Assembly: GCA_017395935.1 (NCBI GenBank) | Contig: JAFQNL010000008.1 | Location: 1 to 63,547 of the forward strand | DNA length: 63,547 nt | Direction: 5' to 3' | Origin: Oscillospiraceae bacterium | Lineage (GTDB): Bacteria > Bacillota > Clostridia > Oscillospirales > Oscillospiraceae | Shown here: in pieces, positions 1 to 63,547 of the stretch | How the letters are laid out: every line of letters starts with the position of its first letter | Numbering within the stretch: position 1 is the first letter of the stretch | Program-made: the position numbers and the translations under genes | Notes under the pieces: generated by a model | What the model saw: only the letters and a program-made list of their open reading frames with translations | What the model was told of the DNA's origin: nothing | Database searches by the model: none

Positions 1-355
1 TACCTTCAATTTCAATGGTGTCAGAAATTTTGAGTCCACGAATAAACTCCAAATCTTTCTTCCGCAAATGCTCGTATGTAAACAAGAGGGAGCCGGACTT
101 TGAGCCACGGGTGAAGCTGCTTCTACCGCTTTCGCAATCCAGCATATATCCCTCACGATTGCCACGCAGACAAACAGTTGGATATTGGGATTGAATCTCA
201 TACACAAGATCCATTGTTCTCTGGGGTTCAGAAAGATCTGAAACATAGTCCCCCAGGAAGATGAAGCTCTCTGCTCCACCCTTTGCAGCATCCTCAAAAC
301 AAGCCTTAAACGCATAGTAATTGGAGTGTATATCGGATAGTACAGCAACCCTCAT
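1..355 (-). CDS. Calcineurin-like metallophosphoesterase, 3' end cut by window
   Basis: The reverse strand reads from an ATG at 355 to the window edge (118 codons, no stop reached). The N-terminus holds DIHSN at residues 8-12, then GDYVSD and GNREGY. These are the metal-binding blocks of calcineurin-like phosphoesterases of the YfcE/Icc type, which hydrolyse phosphomono- or diesters with two metal ions. An AGGAGG ribosome binding site lies 7 nt before the ATG. The substrate cannot be told from sequence. It is the first gene of the minus-strand accessory patch. The C-terminal half lies outside the window. Confidence 0.85.
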   Translation of the reverse strand, partial: MRVAVLSDIHSNYYAFKACFEDAAKGGAESFIFLGDYVSDLSEPQRTMDLVYEIQSQYPTVCLRGNREGYMLDCESGRSSFTRGSKSGSLLFTYEHLRKKDLEFIRGLKISDTIEIEG

Positions 356-499
356 AAGAAATCCTCCTGTTTGAAGTTAAGGCTCAGTTATGCCCTGGTG
401 ATGAAGTGCCGGGGCGGTGCATCCAATTCGTCTGTCGTATCCTTCGAGTGAAGTGCTTCATGTTCGATCATTCCTTTCTATGTTTAAGGGGAGGAGGTA

Positions 500-516
500 G
501 CCCCCCCCGAGGGGGC
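500..516. repeat. GC-rich hairpin in 209-bp gap
   Basis: GCCCCC at 500-505 pairs with GGGGGC at 511-516 over a five-base loop. It lies in the gap 356-564, which carries no convincing gene. No run of T follows on either strand, so it is not a clear intrinsic terminator. Confidence 0.4.
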
Positions 517-564
517 GCTGGGGAAAAGTTGTCAGGAGAGGGTTGACTTTCGATTACTTCTGAT

Positions 565-783
565 TTATATTAACAGTGAACTTTTGAGAAATGCTCTGTA
601 CTCCGGTTTTCCGGGATGCGGGGCTTTTCTTTTTTGTAGAGGTTTTTTGACCTCGATGGTGGAACGGACTTCAATGATAAAATCCGGGTAGATCGTTAAG
701 TCTGCCAGTTGCTCAGCCGGCATCCAGCCAAGGACAACATTGCAGTTATCCTTATATTCCCGGACAAGGCCATCATCAGCCAT
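565..783 (-). CDS. Hypothetical protein, 72 residues
   Basis: This short open frame starts at ATG 783, only 2 nt after the stop of the upstream GNAT gene, with a weak GGAT-type ribosome binding site inside the end of that gene. The protein has an acidic N-terminus, a central hydrophobic stretch (LADLTIYPDFIIEV) and a basic tail. I do not recognise the family. Its coupling to the GNAT gene suggests it is the last member of that operon. It could also be the remnant of a larger protein. Confidence 0.4.
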   Translation of the reverse strand: MADDGLVREYKDNCNVVLGWMPAEQLADLTIYPDFIIEVRSTIEVKKPLQKRKAPHPGKPEYRAFLKSSLLI

Positions 784-785
784 TA

Positions 786-1307
786 TTATCCTATCTGCCT
801 CTCGAAAATACCACCGTCAAAGACAATATCATTACCATCAGCATCCCTGTAGAAGGAAACCTTCTCCTGCTCCACCAACTTGAAACCAAGAGCGGTGAGC
901 AGATTTACAGACGGGGTGTTATTGAGAGCTGTTCCGGCAGAGAATTTCGTGATACCCAGAGCGCAAAGATAATCAAATACAGCCAGACAGCTTTCCTTGG
1001 CATATCCTTTCCCGTGATAAGCGGAGTGGAAGCAATAGCCGATCTCGTGCCCATTCTCCCGGATGTTGAAGGCAATGTATCCGATCACCGTTTCATCAAG
1101 GCAGACAGCAAAGAATATGTGCTCTCTGCCGCTGCAGTAAGCGGCCCATCTGGCAATGCGGGGCTGCACATCGCCGTCATCGGTGATGTGCGGTTTATCG
1201 TACTGTGAAAGGGCGGAAGAATTAAAGTCCACCCATATTTCTTGTATGCGTTTCCAATCATCCGCCGCAATGTGACGGATGGTTAGTCTTTCGGTTTTAA
1301 GTATCAT
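786..1307 (-). CDS. GNAT family N-acetyltransferase
   Basis: A 173-residue protein with the RimJ/RimL layout: an N-terminal TERLTIRH strand and a central acetyl-CoA-binding region (YHGKGYAKESC, about residues 98-108) with the Q/R-x-x-G-x-A-like turn. It should transfer an acetyl group from acetyl-CoA to an amine, either a small molecule or a protein N-terminus. AGGAG lies 11 nt before ATG 1307. It is followed closely by the 72-residue gene and preceded by another GNAT gene, so they are probably co-transcribed. The substrate is unknown. Confidence 0.8.
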   Translation of the reverse strand: MILKTERLTIRHIAADDWKRIQEIWVDFNSSALSQYDKPHITDDGDVQPRIARWAAYCSGREHIFFAVCLDETVIGYIAFNIRENGHEIGYCFHSAYHGKGYAKESCLAVFDYLCALGITKFSAGTALNNTPSVNLLTALGFKLVEQEKVSFYRDADGNDIVFDGGIFERQIG

Positions 1308-1322
1308 GGATGCGTTTTCTCC

Positions 1323-1850
1323 TCATAGGGTTATCCAAAATCTTTTTAAATCTTCGTTATTATTCGGCTCATGTATTGTGTATTCGTAAACGCCGCCGTT
1401 TGCAAGGATTGTCCTTTCGCTTCCAATGTTACCATCAATACAAGTAATCATCACCTTATCAATTCCAATTTCACGGCAGAACGGAAGCGCCATTTTCAAC
1501 ATTTCTTTGGCGTATCCATTACGCCGTTCGCTCGGTCTTACAGAATAACCGATATGACCTGCGTATTTTTCGAGATAGTCATTGAAACAATGTCTAACTT
1601 GAATCATTCCAACCAATCTGTTATCACTCTTGCGAATGAAAAAGAATTGTGTGGCAGGAACTAAATGAGAAGGAACCTTCAAAGGATCTTCGTGATCTAA
1701 ACAAATCTGTATATATTCTTCAGGGTTTGAGATTCTGCGGAGAGGACCCATCCCGTCCATAGAGTCGCCTGCGTCAAGGAACTCCTGTCTGTATTCAACG
1801 ATCTGACTTGCATACTCGCTCGTCGGACGTATCAAAATAAGCTCTTGCAT
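1323..1850 (-). CDS. GNAT family N-acetyltransferase
   Basis: A 175-residue GNAT protein. The core has GHIGYSVRPSERRNGYAKEM (about residues 98-117), a canonical acetyl-CoA pyrophosphate loop (R-R-N-G-Y-A), followed by the strand that aligns the substrate. The end matches small cytoplasmic acetyltransferases of the YkwB type. Start ATG 1850 lies 2 nt beyond the HIT gene stop with no clear ribosome binding site of its own, so translation is probably coupled to the HIT gene. The substrate cannot be inferred. Confidence 0.8.
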   Translation of the reverse strand: MQELILIRPTSEYASQIVEYRQEFLDAGDSMDGMGPLRRISNPEEYIQICLDHEDPLKVPSHLVPATQFFFIRKSDNRLVGMIQVRHCFNDYLEKYAGHIGYSVRPSERRNGYAKEMLKMALPFCREIGIDKVMITCIDGNIGSERTILANGGVYEYTIHEPNNNEDLKRFWITL

Positions 1851-1852
1851 AA

Positions 1853-2356
1853 TTAACCGCGTGTGTATTCTTCAATAAGCCTTCTTACAGCGTCAAATTT
1901 TTCTTTGTCAAATACATACGCTTTCCTCATCTTGACAAAGTTTCCGCTTCCGCGCTTTTCGTGAGCGTAGCGGGGGATGAGCTGGATGTGGTAATGGTTA
2001 TTCGGACCATCGCACATCGTACACATATAGACGCGCTCACAACCATACACCTCACGAATGATCTGCATAAATCGTTTCGCGAAACGGATGATCTTCTCAT
2101 TAACAGAGTCGGGAGCCTCGCTCATGTCGTGGTAATGTTCCACGGTAGCAATACACATATGTCCGTCAGCTCTCGGATTGCCAACAAAAAAGCACTCAAT
2201 ATCTTCATCTTCGTACAACAATTTATCAGAATTGTCGCCGTAGAGAGCACCGCCATTATCCCGGTCAAAGCAGGTAGGGCTGATGCCCAGATCTACAAGC
2301 TGACCGGGGGAGAGACGTAATAGCTCTTCGCGGCTGAATTGATTGGCTGTTTTCAT
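1853..2356 (-). CDS. HIT-superfamily nucleotide hydrolase/transferase-like protein
   Basis: A 167-residue protein. It carries NNHYHIQLIPRY, where the usual HIT triad H-x-H-x-H has become H-x-H-x-Q as in the GalT branch of the superfamily. HIT enzymes act on phosphate-linked nucleotides through the middle histidine. The start was set at ATG 2356, which follows GGGGGAGGAAACC; the longer frame runs upstream through a terminator and is not credible. It heads the HIT-GNAT-GNAT-hypothetical run. The exact substrate is unknown. Confidence 0.75.
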   Translation of the reverse strand: MKTANQFSREELLRLSPGQLVDLGISPTCFDRDNGGALYGDNSDKLLYEDEDIECFFVGNPRADGHMCIATVEHYHDMSEAPDSVNEKIIRFAKRFMQIIREVYGCERVYMCTMCDGPNNHYHIQLIPRYAHEKRGSGNFVKMRKAYVFDKEKFDAVRRLIEEYTRG

Positions 2357-2399
2357 GGTTTCCTCCCCCTTACAGATGAAGCTTTCGCTTTGGATAAAT

Positions 2400-2429
2400 A
2401 AAAATGGCGCAAGCGTGAAGCTTGCGCCA
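2400..2429 (-). terminator. Intrinsic terminator after the 23-codon gene
   Basis: On the minus strand TGGCGCAAGC pairs perfectly with GCTTGCGCCA over a five-base loop (2405-2429), and TTTTTATTT follows. It ends the small unit that starts at the promoter at 2588-2560. Confidence 0.85.
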
Positions 2430-2453
2430 AACTTAATGCACCTATCCCGAAAA

Positions 2454-2525
2454 TTAACGGGCAACGATACAAGGAGCAAACTTTACGCTAAAGATAAACC
2501 CAACGGCAGCAACATACTTCAGCAT
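2454..2525 (-). CDS. 23-residue hydrophobic peptide gene
   Basis: The frame ATG 2525 to TAA 2454 encodes a 23-residue peptide: MLKYVAAVGFIF, then SVKFAPCIVAR. It has a largely hydrophobic N-terminal half, one cysteine, and lysines at residues 3 and 15. AAGGAG precedes the ATG at ideal spacing. It has its own consensus promoter (2588-2560) and its own terminator (2429-2400), so it forms a stand-alone unit of about 150 nt. I do not recognise the peptide. A type I toxin-like membrane peptide, a signal peptide or a leader peptide are all possible. Confidence 0.55.
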   Translation of the reverse strand: MLKYVAAVGFIFSVKFAPCIVAR

Positions 2526-2559
2526 GAGATTCACTCCTTTCCATAAAATAGATGATAAG

Positions 2560-2592
2560 ATGATAGCACTGCAAATCCTGTTTGTCAAACAG
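2560..2592 (-). promoter_or_regulatory. Consensus promoter overlapped by a palindromic operator
   Basis: The minus strand reads TTGACA (2588-2583), a 17-nt spacer, then TATCAT (2565-2560). A 15-bp palindrome, CTGTTTG-A-CAAACAG (2578-2592), covers the -35 box, which is where a dimeric repressor would sit. It drives the 23-codon gene. Confidence 0.75.
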
Positions 2593-2617
2593 TGGAAGCG
2601 CTCAGGAGGGACCAGTC

Positions 2618-3991
2618 TTAATCCATCTTCTTCCGGATCTCATAGAAGACACATACATGGTCCTTTCCCCGATAGAAAATGGTTTCCAGAGCCTCTGTCC
2701 GGGTCATGCCGGCCTTCTCCATCACACGGATGCTGGCCCGATTATCTTCGAAAGCGCCGGCGGTTATCCGGTCAAAGCCTCGGCTAAACAGCTGTTGAAT
2801 GGCGATCCGGACGGCCTGTCCGGCATAGCCATGCCCCTGGTGTCTGGGATCCACAGCCCAGCCCAATTCTGCAGCGGTGCCACTGATCTCGGTATCGTTG
2901 AGCAGTCCTACTACTCGTTCGCCGGCACAGATAGCGCGGACAAAATGCCCGTTCTCGTGAGACAGCTGGACCAGCCGGAGAAAAAGGGGCTCGGCCTCTG
3001 CCGGGGAAGAAAAGTCCGGAACCATGTAGGTCTGCTTGACCTGCTCGCTGGTAAGCAGGTTGATTATTGCGTCCCGGTCAGATGGCTCAATAGGGCGTAA
3101 GGAGACCGGGAGGGGCGGGCGCTCGTACCAGCTGGGGACGAGCTGGCGGAACTGATCAAACCAACTCAATACATCTGCAGCCTGACGGCGCATGGTGGCG
3201 ACTTCTTCCTCACCGAAGGGGATGGCCCAAGGCAGGGACCCGAGTGTATTGGTTGCGACGTAAAGGGCCAACAGGGACCAGAAGTCCTCCGGCACCCGGA
3301 AAGAGAAGTAGCCGTCTACCATGCCGGAAGCAAAGGCGGGCGCGGCCCGGACGCTCCAGACAATCCGGTTAAACTCCTCCCATGGGTCCCCATAGCTGTC
3401 CTTGTCAAAGTCAATCACGACCAGCTCACCATGGGAGGTGATCATCATATTACCTGCATGGTAGTCGCCGTGCTGGTAGGTCTGCGGCCGGTTGGAGAGA
3501 AGGTGGCGATGGGAGAGGATATAGTCCAGCAGAATCTGACCATTTTCGTAGCGAAGAGAACAGTTCTCGTAGGACTGGATCTTCCGGTCAATTTTTCGGT
3601 TGAAATAGACGGCCCAGTCCTCCATGCCTTCGGGAGCGGGGATTGAGTGAATCTGCTTCAGGATCTCTCCGGCGGTAAGACCGTACCGGTACTGCTGCTG
3701 GGGAGAATAGGCACCGATCACCTGTTCGGCGTCATCTCCTTCGATCCAGCTCAGAAGGGTGTAGATCTGATCGTCAGAAAAGCCAATCTCAATGGGCAGA
3801 CACATGGGGATACCCAGTCGGGCTGCCTGCTGCGTCCGGAGGAACTCCTGCTGCCGTCGCTGGGCGAGCGGAGAAGGGGACAGGCGGAGCAGAAAAGCTG
3901 ATCCGTCGGCAGTCTCTGCCCGGTACTTCTTGTCTCCCGACCAGCCTTTCTCAATGAGGGTCAGATGGACAATGGTTTCGTAGATAGACAT
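2618..3991 (-). CDS. Fusion of aminoglycoside-phosphotransferase-like kinase and GNAT acetyltransferase
   Basis: A 457-residue two-domain protein. Residues 1 to about 285 form an APH-type kinase: the catalytic loop HGDYHAGN (Brenner motif) and the metal motif IDFDKDSYGDPW are intact. Residues 295 to 457 form a GNAT domain with an acetyl-CoA loop RHQGHGYAGQA. One chain could thus phosphorylate and acetylate small hydroxyl/amine substrates, as the known AAC(6')-APH(2'') enzyme does, but here the domains are in the opposite order. AAAGGAGG precedes ATG 3991. Antibiotic inactivation is possible but not proven; housekeeping kinases share this fold. Confidence 0.85.
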   Translation of the reverse strand: MSIYETIVHLTLIEKGWSGDKKYRAETADGSAFLLRLSPSPLAQRRQQEFLRTQQAARLGIPMCLPIEIGFSDDQIYTLLSWIEGDDAEQVIGAYSPQQQYRYGLTAGEILKQIHSIPAPEGMEDWAVYFNRKIDRKIQSYENCSLRYENGQILLDYILSHRHLLSNRPQTYQHGDYHAGNMMITSHGELVVIDFDKDSYGDPWEEFNRIVWSVRAAPAFASGMVDGYFSFRVPEDFWSLLALYVATNTLGSLPWAIPFGEEEVATMRRQAADVLSWFDQFRQLVPSWYERPPLPVSLRPIEPSDRDAIINLLTSEQVKQTYMVPDFSSPAEAEPLFLRLVQLSHENGHFVRAICAGERVVGLLNDTEISGTAAELGWAVDPRHQGHGYAGQAVRIAIQQLFSRGFDRITAGAFEDNRASIRVMEKAGMTRTEALETIFYRGKDHVCVFYEIRKKMD

Positions 3992-4035
3992 GGTCGAGCC
4001 TCCTTTTGCTGTAAAATGATATCAGCACCTGCCTG

Positions 4036-4536
4036 TTAACACGGATCATCTGGATACCTCAAATAATAGCGGTCCTTGCCCTCTGTGGCATCTGCCGGCC
4101 GAAACCCATGCCTTAGATAGAAGCGGACAGCGCCAGCGTTATTCCTGTGGATGCCAAGGGCGATGGGCCGGGGGCCGTATTGTTCATAGATTCTGCGGAT
4201 GGTCTCTTCCAGGATAAGGCTGCCTAATCCCATACCCCGGACGGTTCGATCCAGAACGAAGTCCATCAGTCGGTAGAAAGGCTGCTGCCGCATCTCCTCC
4301 GGGTCGGTCGCCCATAAAATGGCCTCGCCCAGCAGAATCAGACCGATGCACCGACCATGGCGAACAATCAGGTAAGTGTGCCCTTTACAGTTGTGATCAA
4401 GGCCGTATTGAGTTAGCTCCATGATCGTATCCAAATCGTCCACATAATCGCCCGGGATATCTGTCCGGTCGATTTCCCGGGCAAGGGGAAGGGTTTCCCG
4501 GGTCAGCAGGAGAAAACGAAGTTCCTGATTGTCCAC
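4036..4536 (-). CDS. GNAT family N-acetyltransferase
   Basis: A 166-residue GNAT protein. It has DRTVRGMGLGSLILEET for acetyl-CoA binding and HRNNAGAVRFYLRHGF, the typical C-terminal helix-strand with the N-x-A-x-x-x-Y signature. The start was chosen as GTG 4536 because GGAGGTGA lies 5 nt upstream. The in-frame ATG at 4566 would sit only a few bases from the predicted transcription start. It is transcribed away from the radical-SAM gene from its own promoter (4604-4576). The substrate is unknown. Confidence 0.8.
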   Translation of the reverse strand: MDNQELRFLLLTRETLPLAREIDRTDIPGDYVDDLDTIMELTQYGLDHNCKGHTYLIVRHGRCIGLILLGEAILWATDPEEMRQQPFYRLMDFVLDRTVRGMGLGSLILEETIRRIYEQYGPRPIALGIHRNNAGAVRFYLRHGFRPADATEGKDRYYLRYPDDPC

Positions 4537-4575
4537 AGAAATCACCTCCGGCTTATAACAGTACAAGTATGCTCA

Positions 4576-4604
4576 ATTATACTACCTGAAGCCGGGGGTG
4601 TCAT
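4576..4604 (-). promoter_or_regulatory. Sigma-A-type promoter of GNAT gene
   Basis: Minus strand ATGACA (4604-4599), 17-nt spacer, TATAAT (4581-4576). It lies 40 nt before the GTG start at 4536. Confidence 0.75.
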
Positions 4605-4651
4605 CTCTGAATTTCGATTTGTCTGCCAGACAGGGGAGAGGAAGATGCCCC

Positions 4652-4680
4652 TTGCACTTTTGGGGCAAATCAGCTACAAT
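4652..4680 (+). promoter_or_regulatory. Sigma-A-type promoter of radical-SAM operon
   Basis: TTGCAC (4652-4657), 17-nt spacer, TACAAT (4675-4680), 33 nt before ATG 4714. It is divergent from the GNAT promoter. Confidence 0.7.
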
Positions 4681-4713
4681 AAAACAGAATATGCATGAAA
4701 GGCGGTCAATCCT

Positions 4714-6579
4714 ATGGACCCCAAACTGGAACGGATTTTACTCAATGTGCAGAAGCCTGCCCGCTATACCGGCGGTGAATACAATGCGATCATTAAAGAC
4801 AAGAAGGACGTGGATACCCGGTTTGCCTTCTGCTTCCCGGATACCTATGAGATCGGTATGTCCAATCTTGGTATGCGGATCCTCTACGGCGTTATGAACG
4901 GGATGGACGGCGTCTGGTGCGAGCGCTGCTTTGCTCCCTGGGGCGATATGGAGGAGGAGATGCGCAAAGCGGAGCTTCCCCTCTGGGCGCTGGAAAGCGG
5001 CGACCCGATCGGAACATTTGACTTTATCGGCTTCTCTCTGGGCTATGAAATGGCCTATACTAATGTGCTCAATATGTTGGATCTGGCCCATGTGCCTCTG
5101 CGTGCAGGGCAGCGGGGAGAGAACGATCCTATCGTTGTTGCCGGCGGTACCTGTGCATATAACGGTGAGCCTCTGGCCGATTTTATTGATATCTTCTCTC
5201 TGGGCGAGGGCGAGGATGTAACGGTGGAGATGATTGAACTCTACCGGACCTGCCGGAAGCAGGGACTGGGCCGAAGGGAGTATCTCCGTCGGGCCGCTCA
5301 AATCCCCGGTCTCTATGTACCTTCTCTCTATAAAGTTACCTACAATGAGGACGGCACCATTGCTGCCATCACCCCGGAGGAGGGCGTCCCTGCCGTTGTT
5401 ACCAAGCGGATTGTTCAGGATCTGGACAAGTCCTATTATCCTGTCAAGACTATTATTCCCTCCACTGAGATCGTTCACGATCGGGTAATGCTGGAGGTCT
5501 TCCGGGGCTGTATCCGGGGCTGCCGGTTCTGTCAGGCAGGTTACTGCTATCGTCCTGTCCGGCCCAAGAGCCCGGAAGTGCTCATTCGGCAGGGAATCGA
5601 ATCCTGCCGTGAGTCCGGATATCAGGAGATGACCCTTTCCAGCCTCTCCACCAGCGACTATCGGCCGCTGGAGCAGCTCTGTGACGGCCTGCTGGACTAC
5701 TGTGAAAGCCGGAACATTAACCTCTCGGTTCCTTCTCTGCGGGCAGATAACTTCTCCATGGCGCTGCAGCAGCGGCTGCAGAAGGCCAGAAAGAGCTCTA
5801 TCACCTTTGCCCCTGAGGCCGGCACGCAGCGCCTGCGCGACACCATTAATAAGAACGTCACCGAGGCAGAACTCCTCCAGTCCTGCCGCACAGTTTTTGA
5901 AGGCGGTGGCAACGCGGTCAAGCTCTATTTTATGCTGGGTCTGCCTACCGAGACGGATGAAGACGTTGCGGGCATTGCCGATTTGGCTCAGAAGGTATAC
6001 CTCTGCTGGAAGGAGCATGCCTCCCACAAGGCAAGAGGTGTTCGTATCACGGTTTCCACCTCCTTCTTTGTGCCCAAGCCCTTTACACCCTTCCAGTGGG
6101 AGAGCCAGATCACGATGGAGGAATATCGCCGCCGTGTAAATCTGCTGCGCAGCAAGATTACCAATAAGTCAATCATCTATAACTGGCACGACCCTGACAC
6201 CAGCTATATTGAGGCGGTTCTTGCCCGGGGCGACCGGCGCGTGGGTAAGGCGTTGGAAGAGGTTTGGCGCCGGGGCGGCCGGATGGATGCCTGGAGTGAG
6301 TACTTTGACTTCCAGCGCTGGATGGACAGCTTTGCCGCTGCTGGTATTGATCCTGATTTCTATGCCCTGCGTGAGCGGAGCTACGAGGAAGTGCTGCCCT
6401 GGTCCATGATCTCTGTGGGTGTCCGGCAGAGCTATCTCTGGCGCGAGCGCCAGCAGGCCTATAAGAGCGTAATTACTCCGGACTGCCGGGTGCAGTGCAT
6501 GGGCTGCGGCGCCAATAAGCTGGTCTGTGACGGGCAGTGCGATGCCCTGCTGCCCATATCGGCACGGAACAAGCAGTAA
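4714..6579 (+). CDS. TIGR03960-family radical SAM protein
   Basis: A 621-residue cytoplasmic iron-sulfur protein. The N-terminal ~200 residues form a B12-binding-like domain without an obvious cobalamin histidine motif. CIRGCRFC (about residues 264-271) is the C-x3-C-x2-C site for a [4Fe-4S] cluster that cleaves S-adenosylmethionine. A C-terminal cysteine group, CMGCGANKLVCDGQC, probably binds a further metal or cluster. Members of this family are nearly always next to a DUF2344 protein, as here (18-nt gap). The reaction is not established; a role in RNA or ribosome modification is inferred from context. AAAGGCGG precedes the ATG. Confidence 0.9.
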   Translation: MDPKLERILLNVQKPARYTGGEYNAIIKDKKDVDTRFAFCFPDTYEIGMSNLGMRILYGVMNGMDGVWCERCFAPWGDMEEEMRKAELPLWALESGDPIGTFDFIGFSLGYEMAYTNVLNMLDLAHVPLRAGQRGENDPIVVAGGTCAYNGEPLADFIDIFSLGEGEDVTVEMIELYRTCRKQGLGRREYLRRAAQIPGLYVPSLYKVTYNEDGTIAAITPEEGVPAVVTKRIVQDLDKSYYPVKTIIPSTEIVHDRVMLEVFRGCIRGCRFCQAGYCYRPVRPKSPEVLIRQGIESCRESGYQEMTLSSLSTSDYRPLEQLCDGLLDYCESRNINLSVPSLRADNFSMALQQRLQKARKSSITFAPEAGTQRLRDTINKNVTEAELLQSCRTVFEGGGNAVKLYFMLGLPTETDEDVAGIADLAQKVYLCWKEHASHKARGVRITVSTSFFVPKPFTPFQWESQITMEEYRRRVNLLRSKITNKSIIYNWHDPDTSYIEAVLARGDRRVGKALEEVWRRGGRMDAWSEYFDFQRWMDSFAAAGIDPDFYALRERSYEEVLPWSMISVGVRQSYLWRERQQAYKSVITPDCRVQCMGCGANKLVCDGQCDALLPISARNKQ

Positions 6580-6597
6580 GAAGGAGGGGAGAAGAAT

Positions 6598-7278
6598 ATG
6601 GCAAAAATGCATCAGCACCGGATCCGTTATGAAAAGACCGGCCGGGGCATCTATATCTCCCATCTGGATACCATGGCGATGTTCCAGCGGGCCTTCCTTC
6701 GGGCCGGTATTGATATCTGGCAGACTGAGGGCTTCAATCGTCACACCTATGTTTCTATTGCTCTGCCTCTGTCTTTGGGCTGTTCCAGCCTTTGCGAGGT
6801 GCTGGAGTTTGATCTGGAATCGGAGATTGCTCTGGATCAGGTGCCGGAGAAACTCAACGCCGTTTTGCCGGAGGGCATTCGGGTTCTGGAATGCTATGAG
6901 TCGGTGAGCCAGTTCAAGCTGCTTCGCACGCTGGACTGGACCATTACAATGGAATACGATAATGGGATCCCTGCCGCTCTGGACGAGAGCTTCCGGGCCA
7001 TGTTGGCACAGGAAAGCTACGTCGTGCGTAAAAAGTCAAATAAGAGCAAGAAGGGTTTTACCGAGGTAGATATTATCCCTATGGTCTTTTCCTGGGAAAT
7101 GAAGCCGGAAGGGGAGACCACGGTGAACCTTTCCTGCAACCTTGCGGCTCAGAATCCCAGCCTGAACCCCCAGGTGCTTATGGATGCGTTCACTCAGTTT
7201 GCCCCTGCCTGCAAGCCGGACTTTATCCGCTATTGCCGGAAAGAAATTTATCTGGAAAACGGAGAAAAATTCCGCTAA
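6598..7278 (+). CDS. DUF2344 (TIGR03936) protein
   Basis: A 226-residue protein opening with HRIRYEKTGRGIYISHLD, the start of the TIGR03936/DUF2344 family. It is the regular partner of the TIGR03960 radical SAM enzyme; in some bacteria the two are one chain. GAAGGAGGGGAGAA lies just upstream of the ATG. No catalytic residues are recognised. It is probably an accessory or substrate-binding subunit. In many clostridia a ribonuclease G gene follows; here rplS follows from a separate promoter. Confidence 0.85.
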   Translation: MAKMHQHRIRYEKTGRGIYISHLDTMAMFQRAFLRAGIDIWQTEGFNRHTYVSIALPLSLGCSSLCEVLEFDLESEIALDQVPEKLNAVLPEGIRVLECYESVSQFKLLRTLDWTITMEYDNGIPAALDESFRAMLAQESYVVRKKSNKSKKGFTEVDIIPMVFSWEMKPEGETTVNLSCNLAAQNPSLNPQVLMDAFTQFAPACKPDFIRYCRKEIYLENGEKFR

Positions 7279-7283
7279 ACCTC

Positions 7284-7312
7284 TTGATTTTTGCGGATAG
7301 GTGTGTTATTCT
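7284..7312 (+). promoter_or_regulatory. Probable rplS promoter
   Basis: TTGATT (7284-7289), 17-nt spacer, TATTCT (7307-7312). This lies just after the DUF2344 stop and about 100 nt before rplS. Confidence 0.5.
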
Positions 7313-7318
7313 TGACAA

Positions 7319-7412
7319 GTTGAATAAAGGGTGGTCCTCTGGGCTGTTGCGGATCTGAATTTGCCGCGGCCGAAAAGCACCAAGAACACCTATATAACAG
7401 GAGGAAAAATCC
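7319..7412 (+). ncRNA. Candidate L19 leader RNA
   Basis: The 5' leader of rplS is structured. GGGCTGTTGCGG (about 7340-7351) can pair with CCGCGGCC (about 7363-7370), and the outer GGTG and CACC segments can close it. L19 autoregulatory leaders are known in low-GC Gram-positives. Match to that family was judged by position and folding only. Confidence 0.4.
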
Positions 7413-7754
7413 ATGGATCTCATTAAGATGCTTGATCAGCAGAATGTTAAGGCTGAGATGCCCGCCATCGAAGTCGGTAACACCGTTCGTGTCCACATCA
7501 AGGTTAAGGAAGGCGCCAAGGAGCGTATCCAGATCTTCGAGGGCACTGTCATCGCCAAGAAGCACGGCGGCGTCAACGAGACTTTCACCGTCCGTCGTAT
7601 CTCCTACGGCGTGGGCGTGGAGAAGGTTTTCCCTGTCCATTCTCCCAACGTTGTCAAGGTTGAGACCGTCCGCAAGGGTAAGGTCCGCCGCGCCAAGCTG
7701 TATTATCTGCGTGGCCGCGCTGGCAAGGCTGCCAAGATCAAGGAGAAGCTGTAA
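7413..7754 (+). CDS. rplS: 50S ribosomal protein L19
   Basis: A 113-residue full-length L19. It contains the family signatures [12 protein letters not shown] and [14 protein letters not shown] and a basic C-terminal tail. It sits at the 30S-50S interface of the ribosome. Strong codon bias (AAG, GTC, CGT) marks high expression. AGGAGG precedes ATG 7413. A leader RNA lies upstream and a strong terminator downstream, so it is mainly a single-gene transcript, in the usual order rplS-rbgA-rnhB of Firmicutes. Confidence 0.98.
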
Positions 7755-7773
7755 TTCAGCGATTTTTCAAGAT

Positions 7774-7804
7774 GAAAAAGGAGCGGGTGACCGCTCCTTT
7801 TTTC
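7774..7804 (+). terminator. Intrinsic terminator after rplS
   Basis: GGAGCGG (7780-7786) pairs with CCGCTCC (7791-7797) over GTGA, flanked by A5 and followed by TTTTTT. Confidence 0.92.
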
Positions 7805-7876
7805 GTAAGCAAATCTTTGGAGAGGCAGAGACGCGCTCTGCCTGTGTGATATTGAGAGAGACAGGAGGAATGGAAG

Positions 7877-8740
7877 ATGGATGTCCAGTGGTATCCCGGG
7901 CACATGGCGAAAACCCGCCGCATGATCGTGGAGAATGTGAAATTTGTAGATGTAGTCGTCGAGGTCATTGACGCCCGTATTCCCATCTCCAGCAGAAATC
8001 CTGATATCGACAGTATGGTGGGCAGCAAGCCACGAATGATTGTGCTGAACCGGGCCGATCAGTCGGACGAAGCCATGAACCGGCTCTGGAGCGATTACTT
8101 CCGCTCCAAGGGCTGGGCTGTTTTGAAAACCGACAGTAAGACCGGCGCTGGTGTTAGCCAGTTTTCTGCCACGGTTCGCAGCCTCTTAAAAGAGCAGATC
8201 GAGCGCTGGGCAGAGAAAGGTCAGGTAGGCCGGGCCGTCCGGGCCATGGTGGTAGGCGTCCCCAATGTGGGCAAGTCCACCTTTATCAATAAGGTGGCCG
8301 GCAGGAAGTCCGCGAAGGCTCAGAACAAGCCCGGCGTCACCCGGGGCAAGCAGTGGATCACCGTAGACAGTGGTTTGGAGCTGCTGGATACACCGGGTAT
8401 CCTCTGGCCCAAATTTGAAGACCAGTCTGTAGGACTGAATTTGGCCTATACCGGAGCGGTAAAAGATGATATTATGGATCTGGAGACGCTGTCCTCCCAT
8501 CTGATGGGATTGCTCTCCTGCCGATATCCCGAGGCCATTGAAAGCCGGTACAAGATCAAGATTGATCCGGCAGCACAGGATTGGGAGCTGCTGGAAGCCG
8601 CCGGCCGAAAGAGAGGTTTCCTTATCTCCGGTGGTGAGGTGGATCTGGAGCGCATGGCTCGGATCCTGCTGGAGGAGTACCGTTCCGGTAAGCTGGGGCG
8701 GTTTACGCTGGAGTCTCCGGATCAGATGAAGGAGAGCTGA
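7877..8740 (+). CDS. rbgA: Ribosome biogenesis GTPase YlqF/RbgA
   Basis: A 287-residue circularly permuted GTPase that helps late assembly of the 50S subunit. The motifs come in the permuted order: G4 (NRAD, near residue 56) before G1 (GVPNVGKST, near 126) and then G3 (DTPG). The N-terminus WYPGHMAKT is the family hallmark. AGGAGG lies before ATG 7877. It is followed after 2 nt by rnhB, so the two are co-translated. Length and order match the Bacillus rplS-ylqF-rnhB cluster. Confidence 0.95.
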   Translation: MDVQWYPGHMAKTRRMIVENVKFVDVVVEVIDARIPISSRNPDIDSMVGSKPRMIVLNRADQSDEAMNRLWSDYFRSKGWAVLKTDSKTGAGVSQFSATVRSLLKEQIERWAEKGQVGRAVRAMVVGVPNVGKSTFINKVAGRKSAKAQNKPGVTRGKQWITVDSGLELLDTPGILWPKFEDQSVGLNLAYTGAVKDDIMDLETLSSHLMGLLSCRYPEAIESRYKIKIDPAAQDWELLEAAGRKRGFLISGGEVDLERMARILLEEYRSGKLGRFTLESPDQMKES

Positions 8741-8742
8741 GC

Positions 8743-9375
8743 ATGAAGACGCTGAAAGAACGTCCTGATCTTTGGGTGGAAGAACGTCGGCTTTACGACG
8801 CCATGGGGGATGTGCTTATCTGCGGCGTGGATGAGGCCGGTGCCGGCCCGCTGGCCGGACCTGTTTATGCCGCTGCGGTTATTCTGCCACGGGAGTTGGA
8901 GCTGCCTTATCTCAATGACTCTAAACAGCTGACCGAGGCCAGAAGAGAGCTGCTCTATCCCCAGATCAAGGAGAAAGCGGTTGCCTGGGCAGTGGCAACG
9001 GCCAGTCCGGAGGAGATCGACGAGATCAATATCCTCAACGCGCGGATGCTGGCCATGGATCGGGCTATAGAGATGCTCTCTCCCAAAGCTGACTTTGCCC
9101 TAATTGACGGGAACCGAAATACCGGTATCCGCTGTCCCAATGAGACCCTTGTCAAGGGCGACGGCCGCTCCGCCTCCATAGCCGCGGCCTCTATTCTGGC
9201 AAAGGTGAGTCGGGACCATCATATGATGGATATGGCCCAGCGCTATCCGGAGTACCGCTTTGAGAAGCATAAAGGGTATCCTACTAAGCTCCACTACGAG
9301 ATGCTGGAGCGGTACGGTCCCAGCCCCATCCACCGGATCTCGTTTCTCAAGAAGTTCTATGAAAAACAGAAATGA
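8743..9375 (+). CDS. rnhB: Ribonuclease HII
   Basis: A 210-residue RNase HII, which cuts RNA in RNA-DNA hybrids and removes misinserted ribonucleotides. GVDEAGAGPLAGPVYAAAV holds the catalytic Asp-Glu pair (about residues 28-30), NDSKQLT follows, and AKVSRD lies near residue 146. The usual RGPLAG has become AGPLAG here. It starts 2 nt after rbgA and overlaps yraN by 17 nt. Confidence 0.95.
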   Translation: MKTLKERPDLWVEERRLYDAMGDVLICGVDEAGAGPLAGPVYAAAVILPRELELPYLNDSKQLTEARRELLYPQIKEKAVAWAVATASPEEIDEINILNARMLAMDRAIEMLSPKADFALIDGNRNTGIRCPNETLVKGDGRSASIAAASILAKVSRDHHMMDMAQRYPEYRFEKHKGYPTKLHYEMLERYGPSPIHRISFLKKFYEKQK

Positions 9376-9733
9376 CCGACTGTTGGGGAACTGGGGCGAG
9401 GCGCTGACTGCCCGTTATCTTTACCGGCAAGGCTATACCATTCTGGACCATAACCGCTGCTACCGGGAAGGGGAGCTGGATCTGGTGGCAAGAAAAGGGG
9501 AGACCCTTGCTATAGTAGAGGTTAAGCTTCGCTCAGGAGACTTTACCTCCGGAGCGGAAGCTGTTACACTGAGAAAGAGAGAACGCCTTCGTGGCGCCCT
9601 CGGCCGGTATCTTTCTGAGCATCCGGAACTGGATCTGCTGACCATTCGCTTTGACGTTGCGCAGATTACAGCTCCACAGGGCACGGAAACAGAGCAGCCG
9701 GAGTTAGACTATATAGAAAACGCGTTTTATTGA
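9359..9733 (+). CDS. yraN: YraN family (UPF0102) nuclease-like protein
   Basis: A 124-residue protein of the UPF0102 family, with the restriction-endonuclease fold. GEALTARYLYRQGYTILDHN is followed by EGELDLVARKG and VEVKLRSG, giving the E-x-D...E-V-K pattern seen in PD-(D/E)xK nucleases. Function is unproven. It often follows rnhB, as here. The start was chosen at ATG 9359, inside the rnhB end, because the conserved NRLLGNWGEA-like N-terminus begins there; the longer frame upstream is shadow sequence. Confidence 0.9.
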   Translation: MKNRNDRLLGNWGEALTARYLYRQGYTILDHNRCYREGELDLVARKGETLAIVEVKLRSGDFTSGAEAVTLRKRERLRGALGRYLSEHPELDLLTIRFDVAQITAPQGTETEQPELDYIENAFY

Positions 9734-9790
9734 TCTGCCCAGAGGCCGATCAGATTACTGATATACCTATGACCGAAAGGAGCATTCCTC

Positions 9791-10747
9791 ATGGCATCCA
9801 AACATATTCCTCTTTTTGATGGTCACTGCGATACCCTCAGCCGTATGCTGCTGTATCCTGGTGAGCGGCTGTTCTTTGGCCACGGCCAGTGGAATCTGGA
9901 TCTGGCTGTGCGCTATCGCCCGCACGCTCAGTTCTTTGCTGTCTTCTTCGATGGCAATCACCCCCTTGCTAAATACTTTGCCAAGCGTCAGCTGAAGATT
10001 TTTACCCGCGACTGCAAGCAGTTTCAGGATCGTGTCATGCTCTGCCGAACTGCTGATGAGGCCAAGCTGGCCGGCGAGCAGCGGAAACTTGCAGCCTTCC
10101 TCTCTCTGGAGGGTGCGGAACTCATCGGCTGCTCGGAACGGGAACTGGAGAAGTGGCACAAGAAGGGTCTGCGTATGGTCAACGTGACATGGGCCCATGC
10201 CAATGCGCTCTCCGGCAGCTGCACGGAAGAACCTGAGCGGGGTCTGAGTGAGCAGGGCAAGAGCTTTGTGAAAAAGGCAAATGAGCTTGGCATTCTGGTA
10301 GATGTGTCCCACCTGTCCGAGGCCGGCTTCTGGGACGTTGTCAAGCTCAGCGAGGAGAGCAGACAGCCTATTGTTGCCAGCCACTCCAACAGCAAGGTTG
10401 TTTACCCCCATGTGCGCAACTTGACCGATGATCAGTTTAGTGCCATAATGAAGTACCATGGCGTGGTGGGTCTGAATGCATATTCCCGCTTCCTGGGTGA
10501 GGGTGAGGTTACTTCTAATACTCTGCTTGCCCATCTGGAACATTTCCTCTCCCTGGGTGGCGAGCGGACAGTGGCTCTGGGCGGCGACTGGGATGGCTGT
10601 GAGAGCCTGCCTAAGGGCTATACCGGCGTCTGGAGCTGGGCGGAGTTCTATGAACTGCTGCTCCAGAACAACTATAAAGAGTCGCTGGTCAACGACCTTT
10701 TCTACAATAATTTCATGAGGACAGTGAATCGCGTATGTACTATGTAA
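9791..10747 (+). CDS. Membrane dipeptidase-type peptidase (M19)
   Basis: A 318-residue member of the renal dipeptidase family (M19), a zinc enzyme that cleaves dipeptides. DGHCDT at residues 10-15 gives the H-x-D metal site, SLEGAE supplies the bridging glutamate, and ASHSNS and GGDWDG give further ligands. There is no signal peptide, so it is cytoplasmic. AAAGGAGC lies before ATG 9791. The gene overlaps thrC by 13 nt. Confidence 0.9.
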   Translation: MASKHIPLFDGHCDTLSRMLLYPGERLFFGHGQWNLDLAVRYRPHAQFFAVFFDGNHPLAKYFAKRQLKIFTRDCKQFQDRVMLCRTADEAKLAGEQRKLAAFLSLEGAELIGCSERELEKWHKKGLRMVNVTWAHANALSGSCTEEPERGLSEQGKSFVKKANELGILVDVSHLSEAGFWDVVKLSEESRQPIVASHSNSKVVYPHVRNLTDDQFSAIMKYHGVVGLNAYSRFLGEGEVTSNTLLAHLEHFLSLGGERTVALGGDWDGCESLPKGYTGVWSWAEFYELLLQNNYKESLVNDLFYNNFMRTVNRVCTM

Positions 10748-12222
10748 GCACTCGTAATAAAAAGCTGGAATATACTCCCGCTCAGGCCATCTCTCAGGGC
10801 CTCTCCCGCGAGGGCGGCTTATTCCTGCCCGCCTCTCTGCCCCGTCTGCCTGGAAACGCCCTCAATACGCTGAAGGATATGTCCTACCAGCAGCGGGCTG
10901 TCTATGTGATGGGGATGTATCTGACTCATTTTACAACTGCTGAACTGACGGCCTATACGGCAAAGGCCTATGGACCCGACAAGTTTGATACCAGAGCGGT
11001 TGCCCCCGTGCGCAAGGTAGATGATACGACCTACTGCCTGGAGCTGTGGCATGGCCCTACCTGCGCTTTTAAAGACATGGCGCTTCAGATGCTGCCCCAT
11101 CTGCTGACGGCTTCCATGCGTAAGAACTATGACAATCGGACTGTCTGCATTCTGGTAGCAACCTCCGGCGATACCGGCAAGGCCGCTATGGAAGGCTTCC
11201 GGGATGTGGATCAGACCAAGATTCTGGTCTTCTATCCGAAGGACGGTGTCTCTGAGGTCCAGGGCCTTCAGATGAAGACTCAGGAGGGACAGAATGTAGG
11301 CGTCTGCTCTGTGGTTGGCAACTTTGATGATGCGCAGACTGGCGTTAAGACTCTGTTCTCTGATGAGCAGCTGCGGGAAGAGCTGGGGGAGAAGAATACC
11401 TTCCTGTCTTCTGCTAACTCCATCAACTGGGGCCGTGTTCTGCCTCAGATTGTCTATTACATCTCCGCTTACTGCGATCTGCTCCGTGACGATGAGATCA
11501 AGCAGGGCGAGGCCATCAATGTCTGTGTGCCTACCGGCAACTTTGGCAATATTCTGGCCGCTTACTACGCCAAGGAGATGGGTGTGCCCATCAATAAGCT
11601 GATCTGTGCCTCCAACAGCAACAATGTGCTTACTGACTTCCTCCAGACCGGTACCTATGATCGGAACCGTCCCTTCTATACTACGGTATCTCCCTCTATG
11701 GACATTCTGATTTCCAGCAATCTGGAGCGCCTGCTCTACGCTATGAGTGGGAATGACGACGTCAAGGTGGCCGGCTACATGGCAGAACTGGCTGAGAAGG
11801 GCTGCTACACGGTGGATGAAGCCATGCAGAAGAAGATCAAGTCTCTCTTTGCCGCCGGCTTCAGCGATGAGGAGTCCACAAAGGCTGCTATCAGCCGGAT
11901 GTGGAAGGAGCACGACTACCTGATTGATACCCATACAGCGGTCGCATTCCATGTTCTCGACAGCTATCGGAAAGAGACTGGTGATGAGACCAAGACTGTG
12001 GTCGCCTCCACTGCCAGCCCCTTCAAGTTCTGCGACGCGGTTCTGGAAGCTGTGGGCGTCACAGAACTCAAGCAGGGTGCCGAACTGCTGGATCAGCTCT
12101 CTGAGGTTACGGGTGTCCCCGTGCCCCGTCCTTTGGCTGGCCTTCGGGATAAGAAGGTCCGTTTTGAGGGTTGGGTCCAGAAGGAGCAGATGAAGGCAGT
12201 CGTTAAGGGCTTTTTGAAGTAA
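10735..12222 (+). CDS. thrC: Threonine synthase
   Basis: A 495-residue PLP enzyme that converts O-phosphohomoserine to threonine. The PLP lysine lies in CAFKDMALQ (near residue 113), and TSGDTGKAAMEGF binds the phosphate. The length fits the long (yeast/E. coli-like) class. It starts inside the end of the dipeptidase gene, and its stop overlaps the next ATG (TAATG). No other threonine genes are adjacent. Confidence 0.96.
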   Translation: MYYVSTRNKKLEYTPAQAISQGLSREGGLFLPASLPRLPGNALNTLKDMSYQQRAVYVMGMYLTHFTTAELTAYTAKAYGPDKFDTRAVAPVRKVDDTTYCLELWHGPTCAFKDMALQMLPHLLTASMRKNYDNRTVCILVATSGDTGKAAMEGFRDVDQTKILVFYPKDGVSEVQGLQMKTQEGQNVGVCSVVGNFDDAQTGVKTLFSDEQLREELGEKNTFLSSANSINWGRVLPQIVYYISAYCDLLRDDEIKQGEAINVCVPTGNFGNILAAYYAKEMGVPINKLICASNSNNVLTDFLQTGTYDRNRPFYTTVSPSMDILISSNLERLLYAMSGNDDVKVAGYMAELAEKGCYTVDEAMQKKIKSLFAAGFSDEESTKAAISRMWKEHDYLIDTHTAVAFHVLDSYRKETGDETKTVVASTASPFKFCDAVLEAVGVTELKQGAELLDQLSEVTGVPVPRPLAGLRDKKVRFEGWVQKEQMKAVVKGFLK

Positions 12223-12914
12223 TGGCTCTGTTTGCCATTGGAGACCCTCATCTCTCGTTCTCCGTCAATAAACCGATGGATATCTTTGGTCCAGTCTGGC
12301 AAAACCATAGCGAGAAGCTACGGCAGGGTTTTCTGAGTCAGGTTGGACCGGAAGATACGGTGGTGCTGTGCGGTGACCTGAGTTGGGGCATGAGTCTGGA
12401 CGAATGTGCCGATGATTTTCGCTTTCTCGATGCGCTGCCCGGAGAGACTAAACTGCTGGTCAAAGGCAACCACGATTACTGGTGGAACTCAATGGCCAAG
12501 ATGGAGGGCTTTTTCCGGGATATAGGCTGTGACAGCTTTCGTATTCTTCAGAACAACTGTCACCTCTACGGAGATATTGCCCTTTGTGCTACCCGAGGCT
12601 GGTTCTTTGAACTGGATCATCAGCAGCGCAGTGAGAAGATGTTTAACCGGGAATGTATCCGGCTGGAACTGGCTCTGAAGGCTGCGGGAGAGAGGGAGAA
12701 GATTGTCTTTCTCCACTACCCGCCAATCTATCAGGGATATCGCTGTAAACCTGTGCTGGATCTGCTCCATCGCTACGGGGTGAAGCGCTGCTGCTATGCA
12801 CACCTGCACGGCAAAATGTGCCGGCAGGCCATCGAAGGAGTGTGCGACGGGATCGAGTTTTCCTTGATTTCGGCCGATCATTTGGGGTTTGTACCAAAAA
12901 GAATTTTAGATTGA
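12222..12914 (+). CDS. Metallophosphoesterase
   Basis: A 230-residue calcineurin-like phosphoesterase. GDPHLS, GDLSWG, GNHDYWW and HYPP...HLHG are the five metal-binding blocks in order. It hydrolyses a phosphoester with two metal ions; the natural substrate is not known. It overlaps the thrC stop by one base, so it is translationally coupled. Its closest look-alikes are stand-alone clostridial phosphoesterases. Confidence 0.88.
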   Translation: MALFAIGDPHLSFSVNKPMDIFGPVWQNHSEKLRQGFLSQVGPEDTVVLCGDLSWGMSLDECADDFRFLDALPGETKLLVKGNHDYWWNSMAKMEGFFRDIGCDSFRILQNNCHLYGDIALCATRGWFFELDHQQRSEKMFNRECIRLELALKAAGEREKIVFLHYPPIYQGYRCKPVLDLLHRYGVKRCCYAHLHGKMCRQAIEGVCDGIEFSLISADHLGFVPKRILD

Positions 12915-12937
12915 GTGCAAATTTTCACAAAAAACAG

Positions 12938-12966
12938 TGGAAATTCCCAATGAAGTCTGATACAAT
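12938..12966 (+). promoter_or_regulatory. tig promoter with extended -10
   Basis: TGGAAA (12938-12943), 17-nt spacer, TG-A-TACAAT with TACAAT at 12961-12966. It lies 60 nt before tig. Confidence 0.65.
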
Positions 12967-13026
12967 ACTTGACTGGATGATTTTAATCAAGACGGCGCCT
13001 TTGCGCCTTTTAGGAGGAGTATTCCC

Positions 13027-14301
13027 ATGAACCTGAAGAACGTAGAGAAAAAAGAAAACAATACTGCCGAACTGACCGTAGAGATTTCCGGCGCTGAGTT
13101 TGAGGCTGCCATCAATAAGGTCTACAGCAAGGTCAAGCATCAGATCGCTCTGCCCGGCTTCCGCAAGGGCAAGGCTCCCCGCAAGCTGGTTGAGAAGATG
13201 TATGGCACCGGTGTGTTCTATGAAGATGCTCTGGAAGAGATGTATCCTTCTATCATGGAAGAGATCATGAAGAACGACGAGCTGGAGATCGTTGGCTATC
13301 CCAAGACCGACGTCAAGGCCATGGGCCCTGACGGTGTTGAACTGGTCATCACGGTTGGTCTGATGCCTGTTGCCAAGCTGGGCGAGTACAAGGGCATCGC
13401 TGCTCCCAAGGGCGAGGTCTCTGTTTCTGACGAGGAAGTTGAGAGTGCTCTCAAGCCCTACATTTCCCGCGCTACCACCCAGGTCGTTGTTGATCGTCCT
13501 GTTGCCATGGGTGACACCGCTGTTATCGACTTTGAGGGCTTTATGGATGGCGTCGCCTTCCCCGGCGGTAAGGGTGAGAACTATGACCTGAAGATCGGCT
13601 CCGGCTCCTTCATCCCCGGCTTCGAAGAGCAGCTGGTGGGCGTCTCCGCCGGCGAGGAGAAGGACGTTGTCGTCACCTTCCCTGAGCAGTACCAGGCCGC
13701 TGAGCTGGCTGGTAAGGAAGCCACCTTCAAGTGCAAGGTCCACGAGGTCAAGGAAGATCAGGTTCCCGCTCTGGATGACGAGTTCGCCAAGGACGTCTCC
13801 GAGTTCGAGACTCTGGAAGAGATGAAGGCTGACCTGCGTGCCAAGGCTCTGGCTCAGAAGGAACAGGGCGTTAAGGCTGAGTTTGAGAAGGCCGTTATGA
13901 GCGCCGTTATCGAGAAGGCCGAGATGGACATTCCCGAGACCATGGTCGAGTATGAGACCGACAAGATGATGGAGAACTACGAGGCCCGTATGCAGGGTTC
14001 CGGTCTGAGCTTCGATCAGTATCTGAACATGATGGGCACCAACCGCGCCGAGTTCCGTACCACCACCAAGGCACAGGCCCTGCGTCAGATCCAGGTTGAG
14101 CTGGTCCTGAAGGCTGTCGCTGAGGCTGAGGCTATCGAGGTTTCCGACGAGGAAGTCGAGGCCCACGCTCAGGAGCTGGCCGAGCAGTACGGCATGGAGA
14201 TCGAGAAGGTCAAGGCTGCCCTGAGCGCCGACGTTCTGGCCCGCGACGTCAAGATGGATAAGGCCTCCAAGGTCATCTATGACAGCGCCGTCGCTGAGTA
14301 A
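13027..14301 (+). CDS. tig: Trigger factor
   Basis: A 424-residue ribosome-bound chaperone and peptidyl-prolyl isomerase. The N-terminal domain carries the ribosome-docking signature GFRKGKAPRKLVEKMYG (about residues 40-56). An FKBP-type domain follows (GDTAVIDFEGFMDG), then a helical C-terminal chaperone region. Codon use is strongly biased, as in highly expressed genes. AGGAGGAG precedes ATG 13027. It is directly followed by clpP and clpX, the classic protein quality-control order. Confidence 0.98.
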   Translation: MNLKNVEKKENNTAELTVEISGAEFEAAINKVYSKVKHQIALPGFRKGKAPRKLVEKMYGTGVFYEDALEEMYPSIMEEIMKNDELEIVGYPKTDVKAMGPDGVELVITVGLMPVAKLGEYKGIAAPKGEVSVSDEEVESALKPYISRATTQVVVDRPVAMGDTAVIDFEGFMDGVAFPGGKGENYDLKIGSGSFIPGFEEQLVGVSAGEEKDVVVTFPEQYQAAELAGKEATFKCKVHEVKEDQVPALDDEFAKDVSEFETLEEMKADLRAKALAQKEQGVKAEFEKAVMSAVIEKAEMDIPETMVEYETDKMMENYEARMQGSGLSFDQYLNMMGTNRAEFRTTTKAQALRQIQVELVLKAVAEAEAIEVSDEEVEAHAQELAEQYGMEIEKVKAALSADVLARDVKMDKASKVIYDSAVAE

Positions 14302-14323
14302 TTTTACAATTACAGATCATCTC

Positions 14324-14352
14324 AGGTATACCCCGGCTCAGTCCGGGGTATC
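14324..14352 (+). repeat. Stem-loop between tig and clpP
   Basis: TACCCCGG (14329-14336) pairs with CCGGGGTA (14343-14350). No T run follows, so it is more likely an mRNA-processing or stabilising hairpin than a full terminator. Confidence 0.6.
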
Positions 14353-14391
14353 CTGTAAGCACCTTTTTCCAAATCTGTAAGGAGTATCAAC

Positions 14392-14973
14392 ATGAGTTTT
14401 GTCCCCTATGTAGTAGAGCAGACCAACCGCGGCGAGCGGAGCTATGATATCTTCTCCCGCCTGCTCAACGATCGCATTATCCTCCTGTCCGAAGAGGTTA
14501 ACGACACTACTGCCTCTCTGGTGGTAGCGCAGCTCCTCTATCTGGAGGCTCAGGATCCTGACAAGGATATCCAGTTCTACATTAACAGCCCCGGTGGCAG
14601 CGTGACGGCCGGCATGGCCATTTACGACACTATGCAGTATATCAAGTGCGATGTTTCCACTATCTGCATCGGTATGGCTGCCAGTATGGGCGCTTTCCTG
14701 CTCTCCAGCGGCACCAAGGGCAAGCGAATTGCTCTGCCCAACGCTGAGATCATGATCCACCAGCCCTCCGGCGGCGCCAGAGGTCAGGCAACGGATATCA
14801 ATATCCATGCCCAGTGGATCCTGAAGACCAAGGAAAAGCTCAACCGTATCATGGCTGAGAACACTGGTAACCCTGTTGATGTGATCGCTGCGGCAACGGA
14901 GCGGGATAACTTCATGTCTGCTCAGGAGGCCAAGGAATTTGGCCTCATCGATCACATCTTTGTGCATCGCTGA
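14392..14973 (+). CDS. clpP: ATP-dependent Clp protease proteolytic subunit
   Basis: A 193-residue serine protease that forms the tetradecameric ClpP barrel. The catalytic serine lies in GMAASMGAF (near residue 97), the histidine in MIHQPSGG (near 122), and the aspartate in the following helix region (ERDNF). AAGGAG precedes ATG 14392. It lies between tig and clpX, its unfoldase partner. Confidence 0.98.
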
Positions 14974-14979
14974 TCAAAA

Positions 14980-15015
14980 CAGATCTGTTCCCGCTGCTTT
15001 CGCGGCGGGAATCTG
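14980..15015 (+). repeat. Stem-loop between clpP and clpX
   Basis: TTCCCGCTGC (14988-14997) pairs with GCGGCGGGAA (15002-15011) with one U-G pair over a TTTC loop. CAGA and TCTG extend it. No T run follows. It may set relative clpP and clpX mRNA levels. Confidence 0.6.
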
Positions 15016-15029
15016 AATGAGGAACGTAT

Positions 15030-16352
15030 ATGTCCAAGAATGACGAGAGAAGGACGGTCTTCTGTTCCTTCTGTGGCAAAAGTCAGGATCGTGTTGACCG
15101 GATCATTGCCGGCCCCAACGCCTATATCTGCAATGAGTGTATCCAGCTGTGCAATGAGATTCTGGGCGATGAAGAACTGATTTCCGGTACCGCTCAGGCG
15201 CAGCCTGATGTGCCCGATGTGATTCCTACGCCTGTAGAGATCCGGGAGTATCTGGATAAGTATATTATTGGTCAGGAAAAGGCTAAGGTCGCCCTGTCTG
15301 TTGCTGTTTATAACCATTATAAGCGGATTTATTTTGGCGGCGGCGAGGAAGTGGAACTGCAGAAGTCCAATATTCTTCTACTGGGCCCCACCGGCTGCGG
15401 CAAGACGCTGTTTGCCCAGACGCTGGCCAAGATCCTGAATGTCCCCTTTGCTATCGCTGACGCTACTACGCTGACTGAAGCTGGCTATGTTGGCGATGAC
15501 GTGGAGAATATTCTTCTCCGTCTGGTGCAGGCAGCCAATTATGATGTGGAGCTGGCTCAGCGAGGGATTATCTATGTCGACGAGATCGACAAGATTGCCC
15601 GCAAGAGTGAGAATACCTCCATTACTCGTGATGTCTCCGGCGAAGGCGTACAGCAGGCACTGCTGAAACTTTTGGAGGGCACTGTGGCTAACGTTCCTCC
15701 TCAGGGAGGGCGAAAGCATCCCCATCAAGAGTTTATTGAGATCGACACAACCAATATCCTCTTTATCTGCGGCGGCGCTTTTGACGGGATTGAAAAGATT
15801 ATCGAGCGCCGGCAGGATAAGCGGAGTATGGGCTTTGGCGGCAGTGTGCAGACAAAAAAAGAACGGGCAGAAGCGGATATCATCTCCCGTGTCCAGCCCC
15901 ATGATTTGCTTAAGTTCGGTATTATTCCCGAGCTGATTGGCCGCCTTCCTGTTATTACCGCACTGAGCGCTCTGGATCGGGATCAGCTGGTCCAGATCCT
16001 GACTGAGCCGAAAAACGCTCTGGTTAAACAGTATAAGAAGCTGCTTGACTATGATCGCGTAGAACTTGAGTTTGAGCAGGAGGCTTTGGAAGCCGCTGCC
16101 GATTTGGCTCTGGAGCGGGGGATCGGCGCGCGTGGACTGCGCGCAGTGCTTGAGCAGTCTATGACCCAGCTGATGTATGATATCCCCTCTGATCCGGCCA
16201 TCACTAAGGTCACCATTACTGCTGATTGCGTAAGGGGAGAGGGAATGCCCCGTATCATCCGGAACGAAGAGCGACTGAAACGGCCTGCCAGACGTCTGGG
16301 TGCCCATACGCTGGATGAGATGCAGAAGAGCAAAAAGAACAGCGCCGGCTGA
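15030..16352 (+). CDS. clpX: ATP-dependent Clp protease ATP-binding subunit ClpX
   Basis: A 440-residue AAA+ unfoldase that feeds substrates to ClpP. The N-terminal C4 zinc domain is present (CSFCGKSQ and CNECIQLC). Walker A is GPTGCGKT, Walker B is [10 protein letters not shown], and the IGF-type ClpP-docking loop is expected in the region before SVQTKK. Length is normal. GAGGAACGTAT precedes ATG 15030. Confidence 0.98.
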
Positions 16353-16384
16353 TCGCTGCCGCATCTGATCGAACAAATATCAAT

Positions 16385-16422
16385 TGGCCGTAAGATCACT
16401 TCGGTGATGTTACGGCCATTTT
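16385..16422 (+). terminator. Hairpin terminator between clpX and lon
   Basis: TGGCCGTAA and TTACGGCCA form the outer stem, and ATCAC-TTCG-GTGAT caps it (16385-16418). TTTT follows, then CC. The short T run suggests partial termination. Confidence 0.75.
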
Positions 16423-16442
16423 CCTCTATGGAGGTGAAATAG

Positions 16443-18866
16443 ATGAATGATCCTGTCATTAAGATTCAGGAAGGAATGACTATGCCCGCCATTGCGCTGC
16501 GTGGGCTGACCATCTTCCCCAATATGCTTCTGCATTTTGACATTGGCCGTGAGGCCTCCCTCAAGGCACTGGAGCGGGCGGTGGATCAGGGCGAGGAAAT
16601 TTTCCTCATCTCTCAGCGCTCCATCAAGGTTGAGCAGCCTAAAATTGGAGACCTATATCAGGTCGGTACTATCTGCTCGATCCGTCAGATTTTGAAGCTG
16701 CCGGACAACAATGTCCGTGTCATGGTGGAAGGCCAGCGCCGGGCAAAACTGCTGGAGCTGGTCAGAGAGGTCCCTTATCTGGTGGCTTCGGTCCAACCGG
16801 TTGCTCCTATGGTGTCGGAATCCAATACTCCCAAAGCAGAGGCAGTGGTCAGAAAAGCCTATGAGCTCTTTGAACGCTATGGTGAACTGTCGGAAAAACT
16901 CTCCAGCGAGCTCATTGTTAATGTGTTCGGCAGTAAGGAACCTGGCTATATCGCCGACTACATAGCTCAGAATATCCCGATCCGGGGAGAGGACAAGCAG
17001 ACTATTCTGGATGAATTTCGCTCTGTTCGCCGACTGGAGAAAATGAATCAGATTCTGGCCCGTGAAAATCAGGTCCTTGCCATGGAACGGGATCTGGATA
17101 CAAAGCTCCGGGAGAACATGAATCAGAATCAGCGGGATTACTATCTCCGCGAGCAGCTGAAGGTGATTCAGGCTGAGCTGGGAGATGGGGGAGACCCTGA
17201 TGACGAGGTTGCGGATTATCGGGCAAAGATCGAAAAGGCAAAGCTGCCGGAAGAAGTGGCGCAGAAGCTGAAGAAGGAAGTGCGCCGACTGGAGAAGCAA
17301 CCCTACGGATCGGCTGAAGCGGCGGTCTGCCGGAACTATCTGGATATTTGTCTGGAGATGCCCTGGAGCAGAAAGACCAAGGAAAGACTGAATGTGGAAG
17401 CTGCTAGAAAGATTCTGGAAGCAGACCATTATGGCATGGAAAAAGTCAAGGAGCGTATTCTGGAGTTTCTTGCTGTCAAGCAGCTGGCCCCCGATTTAAG
17501 AGGCCAGATTATCTGTCTTTACGGCCCTCCTGGCGTAGGTAAGACTTCCATCGCATCCTCCATTGCCAAGGCAACCAACCGCAAGATGGCTCGGGTTTCT
17601 TTGGGCGGCATCCATGACGAGGCGGAAATTCGTGGCCACCGCAAGACCTATATCGGCGCCATGCCGGGGCGGATTATGACGGCCATCTCCAAGGCTGGCA
17701 GCTCGAATCCCCTTATTCTTCTGGACGAGATTGACAAGCTGGGAGCTGACCACAGAGGAGACCCTGCGTCTGCCATGCTGGAAGTGCTGGACGCGGAGCA
17801 GAACAGTACCTTCCGCGACCACTTCCTGGAGCTGCCTTTTGATCTGTCTGACGTCATGTTCATTACCACGGCCAATGATCTGGGCACTGTACCCCGGCCG
17901 TTGCTGGACCGTATGGAAGTGATCGAACTGAGCAGCTATACCGACGAAGAAAAGGTCCAAATTGCAAAGCGGCACCTGCTGCCCCGGCAGATGAAGCGCC
18001 ATGGCCTGAAGGCCAGCCAGCTTCGTCTGGGAGAAGACGCGCTGCGCGCTATGATTAGCGGCTATACCAAGGAGTCCGGCGTCCGCCTGCTGGAGCGTAA
18101 GCTGGCTCAGCTCTGCCGGAAGGTGGCTATGGAACTGGTAAGCACCGAGAGCAAGCGGGTAGTGATCAATGCCGACCAGCTGGAGCGGTATTTGGGCGTG
18201 AGAAAATATCATGCGGAAAAACTCTCCAAGCTGCCTCAGGTGGGTGTCGTAAATGGCCTTGCCTGGACCTCGGTAGGCGGAGAGATACTTGAAGTGGAAG
18301 TGAATGTGGTCCCCGGAAACGGAAAAGTAGTAACCAGCGGCAATCTGGGTAAAGTGATGGAAGAATCCTGCCACTCTGCCATTTCCTATATCAGAAGCCG
18401 TACCGCTCATCTGGGAATTGACTCTGATTTCTATAAGAATCAGGACATCCATGTCCATTTCCCGGAAGCGGCAACACCTAAGGATGGACCCTCAGCCGGT
18501 ATTGCCATTACTACGGCTATCGTCTCGGCACTCACAGGGGCCAGAGTTCGCTGCGGCTTTGCCATGACAGGTGAAGTGACGCTCAGAGGCCGGGTACTGG
18601 CCATCGGAGGTTTGAAAGAGAAGACCATGGCTGCCTGGAGAAATGGTATCCATACCGTGCTCATCCCGGCTGACAACGAAAAGGATTTGGAGGAGATTGA
18701 TCAGACGGTGCGGAGCGGCCTTCGGATTGTCGCTGTGGAGCAGGTGGATCAGGTGCTTAAAGAAGTTCTGGACTTTTCTGACCTTGCCGTTCAGCCTCAG
18801 CTGGAGGACAGTTTCCATCCCGTAGGGCAGCCAGTTCTCTCCCATACCAATGCCATCCGCCAGTGA
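16443..18866 (+). CDS. lon: ATP-dependent protease Lon
   Basis: An 807-residue LonA protease: N-terminal substrate-binding domain, AAA+ module (Walker A GPPGVGKT, Walker B LILLDEIDK), and C-terminal protease domain with the catalytic serine in KDGPSAG (near residue 683) and the downstream lysine in GLKEKTMAA. It degrades misfolded and regulatory proteins in the cytoplasm. GGAGGTGAAATAG precedes ATG 16443. engB follows after 7 nt. Confidence 0.98.
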   Translation: MNDPVIKIQEGMTMPAIALRGLTIFPNMLLHFDIGREASLKALERAVDQGEEIFLISQRSIKVEQPKIGDLYQVGTICSIRQILKLPDNNVRVMVEGQRRAKLLELVREVPYLVASVQPVAPMVSESNTPKAEAVVRKAYELFERYGELSEKLSSELIVNVFGSKEPGYIADYIAQNIPIRGEDKQTILDEFRSVRRLEKMNQILARENQVLAMERDLDTKLRENMNQNQRDYYLREQLKVIQAELGDGGDPDDEVADYRAKIEKAKLPEEVAQKLKKEVRRLEKQPYGSAEAAVCRNYLDICLEMPWSRKTKERLNVEAARKILEADHYGMEKVKERILEFLAVKQLAPDLRGQIICLYGPPGVGKTSIASSIAKATNRKMARVSLGGIHDEAEIRGHRKTYIGAMPGRIMTAISKAGSSNPLILLDEIDKLGADHRGDPASAMLEVLDAEQNSTFRDHFLELPFDLSDVMFITTANDLGTVPRPLLDRMEVIELSSYTDEEKVQIAKRHLLPRQMKRHGLKASQLRLGEDALRAMISGYTKESGVRLLERKLAQLCRKVAMELVSTESKRVVINADQLERYLGVRKYHAEKLSKLPQVGVVNGLAWTSVGGEILEVEVNVVPGNGKVVTSGNLGKVMEESCHSAISYIRSRTAHLGIDSDFYKNQDIHVHFPEAATPKDGPSAGIAITTAIVSALTGARVRCGFAMTGEVTLRGRVLAIGGLKEKTMAAWRNGIHTVLIPADNEKDLEEIDQTVRSGLRIVAVEQVDQVLKEVLDFSDLAVQPQLEDSFHPVGQPVLSHTNAIRQ

Positions 18867-18873
18867 GGTAGTT

Positions 18874-19464
18874 ATGAATTTAAATAAAGCGGAATTTGTT
18901 ATCGGCGCTACTGCGCCCAAGAGCTTCGTTCGGGATGGTTTGCCCCAGATTGCCTTTGCCGGACGCTCCAATGTGGGAAAGAGCTCTACTATCAACGCAC
19001 TGCTCAATCGGAAAAACTTTGTTCGGGTAGGAAACGCCCCTGGTAAGACCAGACAGGTAAACTATTTCCACATTGATCAGCAGCTCTATCTGGTAGACCT
19101 GCCTGGTTATGGTTATGCCAAGGTTTCTCAGGCAGAACGGGACAAGTGGGGAAGACTGATGGAGGCCTATTTTGACTCCGGTCTGATCACCCGCGGCGTT
19201 CAGATTGTAGATGCCCGCCATAAGCCTACAGCAGATGACATTACTATGGTCAACTGGTTTAAGTCCACCGACTGTCCTTTTGTTGTGGTAGCCAATAAGC
19301 TGGACAAGCTGAAGAAAAGCGAGATCGAACCTAACCTGAAACAGATCAGGCAGGTGCTGGAGCTGGATGATGATGTTGTTGTGCTTCCGTTCTCCGCTGA
19401 AAAGCGTCAGGGCGTGGAGGAACTTCGGCAGATCATTTTTGGTCAAAAAGGTTTGAATCACTAA
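18874..19464 (+). CDS. engB: Ribosome biogenesis GTP-binding protein YsxC/EngB
   Basis: A 196-residue Era-like GTPase needed for 50S assembly. GRSNVGKSS (G1), DLPGYGYA (G3) and NKLDK (G4) are intact. The start was set at ATG 18874, preceded by GAGG; an in-frame ATG at 18850 lies inside lon and would add eight residues that do not resemble the family. The lon-engB order matches Bacillus. Confidence 0.95.
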   Translation: MNLNKAEFVIGATAPKSFVRDGLPQIAFAGRSNVGKSSTINALLNRKNFVRVGNAPGKTRQVNYFHIDQQLYLVDLPGYGYAKVSQAERDKWGRLMEAYFDSGLITRGVQIVDARHKPTADDITMVNWFKSTDCPFVVVANKLDKLKKSEIEPNLKQIRQVLELDDDVVVLPFSAEKRQGVEELRQIIFGQKGLNH

Positions 19465-19468
19465 CACA

Positions 19469-19507
19469 GAAAAACAGGGTGCTCCCATTGGGAACATCCT
19501 GTTTTTT
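19469..19507 (+). terminator. Intrinsic terminator after engB
   Basis: An AAAACAGG...CCTGTTTT stem with an inner TCCC-ATT-GGGA helix, ending in TTTTTT. Confidence 0.85.
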
Positions 19508-19559
19508 GTTGAGTGCAAGAGGAAGCTCTGAAAGTTCATAGTCTGGCTTTATTCAGACC

Positions 19560-19588
19560 TTGTGTTTTCTGCTCTTTTTTTGTATAAT
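19560..19588 (+). promoter_or_regulatory. Sigma-A promoter of M50-scpAB operon
   Basis: TTGTGT (19560-19565), 17-nt spacer, perfect TATAAT (19583-19588), 44 nt before the GTG start. Confidence 0.85.
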
Positions 19589-19632
19589 ACGATTACGAGC
19601 GTATATTCTTTTTTGTTTAGGAGGCGGACGGA

Positions 19633-20334
19633 GTGTCCTTTCTCAGTCAGCTTGGTTCTATCTTTGATATTCACGCCGTTCTGGTGTTGCTGATCCGTGT
19701 CCTTGCAGCCCTGCTGTGCATCACCGTCCATGAGCTTTGTCATGGATTTGCTGCCTATCGGTTGGGAGACCCCACGGCGCGGAGCAGAGGAAGACTTAGC
19801 CTGAATCCGCTCCATCATCTGGATCCTATGGGCTTTCTGCTTCTGGTCACTGCGGGATTCGGCTGGGCTAAGCCTGTGCCGGTGGATCCGAGATACTTCA
19901 AATACCCCAAGCGGGGAATGGCGCTGACTGCGCTTGCTGGACCGGTGTCCAATTTTGTTATGGCCGTTCTTGCCGGAGCTGCGCTGAGCGCTCTTTATCA
20001 TGCGGGGCTGGGCATGACGGAGGCTGGATTCTGGGTTCTTTGCGCGCTGGCTGTTGTGCTTTGGCTGAATGTGGGCCTTGGTGTGTTCAACTTGTTTCCA
20101 ATCCCGCCTCTGGATGGTTCCAAGGTGCTGTTTTCTTTCCTGCCTGACCGAATCTATTCTTTTATCCTGCGCTATGAGCGCTATGTGATGATTCTGCTCT
20201 TTGCGCTGGTTTTTTTCAATGTACTGGATGGTCCGTTGAGCTTTCTGGTCAACCATCTGGCAATGGGCATTTGTCGTCTGATTGGCCTGCCCTTTGAGGT
20301 GCTGGTTATTTTACTGAACTATTTCTTTGCCTGA
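19633..20334 (+). CDS. Site-2-type zinc metalloprotease (M50)
   Basis: A 233-residue multi-pass membrane protein. HELCHG (about residues 34-39) supplies the HExxH zinc site in the first membrane helix region, and FPIPPLDG (about 156-163) is the N/P-x-D-G motif carrying the third ligand. It belongs to the compact YwhC-like S2P family that cleaves proteins within the membrane. It starts with GTG 19633 after AGGAGG. It leads the scpA-scpB operon; the link to chromosome condensation is only positional. Confidence 0.88.
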   Translation: MSFLSQLGSIFDIHAVLVLLIRVLAALLCITVHELCHGFAAYRLGDPTARSRGRLSLNPLHHLDPMGFLLLVTAGFGWAKPVPVDPRYFKYPKRGMALTALAGPVSNFVMAVLAGAALSALYHAGLGMTEAGFWVLCALAVVLWLNVGLGVFNLFPIPPLDGSKVLFSFLPDRIYSFILRYERYVMILLFALVFFNVLDGPLSFLVNHLAMGICRLIGLPFEVLVILLNYFFA

Positions 20335-20350
20335 CAGGTGATTGAATAAC

Positions 20351-21148
20351 ATGGAAGTACCTGTATATCATCTGCAGAGCGTGGTCAAGACCCGTACTGA
20401 GCTGGCTGATTTTGACGGCCCTCTGGATCTGATTCTTGCTCTGCTGAGTAAAAATAAAATGGAGATCCAGGATATCCAGATCTCGCTCATACTTGAGCAG
20501 TATCTGGCCTGGATGGATCGTCGGAAAGAGCTGGATCTCGAGGTTGCCAGCGAGTTTGTTACGATGGCGGCTCAGCTAGTGTATATTAAGACTCGAATGC
20601 TGCTGAGCATCCATGACGAAGAGGCGATTTCCGAGATGGAGCAACTTATCGCGTCTCTGGAAGAGCGTCAGCGCCATGAGAATTTGAAGAAGATCAAAGC
20701 GGTAGTCCCGACAATGCTGGAGCGATATGAAGTCGGAAGAGACTACATTGCCCGGACACAGGAGACAGTAAGTCCTGACAAAACTTACCGCTACGTCCAT
20801 CGTCCGGAGGATATCCGCTCTGCGCTGCTGACGGTGTTTACTAAAGGGAGCGAGCAGCTTCCGCCTCCTCAGGCGGCTTTTCAGGGAATCGTTGGCAGAG
20901 AGCCCTATCCTGTGGGAAACAAAGCGATGGAAATTCTGCGTCGACTGGTTCGAAGTGGCGTGACCCGCTTCAAATCCCTGTTTCAAAACAGCAGGAGCCG
21001 GTCGGAGATTGTGGCAACCTTCCTTGCTGTACTGGAGCTGTGTAAGAGCAGCAAAGTATCTCTTGCCGGCTCTCATGACGAGTGTACCGTGATCAAAACG
21101 GACTCAGGGGCTGAAGATGATATGGAGCAGGAAGTTCCTACTGCATAA
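20351..21148 (+). CDS. scpA: Segregation and condensation protein A
   Basis: A 265-residue ScpA (kleisin), which bridges SMC heads with ScpB to condense and separate chromosomes. The N-terminal FDGPLDLILALLSKNKMEIQDI signature is at residues 20-41, and the winged-helix C-terminus is at about 215-250. The ATG at 20351 is chosen over an upstream TTG because the weak CAGGTG site is correctly spaced for it. It lies 13 nt before scpB. Confidence 0.95.
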   Translation: MEVPVYHLQSVVKTRTELADFDGPLDLILALLSKNKMEIQDIQISLILEQYLAWMDRRKELDLEVASEFVTMAAQLVYIKTRMLLSIHDEEAISEMEQLIASLEERQRHENLKKIKAVVPTMLERYEVGRDYIARTQETVSPDKTYRYVHRPEDIRSALLTVFTKGSEQLPPPQAAFQGIVGREPYPVGNKAMEILRRLVRSGVTRFKSLFQNSRSRSEIVATFLAVLELCKSSKVSLAGSHDECTVIKTDSGAEDDMEQEVPTA

Positions 21149-21160
21149 ATAGGAGATCGT

Positions 21161-21772
21161 ATGGAAAAACTGGAGACAACTGAAATTCGCTCAGCGCTGG
21201 AGGCAATTCTCTTTGCTGCCGGAGAACCTATCGGAGAGGAGAGACTCAGTCTCGCCCTTGAGATTGATCGGGAGCAGGTGGCCGCCCTCTGCAAGGAACT
21301 GGCCGATGAGTACAGTTACCAGCGGCGAGGTGTTCGTCTGCTGCGCTTGGGAGAGAGCTATCAACTCTGCTCCGCCCCTGAATATGCTCAGTGGGTACGC
21401 AGAACGTTTGAACGGCGAAAACCCCCTCAGCTTTCTCAGCCGGCTTTGGAAGTGCTGTCCATTATTGCCTACTATCAGCCTACTACCCGGGCTTATGTGG
21501 AGCAGGTGAGAGGTGTGGACTCGGCCTATACGGTAAATCTCCTGTTAGAACGGGGACTTATTGAAGAGGCCGGAAAACTCCCTGCCCCCGGAAGACCGAC
21601 TCTCTTCAAAACGACAGAGCATTTTCTCCGTTGCTTTAACCTCTCCAGTCTGGATGAATTGCCTACCCTTCCTCAGACGGGAGAAGAGGCCCGACTGGCT
21701 CAGGAATTGGAGAGAGTAGCTCAGGAGCGGAAGGAAGAGCTGTCTGAGCAGGAGAAGGGAGGAGAGAGCTGA
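21161..21772 (+). CDS. scpB: Segregation and condensation protein B
   Basis: A 203-residue ScpB with two winged-helix domains. ALEAILFAAGEPI opens the first; SIIAYYQPTTRAYVEQVRGVDS opens the second, and GRPTLFKTTEHFL is the family end motif. It binds ScpA and SMC. The tail after residue 175 is acidic and glutamate-rich. AGGAG precedes ATG 21161. Confidence 0.95.
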   Translation: MEKLETTEIRSALEAILFAAGEPIGEERLSLALEIDREQVAALCKELADEYSYQRRGVRLLRLGESYQLCSAPEYAQWVRRTFERRKPPQLSQPALEVLSIIAYYQPTTRAYVEQVRGVDSAYTVNLLLERGLIEEAGKLPAPGRPTLFKTTEHFLRCFNLSSLDELPTLPQTGEEARLAQELERVAQERKEELSEQEKGGES

Positions 21773-21773
21773 C

Positions 21774-22571
21774 ATGAAGGGCTGGATGATCTTGCTGGTG
21801 GTCCTGCTTCTTTTGGCGCTGCTGATGATGGTGCGCGTTGGTGCGCTGGTTTCTTACGGCGCTGAAGGGATCTCGGTGAAGATACGCTTAGGCCAGATCT
21901 GGATCACCATCCTCCCGCAGAAGAAAAAGGATCCCAACAAGCAAACGGGAAAAAAGCAAAAAGAAAAGGAAGAAAAGAAGGAAAAGAAGGAAAAGAAGGA
22001 AAAGAAACCGGCTTCTGAAGAGACGGAACGGCCTGCTTCAGAAAAGCCAGCTCCGCAGCCAGACGGATCGGCAGAGCAGGCATCTCCGATTCAGGGACAG
22101 CTGCCGGCAGCCTCTGAGGAAGAGCAGAAGAAGGAGGACGCCAAGAAGAAGGAGGACGCCAAGAAGAAAAAAGGCGGACTTCCGGTAGCTTTGATGGATT
22201 TGATCCATATTGCGATCGACGCTGTCGGTCAGATCTTCTCTCATCTGCAGATCGACACTCTGGAAGTAGAGTATACCATCGCTGGCATGAACGATCCTGC
22301 CGGAGCTGCCATGCAGTACGGTATGCTCAATGCCGGCGGCGGCGCTATCGTGCCTCTGCTGGAAAACACGTTTTACCGCGTCAAACAGCGTCAGATCCGG
22401 GCTGAAGTGGACTTTATGACCACTACGCCGCTTATTTGGGTCTGTCTTGGTCTGTCAATCCGTATTGGCCAGCTCTTTGCCATTGCATTCCGGCTGGGCT
22501 GGGCATTCTTGAAAGCTTACAGAAGAAAACAGGAGGGTAAGAAACATGGAACAGAAGCATCCCATCAATGA
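21774..22571 (+). CDS. DUF2953 membrane protein with long charged linker
   Basis: A 265-residue protein. Residues 3-22 form one membrane helix. Residues about 43-142 are a low-complexity Lys/Glu/Ala/Pro linker. The C-terminal part carries the DUF2953 domain (DTLEVEYTIAGMNDPAGAAM) and a second hydrophobic segment. The family often precedes ytfJ in sporulating clostridia; its function is not known. It overlaps the ytfJ start by 26 nt, so it is translationally coupled. Confidence 0.85.
   Translation: MKGWMILLVVLLLLALLMMVRVGALVSYGAEGISVKIRLGQIWITILPQKKKDPNKQTGKKQKEKEEKKEKKEKKEKKPASEETERPASEKPAPQPDGSAEQASPIQGQLPAASEEEQKKEDAKKKEDAKKKKGGLPVALMDLIHIAIDAVGQIFSHLQIDTLEVEYTIAGMNDPAGAAMQYGMLNAGGGAIVPLLENTFYRVKQRQIRAEVDFMTTTPLIWVCLGLSIRIGQLFAIAFRLGWAFLKAYRRKQEGKKHGTEASHQ
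22126..22161 (+). repeat. 18-bp tandem repeat inside DUF2953 gene
   Basis: Two exact 18-bp copies encode the K-K-E-D-A-K stretch. An earlier KEKK-rich run (about 21962-22008) is built from a 9-bp unit. Both are in-frame, slippage-prone linker repeats. Confidence 0.7.
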
Positions 22572-22959
22572 AGTGCTGAACCTGACAATGGCCAGACTGA
22601 AGGAAATGATTGACGTAAATACCGTCATCGGCACTCCCATCACCACACCTGATGGCGTGACCGTCATCCCTATTTCCAAGGTGAGTCTTGGCTTTGCCTC
22701 CGGCGGCTCTGACTTTAATGGAAAGAATCAGGCCGCAAACCGTGACAATTGTTTTGGCGGTGGCACCGGCGCGGGTGTGAACATCACCCCCGTTTCCTTC
22801 CTGATCATCCGCGGTGACAACGTGAAGGTTCTGCCTGTTGACCCTGTTCCCGGCGGTCCTGTTGAAAAGGCAATCGACATGGTTCCTGAAATCGTGGATA
22901 AGGTCACTGGCCTGATCGAAAAGCAGAAGGAGGAAAAGGCCGCTTCTGCTGCCAAGTGA
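22546..22959 (+). CDS. ytfJ: Sporulation protein YtfJ/GerW
   Basis: A 137-residue GerW-family protein. NEVLNLTMARLKEMIDVNTVIG, a glycine-rich centre (FGGGTGAGVNITPVSFLII) and an amphipathic C-terminal helix are typical. In Bacillus it is a forespore protein involved in germination. Here it follows scpA-scpB-DUF2953, a conserved order. GGAGGGTAAGAAAC precedes ATG 22546, inside the previous gene. Confidence 0.93.
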   Translation: MEQKHPINEVLNLTMARLKEMIDVNTVIGTPITTPDGVTVIPISKVSLGFASGGSDFNGKNQAANRDNCFGGGTGAGVNITPVSFLIIRGDNVKVLPVDPVPGGPVEKAIDMVPEIVDKVTGLIEKQKEEKAASAAK

Positions 22960-22994
22960 TTGGCCCAAAGTCTTAAGTTCAGGAGAAGACCGAC

Positions 22995-24077
22995 GTGAAA
23001 TGTAAGAAAATGCTGAGCCTGCTTTTGGCTCTGGTTTTGATGGCGAGTTTGATCCCTCAGGCCAGTGCTGTAGAGAGTGCTCCTGCTGTCTCTGCCGTAT
23101 CTACCATTGTTGTAGATGCCTATACAGGCAGCGTGATTTACGAAAATAATGCTGACGAAAAGCTGCCGATTGCCAGCGTGACCAAGATCATGACCGGCTA
23201 TTTGGCCTGTGAAGGTTTGAACCTTGACGATGAGAAGCTGGATGAGATGTATACCGTCTCTCAGCATGCTGCCGATGCTGATGGGACGGACGGAACCTCT
23301 CTGTATCTGCTGCCCGGTGATCGGGTGAGTTACGAAGTACTGCTGTATGGTACGATGCTTCGCTCGGGCAACGACGCCGCAGCCGCTCTGGCAGAGGCAT
23401 GCTCCGGTAGCGAAGAGGCGTTTATCCAGCGGATGAACGAAAAGGCTGCTGAGCTGGGCATGGAGAATACTCACTTTGCTTCGACCAACGGTTTAGTGGA
23501 CGAAAACAACTACTCGACCGCCCGTGATCTGGCAAAGCTCTCCAAGGTTGCCATGGAAAATGAACTGTTTGCCAAGGTGGTCGGAACCTGGTATATCGAG
23601 TTGGGTGATTTTCAGATTGAGAATCATAACGAACTGCTGAGCATTATGCGCGGCGAGTGTCTGGGTATCAAGACCGGCTTTACTACGCTGGCTGGCCGGA
23701 CTCTGGTCTCCTGTGCTGAGCGCGATGGCTCCCGGTTTATTATCGTTACTCTGAACGACTCTTATGACTTTGCCGATCATGAAGCTCTGTACGAATGGGC
23801 ATTCAAAAACTATCCGGCAAATGTCCTGTGCGTCAAGGGTGATCGCGTGACGACCCTGCGGGTTGGCAGTCAGAGCGTCCCTCTGGTTGCGGCAGATACC
23901 GTTGTTACAGCCTCCGCTCATTCTTCTGAGTTTGTGATCCGCTCTTTCCTGACTTTGCCCGGTGAGGTAAGTGGCGCGCTGGCCGAAGGCTCTGTTGCCG
24001 GAACAATCACCTATACGGTTAATGGAGAAGAACTGGCAACAGTCGACCTGCTCTACGGTGAGCTGCTGGTGAGCTGA
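22995..24077 (+). CDS. D-alanyl-D-alanine carboxypeptidase (DacF-like)
   Basis: A 360-residue secreted penicillin-binding protein. A signal peptide covers residues 1-25 (cleavage after ASA). The active-site motifs are SVTK (61-64), SGN (124-126) and KTG (226-228). It removes the terminal D-alanine from peptidoglycan stem peptides. The C-terminal domain after residue 270 is beta-rich, as in PBP5. With ytfJ upstream, a sporulation role like DacF is plausible. It overlaps the rluB start (TGATG). Confidence 0.93.
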   Translation: MKCKKMLSLLLALVLMASLIPQASAVESAPAVSAVSTIVVDAYTGSVIYENNADEKLPIASVTKIMTGYLACEGLNLDDEKLDEMYTVSQHAADADGTDGTSLYLLPGDRVSYEVLLYGTMLRSGNDAAAALAEACSGSEEAFIQRMNEKAAELGMENTHFASTNGLVDENNYSTARDLAKLSKVAMENELFAKVVGTWYIELGDFQIENHNELLSIMRGECLGIKTGFTTLAGRTLVSCAERDGSRFIIVTLNDSYDFADHEALYEWAFKNYPANVLCVKGDRVTTLRVGSQSVPLVAADTVVTASAHSSEFVIRSFLTLPGEVSGALAEGSVAGTITYTVNGEELATVDLLYGELLVS

Positions 24078-24784
24078 TGGAAGAACGCGTCAGTAAGATT
24101 TTGTCTGCAGCGGGACTGACTTCCCGGCGACAGGGCGAGGAGTGGATCCGGGACGGTCGAGTGACAGTCAACGGTCAAAGAGCAGAGCTGGGTCAAAAAG
24201 TGGATCCGGAGCGGGATGAGATTGCTGTTGATGGCAAGCTGATCCGAAAGAAGCCGAAAACGGTCTGTCTTATGCTCAATAAGCCGCGGGGCTATGTAAC
24301 CACGCTGTCGGATGAACAGGGGAGAGCCTCGGTCGCTGATCTGATCCGGGACTGCGGATACCGCCTCTATCCTATAGGCCGGTTGGACCTGAACTCAGAA
24401 GGTCTGCTGCTGATGACCAATGACGGGGAACTGACCAACTTTCTCACTCACCCCAGTCATGAGGTGGAAAAGGAGTACCATGTCCGGGTCACTGGACCGG
24501 TAGAACAGGCCCTTCCAATCCTCAGACGCCCTATAACGGCTGAGGGAGAACACTATAAGGCGGCAAAGGCCAGAGTGCTTGGCCGCAGCGGAGAGACAGC
24601 ACTTCTTTCCATCACCATCTCACAGGGAAAGAACCGTCAGGTCCGCAAAATGTGTAAGGCGGCGGGCCTGACAGTGCATCGCCTCCGGCGTGTACGTGAG
24701 GGCGGGATTCATCTGGGAGACGATCTTCCGTCCGGTGCGTGGAGATGGCTGACCGAGGAAGAGATGGAGTTGCTGCGCCGGTAA
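24077..24784 (+). CDS. rluB: Ribosomal large subunit pseudouridine synthase, RluB/RsuA family
   Basis: A 235-residue enzyme. The S4 RNA-binding domain at residues 1-60 (ERVSKILSAAGLTSRRQGEEWI) is followed by the catalytic domain, with the aspartate in GRLDLNSEGLLLMTNDG (near residue 103). It makes pseudouridine in 23S rRNA. It starts on the last base of the carboxypeptidase stop. In Firmicutes rluB commonly follows scpAB. Confidence 0.93.
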   Translation: MEERVSKILSAAGLTSRRQGEEWIRDGRVTVNGQRAELGQKVDPERDEIAVDGKLIRKKPKTVCLMLNKPRGYVTTLSDEQGRASVADLIRDCGYRLYPIGRLDLNSEGLLLMTNDGELTNFLTHPSHEVEKEYHVRVTGPVEQALPILRRPITAEGEHYKAAKARVLGRSGETALLSITISQGKNRQVRKMCKAAGLTVHRLRRVREGGIHLGDDLPSGAWRWLTEEEMELLRR

Positions 24785-24824
24785 TGAACATGCAAGTTGA
24801 AGAGAAAATACTTGCAGAACGTAC

Positions 24825-24853
24825 TTGAAATTTGTTCCATCCTCCGATATGAT
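24825..24853 (+). promoter_or_regulatory. Sigma-A promoter ahead of rpiR leader
   Basis: TTGAAA (24825-24830), 17-nt spacer, TATGAT (24848-24853). An intrinsic terminator lies between it and the rpiR start. Confidence 0.75.
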
Positions 24854-24888
24854 AATATGCAGAGCATATTGATATCTGGCACGTTAGG

Positions 24889-24925
24889 CAGGCAGTCCGG
24901 ATCAATGCCGGGTTGCCTGTTTTTT
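24889..24925 (+). terminator. Terminator/attenuator in rpiR leader
   Basis: CAGGCA and TGCCTG form the outer stem, and CCGG with CCGG the inner stem, over ATCAATG. TTTTTT follows at 24920-24925. It sits about 30 nt after the predicted start of transcription and 23 nt before the rpiR start. Confidence 0.8.
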
Positions 24926-24948
24926 CTGTCAGGAGAGGATGAGGACGT

Positions 24949-25815
24949 ATGCGAAACGATATTTTGACTGCGATTCAGGAGAATATGGCCAGCTTTTCCA
25001 AAGGACAGAAGCTGATTGCAAACTATATTCTCAATTATTATGATAAGGCTGCCTTTATGACGGCCAGCCGTCTGGGCAAGAAGGTTAATGTCAGTGAGTC
25101 TACTGTGGTTCGCTTTGCTGCTGAGCTGGGTTATGATGGATATCCTAATATGCAGCGTGCCCTGCAGGAAATGATTCGTAATAAGCTGACCTCTGTTCAG
25201 CGAATTGAGGTGGCCAACGACCGCTTCGGAGATCAGGATGTCCTGTCTACTGTGATGCAGTCGGACATGGAAAAGATTAGAATGACGATGGAAGAGACCG
25301 ACCGGGATAGCTTTGAACAGGCAGTGGAGACGATCTGCAACGCCAGAACAATCTATATTCTGGGTGTCCGCTCGGCCAGTGTTCTTGCTAATTTTCTGGC
25401 CTTTTATTTTCAGTATATTTTCCCTCGGGTAGTCAATATCGATACTGTCTCTATGAGCGAAGTCTTTGAGCAGACTATTCATGTTGACGCCGACGACGTT
25501 TTTATTGGAATGTCCTTCCCTCGTTATTCCCGGCGTACCATTACAGCTATGGAGTATGCAAGAAGCAGAGGAGCCCATGTCATCGCCATTACCGACAGCA
25601 CTGCATCACCTCTGCTCCAGTTGGCCGATCACTCGCTGATTGCCAAGAGTGACATGGCCTCTTTTGTGGACTCTCTGGTAGCTCCTCTCAGTTTGATCAA
25701 TGCCCTTATCGTTGCTGTCAGCCGAAAGAAGGGCAATGAGCTTCAGGTCACGCTTGGTAAGCTGGAGGAGATCTGGTCTAAGTACGAAGTATATGAGAAA
25801 CCTTCTGGCAACTGA
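24949..25815 (+). CDS. RpiR/MurR-family transcriptional regulator
   Basis: A 288-residue regulator. The N-terminal helix-turn-helix is at about residues 35-60 (KVNVSESTVVRFAAELGYDGY), and a sugar-isomerase (SIS) domain covers about 120-260 (TIYILGVRSASVLANFLAFY). These proteins sense phosphosugars and control sugar or amino-sugar genes. No such operon is adjacent, so its targets are elsewhere. AGGAGAGGATGAGGACGT precedes ATG 24949. Transcription may be set by the attenuator in its leader. Confidence 0.9.
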   Translation: MRNDILTAIQENMASFSKGQKLIANYILNYYDKAAFMTASRLGKKVNVSESTVVRFAAELGYDGYPNMQRALQEMIRNKLTSVQRIEVANDRFGDQDVLSTVMQSDMEKIRMTMEETDRDSFEQAVETICNARTIYILGVRSASVLANFLAFYFQYIFPRVVNIDTVSMSEVFEQTIHVDADDVFIGMSFPRYSRRTITAMEYARSRGAHVIAITDSTASPLLQLADHSLIAKSDMASFVDSLVAPLSLINALIVAVSRKKGNELQVTLGKLEEIWSKYEVYEKPSGN

Positions 25816-25827
25816 CGGAGGAATGAT

Positions 25828-27066
25828 TTGGAACAAAAAGAGATCATTGTCATCGGCGGTGGACCTGCTGGCATGATGTCCGCCCTGATCGCCGCCCGGC
25901 AGGGTGGTAAGGTCACGCTGATCGACCGAAACCGGACATTGGGCAAAAAGCTCCGTATCACTGGAAAAGGACGGTGCAACGTGACCAATGACTGCAGCGA
26001 AAACGGTGTGCTGCAGAATATCCCCAGAAACAGCCGCTTTCTTTACAGCGCCCTAAGTCAGTTTTCGCCTGCTGATGTCAAGCACTTTTTTGAGGAACTG
26101 GGTGTTCCGCTTAAGACGGAGCGTGGCAACCGTGTTTTTCCTCAGTCTGACAGTGCCCATGATGTGGCGGACGCGCTGGTTCGCGCGTTGCGCAGGGAAG
26201 GGGTTGCTATCGTGACCGGCCGTGTGCAGGCAATCTTGACCGAAGAGGGACGAATCTCCGGAGTGAAGCTGGAAAGCGGAAGGAAGCTGAAATCTGACAG
26301 TGTCATCCTTGCTTCCGGCGGACTGTCTTATCCAGCTACCGGATCTACCGGCGATGGCTTTCACATGGCCAGAAGTCTTGGCCATACAATAGAGCCTCTG
26401 CGGGGTTCTCTGGTGCCACTGGAGGCGGAGGAGTGCTGCGCGGATCTTCAGGGGCTGAGTCTGCGTAATATTGCAATTGAGGTAAAAGACAGCAAGGGAA
26501 AGTGTCTTTATCACGACTTCGGTGAGCTGCTGTTTACCCACTTTGGCCTTTCCGGCCCCGTGATTTTGAGCGCAAGCGCGCATATGCGGGACTTTGAACA
26601 CGAGACATATGCGGTGGAGATCGACCTGAAACCGGCGCTGGATGAGAAGACACTGGATGCGCGTCTGATTCGGGAGGTACAGGAAAACGCCAACCGGGAC
26701 TTTCAAAACAGTTTGGGAGCGCTTCTGCCCAGAAAACTGATCCCAGAAATGATCCGCAGGACAGGCATCCATCCCGAGACTAAAATGCACGATCTGACCC
26801 GCCAGCAGCGCCATACACTGCTTCATTTGCTTAAGCACTTTACCATCCGGATCTATGGCCCCCGGCCGGTTCAGGATGCTATAATTACTTCCGGCGGCGT
26901 CAAAGTCTCCGAAGTAAATCCCTCTACTATGGCCTCCAAGCTGATTCCGGGTCTCTATTTTGCTGGAGAGATTCTGGACATGGATGCTTATACCGGAGGA
27001 TTCAATCTCCAGATCGCCTGGTCTACGGCATATGCTGCCGGCTGCTGGTCGGTCTGGGATGACTGA
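25828..27066 (+). CDS. NAD(P)/FAD-dependent oxidoreductase (HI0933/BaiN family)
   Basis: A 412-residue flavoprotein. GGGPAGMMSALIAARQG (about residues 7-23) binds FAD, and GRCNVTND near residue 50 is the family mark. The C-terminal GGVKVSEVNPSTMASKLIPGLYFAGEILD closes the flavin site. It starts with TTG 25828, since GGAGGAATGA lies immediately upstream and the nearby ATG is out of frame. BaiN is one characterised member; the substrate here is unknown. It is followed by cmk. Confidence 0.9.
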   Translation: MEQKEIIVIGGGPAGMMSALIAARQGGKVTLIDRNRTLGKKLRITGKGRCNVTNDCSENGVLQNIPRNSRFLYSALSQFSPADVKHFFEELGVPLKTERGNRVFPQSDSAHDVADALVRALRREGVAIVTGRVQAILTEEGRISGVKLESGRKLKSDSVILASGGLSYPATGSTGDGFHMARSLGHTIEPLRGSLVPLEAEECCADLQGLSLRNIAIEVKDSKGKCLYHDFGELLFTHFGLSGPVILSASAHMRDFEHETYAVEIDLKPALDEKTLDARLIREVQENANRDFQNSLGALLPRKLIPEMIRRTGIHPETKMHDLTRQQRHTLLHLLKHFTIRIYGPRPVQDAIITSGGVKVSEVNPSTMASKLIPGLYFAGEILDMDAYTGGFNLQIAWSTAYAAGCWSVWDD

Positions 27067-27082
27067 TTTGGGAGGAATGATG

Positions 27083-27754
27083 ATGTCTTTTATCAGTGTT
27101 GCCATTGACGGCCCCGCCGGGGCCGGTAAGAGTACCATTGCCCGCCGGGTAGCCGGAGAACTGGGCTATCTGTATGTGGATACCGGAGCCATCTACCGCA
27201 CGGTCGGCCTCTATGCCAAACGTATGGGCGCCGATGTTTACAGCGAAGAGGCGATAATCCCTCTGCTTGATCAGCTGCAGATCACTATGAAAGTGGAAGC
27301 GGACGGTGTGCAGCATATGTATCTGGGTACGGAAGACGTAACAGGTAAGATTCGGGAACCTGAGGTATCCATGCTGGCCTCGGCAGTCTCCGCCCACGGG
27401 GCGGTCCGGAGCTTTCTGCTGGACATGCAACGGGATTTGGCCAAGAGCCAGAATGTGCTGATGGATGGCCGGGACATTGGAACCGTTGTGCTTCCTGATG
27501 CCACGGTCAAGATCTTTCTGACGGCGAAGCCCGAAGTCAGAGCTCTGCGCCGCTGGAAGGAACTGCGGGAGAAAGGTGCACCGGACACCTTCGAACAGGT
27601 TCTGGAGGACGTAATCAGCCGGGACTATAATGACAGCCACCGGGCAGTTGCCCCTCTTCGCCAGGCGGACGACGCTGTTTTGGCAGATACATCTGAACTG
27701 ACGCTGGAGGAGAGTATCCAGCTGATCCTCGATATTATTAAGGAGAAGATTTGA
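27083..27754 (+). CDS. cmk: Cytidylate kinase
   Basis: A 223-residue CMP/dCMP kinase. AIDGPAGAGKSTIAR is the P-loop; DTGAIYR and DGRDIGT bind CMP; RDYNDSHRAVAPL is the lid region. Of three consecutive ATG codons, the third (27083) is taken because it is best spaced from GGGAGGA. The cmk-plsC-ispH order is conserved in clostridia. It ends 1 nt before plsC. Confidence 0.95.
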   Translation: MSFISVAIDGPAGAGKSTIARRVAGELGYLYVDTGAIYRTVGLYAKRMGADVYSEEAIIPLLDQLQITMKVEADGVQHMYLGTEDVTGKIREPEVSMLASAVSAHGAVRSFLLDMQRDLAKSQNVLMDGRDIGTVVLPDATVKIFLTAKPEVRALRRWKELREKGAPDTFEQVLEDVISRDYNDSHRAVAPLRQADDAVLADTSELTLEESIQLILDIIKEKI

Positions 27755-27755
27755 T

Positions 27756-28451
27756 ATGTCTGAAGAGAATGAAAAAGTGGAAATTTCCCAGTCTTCCGCT
27801 CAGAACACAAAGCAGGAAAAGAAGCCTGCTCAAAAGTTTCCCTATCGTACCTCTCAGCAGTGCCGCCCTTGGTATTTCTTTATCTATCCCTTTATCTGGC
27901 TCATTTTCCGGTCGGTATACGGGCTGAAGGTGTTTCACAGAGAGCGCTTGCCGGAAGGCAGCTGCATAGTCTGTCCCCGCCATGTGGGAAACGCTGATCC
28001 TCCCATGGTAGCTTTTGCCATGAAGAAAAAGGCATATCCCCGTGTCATGGCAAAGCAGGAGCTGCTTGAGATCCCTTTTATCGGCTGGATTCTTTATAAG
28101 ATTGGTGTTTTTGGTGTCAATCGGGGGGCCAACGATATGGCTTCTATCAAGAACGGCCTCAGGGCGCTGAAAGAAGGCAGCAAGCTGCTGATTTTCCCTG
28201 AGGGAACCCGAGTCAAGGAAGGAGAGACACCGAAAGCTCAGACTGGCGCGATTATGTTCGCTCTGAAGGCTGGTGTGCCGTTGGTGCCCGTCTATCTGAC
28301 CCGAACCAATAAGTTTGAAACGATGAAGATCATCTTTGGTGAGCCCTATATGCCTCAGATCGCAGGAAAGCGGGCAACGGCCGAAGAATACCGTATGTTG
28401 GCAGATGAACTGCTGGCAAAGATCTATGCCCTGGAGAGCGAACTGGAATGA
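27756..28451 (+). CDS. plsC: 1-acyl-sn-glycerol-3-phosphate acyltransferase
   Basis: A 231-residue membrane-associated acyltransferase that makes phosphatidic acid. RHVGNADPP carries the H-x4-D catalytic motif (near residue 72), and FPEGTR (near 147) binds the phosphate. A hydrophobic segment near residues 40-55 anchors it. A charged, lysine-rich N-terminus precedes the domain. It overlaps ispH-rpsA by 4 nt. Confidence 0.93.
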   Translation: MSEENEKVEISQSSAQNTKQEKKPAQKFPYRTSQQCRPWYFFIYPFIWLIFRSVYGLKVFHRERLPEGSCIVCPRHVGNADPPMVAFAMKKKAYPRVMAKQELLEIPFIGWILYKIGVFGVNRGANDMASIKNGLRALKEGSKLLIFPEGTRVKEGETPKAQTGAIMFALKAGVPLVPVYLTRTNKFETMKIIFGEPYMPQIAGKRATAEEYRMLADELLAKIYALESELE

Positions 28452-30385
28452 ATGTGACCCTTGCTAAAACAGCCGGCTTCTGTTACGGTGTCCGCCGGGC
28501 AGTGGAACTGGCTGAAAAAGTAGCCCAGTCGGGCAAGCCCTGTGTAATGCTGGGCTCTATCATCCACAATGACTATGTCGTTGACCATCTTAAAAAGCAG
28601 GGAATGGGCCAGGTCATGACGCCTGAAGAAGTTCCGGAGGGGAGCGCGGTGCTGATCCGTTCCCACGGTGAGGCCAAGGCGGTGTATGATCAGCTTACTG
28701 ACCGCGGCATTGAGATCATTGATGCTACCTGCCCCAGTGTCAAACGGATTCACAAACTGGTTCAGGAAGCCGAGGAGCAGGGGAGGCAGCCGGTAATCGT
28801 CGGCCTTCCCACCCATCCGGAAGTGATGGCTATTGCAGGCTGGTGCAGGTCTCCGGTGGTGCTCAAAGATGCCGAGGCGCTGATGGAATGGCTCCGGGAA
28901 GACCCCGGACGCAGGGAAATGCCCCTTTCTTTCGTTTTTCAAACTACTTCAACCCGATCAACTTGGAAAAAGTGTGAAGAATTTGCAAAAAAAGAATGTA
29001 CAAACGCAGAATTATTTGATACAATATGTAATGCTACCGCCCAAAGGCAGTCTGAGGCTCAGAAGCTGGCTGCCGAAAGTGATGTTATGGTCGTCATCGG
29101 CGACCATAAGAGCTCGAACACCCGTCATCTGGCTGAGCTGTGCAAGCAGCAATGCGGCCGGGTCTACTGGATCGAACAGGCATCCGAGCTCCCTTTAACG
29201 GAGCTGGCAGAGGCGGCTTGTGTTGGAATCACTGCAGGAGCGTCTACGCCCGGGTGGATAATAAAGGAGGTAAAAACCAATATGTCTAACGAAATCAAAA
29301 TGGAGATCGAAGAGTCCTTCGCTGAAATGCTGGAGAAGTCGATCAAAACTTTAAATACAGGAGATAAGGTCATCGGTACCGTCGTGGCTATCACCCCCAC
29401 CGACATCCAGGTCGATCTGGGCACCAAGCATGCCGGCTATGTCGCCCTTTCCGAGTTCTCCGACGATCCCGCTGTCAAGGCTGATGAAGTCCTGAAGGTC
29501 GGCGATCAGATCGAAGTTCTGGTCATGCGCGTTAACGACGGCGAAGGCGTTGTCACTCTGTCCAAGAAGCGTCTGGACGCTAACAAGAACTGGGAAGAGA
29601 TCGAGGCTGCCAAGGAAGAGAAGGCTGTCATCGAGGCTGTTATCCGCGAGGAGAACAAGGGCGGCGTCGTTGCCAACTACAAGGGCATCCGCGTCTTCAT
29701 CCCCGCTTCCCAGACTGGTCTGCGCCGCAACGAGCCCATGACCGGCATGGTCGGCTCCACCGTTCGTATGCACATCACTGAGGTCAACCGCAGCCGTCGC
29801 CGCGTTGTTGGCTCCATCCGTTCCGTCAGCGGCGAAGAGCGCGCTGCCAAGAGCAAGGCTGTTTGGGACTCCATCGAGGTTGGCAAGCAGTATGCTGGTA
29901 CCGTTAAGAGCCTGACTTCCTACGGCGCTTTCGTCGATATCGGCGGCGTGGACGGCATGGTCCACATCTCTGAGCTCTCCTGGAGCCGCATTAAGCATCC
30001 TTCTGAGGTCGTTGCTGTTGGCGATCCCGTTGATGTCTATGTTATCAAGTATGACCCCGAGAAGAAGAAGATCTCTCTGGGCATGAAGGACCCCAACGAG
30101 AATCCTTGGGAGACTTTCCTGAAGAAGTGCTCCGTTGGTGATACCGCTACCGTTAAGGTGGTCAAGCTGATGAGCTTCGGCGCTTTCGCCGAGGTCGTTC
30201 CCGGTGTTGACGGCCTGATCCACATCTCCCAGATCGCTGATCATCGCGTTGAGAAGCCCGAGGATGAGCTGAAGGAAGGCGATGTTGTCGAGGTCAAGAT
30301 CACTGACATCAACCTGGAGACCAAGAAGGTTTCCCTGTCTCGCCGCGCTGTCCTCCAGGGCGCCGCTGCTGAGGATGAGGAATAA
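28448..30385 (+). CDS. ispH-rpsA: IspH fused to ribosomal protein S1-like domains
   Basis: A 645-residue fusion known from clostridia. Residues 1-278 are 4-hydroxy-3-methylbut-2-enyl diphosphate reductase, the last step of the MEP isoprenoid pathway. Its three iron-sulfur cysteines are at 12 (GFCYGV), 95 (DATCPSV) and 194 (CNAT). From residue 279 four S1 RNA-binding repeats follow (near 292, 375, 477 and 562; for example GAFVDIGGVDGMVHISEL). The two parts differ in codon use: the S1 half is strongly biased like rplS. An internal AAAGGAGG and an in-frame ATG at 29282 could start S1 alone. Confidence 0.95.
   Translation: MNVTLAKTAGFCYGVRRAVELAEKVAQSGKPCVMLGSIIHNDYVVDHLKKQGMGQVMTPEEVPEGSAVLIRSHGEAKAVYDQLTDRGIEIIDATCPSVKRIHKLVQEAEEQGRQPVIVGLPTHPEVMAIAGWCRSPVVLKDAEALMEWLREDPGRREMPLSFVFQTTSTRSTWKKCEEFAKKECTNAELFDTICNATAQRQSEAQKLAAESDVMVVIGDHKSSNTRHLAELCKQQCGRVYWIEQASELPLTELAEAACVGITAGASTPGWIIKEVKTNMSNEIKMEIEESFAEMLEKSIKTLNTGDKVIGTVVAITPTDIQVDLGTKHAGYVALSEFSDDPAVKADEVLKVGDQIEVLVMRVNDGEGVVTLSKKRLDANKNWEEIEAAKEEKAVIEAVIREENKGGVVANYKGIRVFIPASQTGLRRNEPMTGMVGSTVRMHITEVNRSRRRVVGSIRSVSGEERAAKSKAVWDSIEVGKQYAGTVKSLTSYGAFVDIGGVDGMVHISELSWSRIKHPSEVVAVGDPVDVYVIKYDPEKKKISLGMKDPNENPWETFLKKCSVGDTATVKVVKLMSFGAFAEVVPGVDGLIHISQIADHRVEKPEDELKEGDVVEVKITDINLETKKVSLSRRAVLQGAAAEDEE
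28997..29025 (+). promoter_or_regulatory. Possible promoter inside ispH
   Basis: An AT-rich island (about 28930-29035) in otherwise GC-rich coding contains TGTACA (28997-29002), 17-nt spacer, and TACAAT (29020-29025) with an extended -10 TG. It lies 257 nt before the internal S1 start. Confidence 0.4.
29263..29284 (+). promoter_or_regulatory. Internal ribosome binding site and start for S1
   Basis: AAAGGAGG (29263-29270), an 11-nt spacer, then ATG 29282-29284 in frame with the fusion, at the exact junction between IspH and S1 parts. A product from here would have 367 residues. Confidence 0.6.
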
Positions 30386-30418
30386 TTCTTCCGCCCGTCA
30401 GGCACAATAACAAATGAT

Positions 30419-30449
30419 AAAGGTGGCATAGCTTGCTATGCCGCCTTTT
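30419..30449 (+). terminator. Intrinsic terminator after ispH-rpsA
   Basis: A 13-bp stem, AAAGGTGGCATAG with CTATGCCGCCTTT, over CTTG, running into TTTT then CGTTTT. Confidence 0.88.
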
Positions 30450-30472
30450 CGTTTTACGAGAAAGGAATGTTC

Positions 30473-30778
30473 ATGAATAAGCGTGTTATGATTGCCTTGC
30501 GCATTGCGGCAATTATTTGCTTGCTGATGGCTCTTGGTGCCATTGGAAGTTCTGTGTTCTCTGCAATTATGATGGCCATCGCATCGGTTTTCTTCCTTCC
30601 GGGTGTCCAAGTGAGGTTTCAAAAGAAGAATCGCGGAAAACTCGGATTGATTATCTCTGTTGTTCTGGTCATTCTGGCGTTAAGCCTCTTCGATGCGCAA
30701 AGCGCAAGACAGCAAGAAACTGGACTGACTGACGGAACTCTCGCTGCTGCGGGTATGTCTGACACTGCTGAAGAATAA
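30473..30778 (+). CDS. Small two-helix membrane protein
   Basis: A 101-residue protein with hydrophobic segments at about residues 5-42 and 57-72, separated by a basic loop (RFQKKNRGK), and a polar tail. I do not recognise the family. ATG 30473 is preferred over ATG 30467 because AAAGGA ends 6 nt before it. It lies between two terminators, so it is either read through from ispH-rpsA or has an unseen promoter. Confidence 0.6.
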   Translation: MNKRVMIALRIAAIICLLMALGAIGSSVFSAIMMAIASVFFLPGVQVRFQKKNRGKLGLIISVVLVILALSLFDAQSARQQETGLTDGTLAAAGMSDTAEE

Positions 30779-30787
30779 GATCTGATC

Positions 30788-30815
30788 AACCCCTGCGATG
30801 CGGGGGTTTCTTTTT
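30788..30815 (+). terminator. Intrinsic terminator before ispD
   Basis: AACCCCTGC pairs with GCGGGGGTT over GAT, followed by TCTTTTT. Confidence 0.9.
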
Positions 30816-30870
30816 GGTCATATTTATGATAAACTGTTACCAAATATACTATGACAAGGAGGTAGCAGTT

Positions 30871-31608
30871 ATGGCATCCCTGCTGTCTAAAGTCAATCAG
30901 GCAATGAAGCAGGCAACCCGTCCCTGGTGCTCTGTGATCGTTCCAGCCGCGGGTAACGCGACCCGAATGGAGGGTAAGGATAAAATCCTTTCTGATATCG
31001 GCGGTCGGCCGGTAATTGTACATACAATCGAAGCGCTTCAGAATTGCCCCTATGTGGATGAGATCATTATTGTGACCAGAGAGGATCTCATGCAGCCTAT
31101 AGGTGAACTTGTGGTGGAGGCAAACTTCCGAAAGGTGGTTCGGATCCTTCGGGGCGGTGCCAGTCGGGCGGAGTCCGTCTGGCTGGGTCTGGGTCATGTC
31201 AATCCTAAGGCTGAGCTGATCGGCATCCATGACGGCGCGCGTCCCTTTGTCAGTCAGAAACTGCTGGAGGAGGTCTTTACCAGAGCGGTAAAGGCGGGTG
31301 CCGCAGCGCCTGCGGTCCCTGTAAAGGATACGATTAAGGAAGTAGACAAGAACGGAATCGTAGTACGGACCGTGGAGAGGGAAAATCTCCGCGCCGTTCA
31401 GACCCCACAGGTCTTCGAAGCATCCATTATTAAGGCTGCCCTTCAGGTAGCCGTTGAAAAGAAACTGCCCATTACCGACGATTGCTCCGCTGTAGAGCTG
31501 CTGGGCAAAAGGGTGTTGCTTACCAAGGGCGACTACGACAATATCAAGATCACGACACCGGGCGATCTGGTGCTTGGGGAGGCGATTCTGAAATGGCGAC
31601 AGGGCTGA
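30871..31608 (+). CDS. ispD: 2-C-methyl-D-erythritol 4-phosphate cytidylyltransferase
   Basis: A 245-residue MEP-pathway enzyme that joins CTP and methylerythritol phosphate. The nucleotide-binding stretch [12 protein letters not shown] carries a shortened form of the usual G-x-G-x-R-M loop; HDGARPFV and AVPVKDTIK follow. It begins with an extra ~20-residue basic N-terminus. ATG 30871 is chosen for its AAGGAGG; the longer frame starts before a TATACT -10 candidate (30845-30850) whose -35 is weak. It overlaps ispF by 16 nt. Confidence 0.94.
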
Positions 31609-32087
31609 GAATCGGACATGGTTATGATGTCCATCGACTGGTAGAGGGCAGAAAGCTCATTCTGGGCGGAGTGGAGATCCCCTGGGAGCTGGGACTTCTG
31701 GGCCACTCCGATGCTGACGTGGTGACCCACGCTATTATGGACTCTCTGCTGGGAGCCGCCGGCCTGTGGGATATCGGCCATGCCTTCCCGGATACCGCCG
31801 CGGAATTCAAGGATATCTCCAGTATGATCCTGCTGGAGCGGGTCATGGAGCTTATTCGTTCCAAGGGCTATGAAGTGGTCAATGTAGATGCTACCATTAT
31901 TGCCCAGAAACCAAAACTGGCTTCCTATATCCCTCAGATGCGTGAAAATGTGGCGGCGATCCTGGGTATTTCCGCTGAATTTGTCAACATTAAGGCAACG
32001 ACGGAGGAAGGCCTCAGCTTTACCGGCAGCAGTGAGGGTATGTCCGCTCACTCTGTCTGCCTGATCGAGAAGAATGCTGAGCGATAA
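31593..32087 (+). CDS. ispF: 2-C-methyl-D-erythritol 2,4-cyclodiphosphate synthase
   Basis: A 164-residue MEP-pathway enzyme; acts directly after IspD and Isp[10 protein letters not shown] and [11 protein letters not shown] provide the zinc ligands, and the C-terminal [19 protein letters not shown] is the family signature. It forms a trimer in the cytoplasm. GGGGAGGCG lies upstream, inside ispD. With the IspH fusion 3 kb upstream, three MEP genes are close together. Confidence 0.96.
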
Positions 32088-32323
32088 GGTGAAATGCCTT
32101 CCACGATAAGCGACTGATTGCTGGCGGAAGTGCTAAGCGGGGCAAGTATTCTCTTCTGTCTTCCGCTCCCGGCCGCTCTGATCCCGATGTTCACTGTGAT
32201 GCGGAGTTTACCTGTGGCAAGCTCTGGGTCATTAAGTGATCAAACGGGATTCTCGCAACCAAAATCGACGCTTCACGTCTCCCTTTTCCAAGGCATATCC
32301 TGTGGTTGAGGGGAGTGATTAAA
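32088..32323 (+). other. 236-bp gap with no recognised gene
   Basis: The gap lies between ispF and the DUF3343 gene. Open stretches exist in both directions, but none has a plausible start with a ribosome binding site. Alternating GC-rich and T-rich blocks could fold as an RNA leader. No known riboswitch motif was recognised. Confidence 0.3.
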
Positions 32324-32578
32324 ATGTTATACTATCTCATTGTCTGCCGTTCACTGACCTTTGCTCAGCGAACGGCAGCTGTTTTAGGTCGGGCAGGCAT
32401 TCCGGCGGCTATCCGGCGGACACCTGCCGCAATCGCTGAACGCGGCTGCAGCTATAGTGTAAAGTTGTCTCAGAAGAATTTAAGCAAAGCGCTTGTAATC
32501 CTGCGCAAAGTGGAACTGACGCCCAGGCAAATCTATATTACAGAGGCAGACGGTAGTTACCGGGAGGTGTCACTGTGA
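32324..32578 (+). CDS. DUF3343 protein, putative Se/S carrier-like
   Basis: An 84-residue protein of the DUF3343 family, described as putative selenium/sulfur carrier-like. It opens with YYLIVCRSLTFAQRTAAVLGRAGI, a ferredoxin-like fold. It keeps Cys8 in the first strand and Cys46 in GCSYSV. Paired here with a desulfurase by a 4-nt overlap, it may accept sulfur (or selenium) from that enzyme. ATG 32324 is chosen for GGGGAGTGATTAAA. Confidence 0.8.
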   Translation: MLYYLIVCRSLTFAQRTAAVLGRAGIPAAIRRTPAAIAERGCSYSVKLSQKNLSKALVILRKVELTPRQIYITEADGSYREVSL

Positions 32579-33705
32579 TCTATCTGGATGCCGCTGCCAC
32601 GTCGCTGCAAAAGCCGGTTTCTGTTCTGCGCGCGGTTAATGAGTGTATGAGGAGTTGTGCAAGTCCGGGCAGGGGAGACTATCCTGCCGCTCGACGCGCC
32701 GGACAGGTGCTTTACGAATGCCGCCAGGAGGCAGCTGACCTGTTTGGCGCAAATGCGCCTGAACAGGTGATCTTTACGGTCAGTGCGACCCATGGCCTGA
32801 ATATTGCTATCCGAAGCTATGTCAGGCCGGGAAGTCGGGTGGTCATCTCAGGCTATGAGCACAACGCTGTGACCCGAACGCTGGAAAGTATCCCGGGAGT
32901 AAATGTTGTGAGCGTGTCCGGTAAAGCTTTTGATACGGAAGGGGACAGATGTGCTTTTGAGCAGGCCTTTAAGACGGTGCCGGACGTGGTTATCTGCTGC
33001 CATGTTTCGAATGTCTTTGGCTATATTCTGCCGGTCAAAGAGGTTGCCGACCTCTGTCGTGAGCGGTCGGTGCCGCTGATTGTAGATGCAAGCCAGTCGG
33101 CGGGCATCCTGCCGGTGTCACTTCAAGAACTGGGCGCAAGTTGTATTGCTATGCCAGGTCATAAGGGCCTTTTAGGGCCTCAGGGTACAGGACTTCTGAT
33201 CGTTCGGGAGGGAGAAAGGCTGATGCCGGTATTGACCGGAGGTACGGGAAGCGAGAGCAGGCTTCAGACTATGCCGGACTTTCTTCCGGACCGGCTGGAG
33301 GCCGGGACGCATCCGGTTGCCGCTATAGGTGGACTGTCGGTCGGCATCAGGGCAGTAAAGAGCATGGGAAGAGAGCGGATTCTCAGCCACGAGCGACGAC
33401 TGATCCAACAGCTTGAGCGTGCGCTGAAAGGATTTGAGATGGTGGAAGTGCTGGGTCCGGAAAGGGAGGAAGATCGGATCGGAGTCCTGTCGTTCCGTGT
33501 AAAAGGGCAAGACTGCGAGGAGATTGCCGGAATGCTGGCGGAGAAGGGCTTTGCTCTGCGGGCGGGCCTTCACTGTGCGCCGCTGGCCCACAGGACCGCC
33601 GGAACGCTGGAAACGGGGACGATTCGGGTCAGTCTCTCTCCGTATAATACCGAGGCGGAACTGGCTGCGTTTGTCCGGACGCTTGGAAAGATACTGCAAA
33701 AATGA
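32575..33705 (+). CDS. Cysteine desulfurase-like class V aminotransferase
   Basis: A 376-residue PLP enzyme. YLDAAATS starts the family, VDASQSAG binds PLP, GHKGLLGPQGTG (near residue 203) holds the PLP lysine, and RAGLHCAPLAHRT (near 323) holds the cysteine that takes the sulfur. It starts at GTG 32575, overlapping the DUF3343 stop, after GGGAGGTG. It probably supplies sulfur (or selenium) to the adjacent carrier-like protein. Confidence 0.9.
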   Translation: MIYLDAAATSLQKPVSVLRAVNECMRSCASPGRGDYPAARRAGQVLYECRQEAADLFGANAPEQVIFTVSATHGLNIAIRSYVRPGSRVVISGYEHNAVTRTLESIPGVNVVSVSGKAFDTEGDRCAFEQAFKTVPDVVICCHVSNVFGYILPVKEVADLCRERSVPLIVDASQSAGILPVSLQELGASCIAMPGHKGLLGPQGTGLLIVREGERLMPVLTGGTGSESRLQTMPDFLPDRLEAGTHPVAAIGGLSVGIRAVKSMGRERILSHERRLIQQLERALKGFEMVEVLGPEREEDRIGVLSFRVKGQDCEEIAGMLAEKGFALRAGLHCAPLAHRTAGTLETGTIRVSLSPYNTEAELAAFVRTLGKILQK

Positions 33706-33717
33706 AGAGAGATGCGC

Positions 33718-33746
33718 TTGCTATCCGTTGGCTTTGGGAGTATACT
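33718..33746 (+). promoter_or_regulatory. cdaA promoter
   Basis: TTGCTA (33718-33723), 17-nt spacer, TATACT (33741-33746). It lies downstream of the first in-frame ATG at 33712, which supports the later start at 33814. Confidence 0.7.
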
Positions 33747-33813
33747 ATCTTTGAGTATGTTTGGCCTCCCGACCTTAGGGAAGCAAGCGCATTTTGATTC
33801 GGAGTGGAACGTA

Positions 33814-34731
33814 ATGACGACTTTTTATCAGCTTTTTCAGGAGGTAGCGGCCTTCGACGGCATTCAGCAGGTCGTTCGATATATCCAGACAATCAGCTTT
33901 TTTGATCTGCTGGATGTGGCTATTATTGCGTTTATTGTCTATCGACTTCTGCTTTTGACGAAGAATACGCAGGCAGGACAGGTCTTTAAAGGTGTTGCGC
34001 TGGTTGTTGCCATGCTGGTCCTTTCAGATGTGATGAACCTTCATGTCCTGAACTTCCTGCTCGACAGTGTTGTGCAGGTTGGTTTCATTGCCCTGATCGT
34101 CGTATTCCAGCCTGAGATTCGTCATTTCCTCGGCCAGGTAGGCAGCGGAAATCTTCGCAGATACATCAAGGTCAAAGATGATTCCGACGAACTGGAGGCT
34201 ACCATTGCCGCTGTTGTGGAGGCTTATCGTGATATGTCTCACAATAAGATCGGCGCGCTTACCGTCTTTGAACGCAGCAGTATCCTCAATGACTGCATCC
34301 GTACCGGTACCGCGCTCAATGCGCAGGTTTCCGGTGAGCTGCTGAAAAATATCTTTTGGCCCAAAGCTCCCCTTCATGACGGCGCGGTAATTATCCGGGA
34401 AGGCAAGATCGTTGGTGCCGGCTGTGTGCTGCCCCTGTCTGGAAACAGCAATATCAGCCGTGAGCTGGGAACACGCCATCGTGCCGGTCTCGGCATTACA
34501 GAACACACGGACGCTCTGGTTGTGATCTGCTCTGAAGAGACGGGGTCCATCTCCGTTGCTTCCGGTGGAATGCTCAAGCGGCATCTGGCGCCGGAAACGC
34601 TGGAGCGGCTGCTGCGTACTGAGCTTCTTTCTACCGATAGTGGGGATAAGAAAAGCTCTCTTGTTCCAACCATGGATACCATCTTGGCTCTCTTCAAGAG
34701 CCTGAAGGAGGATCAGGATCATGTGGAGTAA
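33814..34731 (+). CDS. cdaA: Diadenylate cyclase CdaA
   Basis: A 305-residue membrane enzyme that makes cyclic di-AMP from two ATP. Three membrane helices occupy residues about 25-100. The DAC domain carries LHDGAVII (DGA) and GTRHRAGLG (RHR), the two catalytic motifs. The start is ATG 33814 (GGAGTGG upstream), because a longer frame would begin before the promoter. It overlaps cdaR by 11 nt. c-di-AMP controls potassium, osmotic and wall balance. Confidence 0.95.
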   Translation: MTTFYQLFQEVAAFDGIQQVVRYIQTISFFDLLDVAIIAFIVYRLLLLTKNTQAGQVFKGVALVVAMLVLSDVMNLHVLNFLLDSVVQVGFIALIVVFQPEIRHFLGQVGSGNLRRYIKVKDDSDELEATIAAVVEAYRDMSHNKIGALTVFERSSILNDCIRTGTALNAQVSGELLKNIFWPKAPLHDGAVIIREGKIVGAGCVLPLSGNSNISRELGTRHRAGLGITEHTDALVVICSEETGSISVASGGMLKRHLAPETLERLLRTELLSTDSGDKKSSLVPTMDTILALFKSLKEDQDHVE

Positions 34732-35974
34732 GTTCAAGGGAAGCCGCGGGTCGTATATGCTGCTGTCCCTGCTGATCGCCGTGATCTGCTGGCTCTATGT
34801 CGACCTTGCGAGAATGCCCGATGCCCGGGTAACCATCAGCCATATTCCCGTTTCCTTTGTCAACGACGAGGATCTTGTTGAAGAAAACCTGCTGATTTTG
34901 GACGAAGATCCTACTATCAGCGTAACTGTTTCTGGTCCCAGAAGCGTGATTACCAAGCTGAACCGGAATAATATTACTATAACGGCAAATGCTTCCGAGA
35001 TCGACGGTCCCGGCCTTTACAGTCTTGACTGCTATGTTGCGCTGCCCAGTTCGATTACCAGCGCAAGTGCAAATCCGGTTCGCGTTACAGCTCGAAGCAC
35101 GACAGCCATCGACGTGACAGTAGTCCGTATGGAGAGTAAGGTGGTTCCTATCCGGGCTGAGTTTACCGGCTCGGTGGCAGAACAGCGCTTCTACGATGAA
35201 AACAGCTTTGTTCTCCAGCAGACCAGTCTCCAGATTAGCGGCGAGGAAAGCCAGGTCAGCGCTGTCAGCTATGCCAAGGTTGTGCTCAGCGAGTCCGATC
35301 TGACCGAGACCTGGACCGGATGGCTGAATGTGATTCTCTGTGATCAGGACGGTCAGGTTATTGAACCGGACAATCTGAATCTGGAAGTAGACGCGATCTC
35401 CGTGGCCTTCTATGTAGAATGTATGAAGGAAGTAGATCTGACCGTAAGCCTGATTCCCGGAGGCGGAGCTACCTCTGAAAATGCCCAATACGATATCGTG
35501 CCTAAAACAATTACTGTTTATGGTCAGGAGGTCGTGCTGAACAATCTGGAGACCATTGATCTGGGTAAGATTGATTTGAGTCAGATTGTAACCAGTGGTG
35601 AATTTACCTTCGACATCAAGCTGCCGGATGGTGTCAGCGGCCGTGATGACCAGACGCAGGCAACTGTTCAGGTTAGCATTCTTGGTCTTGAGACGCAAAA
35701 AATTTCCGTTTCTAAGGTCAGGCTGGTCAATGCTCCTGAGGGATGGACGTTCCGATATGATCCGCTGGAAGTGCGGGTACGGGGCAAGGCAGAAGATCTC
35801 AAGCTGCTTGTCGAGGACGATATTCAGATCACCCTTGACCTGGAGGGCGTCGAGCTGGTTGATGGTGTTCCTGTGACGATTCCCGCGGAGGTTACTGCTG
35901 CAGGCATGCCCGAACTGGGTATTCTGGGCAGCTACTCGGTAGAGGTAGTACCTGCGGTAAAGAGCACAGAGTGA
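34721..35974 (+). CDS. cdaR: YbbR-domain regulator CdaR
   Basis: A 417-residue membrane-anchored protein with one N-terminal helix (residues about 9-27) and several extracytoplasmic YbbR repeats, for example ISHIPVSFVNDEDLVEENLL and DLTVSLIPGG. It partners and modulates CdaA. Translation is coupled through the 11-nt overlap. glmM, which often follows in Bacillus, is not here. Confidence 0.92.
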   Translation: MWSKFKGSRGSYMLLSLLIAVICWLYVDLARMPDARVTISHIPVSFVNDEDLVEENLLILDEDPTISVTVSGPRSVITKLNRNNITITANASEIDGPGLYSLDCYVALPSSITSASANPVRVTARSTTAIDVTVVRMESKVVPIRAEFTGSVAEQRFYDENSFVLQQTSLQISGEESQVSAVSYAKVVLSESDLTETWTGWLNVILCDQDGQVIEPDNLNLEVDAISVAFYVECMKEVDLTVSLIPGGGATSENAQYDIVPKTITVYGQEVVLNNLETIDLGKIDLSQIVTSGEFTFDIKLPDGVSGRDDQTQATVQVSILGLETQKISVSKVRLVNAPEGWTFRYDPLEVRVRGKAEDLKLLVEDDIQITLDLEGVELVDGVPVTIPAEVTAAGMPELGILGSYSVEVVPAVKSTE

Positions 35975-36000
35975 GTCAATGCCCGAAAAGCCTGAAAGAC

Positions 36001-36029
36001 TTTACAGACAATGAGTTTTTTGATATAAT
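36001..36029 (+). promoter_or_regulatory. Strong sigma-A promoter of yicC-remA-gmk-rpoZ
   Basis: TTTACA (36001-36006), 17-nt spacer, TG-A-TATAAT with TATAAT at 36024-36029. It lies 47 nt before yicC. Confidence 0.88.
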
Positions 36030-36076
36030 TTTCTCTTGAATTACCGTTTTATTTCCAAAGAAGGGGAGTAGACCTG

Positions 36077-36955
36077 ATGCTCAACAGTATGACCGGTTAT
36101 GGCCGGGGCGAGGCAGTTCTTCACCAGCACACTATTGTTGTCGAGCTGCGCAGTGTGAATAATCGCTATCTGGACTGTAATGTCCGTATCCCCCGAATTT
36201 ATGCCTGTGCTGAGGAGGCAGTGATCTCTGAGATTAAGAGTTCTGTGTCCAGAGGTAAGGTAGATGTCAATGTAACAGTGGATTCTTCCGGAGCTGACGC
36301 AGTTTCTGTGTCTCTGAACCAGCCGGTTGCTGCCGGTTATTTGAAGGCACTTCGGGAGATGGCTCAGACCTATGAACTGAGGGACGACGTCTCCGTCTCG
36401 CTGCTCTCTCGATTCCCTGATGTCTTCCGTGTGGAAAAGGTGCCTGAGAATCTGGAACAGCTCACTGAGGATATCCGTGAGGTGACCAGAATGGCGCTGA
36501 AGGACTATAACGCCATGCGTGAGCGTGAGGGCCAGAAGCTGGCCGAGGATCTGCTCAGCCGTCTGGATCTGATGGAGGCGTATACTGCCCGAGTAGAAGA
36601 GCGCTCTCCTGAAACGGTGGCCGCCTATCGTGAGCGGCTGACCAACCGGATCCGCGAAGTTCTGGAAGATAAGCAGATTGATGAGAGCCGTATCCTGACG
36701 GAAGCTGCCATCTTCGCTGACAAGGTAGCTGTTGCGGAGGAGACCGTTCGTCTGCGCAGTCACATCGCCCAGTTCCGTGACATGATCGCTAAGGGTGGTG
36801 TGATCGGCCGAAAGCTGGACTTCCTGATCCAGGAGATGAATCGTGAAACCAATACGACTGGTTCCAAGTGCAACGATCTGACGCTGTCTACGATTGTAGT
36901 GGACATGAAGGCTGAACTGGAAAAGATCCGCGAACAGGTTCAGAATGTAGAATAA
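36077..36955 (+). CDS. yicC: YicC family endoribonuclease-like protein
   Basis: A 292-residue YicC/YloC protein. It starts [12 protein letters not shown], has the family's central [11 protein letters not shown], and ends with [21 protein letters not shown], all characteristic. Members have been linked to RNA cleavage. It leads the conserved yloC-remA-gmk-rpoZ-priA-def-fmt order. GGGGAG precedes ATG 36077. Confidence 0.94.
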
Positions 36956-36972
36956 CAGGGGAGGGATCAGGG

Positions 36973-37248
36973 ATGATCATGCTGAACATTGGCTATGGCA
37001 ATATGGTCTCGGCCAAGCGTATCATTGCGGTTGTCAGTCCTGACTCAGCCCCCATCAAGCGGATGGTCCAGGAAGCACGGGAGCGGGGAATGCTGATCGA
37101 TGCATCCTTTGGCCGACGTACCCGGTCGGTTTTGATTGCCGATTCTGATCATGTGATTCTCTCTGCGCTGCCTCCGGAGACCATTTCCGGACGTCTGGAA
37201 GGAAAGGAACCATTCGTCAAGGAGGAAGAAATTGATGATCAAGGGTAA
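36973..37248 (+). CDS. remA: RemA-like regulator (DUF370)
   Basis: A 91-residue DNA-binding protein of the RemA/DUF370 family. [20 protein letters not shown] and SAPIKRM are diagnostic, as is GRRTRSVLI. In Bacillus RemA activates matrix and osmoprotection genes as a ring-shaped oligomer. A longer acidic C-terminus follows the core. It overlaps gmk by 14 nt. Confidence 0.92.
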
Positions 37249-37843
37249 GAAGAGAGGTCAGCTGGTGGTCCTGTCCGGCCCTTCAGGAGTAGGAAAGGGC
37301 ACGGTAATCCAGTATGTCCGGCAGCGTCGACCGGAACTGACTTTTTCCATTTCATATACTACCAGAAAGCCCAGAGAAGGAGAGGTGGACCATGTCCACT
37401 ATCACTATGTCTCAGTTGAGACCTTCCGGCAGATGATTGAAGAAGGGGCTTTCCTCGAGTACACCCGCTATCAGGAAAACTACTATGGAACTGCCAAAGC
37501 TGACGTAGAGGCACTGAGGGAACAAGGTCAGGATGTTCTGCTGGATATCGAAGTGGAGGGCGGCTCCAATGTCCGTCGTCTTTGTCCGGAGTCTACGCTG
37601 ATTTTCCTGTTGCCTCCTTCGTTTGAAGAGCTGGAGGCCCGTCTGCGTGGCCGGAAGAGCGAAAGCGACGAGGTAATCCGAGGCCGCCTTAGCCGGGCTC
37701 GGGAAGAGCTTCAGGAAGTGCCTAATTATGACTTTTTGCTGGTCAACGATCACGTTGAGCAGACCGGCGAGGAGATGCTCGCCATTTTGAAAGCACAGGA
37801 ATGCCGGGTTTCGGCCCGACTTGATTTATTGAAGGAGATGTAA
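37235..37843 (+). CDS. gmk: Guanylate kinase
   Basis: A 202-residue enzyme that turns GMP into GDP. The P-loop [10 protein letters not shown], the GMP-binding [13 protein letters not shown] and YGTAKADVE are intact. ATG 37235 is chosen over the adjacent TTG because AAGGAGGAAGAA is better spaced. It ends 4 nt before rpoZ. Confidence 0.96.
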
Positions 37844-37847
37844 TGCT

Positions 37848-38045
37848 ATGATTCTCTACCCCATGAACGAACTGCTGCAGGACAAGATCGCCAGCCGTTA
37901 TGAACTGGTTAATCTGGTTGCTCACCGCGCCAGAGAGATTGCCAGCGCTGAGACTGCCGAGGAGCCTCTGACCGAGAAGCCTGTTACCATGGCTCTGAAT
38001 GAAGCGCGTGCCGGCATTCTGATTAAGAGTACCGAGGCAGAATAA
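37848..38045 (+). CDS. rpoZ: RNA polymerase omega subunit
   Basis: A 65-residue omega subunit. ASRYELVNLVAHRAREI and KPVTMALNEARAGIL match the family. It stabilises the beta' subunit. It is short, as in Firmicutes. GAAGGAGATGTAATGCT precedes ATG 37848. A strong terminator follows. Confidence 0.93.
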   Translation: MILYPMNELLQDKIASRYELVNLVAHRAREIASAETAEEPLTEKPVTMALNEARAGILIKSTEAE

Positions 38046-38061
38046 AATATCTGTCTGCATG

Positions 38062-38125
38062 GCAAGGCAAGGGGCGTTAGGGACTCAGAGCCCTGAAAAG
38101 CCTCCTGCCTTGCTGTCTGTTTTTT
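38062..38125 (+). terminator. Nested intrinsic terminator between rpoZ and priA
   Basis: The outer stem GCAAGGCA (38062-38069) pairs with TGCCTTGC (38106-38113). Inside, AGG/CCT extends it and AGGG...CCCT forms a second hairpin. TTTTTT lies at 38120-38125. Confidence 0.8.
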
Positions 38126-38144
38126 GATGAAGGGAGGTATGGGT

Positions 38145-40610
38145 GTGAATCTGCAGAAGAGCTGTAAAGTCGCGGTAGCTGCTGCCACCTATGCCATTGA
38201 CAAGCCCTATACGTATCTTGTCCCGGATCATTTTATCCAGACCATTCAGCCCGGTATGCGGGTTATTGTCCCTTTTGGTCGGGGCAACCGCCGCTCGGAA
38301 GGCGTGATTTTGGAGGTTTGTGGGACTGAAAAAACGGAGAAGCTCAAATGGATCGCGGCTGTTCTAGACGAGGAGCCTGTGCTCTCACTGGAGAATATCA
38401 AGCTTGCAATCTGGATGCGTGAGCGCTGTTTCTGCACGGTTTACGATGCTGTGAAGGCCATGCTTCCGGCAGGTCTCTACTACGATCTTCAGGATCGCTA
38501 TGAACTCGCGGGATGCGTTGCGCTTTCTGAGGAACAGGAGTCGGAGCTGAGTGCTATGGCTCTGCGTGTGCTTCGGGTGATCCGAAACGCCGGCGGTCAG
38601 ATTCAGCGGCGGGATCTCTGTGAGGCGTTTGGACCCGCTGACCCATCCAGAGGGCTTCGACAGCTGCTGGAAGCGGGTGTGATTCGTCTGGAAACCAGTG
38701 CCAAGCGCGGCGTTGGCGACAAGATGGAAGAGATTGCCATGCTTGCGGTTTCCGCTCAGGAGGCGTCAGAGACAGTCTTCCGAAGCCGATCCGGCCTTCG
38801 GAAGGCGGTTATCGGACTGTTGTGCGATGTAGGATCCGCCTCCGCAAAGGACATTGAGTATTTTACGGGCGCCAAGCGGCGAACGCTGACCGAACTGGAA
38901 AAGCAGGGTTTGATCACGTTGTTCCGCCGTGAAGTATTTCGGCGGCCGGAGCTTTCTGATGTGGAACGCCGCTTGCCGCCTCAGCTCAATCAGGAACAGC
39001 AAGCAGCTTCAGACGGGCTCAGCCGTCTAATGGAAGAGAATAGGCCGGCCTGTGCGCTGCTCTATGGCGTGACCGGCTCCGGAAAGACGGCTGTCTACAT
39101 TGATCTGATCCATCGGGTTTTGGCACAGGGCAGATCGGCTCTGGTGCTTGTACCGGAAATTGGGCTTACGCCCCAATTGCTCAGGCAGTTTGCCGCCCAG
39201 TTTGGTGATCAGGTAGCTGTTCTCCATAGCTCGTTGGCTGCCGGGGAACGATATGATGAGTGGAAACGGGCCAAACGCGGGGAAGCCCGGGTGGTCATTG
39301 GGACACGCTCTGCTGTGTTCGCTCCGCTGGAAGATCTTGGGCTCATTGTTCTGGATGAAGAACAGGAGTCAAGTTATAAATCGGAAAATACACCCCGCTA
39401 CCATGCAAGAGACGTGGCTAAATTCCGCTGCAGTCAGAGTGCAGCTCTGCTGCTGCTGGGGTCTGCCACACCGTCGGTAGAGAGCATGTATTATGCCAAA
39501 GAAGGAATCTATCAACTCTTCACCCTCTCCAGCCGATATAACCAAAAGGCGATGCCACGGGTCATGATCTCTGACAGCCGTCAGCAATTGCGTGAGGGCA
39601 ACGATGGCTCTGTCAGCTCTGATTTGCGTCGAGAGTTGGAGGAGAATCTGAAGCGGGGAGAGCAAACGATTCTGTTTCTGAACCGGCGTGGAGCCAGCCG
39701 TATGGTTCTGTGTGCAGAATGCGGTCAGGCGCCTGAGTGCGACAGATGCTCGGTAAAACTGACCTATCATAAGGCAAATGACCGGCTTATGTGCCATTAT
39801 TGTGGACATAGTGAGCCGCTGCCCGACTGCTGTCCCTTCTGTGGCGGCCCGCTGGTTTATGTGGGATACGGCACACAGATGGTGGAAGAGGAGATAAAAG
39901 AGCTCTTTCCGGGCGTTGAGGTCATGCGAATGGACGCTGACACCATCTCAGCCACACACACACACCGCCAGATGCTGGAGCAGTTTGAGCAGGAGCGAAT
40001 TCCTGTTCTGATTGGCACGCAGATGGTGGCCAAGGGGCTGGATTTTGAGAATGTGACACTGGCCGGCGTAATCGACGCCGACCTGAGTCTCCATATAGAT
40101 GACTTCCGAGCCGGTGAACGTACGTTTTCGCTGATCACTCAGGTGGTTGGCCGTGCCGGACGGGGAGGCCGGGAGGGACGCGCCGTTATCCAGACCTTTA
40201 CGCCCAAGAATGACATTATTACTACTGCGGCCCGTCAGGACTACGACAGCTTCTACGAGGGGGAAATCGCTCTGCGCCGTATGCGCCGTTTTCCGCCCTT
40301 TGAGGATATGTTTTTGATTACCGTTTCGGGTATAGACGAAAGTGCTGTGCTGCGCTGCACAATGCGCCTGAGAGACGGATTGAAGGACTGGAAGAACAGC
40401 CCGATTATGGAGGACAGCCCGTTTTCAGTTCTTGGTCCGGCGCCTGCACCGGTGCTTAAAGTAAATGGCCGTTATCGCTACCGGCTTACAGTCAGCGGCC
40501 ATAATTCGCCCGCTATGCGAAATATGATCGCCCAGCTTCTGCGGGCAGCGGCAGTTGACAGCAGAAATAAGGGCGTTTCGGTCCATGCCGACCTAAACCC
40601 AATCGACTAA
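38145..40610 (+). CDS. priA: Primosomal protein PriA (replication restart helicase)
   Basis: An 821-residue superfamily 2 helicase that reloads the replisome at stalled forks. The N-terminal 3'-OH-binding domain (KPYTYLVPDHF) is followed by Walker A GVTGSGKT, Walker B LDEEQESSY and eight zinc-binding cysteines (CAECGQAPECDRC and CHYCGHSEPLPDCCPFC). GTG 38145 is chosen as start since AGGGAGG ends 7 nt before it. The ATG at 38139 is too close to that site and ATG 38127 lies before it. def follows. Confidence 0.95.
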   Translation: MNLQKSCKVAVAAATYAIDKPYTYLVPDHFIQTIQPGMRVIVPFGRGNRRSEGVILEVCGTEKTEKLKWIAAVLDEEPVLSLENIKLAIWMRERCFCTVYDAVKAMLPAGLYYDLQDRYELAGCVALSEEQESELSAMALRVLRVIRNAGGQIQRRDLCEAFGPADPSRGLRQLLEAGVIRLETSAKRGVGDKMEEIAMLAVSAQEASETVFRSRSGLRKAVIGLLCDVGSASAKDIEYFTGAKRRTLTELEKQGLITLFRREVFRRPELSDVERRLPPQLNQEQQAASDGLSRLMEENRPACALLYGVTGSGKTAVYIDLIHRVLAQGRSALVLVPEIGLTPQLLRQFAAQFGDQVAVLHSSLAAGERYDEWKRAKRGEARVVIGTRSAVFAPLEDLGLIVLDEEQESSYKSENTPRYHARDVAKFRCSQSAALLLLGSATPSVESMYYAKEGIYQLFTLSSRYNQKAMPRVMISDSRQQLREGNDGSVSSDLRRELEENLKRGEQTILFLNRRGASRMVLCAECGQAPECDRCSVKLTYHKANDRLMCHYCGHSEPLPDCCPFCGGPLVYVGYGTQMVEEEIKELFPGVEVMRMDADTISATHTHRQMLEQFEQERIPVLIGTQMVAKGLDFENVTLAGVIDADLSLHIDDFRAGERTFSLITQVVGRAGRGGREGRAVIQTFTPKNDIITTAARQDYDSFYEGEIALRRMRRFPPFEDMFLITVSGIDESAVLRCTMRLRDGLKDWKNSPIMEDSPFSVLGPAPAPVLKVNGRYRYRLTVSGHNSPAMRNMIAQLLRAAAVDSRNKGVSVHADLNPID

Positions 40611-40639
40611 GGATAATATGTACGGAGGAAGAGAGAACC

Positions 40640-41137
40640 ATGATTCGTGAGATCGTAAAGAAGGGCGACGAAGTCCTGAATAAGAAGTGCCATCCTGTCA
40701 CCCGTTTTGACCGTAAGCTCCACACTTTGCTGGATGATATGCGTGAGACGCTGATCCAGTCCAACGGAGTCGGTCTGGCAGCTCCTCAGGTGGGGATTCT
40801 CCGCCGTGTGGTCCTCGTCATGAACGAACAGGAGCATATCCATGAACTGATCAATCCTACTATTGTCTCCTGCTCCGGCGAGCAGACTGATCTGGAGGGT
40901 TGTCTGTCCCTGCCCGGCCGTTACGGCATCGTCACCCGGCCCATGGTGGTTAAAGTCCGTGCCCAGGACCGGAACGGCAACTGGTACGAAGTGGAAGATG
41001 AGGGTCTGACTGCCCGCTGCTTCTGCCATGAGCTGGATCATCTGGATGGCCATCTGTTTGATGAGCTCTGCGAGGCTACCTATACGCTTAAGGAGCTGGA
41101 AGAGATGGAAGCTCAGGCAGAGGAGGAAGAGGCCTGA
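40640..41137 (+). CDS. def: Peptide deformylase
   Basis: A 165-residue metalloenzyme that removes the formyl group from new proteins. All three motifs are intact: GVGLAAPQVG, EGCLSLPG with the metal cysteine, and HELDHLDG with the two histidines. GGAGGAAG precedes ATG 40640. The last base of its stop overlaps the fmt start. Confidence 0.97.
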   Translation: MIREIVKKGDEVLNKKCHPVTRFDRKLHTLLDDMRETLIQSNGVGLAAPQVGILRRVVLVMNEQEHIHELINPTIVSCSGEQTDLEGCLSLPGRYGIVTRPMVVKVRAQDRNGNWYEVEDEGLTARCFCHELDHLDGHLFDELCEATYTLKELEEMEAQAEEEEA

Positions 41138-42051
41138 TGCGGATCGTATTTATGGGTACGCCCGACTTTGCTGTGCCCTCTCTAAAGAGACTGATTGCGG
41201 ACGGACACCAGGTTGTCGCCGTCTATACTCAGCCGGACAAGCCGAAGAACCGTGGTATGAAGCTGACCCCTCCTTCTGTGAAGGTGGTAGCCATGGAGCA
41301 TGACATTCCTGTCCTGCAGCCCGTAAAAGTTCGCGAGCCGCAGGTGCTGGAGCAGCTGGCTGCTTTTCAGCCGGAGCTGATTGTAGTTGTTGCCTATGGC
41401 AAGATCCTGCCTCGGGAGATCTTTGAGCTGCCTCCCATGGGCTGTATCAATGTCCATTCCTCTCTGCTTCCGAAGTACCGCGGCGCTGCCCCCATTAACT
41501 GGGCGGTTATCAACGGTGATGAGGAGACCGGAGTTACGATTATGGATATTGCCGAGGCTCTGGATGCCGGCGATATGATCGCAAAAGCCAGCACCAAAAT
41601 CGACCCGGATGAAAGTGTTGAGACCCTTCACGACCGCTTGGCCGAGATGGGCGCTCAGCTGCTGAGTGAAACGGTGGATGCAATCGCCAACGGCAGCGCC
41701 CGCAGAACACCTCAGAATGAGAGCGAGGCTACCTATGCGCCTATGCTCAGCCGTGAGCTCTCTCCGATTGACTGGAACAAGACCGCCAGACAGATCCACG
41801 ATCTGGTCCGCGGCTTAACGCCCTGGCCTGCAACGACAATGGAAGTAGCCGGAACCTCTTTTAAGGTCTTTGCTGTTGAGGAGACCGGCGCTGATACTGA
41901 AAAAGCGCCCGGTATGTTGGTGGGTACAGACAAGAAGGGGATCCTGATGGCCTGCGGAGATGGAAAGGTTCTGCGTGTGGTGGAGGTTCAGGCTCCCGGT
42001 AAGAAGAGAATGAAGGCCGCAGATTATCTTCGTGGCCATCCTATCCAGTGA
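41137..42051 (+). CDS. fmt: Methionyl-tRNA formyltransferase
   Basis: A 304-residue enzyme that formylates initiator methionyl-tRNA, the counterpart of def. FMGTPDFAVPSL starts the family, HSSLLPKYRGAAPINWAVI holds the catalytic Asn-His-Asp region, and a C-terminal tRNA-binding domain follows (ATMEVAGTSFKVFA). It is coupled to def by a one-base overlap. Confidence 0.97.
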   Translation: MRIVFMGTPDFAVPSLKRLIADGHQVVAVYTQPDKPKNRGMKLTPPSVKVVAMEHDIPVLQPVKVREPQVLEQLAAFQPELIVVVAYGKILPREIFELPPMGCINVHSSLLPKYRGAAPINWAVINGDEETGVTIMDIAEALDAGDMIAKASTKIDPDESVETLHDRLAEMGAQLLSETVDAIANGSARRTPQNESEATYAPMLSRELSPIDWNKTARQIHDLVRGLTPWPATTMEVAGTSFKVFAVEETGADTEKAPGMLVGTDKKGILMACGDGKVLRVVEVQAPGKKRMKAADYLRGHPIQ

Positions 42052-42062
42052 GGAGGATCGTT

Positions 42063-42239
42063 GTGGATCTGAAGCCGAAAGAATATATCGTTGATCATAT
42101 CTCCGGGGACTATGCCATGCTCCGCCGGACTGACGCCGCTGCCGACGGTTTGAATCAGGTCGCTCTGGCCCTTTTGCCTGATGGTCTGCAGGTGGGTTCC
42201 CGGCTGCGCTGGGAAATGTTCTCCTACACCCTGATCTGA
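42063..42239 (+). CDS. Small DUF3006-like protein
   Basis: A 58-residue protein. YIVDHISGDYAMLRR resembles the short DUF3006 family (I-V-D-R-I-E-G-D-Y-A) whose function is not known. The start is GTG 42063, since GAGGAGGATCGTT lies before it. It fits between fmt and rsmB with 11- and 2-nt gaps, where many clostridia carry a zinc peptidase gene instead. Confidence 0.65.
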   Translation: MDLKPKEYIVDHISGDYAMLRRTDAAADGLNQVALALLPDGLQVGSRLRWEMFSYTLI

Positions 42240-42241
42240 TT

Positions 42242-43573
42242 ATGGCAGGAAGAAAAAGACTGACCTCTGCCCGAGAGGTGGCGCTGCAGGTGCTTCTGGA
42301 TTGCCGTCAGAAAGGCGCATGGTCTGACGGGGCTCTTTCCAGTCAGATCCGTGAGGCGGAACTTTCTCCCCGGGACGCGGGTCTTGCCAGTCGACTCTGC
42401 TATGGAGTTCAGCAGAATCAGTATCTGCTGGATCATTGGCTGAGTCAGCTGTGTAGTCAGCCACTGAAAAAGCTGGAGCCTGCTGTGTTGGCCGCTCTTG
42501 AGCTGGGGGTCTACCAAATGGCATTTCTGGATCGAATTCCCGTCCGAGCGGCTGTGGATCAGAGTGTGGAACTGACCCGCAGACGGAGCAGAAACCCAAA
42601 AGCTCCCGGCTTAGTCAATGCAGTTTTGCGAAATTTTGACCGCCGCAAAGCGGAACTTCCTATGCCTGAGGAGCTGTGGAAGCGTTACAGCCATCCGCAA
42701 TGGCTGACCGATCTCTTTACGCAGGAGCTGTCCGGCGAGGGGGTAGAGGAGCTTCTGAAAGCCAATAACAGCCAGCCTGCTACCATGATTCAGGCCAATA
42801 CGCTGAAAATTACAGCTGAGCAACTGAAGGTGAGGCTGGAAGAGGAAGGAGTCTCTGACGTCGCTCTTCATCCACAGCTGTCCGGCTGTCTGGAAGTGAC
42901 CGGGACCGGTGATCTGGAAGCGCTGGCCAGCTATCAAGAGGGCTTGTTTCAGGTTCAGGACAGCGCCGCTAAGCTGGCAGTTCTCGCAGCTGGCCCTAAA
43001 CCGGGAATGACAGTGCTGGATGCCTGTGCGGCGCCTGGAGGAAAGAGCTTTCAGGTGGCTATGGCTATGGAAGGAAAGGGGAGTATTCTCTCCTGCGACC
43101 TGCAGGAAAAGAAACTCGGCCGAATCCAGTCCGGTGCCCGGCGGCTGGGAATTGATATGATTCGGACCCGCGCCATGGATGGGCGCTTGTTTGACCAGAC
43201 ACTGGAAGCTGCCTTTGATCTGGTAATTGCTGATGTGCCCTGTTCCGGGCTTGGAATTATCCGAAAAAAACCGGATATCCGCTATAAGGATGCCGAGCCG
43301 CTGGAGTATCTGCCTGCAATTCAGCGGGATATTCTGGAAAATGTCAGCCGGTACGTAGCCCCGGGCGGCACGCTGCTCTATTCGACTTGCACCGTTCTGA
43401 GACGGGAGAATCAGGCTGTTGTCGAAGCGTTTTTGGACAAGCATCCCGAGTTTGAACTGGAGCGCTTCCAGATTCCTATTGCCGGAACCTGTGATGGTAT
43501 GATAACTCTATGGCCCCATATCCATAATACGGATGGATTTTTCATCGGAAAGATGAGGAGAAAGCATGACTGA
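42242..43573 (+). CDS. rsmB: 16S rRNA m5C967 methyltransferase
   Basis: A 443-residue RsmB/Sun protein. The N-terminal NusB-like RNA-binding domain (AREVALQVLLDCRQKGAWSD) is followed by the SAM-dependent methyltransferase. LDACAAPGGKS binds SAM; DVPCSGLG and LLYSTCTV carry the two catalytic cysteines. It overlaps rlmN by 8 nt. Confidence 0.96.
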   Translation: MAGRKRLTSAREVALQVLLDCRQKGAWSDGALSSQIREAELSPRDAGLASRLCYGVQQNQYLLDHWLSQLCSQPLKKLEPAVLAALELGVYQMAFLDRIPVRAAVDQSVELTRRRSRNPKAPGLVNAVLRNFDRRKAELPMPEELWKRYSHPQWLTDLFTQELSGEGVEELLKANNSQPATMIQANTLKITAEQLKVRLEEEGVSDVALHPQLSGCLEVTGTGDLEALASYQEGLFQVQDSAAKLAVLAAGPKPGMTVLDACAAPGGKSFQVAMAMEGKGSILSCDLQEKKLGRIQSGARRLGIDMIRTRAMDGRLFDQTLEAAFDLVIADVPCSGLGIIRKKPDIRYKDAEPLEYLPAIQRDILENVSRYVAPGGTLLYSTCTVLRRENQAVVEAFLDKHPEFELERFQIPIAGTCDGMITLWPHIHNTDGFFIGKMRRKHD

Positions 43574-44594
43574 TATTAAATCTCTGTCCAGAGCGGAACT
43601 GGAAGCGCTGATGGCCTCCTTTGGCCAGCCTAAATTCCGGGCCAAACAGGTGTTTCAGTGGCTTCATCGCGGCGCAGCTTCTTTTGATGAGATGACGAAT
43701 CTGCCTAAGGCGCTGCAACAAAAGCTGGCCGAGGAGTGTCTGCTTACTGTCCCTCAGGTGGAGCGGAAGCAGGTCTCCAAGTTGGACGGCACGATTAAGT
43801 ATCTTTGGAAACTCCATGACGGCAACTTTGTTGAGTCTGTATTTATGCGTTATCAGCACGGCAACACGATTTGTGTTTCCTGTGAAGTTGGCTGCCTGAT
43901 GGGGTGCGCGTTCTGTGCCTCTACACTGGGCGGTCTGATAAGGAAACTGTCTGCCGGAGAGATTCTGGATCAGGTGATCTTTGCGGAAAAAGAGTCCGGC
44001 CAGAAAATCTCTAATATCGTCATGATGGGCATGGGCGAGCCGTTGGATAATTATGATGCGGTCATGCGCTTTCTGGAACTGGTCAATGATCCTGATGGCG
44101 TCAATATCGGTATGCGCCATATTTCCCTTTCTACCTGTGGTTTAGTAGATAAAATTGACAAACTAGCCACTCATCAGTTACAATTAACTTTATCAGTATC
44201 TCTTCACGCGCCGGATGACGAGACTCGCTCCAAGCTGATGCCTGTAAATAAGGCAGTTGGCGTGGATCGGCTGTTCGCCAGTTGCCGTAACTATTTTAAG
44301 ACGACAGGACGGCGAATCTCCTATGAGTATGCTATGGTGGACGGCGTAAATGACCATGACTGGCAGGCTGATCTTTTGGTCAAACATCTGAAGGGAATGC
44401 CCGGCCACGTCAATCTGATTCCGCTTAACGAAGTGCGTGAAAGTCCCTATAAGCCCAGCCGTCGGGTCCGGCAGTTTCAGAAACGGCTGGAGAGTCAGGG
44501 TGTGACAGCGACCGTCCGTCGGAAATTGGGCGGCGACATTGATGCTTCCTGTGGCCAGCTGCGGAAGAAAGCGCTGGGGCTGAAGGACGAATAA
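43566..44594 (+). CDS. rlmN: Dual-specificity RNA methyltransferase RlmN
   Basis: A 342-residue radical SAM enzyme that makes 2-methyladenosine in 23S rRNA and some tRNAs. The cluster motif CLMGCAFC lies near residue 113, GMGEPLDNYD binds SAM, and the C-terminal cysteine sits in DASCGQL. An AT-rich block in the middle (about 44140-44195) uses codons unlike its surroundings and contains a promoter-like sequence. Confidence 0.96.
   Translation: MTDIKSLSRAELEALMASFGQPKFRAKQVFQWLHRGAASFDEMTNLPKALQQKLAEECLLTVPQVERKQVSKLDGTIKYLWKLHDGNFVESVFMRYQHGNTICVSCEVGCLMGCAFCASTLGGLIRKLSAGEILDQVIFAEKESGQKISNIVMMGMGEPLDNYDAVMRFLELVNDPDGVNIGMRHISLSTCGLVDKIDKLATHQLQLTLSVSLHAPDDETRSKLMPVNKAVGVDRLFASCRNYFKTTGRRISYEYAMVDGVNDHDWQADLLVKHLKGMPGHVNLIPLNEVRESPYKPSRRVRQFQKRLESQGVTATVRRKLGGDIDASCGQLRKKALGLKDE
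44155..44184 (+). promoter_or_regulatory. Possible promoter inside rlmN
   Basis: A perfect TTGACA (44155-44160), 18-nt spacer and TACAAT (44179-44184), within an AT-rich island of a GC-rich gene, about 450 nt before prpC. Confidence 0.5.
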
Positions 44595-44630
44595 ACGATT
44601 CTGGATGATACGGAAAGTGAGGCGATTACA

Positions 44631-45365
44631 ATGCAGATGAAAGCCTGGTGCAGATCTGATGTTGGCTGTGTGAGAGCGCACAACGAGGATTCCTGTATGG
44701 CTCAGCTGCTCCCGGACGGAGGTTTGGGGATCGTCTGTGACGGCATGGGTGGTGCCAATGCCGGAGAGATCGCCAGCCGTATTGCCATGGAGAGCTTTGT
44801 AGACAGCATTCTGAAGACCGTGGGACAGCGCCCTGAGGAGCAGATGCGTTATGCCCTTGAGGTATCCAATCAGGAGGTCTACTGTTACGGCTGGGAACAT
44901 CCTGAGTGCCGGGGCATGGGCACTACTCTGGTAGCTGCTATGGTTTTGGGTAGGGATGCCTATATTCTGAATGTAGGTGACAGTCGGACCTATTCCATCC
45001 TCAACGGTCAGATTCGTCAGATTACTATAGACCACTCATTGGTAGAAGAACTGGTCCGAATGGGCCAGATTACACCGGAGCAGGCCAGAAATCATCCTCG
45101 AAAGAACATCATTACCAGAGCTTTGGGTACGGAACGGGTGGTAGAGGGTGACCTCTTCGTCCATCCGGTCCAGCCGGGTGAGCGGCTCTTGCTGTGCTCG
45201 GACGGCCTTAGCAATGAATTGACTGATCCGGAGCTGCTGGAACTTGCGGCTGTCGGGGAAGTAGAAGAGGCCTGCAAACGGCTGATCGACGCTGTCCTGG
45301 TTAAGGGCGCTCATGACAATGTGACAGCAGTTCTCATTGAGCTGCAGCACAATGCAGAAAGGTAG
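44631..45365 (+). CDS. prpC: PP2C-type protein phosphatase
   Basis: A 244-residue metal-dependent Ser/Thr phosphatase. VRAHNEDS, CDGMGGANAGE, NVGDSR and HDNVTAV are the metal and phosphate-binding motifs. It reverses the action of the kinase encoded next, 11 nt downstream. The pair is conserved in Firmicutes. Confidence 0.96.
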   Translation: MQMKAWCRSDVGCVRAHNEDSCMAQLLPDGGLGIVCDGMGGANAGEIASRIAMESFVDSILKTVGQRPEEQMRYALEVSNQEVYCYGWEHPECRGMGTTLVAAMVLGRDAYILNVGDSRTYSILNGQIRQITIDHSLVEELVRMGQITPEQARNHPRKNIITRALGTERVVEGDLFVHPVQPGERLLLCSDGLSNELTDPELLELAAVGEVEEACKRLIDAVLVKGAHDNVTAVLIELQHNAER

Positions 45366-45376
45366 GAGGGTTTGCC

Positions 45377-47473
45377 ATGGATCGTTACATCGGTAAATTG
45401 CTCGATAATCGATACGAGATTCTGGAAGAGATCGGCAATGGCGGTATGGCTGTAGTCTATAAGGCCAGATGCCACCGACTCAACCGTATGGTGGCTGTCA
45501 AGATTCTGCGTCCCAATCAGATGATGGACGATGATATTCGCCGGCGGTTCCACGATGAGGCACAGGCGGTTGCCATGCTGTCTAACTCCAATATTGTCAG
45601 CGTTTATGACGTTGGCCAGTACGAGGGTGCCGACTATATCGTTATGGAGCTCATTGAAGGTATTACCCTCAAGGAGTATATGGAAAAGCGGGGTGGCCCG
45701 CTCAACTGGCGGGAAGCGGTTCATTTTATGACCCAGATCATGCAGGCCCTTCGCCACGCTCATAGCCGCGGTATCGTTCACCGGGATATTAAACCTCAGA
45801 ATATCATGGTTCTGCGGGATGGTAGTGCCAAGGTGACTGACTTTGGTATCGCCCGGATCGTTGACAGCCAGAAGACGGTGACCAAAGAAGCCTTTGGCAG
45901 CGTTCATTATGTTTCGCCCGAACAGGCAGAGGGTGCGCAGGTAGATGCCAGAAGTGATATCTATTCTGCCGGCGTGGTGCTCTATGAGATGCTTACCGGC
46001 TGTCTGCCTTTTGACGGCGATACTCCGCTGTCTATTGCTCTGCAGCATATCAACGCAACTGCTGTTCGTCCCCGCGAACTCAATCCCGATATTCCTGTGG
46101 GTATGGAGCAGATCTGTATGCACTCCATGTGTGCCCGGCTGGAGATCCGTTATCCGGATGCCCAGACGGTGATACGTGATCTGGACGACTTCCGGCGCAA
46201 CCCTAATATTGTCTTTCCGTATGCAAATCCCTGGGGTGGGAAGAATACAGACACTGCCTATCTTCCTACGAACGGAAGGGGCGGCGCTGCCCAGAATGCT
46301 GACCTGTCCGCTTCCGCTCAGCCTGTTGCTGCCGGTAAGGTGGATCAGCCTGAAGGACAGAGACCGGTCAGCAGAAAAACTGCTGATGAGCGTCAGCAGC
46401 GAAAGAAGAAGCGCAGCATCTTTGCGGTGGCTGTTGTCTCTGTAATTGCGATTATTCTGATCATCTTCTATATGCTCTTCCAGAACTTTATCTCTGATCT
46501 GCTTGATCCCGGCGAGGTTCGTGATGTTCCTAAGGTGGTCAATATGACCGTTGATGAAGCCAAAGAGTATATCGCAACTCAGTGTGGCGGCTACTTTGAG
46601 ATTGTCACCAGCCGGAGTCAGTATGACGAGACGGTAGAGGAAGGCCATATCATTACCCAGACGCCTCAGTCCGGCAGTTCGACCAAGAGCGAGATGACTA
46701 CCATTACTGTGGTCGTCAGCGCCGGTGTTAAGCAGGATGACGCTGTCTATATGCCCAGTATGCTCCGCCAGGACTATCGGACGGCCGAGAGTAAGCTGAT
46801 CAATGACTATGGCCTTGAGGTCGAATACGGTGACCGGGTCTTCTCTGAGACCATTGATGAGGGACTGATCGTCTCCACGGATCCTGTAGCTGGAACGCCT
46901 CTTGAGGATGGCCAGAAGGTGATTATCTATGTCAGCAAGGGATCTGAGAATAAGTCTGTTACCATGCCGTCCCTCTATGGACAGACGGAGGAACAGGCGG
47001 CAAAAGCACTGAAGGAAGTGGGATTGTCTCTGGCTGATGTGATCATGGTGGCCGGTGCGGAAAAGGAAGGAACTGTGATCTTCCAGAGCGTGAAGGCCTA
47101 TACTGATGTAAATCCCGGCACTAAGGTCTATCTCCATGTCAGCGATGGATCCTTGGTGGGCGGAAGCACCTCCGGCGGCGATGACCAGCCCGGCGCAGTG
47201 GTGGACGGTTCTGTGACTGAGGACGAAGGAAGCAGAGAGCCCTTCTATCAGATCACAATTCCCCTGGTTCTTTCCGGGGAAGGGGCAGCAGCACCCAATA
47301 AGGCCTCTGTCACCGTCATGGTAACGGTCAATGGCGAGGTAATCTTGAATAACTCCTATGATCTGGAAGCGGGTTCTGCTGTGACCTCCTATAAGGGTGA
47401 GATCAACAGCATCAATGTTCTCGTTGACGGAGTACAGACCAACGATTTCAATTACGTGGATATTTCCGACTGA
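45377..47473 (+). CDS. prkC: PASTA-domain Ser/Thr protein kinase PrkC
   Basis: A 698-residue membrane kinase. The cytoplasmic Hanks-type domain covers residues 1-275 (VAVKIL lysine, HRDIKPQN catalytic loop, DFGIAR). One membrane helix lies at about 348-370. Three extracellular PASTA repeats follow (for example VPKVVNMTVDEAKEYI), which bind muropeptides, then a Gly/Ser linker and a C-terminal beta domain. In Bacillus it senses muropeptides and triggers spore germination. Its stop overlaps the rsgA start by one base. Confidence 0.97.
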   Translation: MDRYIGKLLDNRYEILEEIGNGGMAVVYKARCHRLNRMVAVKILRPNQMMDDDIRRRFHDEAQAVAMLSNSNIVSVYDVGQYEGADYIVMELIEGITLKEYMEKRGGPLNWREAVHFMTQIMQALRHAHSRGIVHRDIKPQNIMVLRDGSAKVTDFGIARIVDSQKTVTKEAFGSVHYVSPEQAEGAQVDARSDIYSAGVVLYEMLTGCLPFDGDTPLSIALQHINATAVRPRELNPDIPVGMEQICMHSMCARLEIRYPDAQTVIRDLDDFRRNPNIVFPYANPWGGKNTDTAYLPTNGRGGAAQNADLSASAQPVAAGKVDQPEGQRPVSRKTADERQQRKKKRSIFAVAVVSVIAIILIIFYMLFQNFISDLLDPGEVRDVPKVVNMTVDEAKEYIATQCGGYFEIVTSRSQYDETVEEGHIITQTPQSGSSTKSEMTTITVVVSAGVKQDDAVYMPSMLRQDYRTAESKLINDYGLEVEYGDRVFSETIDEGLIVSTDPVAGTPLEDGQKVIIYVSKGSENKSVTMPSLYGQTEEQAAKALKEVGLSLADVIMVAGAEKEGTVIFQSVKAYTDVNPGTKVYLHVSDGSLVGGSTSGGDDQPGAVVDGSVTEDEGSREPFYQITIPLVLSGEGAAAPNKASVTVMVTVNGEVILNNSYDLEAGSAVTSYKGEINSINVLVDGVQTNDFNYVDISD

Positions 47474-48369
47474 TGACTGGTATTATTATTCGCTCTTTGA
47501 GCGGCTTTTACGACATCGACTGTGATGGCCAGATCATCCGCTGCCGCGCCAGAGGCAAGCTGCGCTATAAGAAGCAGAAGCCTCTGGTGGGCGATCGGGT
47601 GGAACTGACGCAGATCAGTGAAACAGAAGGGGCTTTGGACGCTATCCTGCCCCGTGTAAACAGTATGGATCGGCCTGCGGTTGCCAATATGGATCAGCTG
47701 ATCCTTGTTGCTTCCGGGGCCATTCCTGTGACAGACCCCTTTTTGATTGATAGAATGACAGCTCTTGCCGAGACTAAGCGGTGCGAGCCGGTGATCCTGT
47801 TCAATAAATGGGATCTGACTCCTGTGCCTGAACTGGCGGACCTCTATCGGAAAGCTGGATTTCAGGTGATCTGCTGCAGCGCTGTGACAGGAGAAGGGAT
47901 AGATAAGGTAAGAAAGATCATTGAGAATAAAATCTCTGTATTTACCGGTAATTCCGGTGTAGGCAAGTCCAGTATTCTCAATGCACTTGATAGTGACTTT
48001 CAGATCCCTACTGGCGGCATCAGTCAGAAACTAGGCCGTGGCCGTCATACAACCCGCCATGTAGAGCTGTTCCGGCTGCCCGGGAATGCTCTGGTGGCGG
48101 ATACTCCTGGTTTTGCTGCCTTTGAATTGCAGACTCCTGAACTGATGGATCGGCTTGAGCTTGCCCAGCATTTTCGCGAATTCAGGCCCTATCTGGACGA
48201 CTGCGCCTTTGTAGATTGCGCGCATATAAAAGAAAAGGGCTGCGGCCTTCTTGAGGCTCTGGAGGATGGAAAAATCGCCAGAAGCAGACATGAGAGCTAT
48301 GTCCGGCTCTATGAACAGGCAAAGGAGTATCGCCCATGGGAGAACAAAGAAAAACAAGAGCGGTCCTGA
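47473..48369 (+). CDS. rsgA: Ribosome small subunit-dependent GTPase A
   Basis: A 298-residue circularly permuted GTPase that helps 30S maturation. The OB domain (YDIDCDGQIIRCRARGKLR) is followed by G4 FNKWD, G1 GNSGVGKSS, G3 DTPGF, and a zinc site CAFVDCAHIKEKGC. It is coupled to prkC. thiN starts inside its last 34 bases; the rpe gene often found between them is absent. Confidence 0.96.
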   Translation: MTGIIIRSLSGFYDIDCDGQIIRCRARGKLRYKKQKPLVGDRVELTQISETEGALDAILPRVNSMDRPAVANMDQLILVASGAIPVTDPFLIDRMTALAETKRCEPVILFNKWDLTPVPELADLYRKAGFQVICCSAVTGEGIDKVRKIIENKISVFTGNSGVGKSSILNALDSDFQIPTGGISQKLGRGRHTTRHVELFRLPGNALVADTPGFAAFELQTPELMDRLELAQHFREFRPYLDDCAFVDCAHIKEKGCGLLEALEDGKIARSRHESYVRLYEQAKEYRPWENKEKQERS

Positions 48370-48989
48370 TCGGAGCGGCGCCTGGCCAGAGGCTGGACTA
48401 TCTTCTGCCCATGCTGCGTGAGGATGATTTTGTGATCTGCGCAGATGGGGGCAGAAATAAGGCTGACAGTGCCGGAATCAAGGCTGACTGGTACGTCGGA
48501 GACAATGACTCCGGCGGCTCTCCTGAGGGCTTGCCGTGTACCATCCTGCCGTCTGAAAAAGATGTGACCGACATGGAGATGGCCATTGATCAGGCTTTTG
48601 CGCTGGGCTATCGGGAAATGCTGCTGGCCGGCTGCACCGGAGGCAGAGAGGATCATCATGTGGCGAACCTGGGGCTGTTGGAGCAGATTTGGACCCGTGG
48701 TGGCGTGGCTGTGTTGGTGAACGAGGAGAACGAAGTGCGGTTTCTCTCTCCCGGAAGCTACCAAATCGAAAACGAACCTGCATTTTACTATTTGAGCCTG
48801 CTGCCTCTGGATGCTGTTGTCAGCGGAGTGACACTTCGGGGAACCAAATATGAACTTACTGACGCTCAGATCCGGAGAGGAACTACGCTGGCTGTCAGCA
48901 ACGAGATTCTGCAGGGAAAGACTGCTGAGATCGCGATTGAATCCGGCTGCGCCCTCTTGATTCGCAGCCAGAGAATGACAAATAACTGA
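48336..48989 (+). CDS. thiN: Thiamine diphosphokinase
   Basis: A 217-residue enzyme that converts thiamine to thiamine diphosphate with ATP. CADGGRNKA, DWYVGDNDSGG and KDVTDMEMA are the catalytic-domain motifs; AGCTGGREDHHVANL follows. AAAGGAG precedes ATG 48336, inside rsgA. It closes the prpC-prkC-rsgA-thiN operon. Confidence 0.94.
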   Translation: MGEQRKTRAVLIGAAPGQRLDYLLPMLREDDFVICADGGRNKADSAGIKADWYVGDNDSGGSPEGLPCTILPSEKDVTDMEMAIDQAFALGYREMLLAGCTGGREDHHVANLGLLEQIWTRGGVAVLVNEENEVRFLSPGSYQIENEPAFYYLSLLPLDAVVSGVTLRGTKYELTDAQIRRGTTLAVSNEILQGKTAEIAIESGCALLIRSQRMTNN

Positions 48990-49018
48990 ATGATACCGCT
49001 CACGGAGTTCTGTGGGCA

Positions 49019-49077
49019 CATAAAACCGCCTCTTGGCATATCCTGAAACAGAAGGAGATGCAGGAGGCGGTTTTATG
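49019..49077 (+). promoter_or_regulatory. Long hairpin burying a ribosome binding site and start codon
   Basis: CATAAAACCGCCTC (49019-49032) pairs perfectly with GAGGCGGTTTTATG (49064-49077), which holds the GAGGCGG ribosome binding site and ATG 49075. The stem goes on with mismatches to TCCT (49041-49044) against AGGA (49053-49056), over loop 49045-49052. It could also act as the thiN terminator. Confidence 0.8.
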
Positions 49078-49224
49078 TTTCGAAATTGCAAAGTAAGGGG
49101 GATCTGGGCAATTGCTCTGGGCATCGGGATCCTGCTGACCCAGGTGCTGCCGGCAAAGGTGATGATCTTCCTTGCCGGCATCTCACTGATTGTGTTAGGA
49201 CTGACGTGGATGAAACGGTTCTAG
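49075..49224 (+). CDS. Small membrane protein upstream of spoVM
   Basis: A 49-residue protein: a basic start (MFRNCKVRG), then two hydrophobic stretches (about residues 10-25 and 29-45), ending KRF. I do not recognise a named family. Its GGAGGCGG site and ATG are inside a long hairpin. It ends 12 nt before spoVM, so the two are probably made together during sporulation. Confidence 0.65.
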   Translation: MFRNCKVRGIWAIALGIGILLTQVLPAKVMIFLAGISLIVLGLTWMKRF

Positions 49225-49236
49225 GAGGTGAAGAGG

Positions 49237-49305
49237 ATGAAGATCGTAGTCGTGCGTGCGCCAAAGTGTCTGACCGGTCTGTTGAAGGTGATTTTTCGGC
49301 TGTAA
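49237..49305 (+). CDS. spoVM: Stage V sporulation protein M
   Basis: A 22-residue peptide: MKIVVVRAPKCL, then TGLLKVIFRL. It matches SpoVM in length, in Lys2, in the hydrophobic-basic pattern, and above all in Pro9-Lys10, the helix-breaking position of the Bacillus protein. SpoVM is an amphipathic helix that recognises the curved forespore membrane and anchors SpoIVA. A perfect AGGAGGTGA lies 5 nt before the ATG. Its place after prpC-prkC-rsgA-thiN is also that of Bacillus spoVM. Confidence 0.88.
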   Translation: MKIVVVRAPKCLTGLLKVIFRL

Positions 49306-49385
49306 CAGCATAATGAGCTTCTGAGGCTCATATCCTCTTACATCACCATGTCCGGCACTGACCGGGCACAAAGGAGAGGATACAG

Positions 49386-50906
49386 TTGAAACTGGAACTG
49401 AGCAAGCAGGAAATGATCAGCTGCAGACTGCTGCGGGACTGGGCTTGCAGCAGGGAAGAAACGTTGGAAATGATTGTGCCGGATATTGCGCCGGATGTGG
49501 GCAGAGTGCTGGATACTTGCTGTTTTTGCTGTCTTACCAGACAGGAACTGACAGAGACGGGGATCCAGCTGGCTGGTACAATCAGGGCCTACATCATCTA
49601 TCAACCGGAGAAAGAGGAGCATCTGGAACGGCTGGAAGCAGAGATCCCATTTCAGCACTCGATTGACGGAGATAGGGGAGGGATAAACTGTGTTCTGACA
49701 GCCCGGGGTCAGGTAATGAGTGCCCAGACTCGAGTCATTAACTCCAGAAAGCTGCTTATCAAAGCGGATATCCGGGAAAGTTTACGCCTCTGGGAGCCGG
49801 AAGTACGCGCGGTCTGCTCCGGTATTTGCAGTGGGACAGATCAGGGCGTACAGGAGAAGAAGGAGCATTTCCAAATGACGCTTTCGCGTCTGCCCCGGGA
49901 AAAGCGATTTATAATCGAGGATGAACTGGAGCTGCAGGACGGAAAGGGAGACATTGATCAGATCCTTTCCGCCAGTCCTGGAGTTATCTGTACAGAGAGC
50001 AGAATCATGGGCTCCAAGGTCATCGTCAAAGGCGTCGCCAGAATGGAATTGCTGTGCAGAAGGAGCAACGGGGAGCTCTGTCGCTTGGAGAACGAGTTCC
50101 CGGTGTCTCAGATGTTGGATGCCGATGAGACCGGAGAGGGGACACGCTGTCAGGGGGAAATTCACCTGCTCAACTGGCATTTGGGTTCTTTTGAGCCAGA
50201 AGAACAACGCGCATCGGTAACGCTGGAGATGGCGGCATCGGTGCAGCTCTATGAATCTTTGCCCGTTCAGGTTCTGACAGACAGCTACAGTACCAAATAT
50301 TCTATGAAGCTGGAGACGAAAGAGCAGCGCTTTCAACTCCGCTCGGACAGTCAGGTCAGGCGATCTGCAAGGGAGAGTGTTAATACGGAAGAGCCGGTCA
50401 GACATATTCATGCCTGCAGAACTGAGTTGGGACTCGGGGAACTGACAGAGGACACTGGCGGGATCAAGCTGCGACAGCCGGTAACTATGACTGTCCTCTA
50501 TCAGACTGAGAGCGGAAGATGGGAGAGTGCCAGTAAACGCTTTGATCTGTCTGCAACAGTGGAGCGGGCAGAGGACAGGCAGCTATGCTGGAGCTGCGAT
50601 ACGGTAACTCAGGAGGCGCTGCTTTCTGCGGCAGGGATCGAATTGAGATTGACGGGGGAGTTCCGCCTATCGGAGTTTCAGAGCTTTACTCTCCCTGTTA
50701 TTGCTGAGGCTGAGCTGGATGACAGCAGAGATATTCATCAGAAGGACCGGCCATCTATTGTTCTGCGGGCCGTGGGAGCAGGGGAGGATATCTGGCAGCT
50801 GGCAAAGAGCTACTCGACGACCTGTCAGGCAATTCGTGAGGCCAACGGCCTGGAGGACGGCGGGCTCCGAGAAGGTCAGATGTTGCTGGTTCCGTGTAAA
50901 CGGTGA
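49386..50906 (+). CDS. sipL: SPOCS/DUF3794 and LysM protein, SipL-like coat morphogenesis factor
   Basis: A 506-residue protein. The first ~450 residues contain repeated DUF3794 (SPOCS) modules (for example APDVGRVLDTCC, DIDQILSASPGV), and residues about 457-504 form a LysM domain (GEDIWQLAKSYSTTCQAIREANG). This is the layout of clostridial SipL, which binds SpoIVA through its LysM domain to build the coat base. It starts at TTG 49386 after AAAGGAGAGG. spoIVA follows after 12 nt. Confidence 0.85.
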   Translation: MKLELSKQEMISCRLLRDWACSREETLEMIVPDIAPDVGRVLDTCCFCCLTRQELTETGIQLAGTIRAYIIYQPEKEEHLERLEAEIPFQHSIDGDRGGINCVLTARGQVMSAQTRVINSRKLLIKADIRESLRLWEPEVRAVCSGICSGTDQGVQEKKEHFQMTLSRLPREKRFIIEDELELQDGKGDIDQILSASPGVICTESRIMGSKVIVKGVARMELLCRRSNGELCRLENEFPVSQMLDADETGEGTRCQGEIHLLNWHLGSFEPEEQRASVTLEMAASVQLYESLPVQVLTDSYSTKYSMKLETKEQRFQLRSDSQVRRSARESVNTEEPVRHIHACRTELGLGELTEDTGGIKLRQPVTMTVLYQTESGRWESASKRFDLSATVERAEDRQLCWSCDTVTQEALLSAAGIELRLTGEFRLSEFQSFTLPVIAEAELDDSRDIHQKDRPSIVLRAVGAGEDIWQLAKSYSTTCQAIREANGLEDGGLREGQMLLVPCKR

Positions 50907-50918
50907 GAGGAGGGAGAA

Positions 50919-52397
50919 ATGGAGCAGAGCAAGCTGTATGAGGAGATCGCCCAGCGCACGGAGGGAGATATCTATATCGGAGTTGTAGGTCCGGTCAGAA
51001 CAGGGAAATCCACCTTTATCAAGCGCTTTATGGAGACGCTTGTTATTCCTAATATTGAGAATGTGTACCGCAGAGAGCGGGCTCGGGATGAGCTGCCTCA
51101 ATCCGGAAGTGGAAGAACGATCATGACAGCAGAACCTAAATTTGTTCCGGAAGAGGCGGCAACGCTGGAATTAGAGGACGGAATTCGTTTTTCGGTCCGA
51201 CTGATTGACTCAGTGGGATATTTGGTTAATGGCGCGGTGGGACAGATGGAGAATGACAGTCCAAGGATGGTCATGACTCCATGGTTTGACCACGAGATCC
51301 CAATGACCGAGGCGGCTGAAGTGGGAACCAGAAAGGTGATTGCAGAGCACTCTACCATCGGTATTGTTATTACCACCGATGGGACCATTACTGAGATAGC
51401 CAGAGAAGACTATCTGGAAGCAGAGTCCAGAGTAATACAGGAGTTGAAGCGACTGGGAAAACCATTTCTTGTTCTGGTTAACTCGCAGGAACCGGAGTCT
51501 GACCGGGCAAAGGCTATCGTAAACGATATTTCTGCTCGGTATGGTGTCAGTACCCTTGCCGTCAATTGCTTTGAACTGCAGGAGAGGGATATCAGCAATA
51601 TAATCGCCCACGTACTCTATGAATTTCCTCTGAAGGAGCTGGATATCTATCTTCCGTCCTGGGTAGAGGCGCTGGAATATGAGCATCCGATCAAGCGGGA
51701 AATATACGAGAGTGTGCTCAAGAACGGCCGGGAGATTCGAAGAATCCGGCAGGTTCAGGAGTGCCTGCAGCCGCTTACCGCCTGTGACAGCGTCAGCCGC
51801 TGCGAGATGGTCAAAATTGATCTGGGGAGGGGAGTTGCTGAGGCACGGCTGGAAGTGCCCAGAGAGCTCTTCTACGGCACTCTGAGCAGCCAATCTGGGT
51901 TCAAGGTCAGCAATGACGGTGACTTGATTCAGTTGCTTACTGAGCTGTCAGCGGTTAAGAAAGAGTATGATAAAGTTGGCGCGGCCATTGCCAGTGTACG
52001 CGAGACCGGTTACGGCATTGTTGTTCCGACGATTGAGGAATTGATGCTGGAAGAACCCGAGATCATGCGGCAGGGAGGACGCTATGGTGTCAAACTCCGT
52101 GCCAGCGCGCCATCAATTCATATGTTAAGAGCGGATATCAAGACGGTGATTTCACCCATAGTAGGCAGCGAAAAGCAGAGTGAGGAGATGATCCACTATC
52201 TGCTGGAGGAATTTGAAGGGGATACAAAGAAGATCTGGCAGTCCAACATCTTTGGAAAGTCCTTCCATGAGCTGGTTAACGAGGATCTCCAGGCCAAGCT
52301 GAGCCGGATGCCGGAAGACGCCCGGAGCAAGCTCAGAGAGACATTGGAACGGATCGTGAATGAAGGAACAGGCGGCCTGATCTGCATTATTCTGTAA
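50919..52397 (+). CDS. spoIVA: Stage IV sporulation protein A
   Basis: A 492-residue ATPase that polymerises on the forespore surface as the coat foundation. Walker A GPVRTGKST lies at residues 24-32. The N-terminus (LYEEIAQRTEGDIYIGVVGPV) and the C-terminal end (RIVNEGTGGLICIIL) are the conserved SpoIVA ends; the tail is what reaches SpoVM. It directly follows sipL, so anchor, adaptor and polymer genes are together. Confidence 0.96.
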   Translation: MEQSKLYEEIAQRTEGDIYIGVVGPVRTGKSTFIKRFMETLVIPNIENVYRRERARDELPQSGSGRTIMTAEPKFVPEEAATLELEDGIRFSVRLIDSVGYLVNGAVGQMENDSPRMVMTPWFDHEIPMTEAAEVGTRKVIAEHSTIGIVITTDGTITEIAREDYLEAESRVIQELKRLGKPFLVLVNSQEPESDRAKAIVNDISARYGVSTLAVNCFELQERDISNIIAHVLYEFPLKELDIYLPSWVEALEYEHPIKREIYESVLKNGREIRRIRQVQECLQPLTACDSVSRCEMVKIDLGRGVAEARLEVPRELFYGTLSSQSGFKVSNDGDLIQLLTELSAVKKEYDKVGAAIASVRETGYGIVVPTIEELMLEEPEIMRQGGRYGVKLRASAPSIHMLRADIKTVISPIVGSEKQSEEMIHYLLEEFEGDTKKIWQSNIFGKSFHELVNEDLQAKLSRMPEDARSKLRETLERIVNEGTGGLICIIL

Positions 52398-52434
52398 AAA
52401 ATATGAGCCATCTCCGCTGAATGGAGATGGCTCA
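52397..52434 (-). terminator. Terminator of the tyrosine recombinase gene
   Basis: TGAGCCATCTCC (52404-52415) pairs with GGAGATGGCTCA (52423-52434). On the minus strand TATTTTTT follows, so it stops minus-strand transcripts. It may also act weakly on spoIVA mRNA. Confidence 0.85.
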
Positions 52435-52455
52435 ATAAACAACTGGTTTGTTAAA

Positions 52456-53451
52456 TCATTCACAATCTGATATATTCTTTTTTCCCCGCTTTTTATCCTT
52501 GAGGTGAGAGAGGGGATTCATCGCAGCTGCATCTGCCAGATTCTCACTGCTGACATGGGTATAGATCTGCGTCGTGTTAAGATGATCATGTCCCAAAACT
52601 TCCTGTAAAGTGCGGACATCTACACCGCTTTGAAGCATAAGGGTTGCGGCGGTATGCCGCAGCTTGTGAGCGGAATACAGACTGGGATCCAGACCGGCTG
52701 CGGTTAAATTATTCTTGACCAGCAGATGAACAGCACTCTTGGAAATCCGTTTTCTCTGGTTGCTGACGAACAGAGCCTCAGGCTCCACAAGTGTCATACC
52801 GTTTCTAACCACCAAATAGTTCTCTAAAGCGTCAATACAGCTGTCATTTAAGTACAAAATGCGCTCTTTGTTGCCTTTGCCGAGCACTCTGACCCGGTTT
52901 CCGTGAATGTCGGATACGTTAAGTCCTACCAGCTCAGAAATACGCAAACCGCAGTTAAGGAAAAAGACCAGAATACAATAATCCCGTTCTGGATTTTTAC
53001 CCTGAACCGACTGAAGCAGCTGAATGGACTCTTCCAGTGTCAGATAACGAGGCAAAGACTTTCGGATTTTGGGAGAGTCCAGATCCTGAATTGGATTAGT
53101 CGAAAGCTGATGGGTTTTGAGGGTCAGGTATTTGAATAGAGATTTTAAGGCGGAGATCTTTCTGGCTCTGGAAGCTTCATTAAGACCTTTTTCACGATTG
53201 AGATAGCTCAGATAGCTATAAACGTCGCCGAGAGAAACTTGCCGGATAAATTCAATATCAATATCATCGATTGGAATTTCATCGTCCGGTGTGTGAAACG
53301 GAACGATGCGCTTGAGCCGCTTCATATAGCGGAAGAAACCACGCAGATCCAGAAAGTATTCGTCAACCGTATGATTGGAATGGCCCTTGACAGACTCGTG
53401 ATAGGAAAAAAAGTCGCAAAGCAAGGGTGAAGCAAATTCTCTGTAATCCAT
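52456..53451 (-). CDS. XerC/D-like tyrosine recombinase
   Basis: A 331-residue site-specific recombinase. The N-terminal SAM-like DNA-binding domain covers about 1-105. The catalytic domain has Arg in GLRISEL, H-x-x-R in HKLRHTAA, His in LGHDHL and the tyrosine in IYTHV. ATG 53451 is chosen because CAGGAG lies 9 nt upstream. It is a little longer than typical XerC or XerD. A perfect 15-bp inverted repeat lies 56 nt upstream. It may be a second Xer or an orphan integrase. Confidence 0.9.
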   Translation of the reverse strand: MDYREFASPLLCDFFSYHESVKGHSNHTVDEYFLDLRGFFRYMKRLKRIVPFHTPDDEIPIDDIDIEFIRQVSLGDVYSYLSYLNREKGLNEASRARKISALKSLFKYLTLKTHQLSTNPIQDLDSPKIRKSLPRYLTLEESIQLLQSVQGKNPERDYCILVFFLNCGLRISELVGLNVSDIHGNRVRVLGKGNKERILYLNDSCIDALENYLVVRNGMTLVEPEALFVSNQRKRISKSAVHLLVKNNLTAAGLDPSLYSAHKLRHTAATLMLQSGVDVRTLQEVLGHDHLNTTQIYTHVSSENLADAAAMNPLSHLKDKKRGKKNISDCE

Positions 53452-53506
53452 AGTAAAAACTCCTGCAGACAGCATCCAGAGTGGAAAGTTCCTGTTTTAC
53501 CTCCCT

Positions 53507-53540
53507 CAACCTGAACAAAATTTTTATTTTGTTCAGGTTG
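53507..53540. repeat. Perfect 15-bp inverted repeat upstream of recombinase gene
   Basis: CAACCTGAACAAAAT (53507-53521) and ATTTTGTTCAGGTTG (53526-53540) flank TTTT. It could be an operator, an attenuator hairpin or a recombinase-binding site. Confidence 0.75.
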
Positions 53541-53612
53541 CTCGGTTTCTGAAGAGGGGTCCCTCCGACTGCTGCCATTGATATTTAGGCAAAAGAAATT
53601 CTGTCCGGGTAC

Positions 53613-53656
53613 CGGGAAAACGCTCAAAGTAATGCGCTCTACTGAGGCGTTTTCCG
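53613..53656. repeat. Imperfect inverted repeat between radA and recombinase gene
   Basis: GGAAAACGC-TCA (53615-53626) pairs with TGAGGCGTTTTCC (53643-53655) with one bulge. No T run follows on the minus strand. The rest of the gap 53452-53710 shows no gene. Confidence 0.5.
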
Positions 53657-53710
53657 ATAAACCTTTGTACGGCACCGGATAGATTGGTTCTTTATAAGTC
53701 AGACTGGCTC

Positions 53711-55069
53711 TTATAGCAGCGCCGCCAACGCATCCCGAATATTGCGCACTGGGATCAGCTGCAGACCGGTTACCTGAAGATCCTTAATTCCACGCGCTGG
53801 GACCAAGCATTTGGTAAAGCCCAGTCTGCGGATCTCAGACAGACGCTGGCCCAGCGAATTTACACTTCGAATCTCCCCAGTCAGACCGACCTCCCCTACC
53901 GCGGCTAAATCATCCGGAACTGCTTTATCCCGGAAACTGGAGGCTAGAGCCAATACCGCAGCCAGATCAGCAGCCGGTTCGTTCAGATTCAGACCGCCTA
54001 CTACGTTGATATAGGCGTCACATCCACCAATCCGTAGACCGCCTCTCTTTTCTAAAACTGCCAACAAAAGCATGGCTCGATTGTACTCCACGCCATTGCT
54101 GGTCCTCCGAGGAACAGAAAAGCTGCTGGGCGCTACCAGCGCCTGTACTTCGGCAAGAACGGGGCGGACACCCTCCATGACGCAAGTGACACAGGTTCCC
54201 GGAGTTTCAGAGGGACGGCCGGACAGGAGCATCTCAGAAGGATTGGGTACCTCTCGCAGACCTGCGTCGAGCATTTCAAAAACGCCAATTTCATCTGTGG
54301 CGCCGAAGCGATTTTTGGTTGCTCGAAGGATCCGATAGGCCAGATTTTGCTCACCTTCAAAGGACAGCACGCAGTCCACAATGTGCTCAAGTACTTTCGG
54401 ACCTGCAATGGAGCCTTCCTTATTGATGTGGCCAATGACAAATACGGTGACTCCGCGTCCTTTGGCCAGCTCCATTAGTGACATTGCGCAGGCCTTCACC
54501 TGTCCAACGCTTCCGGGCAGTGAATCAGAGCCATCCTGAAACATGGTCTGGATGGAGTCTACGATCAAAATATCCGGCTCAACTTCCTCAACACTTTCCA
54601 GCATTCGGTTTAGGTTAGTTTCTGCCAACAGATACATCCCCTCACCTGCCACACCGAGACGCTGTGCGCGAAGCTTGATCTGTCGACTGGATTCCTCGCC
54701 GGAGACGTAGAGAACCCTGTTTGTGTGGGAGAGCGTATCGGAGATTTGGAGCATAAGCGTGGATTTACCAATACCGGGACTACCACCGACAAGAACCAGA
54801 CTGCCTCTTACTGCGCCCCCGCCAAGCACCCGATCCAACTCATCCATGCCGGTCTGAAAGCGGATTTCCTCAGCAGTTTCAATCTGAGACAGTGGGAGAG
54901 CTTTGGAAAGCGGGCGTCCGGATGAGGCAGCAGCGACAGGAGACTTGGACTTGCTGGCTGCCGGCTGTTCCGTTACTGTATTCCAACTCCCGCAGGCAGG
55001 ACATCTCCCCTGCCACTTTGGAAACTCGTTTCCGCAGCTGGTGCAGTAAAAGGTTGTTTTTGCTTTCAT
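53711..55069 (-). CDS. radA: DNA repair protein RadA/Sms
   Basis: A 452-residue RecA-like helicase for recombinational repair and branch migration. The N-terminal C4 zinc finger is CTSCG...CPACG. Walker A is GGSPGIGKST, KNRFGATDE is the RadA-specific motif, and the C-terminal Lon-like domain has lost its serine. AAGGAG precedes ATG 55069. cwlD lies 31 nt upstream in the same direction. Confidence 0.96.
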   Translation of the reverse strand: MKAKTTFYCTSCGNEFPKWQGRCPACGSWNTVTEQPAASKSKSPVAAASSGRPLSKALPLSQIETAEEIRFQTGMDELDRVLGGGAVRGSLVLVGGSPGIGKSTLMLQISDTLSHTNRVLYVSGEESSRQIKLRAQRLGVAGEGMYLLAETNLNRMLESVEEVEPDILIVDSIQTMFQDGSDSLPGSVGQVKACAMSLMELAKGRGVTVFVIGHINKEGSIAGPKVLEHIVDCVLSFEGEQNLAYRILRATKNRFGATDEIGVFEMLDAGLREVPNPSEMLLSGRPSETPGTCVTCVMEGVRPVLAEVQALVAPSSFSVPRRTSNGVEYNRAMLLLAVLEKRGGLRIGGCDAYINVVGGLNLNEPAADLAAVLALASSFRDKAVPDDLAAVGEVGLTGEIRSVNSLGQRLSEIRRLGFTKCLVPARGIKDLQVTGLQLIPVRNIRDALAALL

Positions 55070-55100
55070 AATGAACTCCTTAGTGGCGAAGTGTTAGAGC

Positions 55101-55808
55101 TTAGTACCATTTGGATAGATATGAACCTATAAGGACCACGGCCAAGCGGGTCTGATAATCGTCTGTTTGCAGCAGCCGATCTTCTTCCGGATTGGAGAGA
55201 AAGCCGCATTCGACCAGAATGGCGGGGCAAGAAGTATTGCTCATGAGATAGAGATCATCCGGCACCTCTTTGGGAAGCCGGCGGTTATCCGAATCCAGAC
55301 AGCGGCGCAGAAGATCCTGAGTCAGACAGCCCCAGAGATAGCTCTCCTGTTCCGGGCGAAAGAATACTTGAGCACCGGAATACTCAGGCTGATCAAAGAA
55401 GTTCTGGTGGATGCTGAGCAGAAGTGCGTTGTCTGTTTCGTTAATCAGACTGGCACGCTGATCCAGATCACTGCGCTTCTTCTCTCTCAGCGTCTGAGCT
55501 TCCGCAAGGGCCAGTGACCGGTCCTCCTCCCGTAGAAGCTGAATCGGAATGCCATAGAGACCGGCCAGATCTTTGCACTTTAGTGAAATAGCCAGATTGA
55601 TTCCGCTTTCAGCAACGCCGGAAACAGAAACCGCGCCTCCATCCTCACCTCCGTGCCCGGGATCAACAATTAGTAGATAGTCCTGCCGACAGGCAGGGGC
55701 AAATACTGGCAGTGTGGATGGGAAAAGACCCATAAGGTTGGCGACTATGGCGATCAGGAACAGGATCATTAATCCGAGAATAGCCGGACGCTGCCGAACG
55801 AGAGTCAT
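55101..55808 (-). CDS. cwlD: N-acetylmuramoyl-L-alanine amidase CwlD
   Basis: A 235-residue amidase_3 zinc enzyme. A hydrophobic anchor lies at residues 11-30; VDPGHGGEDGG and SIHQN carry zinc histidines, and ILVECGFLSNPEE the catalytic glutamate. CwlD helps make muramic-delta-lactam in the spore cortex, needed for germination. AAAGGGGAG precedes ATG 55808. It is divergent from cotJ across a 209-bp gap. Confidence 0.92.
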   Translation of the reverse strand: MTLVRQRPAILGLMILFLIAIVANLMGLFPSTLPVFAPACRQDYLLIVDPGHGGEDGGAVSVSGVAESGINLAISLKCKDLAGLYGIPIQLLREEDRSLALAEAQTLREKKRSDLDQRASLINETDNALLLSIHQNFFDQPEYSGAQVFFRPEQESYLWGCLTQDLLRRCLDSDNRRLPKEVPDDLYLMSNTSCPAILVECGFLSNPEEDRLLQTDDYQTRLAVVLIGSYLSKWY

Positions 55809-55862
55809 TGCTCATCTCCCCTTTCAGAGAAGGATATGAGTTGGCGCTCCAAAACAGTCCGG

Positions 55863-55888
55863 ATAGAATCTACTATTCACTATACCAT
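55863..55888 (+). promoter_or_regulatory. Sigma-E-like promoter of cotJ operon
   Basis: ATA (55863-55865), exactly 16 nt, ATACCAT (55882-55888). This fits the mother-cell sigma-E pattern ATA-N16-18-ATACANT. It lies about 130 nt before cotJAB. The recombinase promoter at 60506-60479 has the same spacing and -10. Confidence 0.55.
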
Positions 55889-55978
55889 GAAGAGGGCGAT
55901 TTTGTCCAACCCGGAAGGAAAAGTCGAAGTCCTATTTGTCGGACTGTGGCAAGAACGGGCGAAACGGAATAGTATGAA

Positions 55979-56002
55979 CTGAGAACGCTGAAGTGTTCTC
56001 AG
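55979..56002 (+). repeat. Stem-loop before cotJAB ribosome binding site
   Basis: CTGAGAAC (55979-55986) pairs with GTTCTCAG (55995-56002) over eight bases. AAGGAG follows at once (56003-56008). It may protect or shape the mRNA start. Confidence 0.6.
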
Positions 56003-56017
56003 AAGGAGTGAAGTAAT

Positions 56018-56482
56018 ATGAATTCTGATTGCGAGCGTAAGAAATGTTTTCCGGAGCCCTCGGTGGAGGTGGCTGTAGTGAACGCGGAAAAGAGACGGCA
56101 GTTGGCAGTGCCTATTGTTGAAGCTCAAAAGGACGCTGAGCCGGTCTATGGTAAGCAAGAGGCGCTGGCTCAGGGAACTCTCTTTCCCGAGCTGGATCTT
56201 CCTTTTCATCTGATGGTCAAGGGAGTACCTGTTCCCTCCTCTCCCCTTTCCGATCTGCAGGCTTTGAGCTTTGTAGTAGCAGAGCTGGGGCTTTATCTGG
56301 ACACGCATCCGGATGACAAAGAGGCGTTTCGGATGTTTCAGTCCTATGTAAAGCTGGAAAAACAGGCCAGAGCCCGTTTTGAGGAAGATAAGTATCCTCT
56401 GGAGCAGTGCAGCGCGGCCCGGGACGACAGCTATACCTGGCTGAAGGATCCGTGGCCCTGGAATCTGCAGAAGGAGGTATAA
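56018..56482 (+). CDS. cotJAB: Fused spore coat proteins CotJA-CotJB
   Basis: A 154-residue protein joining two normally separate coat proteins. Residues about 30-62 (YGKQEALAQGTLFPELDLPF) are the CotJA signature. Residues about 78-154 are CotJB (LQALSFVVAELGLYLDTHPDD...TWLKDPWPWN). In Bacillus the cotJABC operon is sigma-E controlled and its products enter the inner coat together. AAGGAG lies 9 nt before ATG 56018. cotJC follows after 3 nt. Confidence 0.88.
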   Translation: MNSDCERKKCFPEPSVEVAVVNAEKRRQLAVPIVEAQKDAEPVYGKQEALAQGTLFPELDLPFHLMVKGVPVPSSPLSDLQALSFVVAELGLYLDTHPDDKEAFRMFQSYVKLEKQARARFEEDKYPLEQCSAARDDSYTWLKDPWPWNLQKEV

Positions 56483-56485
56483 GCC

Positions 56486-56689
56486 ATGTTTATCTATGAA
56501 AAGAAGCTTCAGTACCCGGTGAAGATTCAGAGACCCAATCCCAAACTGGCCTCTATCATTATCAGCCAGTACGGTGGACCGGACGGAGAACTGGCTGCCT
56601 CTCTGCGCTATCTGAGCCAGAGATACGCAATGCCTTACCCTGAGCTGAAGGGTTTGCTGACTGATATTGGTACAGTGGAGTTAAAATGA
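56486..56689 (+). pseudogene. cotJC: cotJC 5' segment, interrupted
   Basis: Codons 1-63 are a normal start of CotJC, the manganese-catalase-like coat protein (YEKKLQYPVKIQ, QYGGPDGELAASLRYLSQRY with a Glu ligand, LLTDIGT). After GGTACAG (56669-56675) the frame runs into foreign sequence: V-E-L-K, then TGA at 56687. The matching continuation E-E-L-G-H-L-E-M lies at 63191. The gene is therefore split by DNA insertion, not decayed. GAAGGAGGTATAAGCC precedes ATG 56486. Confidence 0.92.
56669..56675 (+). other. Left attachment core (attL)
   Basis: GGTACAG at the left cotJC break point; codons GGT-ACA encode Gly62-Thr63. Outside it is cotJC, inside it is element DNA. Confidence 0.8.
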
Positions 56690-56789
56690 TACCCGGCACA
56701 GGACAGGGTTCCTGTTTTATGCTGCTGCCGGCAGGATAAGCATCGATAAAATTCTAATTTTATCATATCAGGTGAGCGGATGTTTGGCA

Positions 56790-56829
56790 AATAAAGAAAA
56801 GACAGACAGCGCTTCGAACGCTGTCTGTC
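56790..56829 (-). terminator. Terminator of alpha-glucosidase gene
   Basis: An 11-bp perfect stem, GACAGACAGCG with CGCTGTCTGTC, over seven bases (56801-56829). On the minus strand TTTTCTTTATTT follows. Confidence 0.9.
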
Positions 56830-56846
56830 CCGGGTTGATAGGAAGT

Positions 56847-58466
56847 TTACTTTTTCTGGAGCATCATCCATGCCTCGTAGGGGCGCAGAGTGTCCTTGAG
56901 CGGGTAGTCATAGTTGCAGATGAGCACTTCACCATTCGTGGGCAGAGCCAGCTTCAACTCCTGATCAGTGAAGTTACAGGTCACCAGCAGGCGCTCAGAC
57001 TCGGTCTCACGAATATAGCAGAAATGGTTGGGATCGTCTGCCTTGTAGAGGGTGAAGTTGCCGGTTCGGAAGACTTCGTGCTCTTTGCGCAGAGCGACCA
57101 GCTTTTTGTAGTAGTAGAAGATGGAGTTGGGATCTTCCAGAGCGGCCTTGACGTTAATCTGCTTATAGTTCGGATTAACAGTAAGCCAGGGGGCACCGGT
57201 AGTGAAACCGGCATTGGGAGCATCCGACCACTGCATAGGAGTGCGTGCATTGTCGCGGCCCTTAGCGTGGATGGAGGCCATGATTTCGTCAAGAGGATAT
57301 CCCTTGCTCAGACGATCCTCATACATGTTCAGAATCTCTACATCTACATAGCCCTGAATAGGCAGGCGAATATTAGTCATGCCGATTTCTTCGCCTTGAT
57401 AGATATAGGGGGTTCCTTCCATACCGTGGAGCAGAGTACCCAGCATCTTGGCGGACTCCACACGGTATTCCTTATCGTTGCCCCAACGGGATACGATACG
57501 GGGCAGATCGTGATTGTTCAGAAAGAGGCTGTTCCAGCCAACGCCGTGAAGTCCCTGCTGCCAATGCTCAAATACCTTCTTCAGCTTTACCAGCGAGAGG
57601 TCTGCCAGATCCCATTTATCGCCGCCCGGCTGCTGATCCAGCTGCATGTGCTGGAACTGGAAGACCATACTCAACTCACTGCAGTCAGGAGCACTGTAAA
57701 GCTTGGCGCGCTCGACATTTGCGCCCCAAGCCTCACCGACAGTGACCAGGCCTTCTTCGCAGAATGCCTCCTGGGACAGTTCACGCAAAAACTCATGAAG
57801 TCTGGGTCCGTTAGAGGTAATGTAATGGTCGGGCTCTTTTGCAATCTGATCAATCACGTCCAGACGGAAGCCGCCGATTCCCTTCTTTACCCAGAAGCGG
57901 ATCATATCATACAGCTCACGGCGGAGCTGAGGATTCTCCCAGTTCAGGTCAGGCTGTTCAATGGCAAACTGATGGAAGTAATACTGGCCCAAATGAGGAA
58001 CCCAGGTCCATGCAGAGCCGCCGAAGGTGGCTTTCATATCGTTGGGCAGTTCATCAGGGGTACCGTCCCGCCAGACAAAGTAGTCGTGATAGGGATTATC
58101 TCGACTCTTAAGCGCCTCTTTGAACCAGATATGCTGGTCAGAGCAGTGGTTAAGGACGAGATCCATAATAATGGTGATATTCCGCTTGTCGGCCTCGCGG
58201 ATCAGTTCCTCCATATCCTCCATGGTACCAAAAACGGGATAGATTGCCTGATAGTCAGAAATATCATAACCATTGTCCCGCTGGGGAGATTGGCAGACGG
58301 GAGAAAGCCAGATACCATCAATTCCCAGCTCCTCCAGATAGTCCAAATGACTGATGATACCCTTCAGGTCACCGATGCCATCACCGTCAGTATCTTGAAA
58401 GCTTTTGGGATAGATCTGATAGAAAACAGCTGATTCCCACCAGCCGCGTTTTGTCTTGTCTAACAT
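56847..58466 (-). CDS. Alpha-glucosidase (GH13, oligo-1,6-glucosidase type)
   Basis: A 539-residue cytoplasmic glycoside hydrolase. The (beta/alpha)8 barrel carries the nucleophile Asp203 (GGFRLDVID), acid Glu245 (VGEAWG) and Asp320 (LNNHDLPR). YQIYPKSFQDTDGDGIGDL and QGEEIGMTN are typical of the oligo-1,6-glucosidase/alpha-glucosidase group. ATG 58466 is chosen since AAGGAGAG fits; a longer frame starts before it. An operator-like palindrome overlaps its promoter. It is cargo of the cotJC element and probably used in sugar breakdown. Confidence 0.92.
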   Translation of the reverse strand: MLDKTKRGWWESAVFYQIYPKSFQDTDGDGIGDLKGIISHLDYLEELGIDGIWLSPVCQSPQRDNGYDISDYQAIYPVFGTMEDMEELIREADKRNITIIMDLVLNHCSDQHIWFKEALKSRDNPYHDYFVWRDGTPDELPNDMKATFGGSAWTWVPHLGQYYFHQFAIEQPDLNWENPQLRRELYDMIRFWVKKGIGGFRLDVIDQIAKEPDHYITSNGPRLHEFLRELSQEAFCEEGLVTVGEAWGANVERAKLYSAPDCSELSMVFQFQHMQLDQQPGGDKWDLADLSLVKLKKVFEHWQQGLHGVGWNSLFLNNHDLPRIVSRWGNDKEYRVESAKMLGTLLHGMEGTPYIYQGEEIGMTNIRLPIQGYVDVEILNMYEDRLSKGYPLDEIMASIHAKGRDNARTPMQWSDAPNAGFTTGAPWLTVNPNYKQINVKAALEDPNSIFYYYKKLVALRKEHEVFRTGNFTLYKADDPNHFCYIRETESERLLVTCNFTDQELKLALPTNGEVLICNYDYPLKDTLRPYEAWMMLQKK

Positions 58467-58496
58467 GGTCCATCTCTCCTTGCTGATCATTTTCGA

Positions 58497-58526
58497 AGTA
58501 TAACAAATTCCGGAAACGATTCCGGA
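58497..58526 (-). promoter_or_regulatory. LacI/CcpA-like operator over alpha-glucosidase promoter
   Basis: TCCGGAA-ACGA-TTCCGGA (58509-58526) is a palindrome with a central CG, like LacI-family and cre sites. On the minus strand a TATACT -10 box (58502-58497) lies 6 nt downstream of it. The -35 box is poor. Repression lifted by sugar is likely. Confidence 0.65.
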
Positions 58527-58609
58527 GTGTTGTGAGACTACTTTAGCACATTATTGACCGCTTGTCTCTATCTATTTCAGACAAATTTGAAAATTTTTTC
58601 TGAACAGAA

Positions 58610-58646
58610 GAGTAATGCAGTGAGGAGTTCTGCTATAGCATTACTC
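58610..58646 (-). terminator. Possible terminator of recombinase operon
   Basis: GAGTAATGC (58610-58618) pairs with GCATTACTC (58638-58646). On the minus strand TTCTGTTC follows, so the T run is weak. It lies in the 242-bp gap between the recombinase and alpha-glucosidase genes. Confidence 0.45.
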
Positions 58647-58708
58647 GTCGTGCCGCATCCTATGATTTCTTCTATAAAGCAGAGTAAGGATTTTCCTCCG
58701 GACAGAGA

Positions 58709-60268
58709 TCAGCGAGCTCTTTTTATCTGGAAGTTCACTTCGTAACGGGCGCCGGCGAGGCTTACAGATATGTTGCCCTCTTTCTGAAGAGTGATCCGAT
58801 CGACCATGATCCGGCAAACCGGGTCAGGAAGGGCATCTTCTCTTAAAATGCTATTCAGTTGCTGTTGCAAGACGTCAGTCAGCTCCTGCTGCGTACCGGA
58901 GAACTGGTCAGCTGAGGCGGAAAGCTCTTGATCAATGGCTGACATTTCTTCCAGACAGTCTGCCTGAAGAAGATCCAGCTCTTCACGGGTGATCTCTCCT
59001 TGTAAGTAGGCGTTCAGGGCAATGGCACGACGATTCTGAAGGACAGCTTTTTGAGACAGCAGTTTTGTTCTTCTCTCCCCTGCCTTGAACTGTTCCTGAA
59101 GGATTGCGTGAACTGCTGCACGGGCGGTTGTAAGAATGACATCCTCTCTGCAGAGATCTGCACGCTCCAGAGCGATTTGAATGAGTCGTTTTCCATCCTC
59201 ATCACGAAGCATATAGCCGATATCACATCCTTGCAATATGCCGTTTTTCTCATATCTTATTGCTCCTTGAGAGCAGGCTGTTGCGCAGCGCCATTTTTTG
59301 ACCATGGTTCCGTTTCTGTTCTTCTTGCTTCTGAGCACACAGGAACTGCCGCAGCTGCCGCAGAATATCCTGCCTGAAAGAGGATAGCTAACGCTGGGAC
59401 CGGAAGCGGCAGAAGATCTGCGGCTTCTTCGGCTGAGTTCCAGCTGTGTAGCCAGCCAGAGTGTACGGTCAATAATGGCTTCGTGATGGTTTGGCAGGTA
59501 GATCTGCTTTTCGGGATCATGGTTGTACTTTTTTTGATGGGTGAGATAGTCTGGCGTCCATGTCTTTCCCTGGATCAGATCTCCAACATATTTTTCGTTT
59601 TTTAAAATCTTAATGATATGGGAAGGCTTCCACGATGTCTTACCAGTGGAAGCTGCAATCCCGGATTTTTCCAGCTCTCTGGCAATGACGGAGGCGCTCT
59701 TCTTCTCCAGTGTGTATTTTTCAAAGATTTGCTTTACTATAGCGGCACCTATGGGCTCAACAGATAATACACCGGCTTTGACCTGATAACCCAGGAGGGA
59801 TCGTCCGAAGACAACACCCCGCTCCATTTGCCGGAGCTGTCCCCAGCGAACCCGCAAAGAGGTCTTGCGACTTTCTTCCTGGGCGATGGAGGCCATTATG
59901 GACAGGCGTAATTCAGCATCCGGTTCTCTTGTGTCGATGCCATCAGTGAGAAAAATTACCCCTACGCCCAACCGGGCCAGCTCCCGGGTAAATACGATGG
60001 TGTCCAGCAGGTTTCGTGAAAAACGGCTGACCTCCTTTGAGAGAATCAATTGAAATTTACCATCTCTTGCGTCTTGGATCATATGGTTAAATTGTTCTCG
60101 GTGCCTGGTGGAAGTGCCTGTGATTCCTTCGTCTGCATAGATCTGATAGAGGATCCAGTCAGGATGATTCAGAATATAGGAGGAAAAATAGCGTTTTTGA
60201 GCGGAAAAAGAGTTGGCCTGATCAGCGTGGTCGGTGGAGACTCTGCAATATCCGGCTACCGGGATCAT
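58709..60268 (-). CDS. Large serine recombinase (SpoIVCA-like)
   Basis: A 519-residue site-specific recombinase. The catalytic domain is at residues 1-150, with nucleophile Ser11 in YCRVSTDH, the Arg in SRFSRN, and SIMASIAQEES. The 'recombinase' DNA-binding domain covers about 155-290. A zinc ribbon follows (C303-G-S-C306 and C328...C332), then a coiled-coil region (about 375-460), as in integrases that move phages and skin elements. It starts inside the stop of the 63-residue gene (ATGA overlap). It should recombine the two GGTACAG sites. Confidence 0.95.
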   Translation of the reverse strand: MIPVAGYCRVSTDHADQANSFSAQKRYFSSYILNHPDWILYQIYADEGITGTSTRHREQFNHMIQDARDGKFQLILSKEVSRFSRNLLDTIVFTRELARLGVGVIFLTDGIDTREPDAELRLSIMASIAQEESRKTSLRVRWGQLRQMERGVVFGRSLLGYQVKAGVLSVEPIGAAIVKQIFEKYTLEKKSASVIARELEKSGIAASTGKTSWKPSHIIKILKNEKYVGDLIQGKTWTPDYLTHQKKYNHDPEKQIYLPNHHEAIIDRTLWLATQLELSRRSRRSSAASGPSVSYPLSGRIFCGSCGSSCVLRSKKNRNGTMVKKWRCATACSQGAIRYEKNGILQGCDIGYMLRDEDGKRLIQIALERADLCREDVILTTARAAVHAILQEQFKAGERRTKLLSQKAVLQNRRAIALNAYLQGEITREELDLLQADCLEEMSAIDQELSASADQFSGTQQELTDVLQQQLNSILREDALPDPVCRIMVDRITLQKEGNISVSLAGARYEVNFQIKRAR

Positions 60269-60456
60269 GATAATTGATTTCCTTCCTCTTGGACGAGATA
60301 TTCAAGAGCATCGGTCAGCTGACTGTCGGTAAGCGCTCCTCTGTCCTTCAGAGCAATCAATAAAGCCTTGCATAGGTTGTTCTTCAAAGCGCTTTTCTGG
60401 CTGTCGCTGAGCGGAGGGATTTTTCCGACCAAAGAAAAAACTGTCCGTTTTGGCAT
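60265..60456 (-). CDS. 63-residue protein, candidate recombination directionality factor
   Basis: A small protein: basic start MPKRTVFSLVGKIPPL, then a helical region (SDSQKSALKNNLCKALLIAL and LTDSQLTDALEYLVQEE). ATG 60456 is chosen, 7 nt after AAGGAAGTG. Its stop overlaps the recombinase start, so the two are made together from one sigma-E-like promoter. Small proteins paired with serine recombinases often switch them to excision. I see no motif that proves this; a regulator is the other possibility. Confidence 0.55.
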   Translation of the reverse strand: MPKRTVFSLVGKIPPLSDSQKSALKNNLCKALLIALKDRGALTDSQLTDALEYLVQEEGNQLS

Positions 60457-60478
60457 ATCCATCACTTCCTTGTGGGCA

Positions 60479-60506
60479 ATGGTATGCGCTTGCGGACAGT
60501 TTATGA
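60479..60506 (-). promoter_or_regulatory. Sigma-E-like promoter of recombinase operon
   Basis: Minus strand: TCATAAA (60506-60500), with its ATA exactly 16 nt before ATACCAT (60485-60479). It fills the 50-bp gap between the yaaA stop and the start of the small gene. It fits mother-cell sigma-E and has the same -10 and spacing as the cotJ promoter. Confidence 0.6.
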
Positions 60507-61268
60507 TCAGATGATTGATTCGGCAGGACTGCGCAGGAACACGAATGTACTTTGCTCAGAGTGTGCGGGAGAAAAGGAAAAGCCAAGCCGGTTAAAGTTT
60601 TGGATCGCTTCGGGCTCGGTACAATGGGTTTCTGCAAGATAGCGGACCATCTCTCCTCGTGCCATTTTGCACATGGTGCCCTTTTCAACGACCTTGCCGT
60701 TTTTTTCTTCACCAAATACGCAGGTTATGAAGCGCACATTCTCGGGAAGAAATCTGGAAATACAGATACTGTATTCTTTGGATGCCAGATTCAGAATACA
60801 GTTTGTTTCGGCAGTGAGGGCTTTGGCAAGGGTATCACTCCAGTAGGCGTACAGATCTTTGCCCTCTCCAACCCTGAGTTTTGCCTGCATTTCTAGCCGG
60901 TATGGCGTCACTCCATCAAATGGCTTCAATATGCCATAGAAACCGGACAGAATTCGAAGATGTTCCTGAATATAGTGGTATTCTTCTCTAGAAAACACAT
61001 TGGGAGCCATGTGCTGATACTGTATACCCTCATAGGCAAGCACTGCAGGTGTCAGGCGGTTGTGTAAGTCCATATTTTCCAGCCTCTGGATATTGAGCTG
61101 AGCGATCTGGTCATTACACTTCCAGAGTTTTTTCAACTCCTCGCCGGACATGGATCTCAAAATCCTGACAAGCTGCTCAGTCCTTGGAAGAAATACGGGC
61201 AGATCCTGATAGGGCAAGCTGTCAGTATCCACTTTCATTTTCTTTGCGGGAGAAATAATGATCCTCAT
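60507..61268 (-). CDS. yaaA: Peroxide stress protein YaaA
   Basis: A 253-residue DUF328/UPF0246 protein. It begins MRIIISPAKKM, the family signature, and has the central LSGFYGILKPFDGVTPYRLEM. YaaA lowers free iron and limits oxidative DNA damage under peroxide. It overlaps the rhodanese gene stop by 4 nt, as the last member of a five-gene operon. It ends right where the recombinase promoter begins. Confidence 0.93.
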   Translation of the reverse strand: MRIIISPAKKMKVDTDSLPYQDLPVFLPRTEQLVRILRSMSGEELKKLWKCNDQIAQLNIQRLENMDLHNRLTPAVLAYEGIQYQHMAPNVFSREEYHYIQEHLRILSGFYGILKPFDGVTPYRLEMQAKLRVGEGKDLYAYWSDTLAKALTAETNCILNLASKEYSICISRFLPENVRFITCVFGEEKNGKVVEKGTMCKMARGEMVRYLAETHCTEPEAIQNFNRLGFSFSPAHSEQSTFVFLRSPAESII

Positions 61269-61648
61269 TCTTCTACCTCGTAGGGCCAGGTACTGATGCC
61301 GCCAAACTCATAGATATTGGTGTAACCCAGCTCGGCAAGGGCGCTGGAAGCGGTTTTGCTGCGGTTTCCGCTGCGGCAGTACACCAATACAACCGAGTCA
61401 TAGGACGGAATCACGGAAGCGGCTGTCTCCTGAGAAATTGTCCCGACAGGAAGCAGAACCGCATCAGGAATATGAGCGGCATCGAATTCGTCCTGCTCCC
61501 GGACATCCAGAATGACTACTTCCTGAGTGTCCATCATGGTCTTTGCCTCTTCCTGTGAAATCTGCTGATAGGTGTTCTCCACTTCTGTACCTCCACAACC
61601 GGTCAGTGCCAACAGCATAACTAAAATCAACGAAATCATATGTTTCAT
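61265..61648 (-). CDS. Rhodanese-like lipoprotein
   Basis: A 127-residue exported protein. The signal peptide ends in the lipobox LTGC (Cys18), so it is anchored to the membrane outside the cell. The rhodanese domain covers about 30-125, with active-site loop CRSGNRS, typical of single-domain sulfurtransferases. It could handle persulfides outside the cell. It overlaps the peroxidase gene by 4 nt. CAGGGAG lies before ATG 61648. Confidence 0.9.
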   Translation of the reverse strand: MKHMISLILVMLLALTGCGGTEVENTYQQISQEEAKTMMDTQEVVILDVREQDEFDAAHIPDAVLLPVGTISQETAASVIPSYDSVVLVYCRSGNRSKTASSALAELGYTNIYEFGGISTWPYEVEE

Positions 61649-62112
61649 AGATATTCTCCCTGAAGATAGCTCAGAATTTCAGCCGCATTTGTATCGGGTT
61701 TGACCTTTGGCATAATTTTTTCAATCTTGCCCTGTTCATCAATAATGAAGGTAGTGCGCACTACACCCATACTGATCTTACCGTACAGTTTCTTCTCCTG
61801 CCAGACTCCGTAGGCCTGAATGGCTTGCAGTTCCGGATCGGACAGCAGAATGAAGGGCAGATCGTGTTTCTGAGCAAATTTCTGGTGAGAGGCTACGCTG
61901 TCACGACTTACACCGATCACTACCACATCGTTTGCTTTGAAGCGCTCATAAGCGGCGGCAAAAGCACAGGCCTGCCGGGTGCAGCCGGGTGTGTTGTCCT
62001 TCGGGTAGAAATAAAGAACGACTTTTTTCCCAAGAAAAGCGGATAGGCTGACTGAGTTGCCATCCTTATCGCTCAGAGTAAAATCAGGTGCTTTCAGACC
62101 AATTTCCAGCAT
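61645..62112 (-). CDS. bcp: Thioredoxin-dependent thiol peroxidase (Bcp/PrxQ)
   Basis: A 155-residue peroxiredoxin that reduces hydroperoxides. The peroxidatic cysteine is in PGCTRQACAF (Cys45), with the resolving cysteine five residues on (Cys50), the PrxQ pattern. FYPKDNTPGCT is the family motif. AAAGGAG precedes ATG 62112. It is in an operon with other redox genes. Confidence 0.95.
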   Translation of the reverse strand: MLEIGLKAPDFTLSDKDGNSVSLSAFLGKKVVLYFYPKDNTPGCTRQACAFAAAYERFKANDVVVIGVSRDSVASHQKFAQKHDLPFILLSDPELQAIQAYGVWQEKKLYGKISMGVVRTTFIIDEQGKIEKIMPKVKPDTNAAEILSYLQGEYL

Positions 62113-62115
62113 AGT

Positions 62116-62652
62116 TTATTCTCCTTTGACCAAATAGTTATAAAGTTCGTCAGCGAAGGCAATATGGCCTTTCTCCGTCAGGTGTACGCCGTCATAGGCC
62201 AGGGAGATATTCCACTCCCCTGCATCCGCAAAGCGGACGCCCAGACGCTTTGCAAGGCATCTGTAGTGTTTGCCAAGCGCGCTTGAGCTGTCGATCAGTT
62301 TTTTGCTCTGCACCCACTGACCGAGCTTCATAGGTGGAGGTGCAATCAGAAGGATCTTATCTCGCTTCAGAGCGAGGGAATTTAGAAACCATTCCATTTT
62401 CTCGCAGGCAGCTTCCGGAGAACGGGCCTGCAGCAGATCATTGGTGCCAAGCATGATGATCAGCAGATCTGTGTCTTTCGGAAAGAAAACGGATCCTGTC
62501 TGGATCTCACGGCCGTTCATTCCCTCGTTTATAATGTTCCAGCCTGTTTTGACTGCCAGAATTTCCGGCCAGGCCTTGTCATATTGTCCGCCAAAATACC
62601 CTCTTGGATCGTAGCCGTAGGTATTTGAATCGCCGTAGCAGACTACTTTCAT
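62116..62652 (-). CDS. SGNH/GDSL-family hydrolase
   Basis: A 178-residue esterase-like enzyme. The catalytic serine is in YGDSNTYG (Ser9), block II glycine in NEGMNG, the Asn in GTNDLL, and Asp-x-x-His in YDGVHLT. There is no signal peptide. It probably cleaves acetyl or acyl esters from sugars or lipids. It overlaps the upstream gene by 4 nt. Confidence 0.9.
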   Translation of the reverse strand: MKVVCYGDSNTYGYDPRGYFGGQYDKAWPEILAVKTGWNIINEGMNGREIQTGSVFFPKDTDLLIIMLGTNDLLQARSPEAACEKMEWFLNSLALKRDKILLIAPPPMKLGQWVQSKKLIDSSSALGKHYRCLAKRLGVRFADAGEWNISLAYDGVHLTEKGHIAFADELYNYLVKGE

Positions 62653-63056
62653 TGCAGCTTCCCTTTCTGAATCCGCCGCTTCAGGTCCAGCACCTTTTCC
62701 TCTATCTGTTGTATAGTGCAGAGGAAAGCTTCATCCTCTTTGCCGCTGGGATCTTCCAGCCCCCAGTCTTCCCGATAAGAGCAGGGCAGGAAGGGGCACT
62801 GAACATTGCAGCCCATAGTGATAACGATGTCGATCGCGGGGAGCGCTGCAAGAAGCTTGCTGTACTGCTGATTCTCCATGTCAATACCGTGGGTCTGTTT
62901 CATCAGTCGGACAGCATCGGAATTGATCTGAGGTTTGGTTTCCGTACCGGCAGAATAGCTTTCAAAGCAATCGGCGCAGAGCTTTTTGCCTAAAGCCTCC
63001 GCAATCTGGCTGCGGCAGGAGTTGTGAACGCAAATAAAGGCAACACGGGGTTTCAT
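62649..63056 (-). CDS. arsC: Arsenate reductase, thioredoxin-coupled ArsC type
   Basis: A 135-residue protein of the low-molecular-weight phosphatase fold. CVHNSCRS is the C-x5-R phosphate loop. Further cysteines in GCNVQCPFLPC fit the relay cysteines of thioredoxin-linked ArsC, and REDWGLEDPSGK is the ArsC-specific block. It would reduce arsenate to arsenite; no arsenite pump is nearby. ATG 63056 is chosen for AAAGGAGGACAGAT. It is the first gene of the five-gene operon. Confidence 0.88.
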   Translation of the reverse strand: MKPRVAFICVHNSCRSQIAEALGKKLCADCFESYSAGTETKPQINSDAVRLMKQTHGIDMENQQYSKLLAALPAIDIVITMGCNVQCPFLPCSYREDWGLEDPSGKEDEAFLCTIQQIEEKVLDLKRRIQKGKLQ

Positions 63057-63106
63057 ATCTGTCCTCCTTTGAGAAGAATAAAAGAAAGTGCGATCCTGTG
63101 TCATAT

Positions 63107-63135
63107 ATCATAACAGCTCTTTAAGGCTTTGGCAA
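63107..63135 (-). promoter_or_regulatory. Sigma-A promoter of arsC-bcp-yaaA operon
   Basis: Minus strand TTGCCA (63135-63130), 17-nt spacer, TATGAT (63112-63107). It lies within 80 bp of the right attachment core. Confidence 0.75.
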
Positions 63136-63184
63136 AGAGAAATGAGAGCAGCGGCTCTTGTGGTGTCAGATTGAACCCTCCGTC

Positions 63185-63191
63185 GGTACAG
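63185..63191 (+). other. Right attachment core (attR)
   Basis: GGTACAG at the right cotJC break point. Left of it is element DNA, right of it cotJC continues in frame with Glu64-Glu65. Confidence 0.8.
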
Positions 63192-63430
63192 AAGAGTTGG
63201 GACACCTTGAAATGGTAGCATCGCTGGTCCATCAGCTGACCCGCAATCTGAGTGATGAGCAGCTCCAGAGCAGTGACTTTGCCCCTTATTTTGTTGATCA
63301 CGGTGTAGGGATCTATCCTGCGGCTGCTGCTGGGTTCCCTTGGAACGCTGCCGCAATTCAGGTTAAAGGCGATGTAATCTGCGATCTGACTGAGGACCTG
63401 GCGGCTGAGGAGACTTTTAATTATAGGTGA
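63185..63430 (+). pseudogene. cotJC: cotJC middle segment, again interrupted
   Basis: Reading on from GGTACA gives EELGHLEM, with the Glu and His manganese ligands, then HGVGIYPAAAAGFPW and DVICDLTEDLAAEE, all standard CotJC. This is about codons 62-137. After AAEE the frame changes to T-F-N-Y-R and stops at 63430. The last ~55 residues, including the final His ligand region, are missing. It has no start of its own. A second element probably begins near 63410. Confidence 0.88.
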
Positions 63431-63454
63431 CCGCTCCCCAAGGTCGAATTTTGC

Positions 63455-63503
63455 AATCCGAAAAGTCGTTGTGCCGCAACGGTTTTTCGGATTTTTCTCT
63501 TTT
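63455..63503 (+). terminator. Intrinsic terminator after second cotJC break
   Basis: AATCCGAAAA (63455-63464) pairs with TTTTCGGATT (63484-63493), with an inner GTTG/CAAC hairpin. TTTCTCTTTTT follows. The window's last 40 bp are AT-rich with no gene. Confidence 0.8.
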
Positions 63504-63547
63504 TCCAAAAAATTACAAAAAATGACAAAAGTATAGGTTTGCTATCA

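Follow-up and report, generated by a model that had tools for sequence, protein, structure and literature searches.

A skin-like island in the spore catalase gene cotJC of an Oscillospiraceae bacterium, with probable excision during sporulation

The cotJC gene of an Oscillospiraceae bacterium is interrupted at codon 63 (site 2) by a 6,516-bp element with identical GGTACAG ends (Table 1), and we consider it likely that this segment is a skin-like island which docked in the gene for the spore catalase and leaves it again during sporulation. The window analysed here is the whole 63,547-nucleotide contig that carries the element. The interrupted gene matches the Pfam Mn_catalase family (PF05067), including its metal-ligand motifs, and follows an ORF with CotJA and CotJB domains, which identifies it as cotJC and as a sporulation gene. 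The motifs at the break points are taken as manganese ligands from what is known of the family, and cotJC is a gene expressed in the mother cell.

Table 1. Features of the window in and around the interrupted cotJC gene (positions in the window)
Feature	Position	Strand	Evidence
spoIVA ATPase domain, spore-former marker on the same contig	50919..51629	+	PF09547 6.4e-117
ORF with CotJA and CotJB domains, directly 5' of cotJC	56018..56482	+	Pfam CotJB 3.3e-24, CotJA 4.7e-10
cotJC piece 1, codons 1-63, ending in left core repeat	56486..56675	+	PF05067 1-67, 2.3e-21; cotJC profile 1-66
Left core repeat GGTACAG (attL core, site 2)	56669..56675	+	
Site-2 intervening element, 6,516 bp	56669..63184		
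Cargo: GH13 enzyme, phosphotrehalase-like (TreC), between attL and recombinase	56847..58490	-	above NF008183 cut-off, below TIGR02403 cut-off
Large serine recombinase, 519 aa, main site-2 clade	58709..60268	-	Resolvase and Recombinase domains
66-aa ORF overlapping recombinase start, candidate recombination directionality factor	60265..60465	-	matches small ORF upstream of site-2 recombinase L063, E 6e-5
Cargo: YaaA, peroxide stress protein	60507..61268	-	PF03883 5.6e-81; relatives within other site-2 elements
Cargo: rhodanese-domain protein	61265..61648	-	73% identical copy in G025 element
Cargo: AhpC/TSA (Bcp-type) peroxiredoxin	61645..62112	-	78-85% identical copies in 9/107 loci, two from one genome
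Cargo: GDSL/SGNH hydrolase	62116..62652	-	weak PHROG tail-fibre match 2.9e-5
Cargo: low-molecular-weight phosphatase family protein	62649..63104	-	PF01451 1.8e-16
Right core repeat GGTACAG (attR core, site 2)	63185..63191	+	
cotJC piece 2, codons 63 to ~136	63185..63408	+	PF05067 63-151, 6.3e-14; profile 60-137
Second cotJC break (site 3)	63407..63408	+	GA in register with C6 flank; further AGA common 3 nt on
Start of second, unassembled insert, ended by contig end	63409..63547		

The first-pass annotation of this DNA had placed the break at codon 63 between the two GGTACAG copies, and this was borne out: the left and right flanks match complementary parts of PF05067, and both repeats, 6,516 bp apart, sit in codon register. 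The 7-mer by itself is no proof, since it occurs seven times in the window against 3.8 expected, and 10 of 100 shuffles contained equally many. The annotation had missed, however, that 63185-63430 is not the last piece of cotJC. The gene breaks again at about 63407, at codons A134, A135 and E136, after which the piece 2 ORF runs on to its stop, and the missing last third (PF05067 149-198) lies on another contig, C6, at 274866-275015, 127 bp from the contig end. The cotJC gene of this genome is in three pieces. Joining the two GGTACAG flanks does give the in-register junction first proposed, but not a complete gene: because of the second break, a single excision would leave cotJC unrestored and two would be needed.

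At that second break the two sides share just 2-3 nt (GA and AGA, in register), and the arms are unlike those of the site-3 family. None of the genome's three PF07508 proteins falls in the site-3 recombinase clade; the one on contig C7 is sister to the clade and has 32% identity with one of its members, and no cotJC piece was seen next to it. A search of the window genome for a second copy of the end of contig C40 (63409..63547) found none, and we make no claim that its contig ends trace a mixed population.

Between the site-2 repeats lies the recombinase that the first-pass annotation had reported, which has Resolvase and Recombinase domains. Its catalytic R9, V10 and S11 are invariant in the eight proteins compared, which places it among the large serine recombinases, whilst its zinc-ribbon match falls below cut-off. 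The attP of the window is weakly palindromic, 57 of 1000 shuffles being equally good. The 66-aa ORF overlapping the recombinase start belongs to no family in Pfam, NCBIfam or PHROG; related small ORFs lie upstream of 20 of the 37 site-2 and 16 of the 18 site-3 recombinases, the window ORF being a weak match (E 6e-5). Pfam searches of the eight element ORFs returned no phage family, structural or replicative, and against PHROG the recombinase matched integrase, one ORF gave a weak tail-fibre match and the others matched PHROGs of unknown function or none. Twenty ORFs from other islands were metabolic, regulatory or without a family; a lysozyme-type GH25 and an amidase were among them.

The split in the window is not an isolated case. 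Among 395 genomes drawn from the order, complementary cotJC piece pairs were found in 103 of the 344 with a PF05067 match, whilst SpoIVA, taken as a control, matched in 372 of the same 395, with two partial matches in one. Four fixed points in the gene are affected, and every one of them coincides with a manganese-ligand motif of the family. Of the internal ends in the 130 partially matching genomes, 134 of 135 fell within three zones, as did 136 of 136 internal starts; the zones were drawn after the data had been seen and are wide (~70 of 185 positions). The fourth site was found after this count, and its C-terminal piece is too short to be matched by PF05067. Sixteen rows had been dropped beforehand, namely the sole rows of G034, G370, G351, G272, G198 and G245, a single weak row from each of G095, G102, G150, G179, G204, G368 and G068, two rows of G208 and one of the two 1-32 rows of G141. 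Most of these are parts of longer frames and seem to represent a different protein family. G141, at first counted as a site-1 pair, was also removed, its gene being frameshifted within a single short stretch. The extreme case is the isolate Butyricicoccus sp. Marseille-Q5471, whose cotJC lies in five pieces that give a full-length frame when joined.

Across 62 junctions from relatives and the window genome, 41 have an identical in-register run of at least 5 nt; when 18 other register shifts were tried, the number never exceeded 6 of 62. Three site-2 right halves (G339, G182 and G325), which indels in the profile alignment displace from register, are kept in these counts. The comparison with relatives having an uninterrupted gene, which the first-pass annotation had proposed, also yields an empty site: G007 has an intact cotJC and G008, at 94.8% nucleotide identity, one split at site 3, and joining the halves neither adds nor loses a codon. 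The same annotation had held that its reading would fail if relatives all carried the same split with decayed ends or a dead recombinase. Many relatives in the draw instead carry intact cotJC, the pieces look to be under purifying selection (see below) and the R-x-S motif is retained in 72 of the 73 labelled recombinases. A skin-like, mostly non-phage, recombinase-bearing element in cotJC is strongly supported by the relatives; its removal during sporulation is predicted.

Recombinase lineage predicts the point of insertion. All 13 site-1, all 18 site-3 and all five site-4 recombinases fall in one clade each (the last with one unlabelled member), and the 37 site-2 recombinases in two, of 33 and 4; site labels change six times on the tree as against 36.9 in shuffles, with none of 200 shuffles as low. 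In a reverse search, 84,980 species were scanned with the window recombinase and the best 80 relatives kept, nine of them on contigs already in the analysed set. For these 80, the fetched stretch held a cotJC piece with its break at site 2 in 73 cases, a different broken piece in one, no piece in six and an intact cotJC in none.

Split genes also look to be under purifying selection like intact ones, to judge from median dN/dS values of 0.166 between split genes (126 pairs) and 0.173 between intact genes (143 pairs). Two pairs with a common split gave 0.014 and 0.025. For the window genome the single unsaturated comparison, with G001 at dS 1.53, gave 0.126; of the intact cotJC genes compared with it, the closest is 74.6% identical. 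Low dN/dS bears on excision indirectly, and the pattern across this genome and its relatives suggests that cotJC is rebuilt at the DNA level when needed.

We propose that the 6.5-kb segment is a site-specific genomic island and that the large serine recombinase which it encodes inserted it at codon 63. In the mother cell this enzyme and a directionality factor would recombine attL with attR, the island would leave as a circle and the manganese-site codons would be restored, whilst the spore genome would retain the island. The basis for this reading is the in-register cores, the tie between recombinase lineage and cotJC point, the empty sites, the horizontal movement of the elements and the low dN/dS of split genes. 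Counting against it are the promoter scan without enrichment (see below), the weak palindrome of the attP, the features of the second break and, for the window genome, the single unsaturated dN/dS comparison and the distance of the nearest intact cotJC. More broadly, such islands appear to dock in cotJC repeatedly, at four points that all coincide with metal-ligand motifs, and the gene in gut Oscillospirales is probably best seen as a bacterial gene with DNA introns: four docks with dedicated recombinase lineages (two at site 2), up to four of them occupied, the islands excised when spore catalase is made, and a vegetative cargo that the germline would keep and only the doomed mother cell would lose.

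Other readings overlap with one another, and their probabilities need not sum. The islands might be plain ones that use conserved cotJC DNA as attB, cotJC being a dispensable casualty with no scheduled excision. Metabolic and stress cargo without a sporulation role would fit this, as would near-identical recombinases in different families, which show ordinary mobility. So would the lack of a mother-cell promoter signal: a scan upstream of 69 of 78 recombinases with a hand-written sigma-E-like -35/-10 pattern gave no enrichment, with p<0.05 in 3/33 site-2, 1/11 site-1, 1/18 site-3, 0/4 site-4 and 0/3 other cases, and a good-looking match at the window operon failed against shuffles (p=0.075). 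Against it, split genes keep open frames and a dN/dS as low as that of intact genes, also between genomes sharing a split; up to four breaks occur in one gene with every piece conserved; and none of the 130 census genomes, chosen for solely partial matches, shows a full-length second copy. We regard this reading as unlikely. About as improbable, or slightly more so, is a reversible vegetative or population-level switch in place of a terminal mother-cell event, with excision in growth phase as for yin in yabG, an element reported, in the excerpted account, as excised at all time points (PMC10747680). Two contigs of G241 end exactly at site 2 and could reflect mixed forms, but contig ends have other causes, and skin excision in C. 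difficile is described in the excerpt as requiring a second, sporulation-controlled factor (PMC5025042).

That the pieces are made as separate proteins and assemble, with the DNA never rejoined, is very improbable. The open frames of downstream pieces do extend past the break, but the gene is interrupted at metal-ligand motifs, its smallest piece measures ~25 aa, the cores are common to both junction sides and recombinases lie within the gaps. An assembly or binning artefact might be suspected from the 46-contig window assembly, whose second break falls at contig ends; yet the site-2 element is assembled through, splits recur in genomes of one or two contigs (G223, G176, G420, G129, G298 and G196) and in named isolates, and the break points coincide across families, leaving this explanation hardly credible.

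If scheduled excision of the islands is correct, no other sporulation gene that we know of would be interrupted as often as cotJC, and a large fraction of gut spore-formers would be predicted to undergo programmed DNA loss in the mother cell. It would also account for broken or missing cotJC annotations, and would supply paired att sites and recombinases, in effect a natural series of recombinase specificities for four points of one short gene. Cultured isolates with a split cotJC exist, among them Agathobaculum massiliense Marseille-P4005, Flavonifractor sp. An10, Pseudoflavonifractor capillosus An386a and Butyricicoccus sp. Marseille-Q5471, so the question is directly testable.

Among known systems, the cotJC element resembles skin in sigK (Bacillus subtilis, Clostridioides difficile) in interrupting a mother-cell sporulation gene, in carrying a large serine recombinase and in having short cores whose joining would restore the frame; it differs in its target gene, in its mostly non-phage cargo and in the several recombinase lineages at four points, and its excision is predicted here. 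Like the cotJC element, gin in gerE of Bacillus cereus ATCC10987 is, as excerpted, a non-prophage island in a sporulation gene; its serine recombinase has a small partner, GirX (6.5 kDa), a part that the small candidate ORF may play here. It differs in its size of 28.6 kb, its three recombinase genes and its demonstrated recombination, and one insertion point is described for it, as against four in cotJC (PMC5595907). SPbeta in spsM, vfbin in spoVFB, vrin in spoVR and yin in yabG are likewise excised elements that interrupt sporulation genes and encode a serine recombinase where the excerpts state it, but they are prophages or prophage-like, and cotJC is not among the targets those excerpts name (PMC4191935, PMC10747680). 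Heterocyst interruption elements (in nifD, nifH and others) are excised developmentally and have several variants per gene, one nifD carrying four, but, as excerpted, they lie in cyanobacterial nitrogen-fixation genes and use both serine- and tyrosine-type recombinases (PMC4874684). The best NCBIfam match of the window recombinase is XisF, far below cut-off (105.5 against 375 bits). With a sporulation gene as target, a large serine recombinase and direct repeats in register at site 2, the cotJC element would join the skin/gin/vfbin-type intervening elements of sporulation genes.

The first-pass annotation had proposed that cotJC is split at two GGTACAG copies 6,516 bp apart with a serine recombinase between them, and this was borne out: both copies were found, the cotJC flanks match complementary parts of the Pfam Mn_catalase family (PF05067; positions 1–67 and 63–151), and a recombinase of 519 aa is present. 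The window is an entire contig (C40) of a 2.07-Mb genome (G000; 46 contigs, 97.05% complete, 0.16% contaminated). When compared with PHROGs, the recombinase matched integrase and the GDSL protein gave a weak tail-fibre match (2.9e-5), the remaining element proteins having unknown-function matches or none.

Features of the window locus, the cotJC break sites and the five-piece cotJC gene
Feature	Position	Strand	Remarks
CotJA + CotJB	56018–56482		both domains share one open reading frame
cotJC start	56486	+	upstream piece to break at GGTACAG, 56669
cotJC restart	63185	+	second GGTACAG, downstream of first
Large serine recombinase	in window element		basis: Pfam domains
66-aa ORF	in window element		overlaps recombinase start
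YaaA, rhodanese, peroxiredoxin, GDSL hydrolase, low-molecular-weight phosphatase	in window element	−	row of genes; ORF and family matches
TreC-like gene	in window element		between attL and recombinase
Site 1	G30–P32		GGPDGE (199-position profile)
Site 2	G62–T63		DIGTEE (199-position profile)
Site 3	A134–E136		AAEQKAR (199-position profile)
Site 4	F173–E175		HFQRFGE (199-position profile)
G216 cotJC pieces	C1:205516, 212870, 262174, 274764		fifth piece, the C-terminus, further on

The downstream cotJC frame itself departs from cotJC at about codon 136, and a third piece (PF05067 149–198) lies on contig C6 near its end, with 127 bp left to the edge; the window-genome gene is therefore in three pieces. 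Compared in register, the C40 and C6 flanks have only GA and AGA in common. The insert between these two pieces is unassembled, and the window genome yielded no recombinase of the site-3 clade. We are sure that the first (site-2) element is real and less sure of the nature of the second insert.

To place this locus in context, we drew 395 genomes of the order, each at least 90% complete. PF05067 was matched in 344, of which 136 had, on our own reading of the match table, partial best matches only (E above 1e-45); these comprise 130 re-listed genomes and six (G000, G008, G036, G047, G050 and G056) seen in an earlier listing. Of the 130, counted after removal of 16 rows and wherever the pieces sit in the genome, 36 have a complementary pair for site 1 (35 if G141, whose gene is frameshifted, is set aside), 48 for site 2 and 35 for site 3. 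At least one pair is present in 101 genomes (100 without G141), with two split sites in 14, three in 2 and no pair in 29. With G000 (split at two sites), G008 and G047 included, the total is 103 of 344. The control gene spoIVA was matched in 372 genomes of the same draw, with two partial matches in one genome (G026) and one weaker match each in G112 and G173 in the per-genome table. The two partial matches of G026 may stem from a break between contigs or mean that spoIVA, too, is interrupted there. Partial best PF05067 matches are also found in other orders of the class.

The breaks fall at four fixed sites, placed on a profile built from seven intact proteins. All four segments align with the solved manganese catalase Alr3090; E35, E65/H68, E136 and H169 are, by comparison with the Lactobacillus enzyme, the metal ligands. 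Site 4 was first noticed as abrupt cotJC ends after its motif, and downstream stretches revealed a separate C-terminus, in register, in four of ten candidate genomes (G414, G216, G068 and G047). When the five pieces from Butyricicoccus sp. Marseille-Q5471 (G216) are joined in register, they give a single frame with no stop and all four motifs.

Junctions were aligned for 62 pairs at sites 1–3, from hand-chosen genomes with fetched DNA, a subset of the 103. In register, 41 junctions share an identical stretch of 5 nt or more and 25 share one of 8 nt or more, against maxima of 6 and 0, respectively, across 18 other shifts. Both pieces share a contig in 52 pairs, on the same strand every time, and these elements span 2,319–52,478 bp (median 8.6 kb). 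The smallest, in G358 (2.3 kb) and G403 (2.4 kb), carry, besides the recombinase, at most one ORF of 80 aa.

Three arrangements lie outside the 52-pair set or at contig ends. In G411 (C1:71980-72309 (−), 112357-112455 (−) and 129685-129852 (+)) the third piece is inverted, such that inversion, not excision, would rejoin cotJC, unless the region is misassembled. The site-2 pieces of the one-contig genome G129 (C1:198620-198805 (−) and C1:873266-873640 (−)) are ~675 kb apart, or about 2 Mb the other way if circular; rejoining by recombination would cut the chromosome into two. Two G241 contigs (C26 and C30; loci L219 and L220) stop, at their first bases, precisely where cotJC is broken at site 2; the two ends share only GAA and carry nothing of an element, a pattern that a mixture of joined and interrupted forms could produce.

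The recombinases sort by site. In a tree of 78, of which 73 were hand-labelled by adjoining cotJC site, all 13 site-1 (100/97) and all 18 site-3 recombinases (100/100) form single clades; 33 site-2 recombinases, including that of the window, form one clade and four another (both 100/100), and five site-4 recombinases group with the unlabelled G403 protein (100/100). Site labels change six times on the tree versus 36.9 in shuffles (0 of 200 as low), some placements depending on long branches. The R-x-S motif is kept in 72 of 73, the exception being a frame that runs off the fetched DNA. Both site-2 clades are represented inside the single site-2 gap of G216 (L099/L100) and of G385 (L101), which suggests that islands stack at the same codon.

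The association also holds in reverse. Eight site-2 recombinases were used to scan contigs from 84,980 species, and among the best 80 of 332 relatives, 73 had a site-2-broken cotJC piece in the fetched stretch, one a differently broken piece and six no piece (three on contigs below 7.1 kb); none of the 80 lay beside an intact cotJC. Our own set already included nine of these 80 contigs, so this test is mostly, not wholly, independent.

With 8 codons trimmed at breaks and only pairs with dS of 0.05–1.6 retained, median dN/dS was 0.166 for split–split (126 pairs), 0.173 for intact–intact (143) and 0.198 for mixed comparisons (289), values that draw on non-independent pairs and include intact time before insertion. 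More telling are pairs with a common split: G176–G420 at site 1 (dN/dS 0.014 at dS 0.32) and G008–G015 at site 3 (0.025 at dS 0.47). G007, inside the window's genus, provides an empty site for G008. The recombinases of G273 and G115, genomes of different families, are 94.9% identical, with 96% DNA identity along 2,052 bp, whilst their cotJC genes are 71.7% identical, the mark of recent transfer.

Three of the 32 genomes from the window's genus carry YaaA, two of them (G000 and G025) within the site-2 element. Across 107 site-2-recombinase loci, YaaA occurs at 10 (59–72% identical) and peroxiredoxin at nine (78–85%), counts in which L038 and L210 are one genome, the L189 YaaA lies outside the element and the L184 and L186 stretches carry no cotJC piece. 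Two sets of ten ORFs from other islands were metabolic, regulatory or of no family, with one GH25 lysozyme-type protein. That peroxide-defence cargo should sit on an island splitting a catalase gene is suggestive only. Candidates for a recombination directionality factor are small ORFs, of which one family lies upstream of 20 of 37 site-2 recombinases and a second, separate one upstream of 16 of 18 site-3 recombinases; none of the examples tried exceeded the cut-off of a Pfam or NCBIfam family. The window 66-aa ORF matches the site-2 family weakly; the Clostridioides difficile skin factor CD1234 is given as 72 aa in PMC5025042.

Interrupted cotJC is a real, recurrent system and looks functional. 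The place of the islands among the sporulation gene-intervening elements is well supported, apart from the predicted excision, the one property by which function is defined. Titles and abstract openings of the open-licence literature yielded no paper on interrupted cotJC; interrupted sporulation genes named in that literature are sigK, spsM, spoVFB, spoVR, gerE and yabG (PMC5025042, PMC4191935, PMC5595907, PMC10747680). As in cotJC, multiple elements occupy one gene in cyanobacterial nifD, for which PMC4874684 describes four interruption elements, so a precedent for a repeatedly interrupted gene exists, albeit outside the spore-formers.
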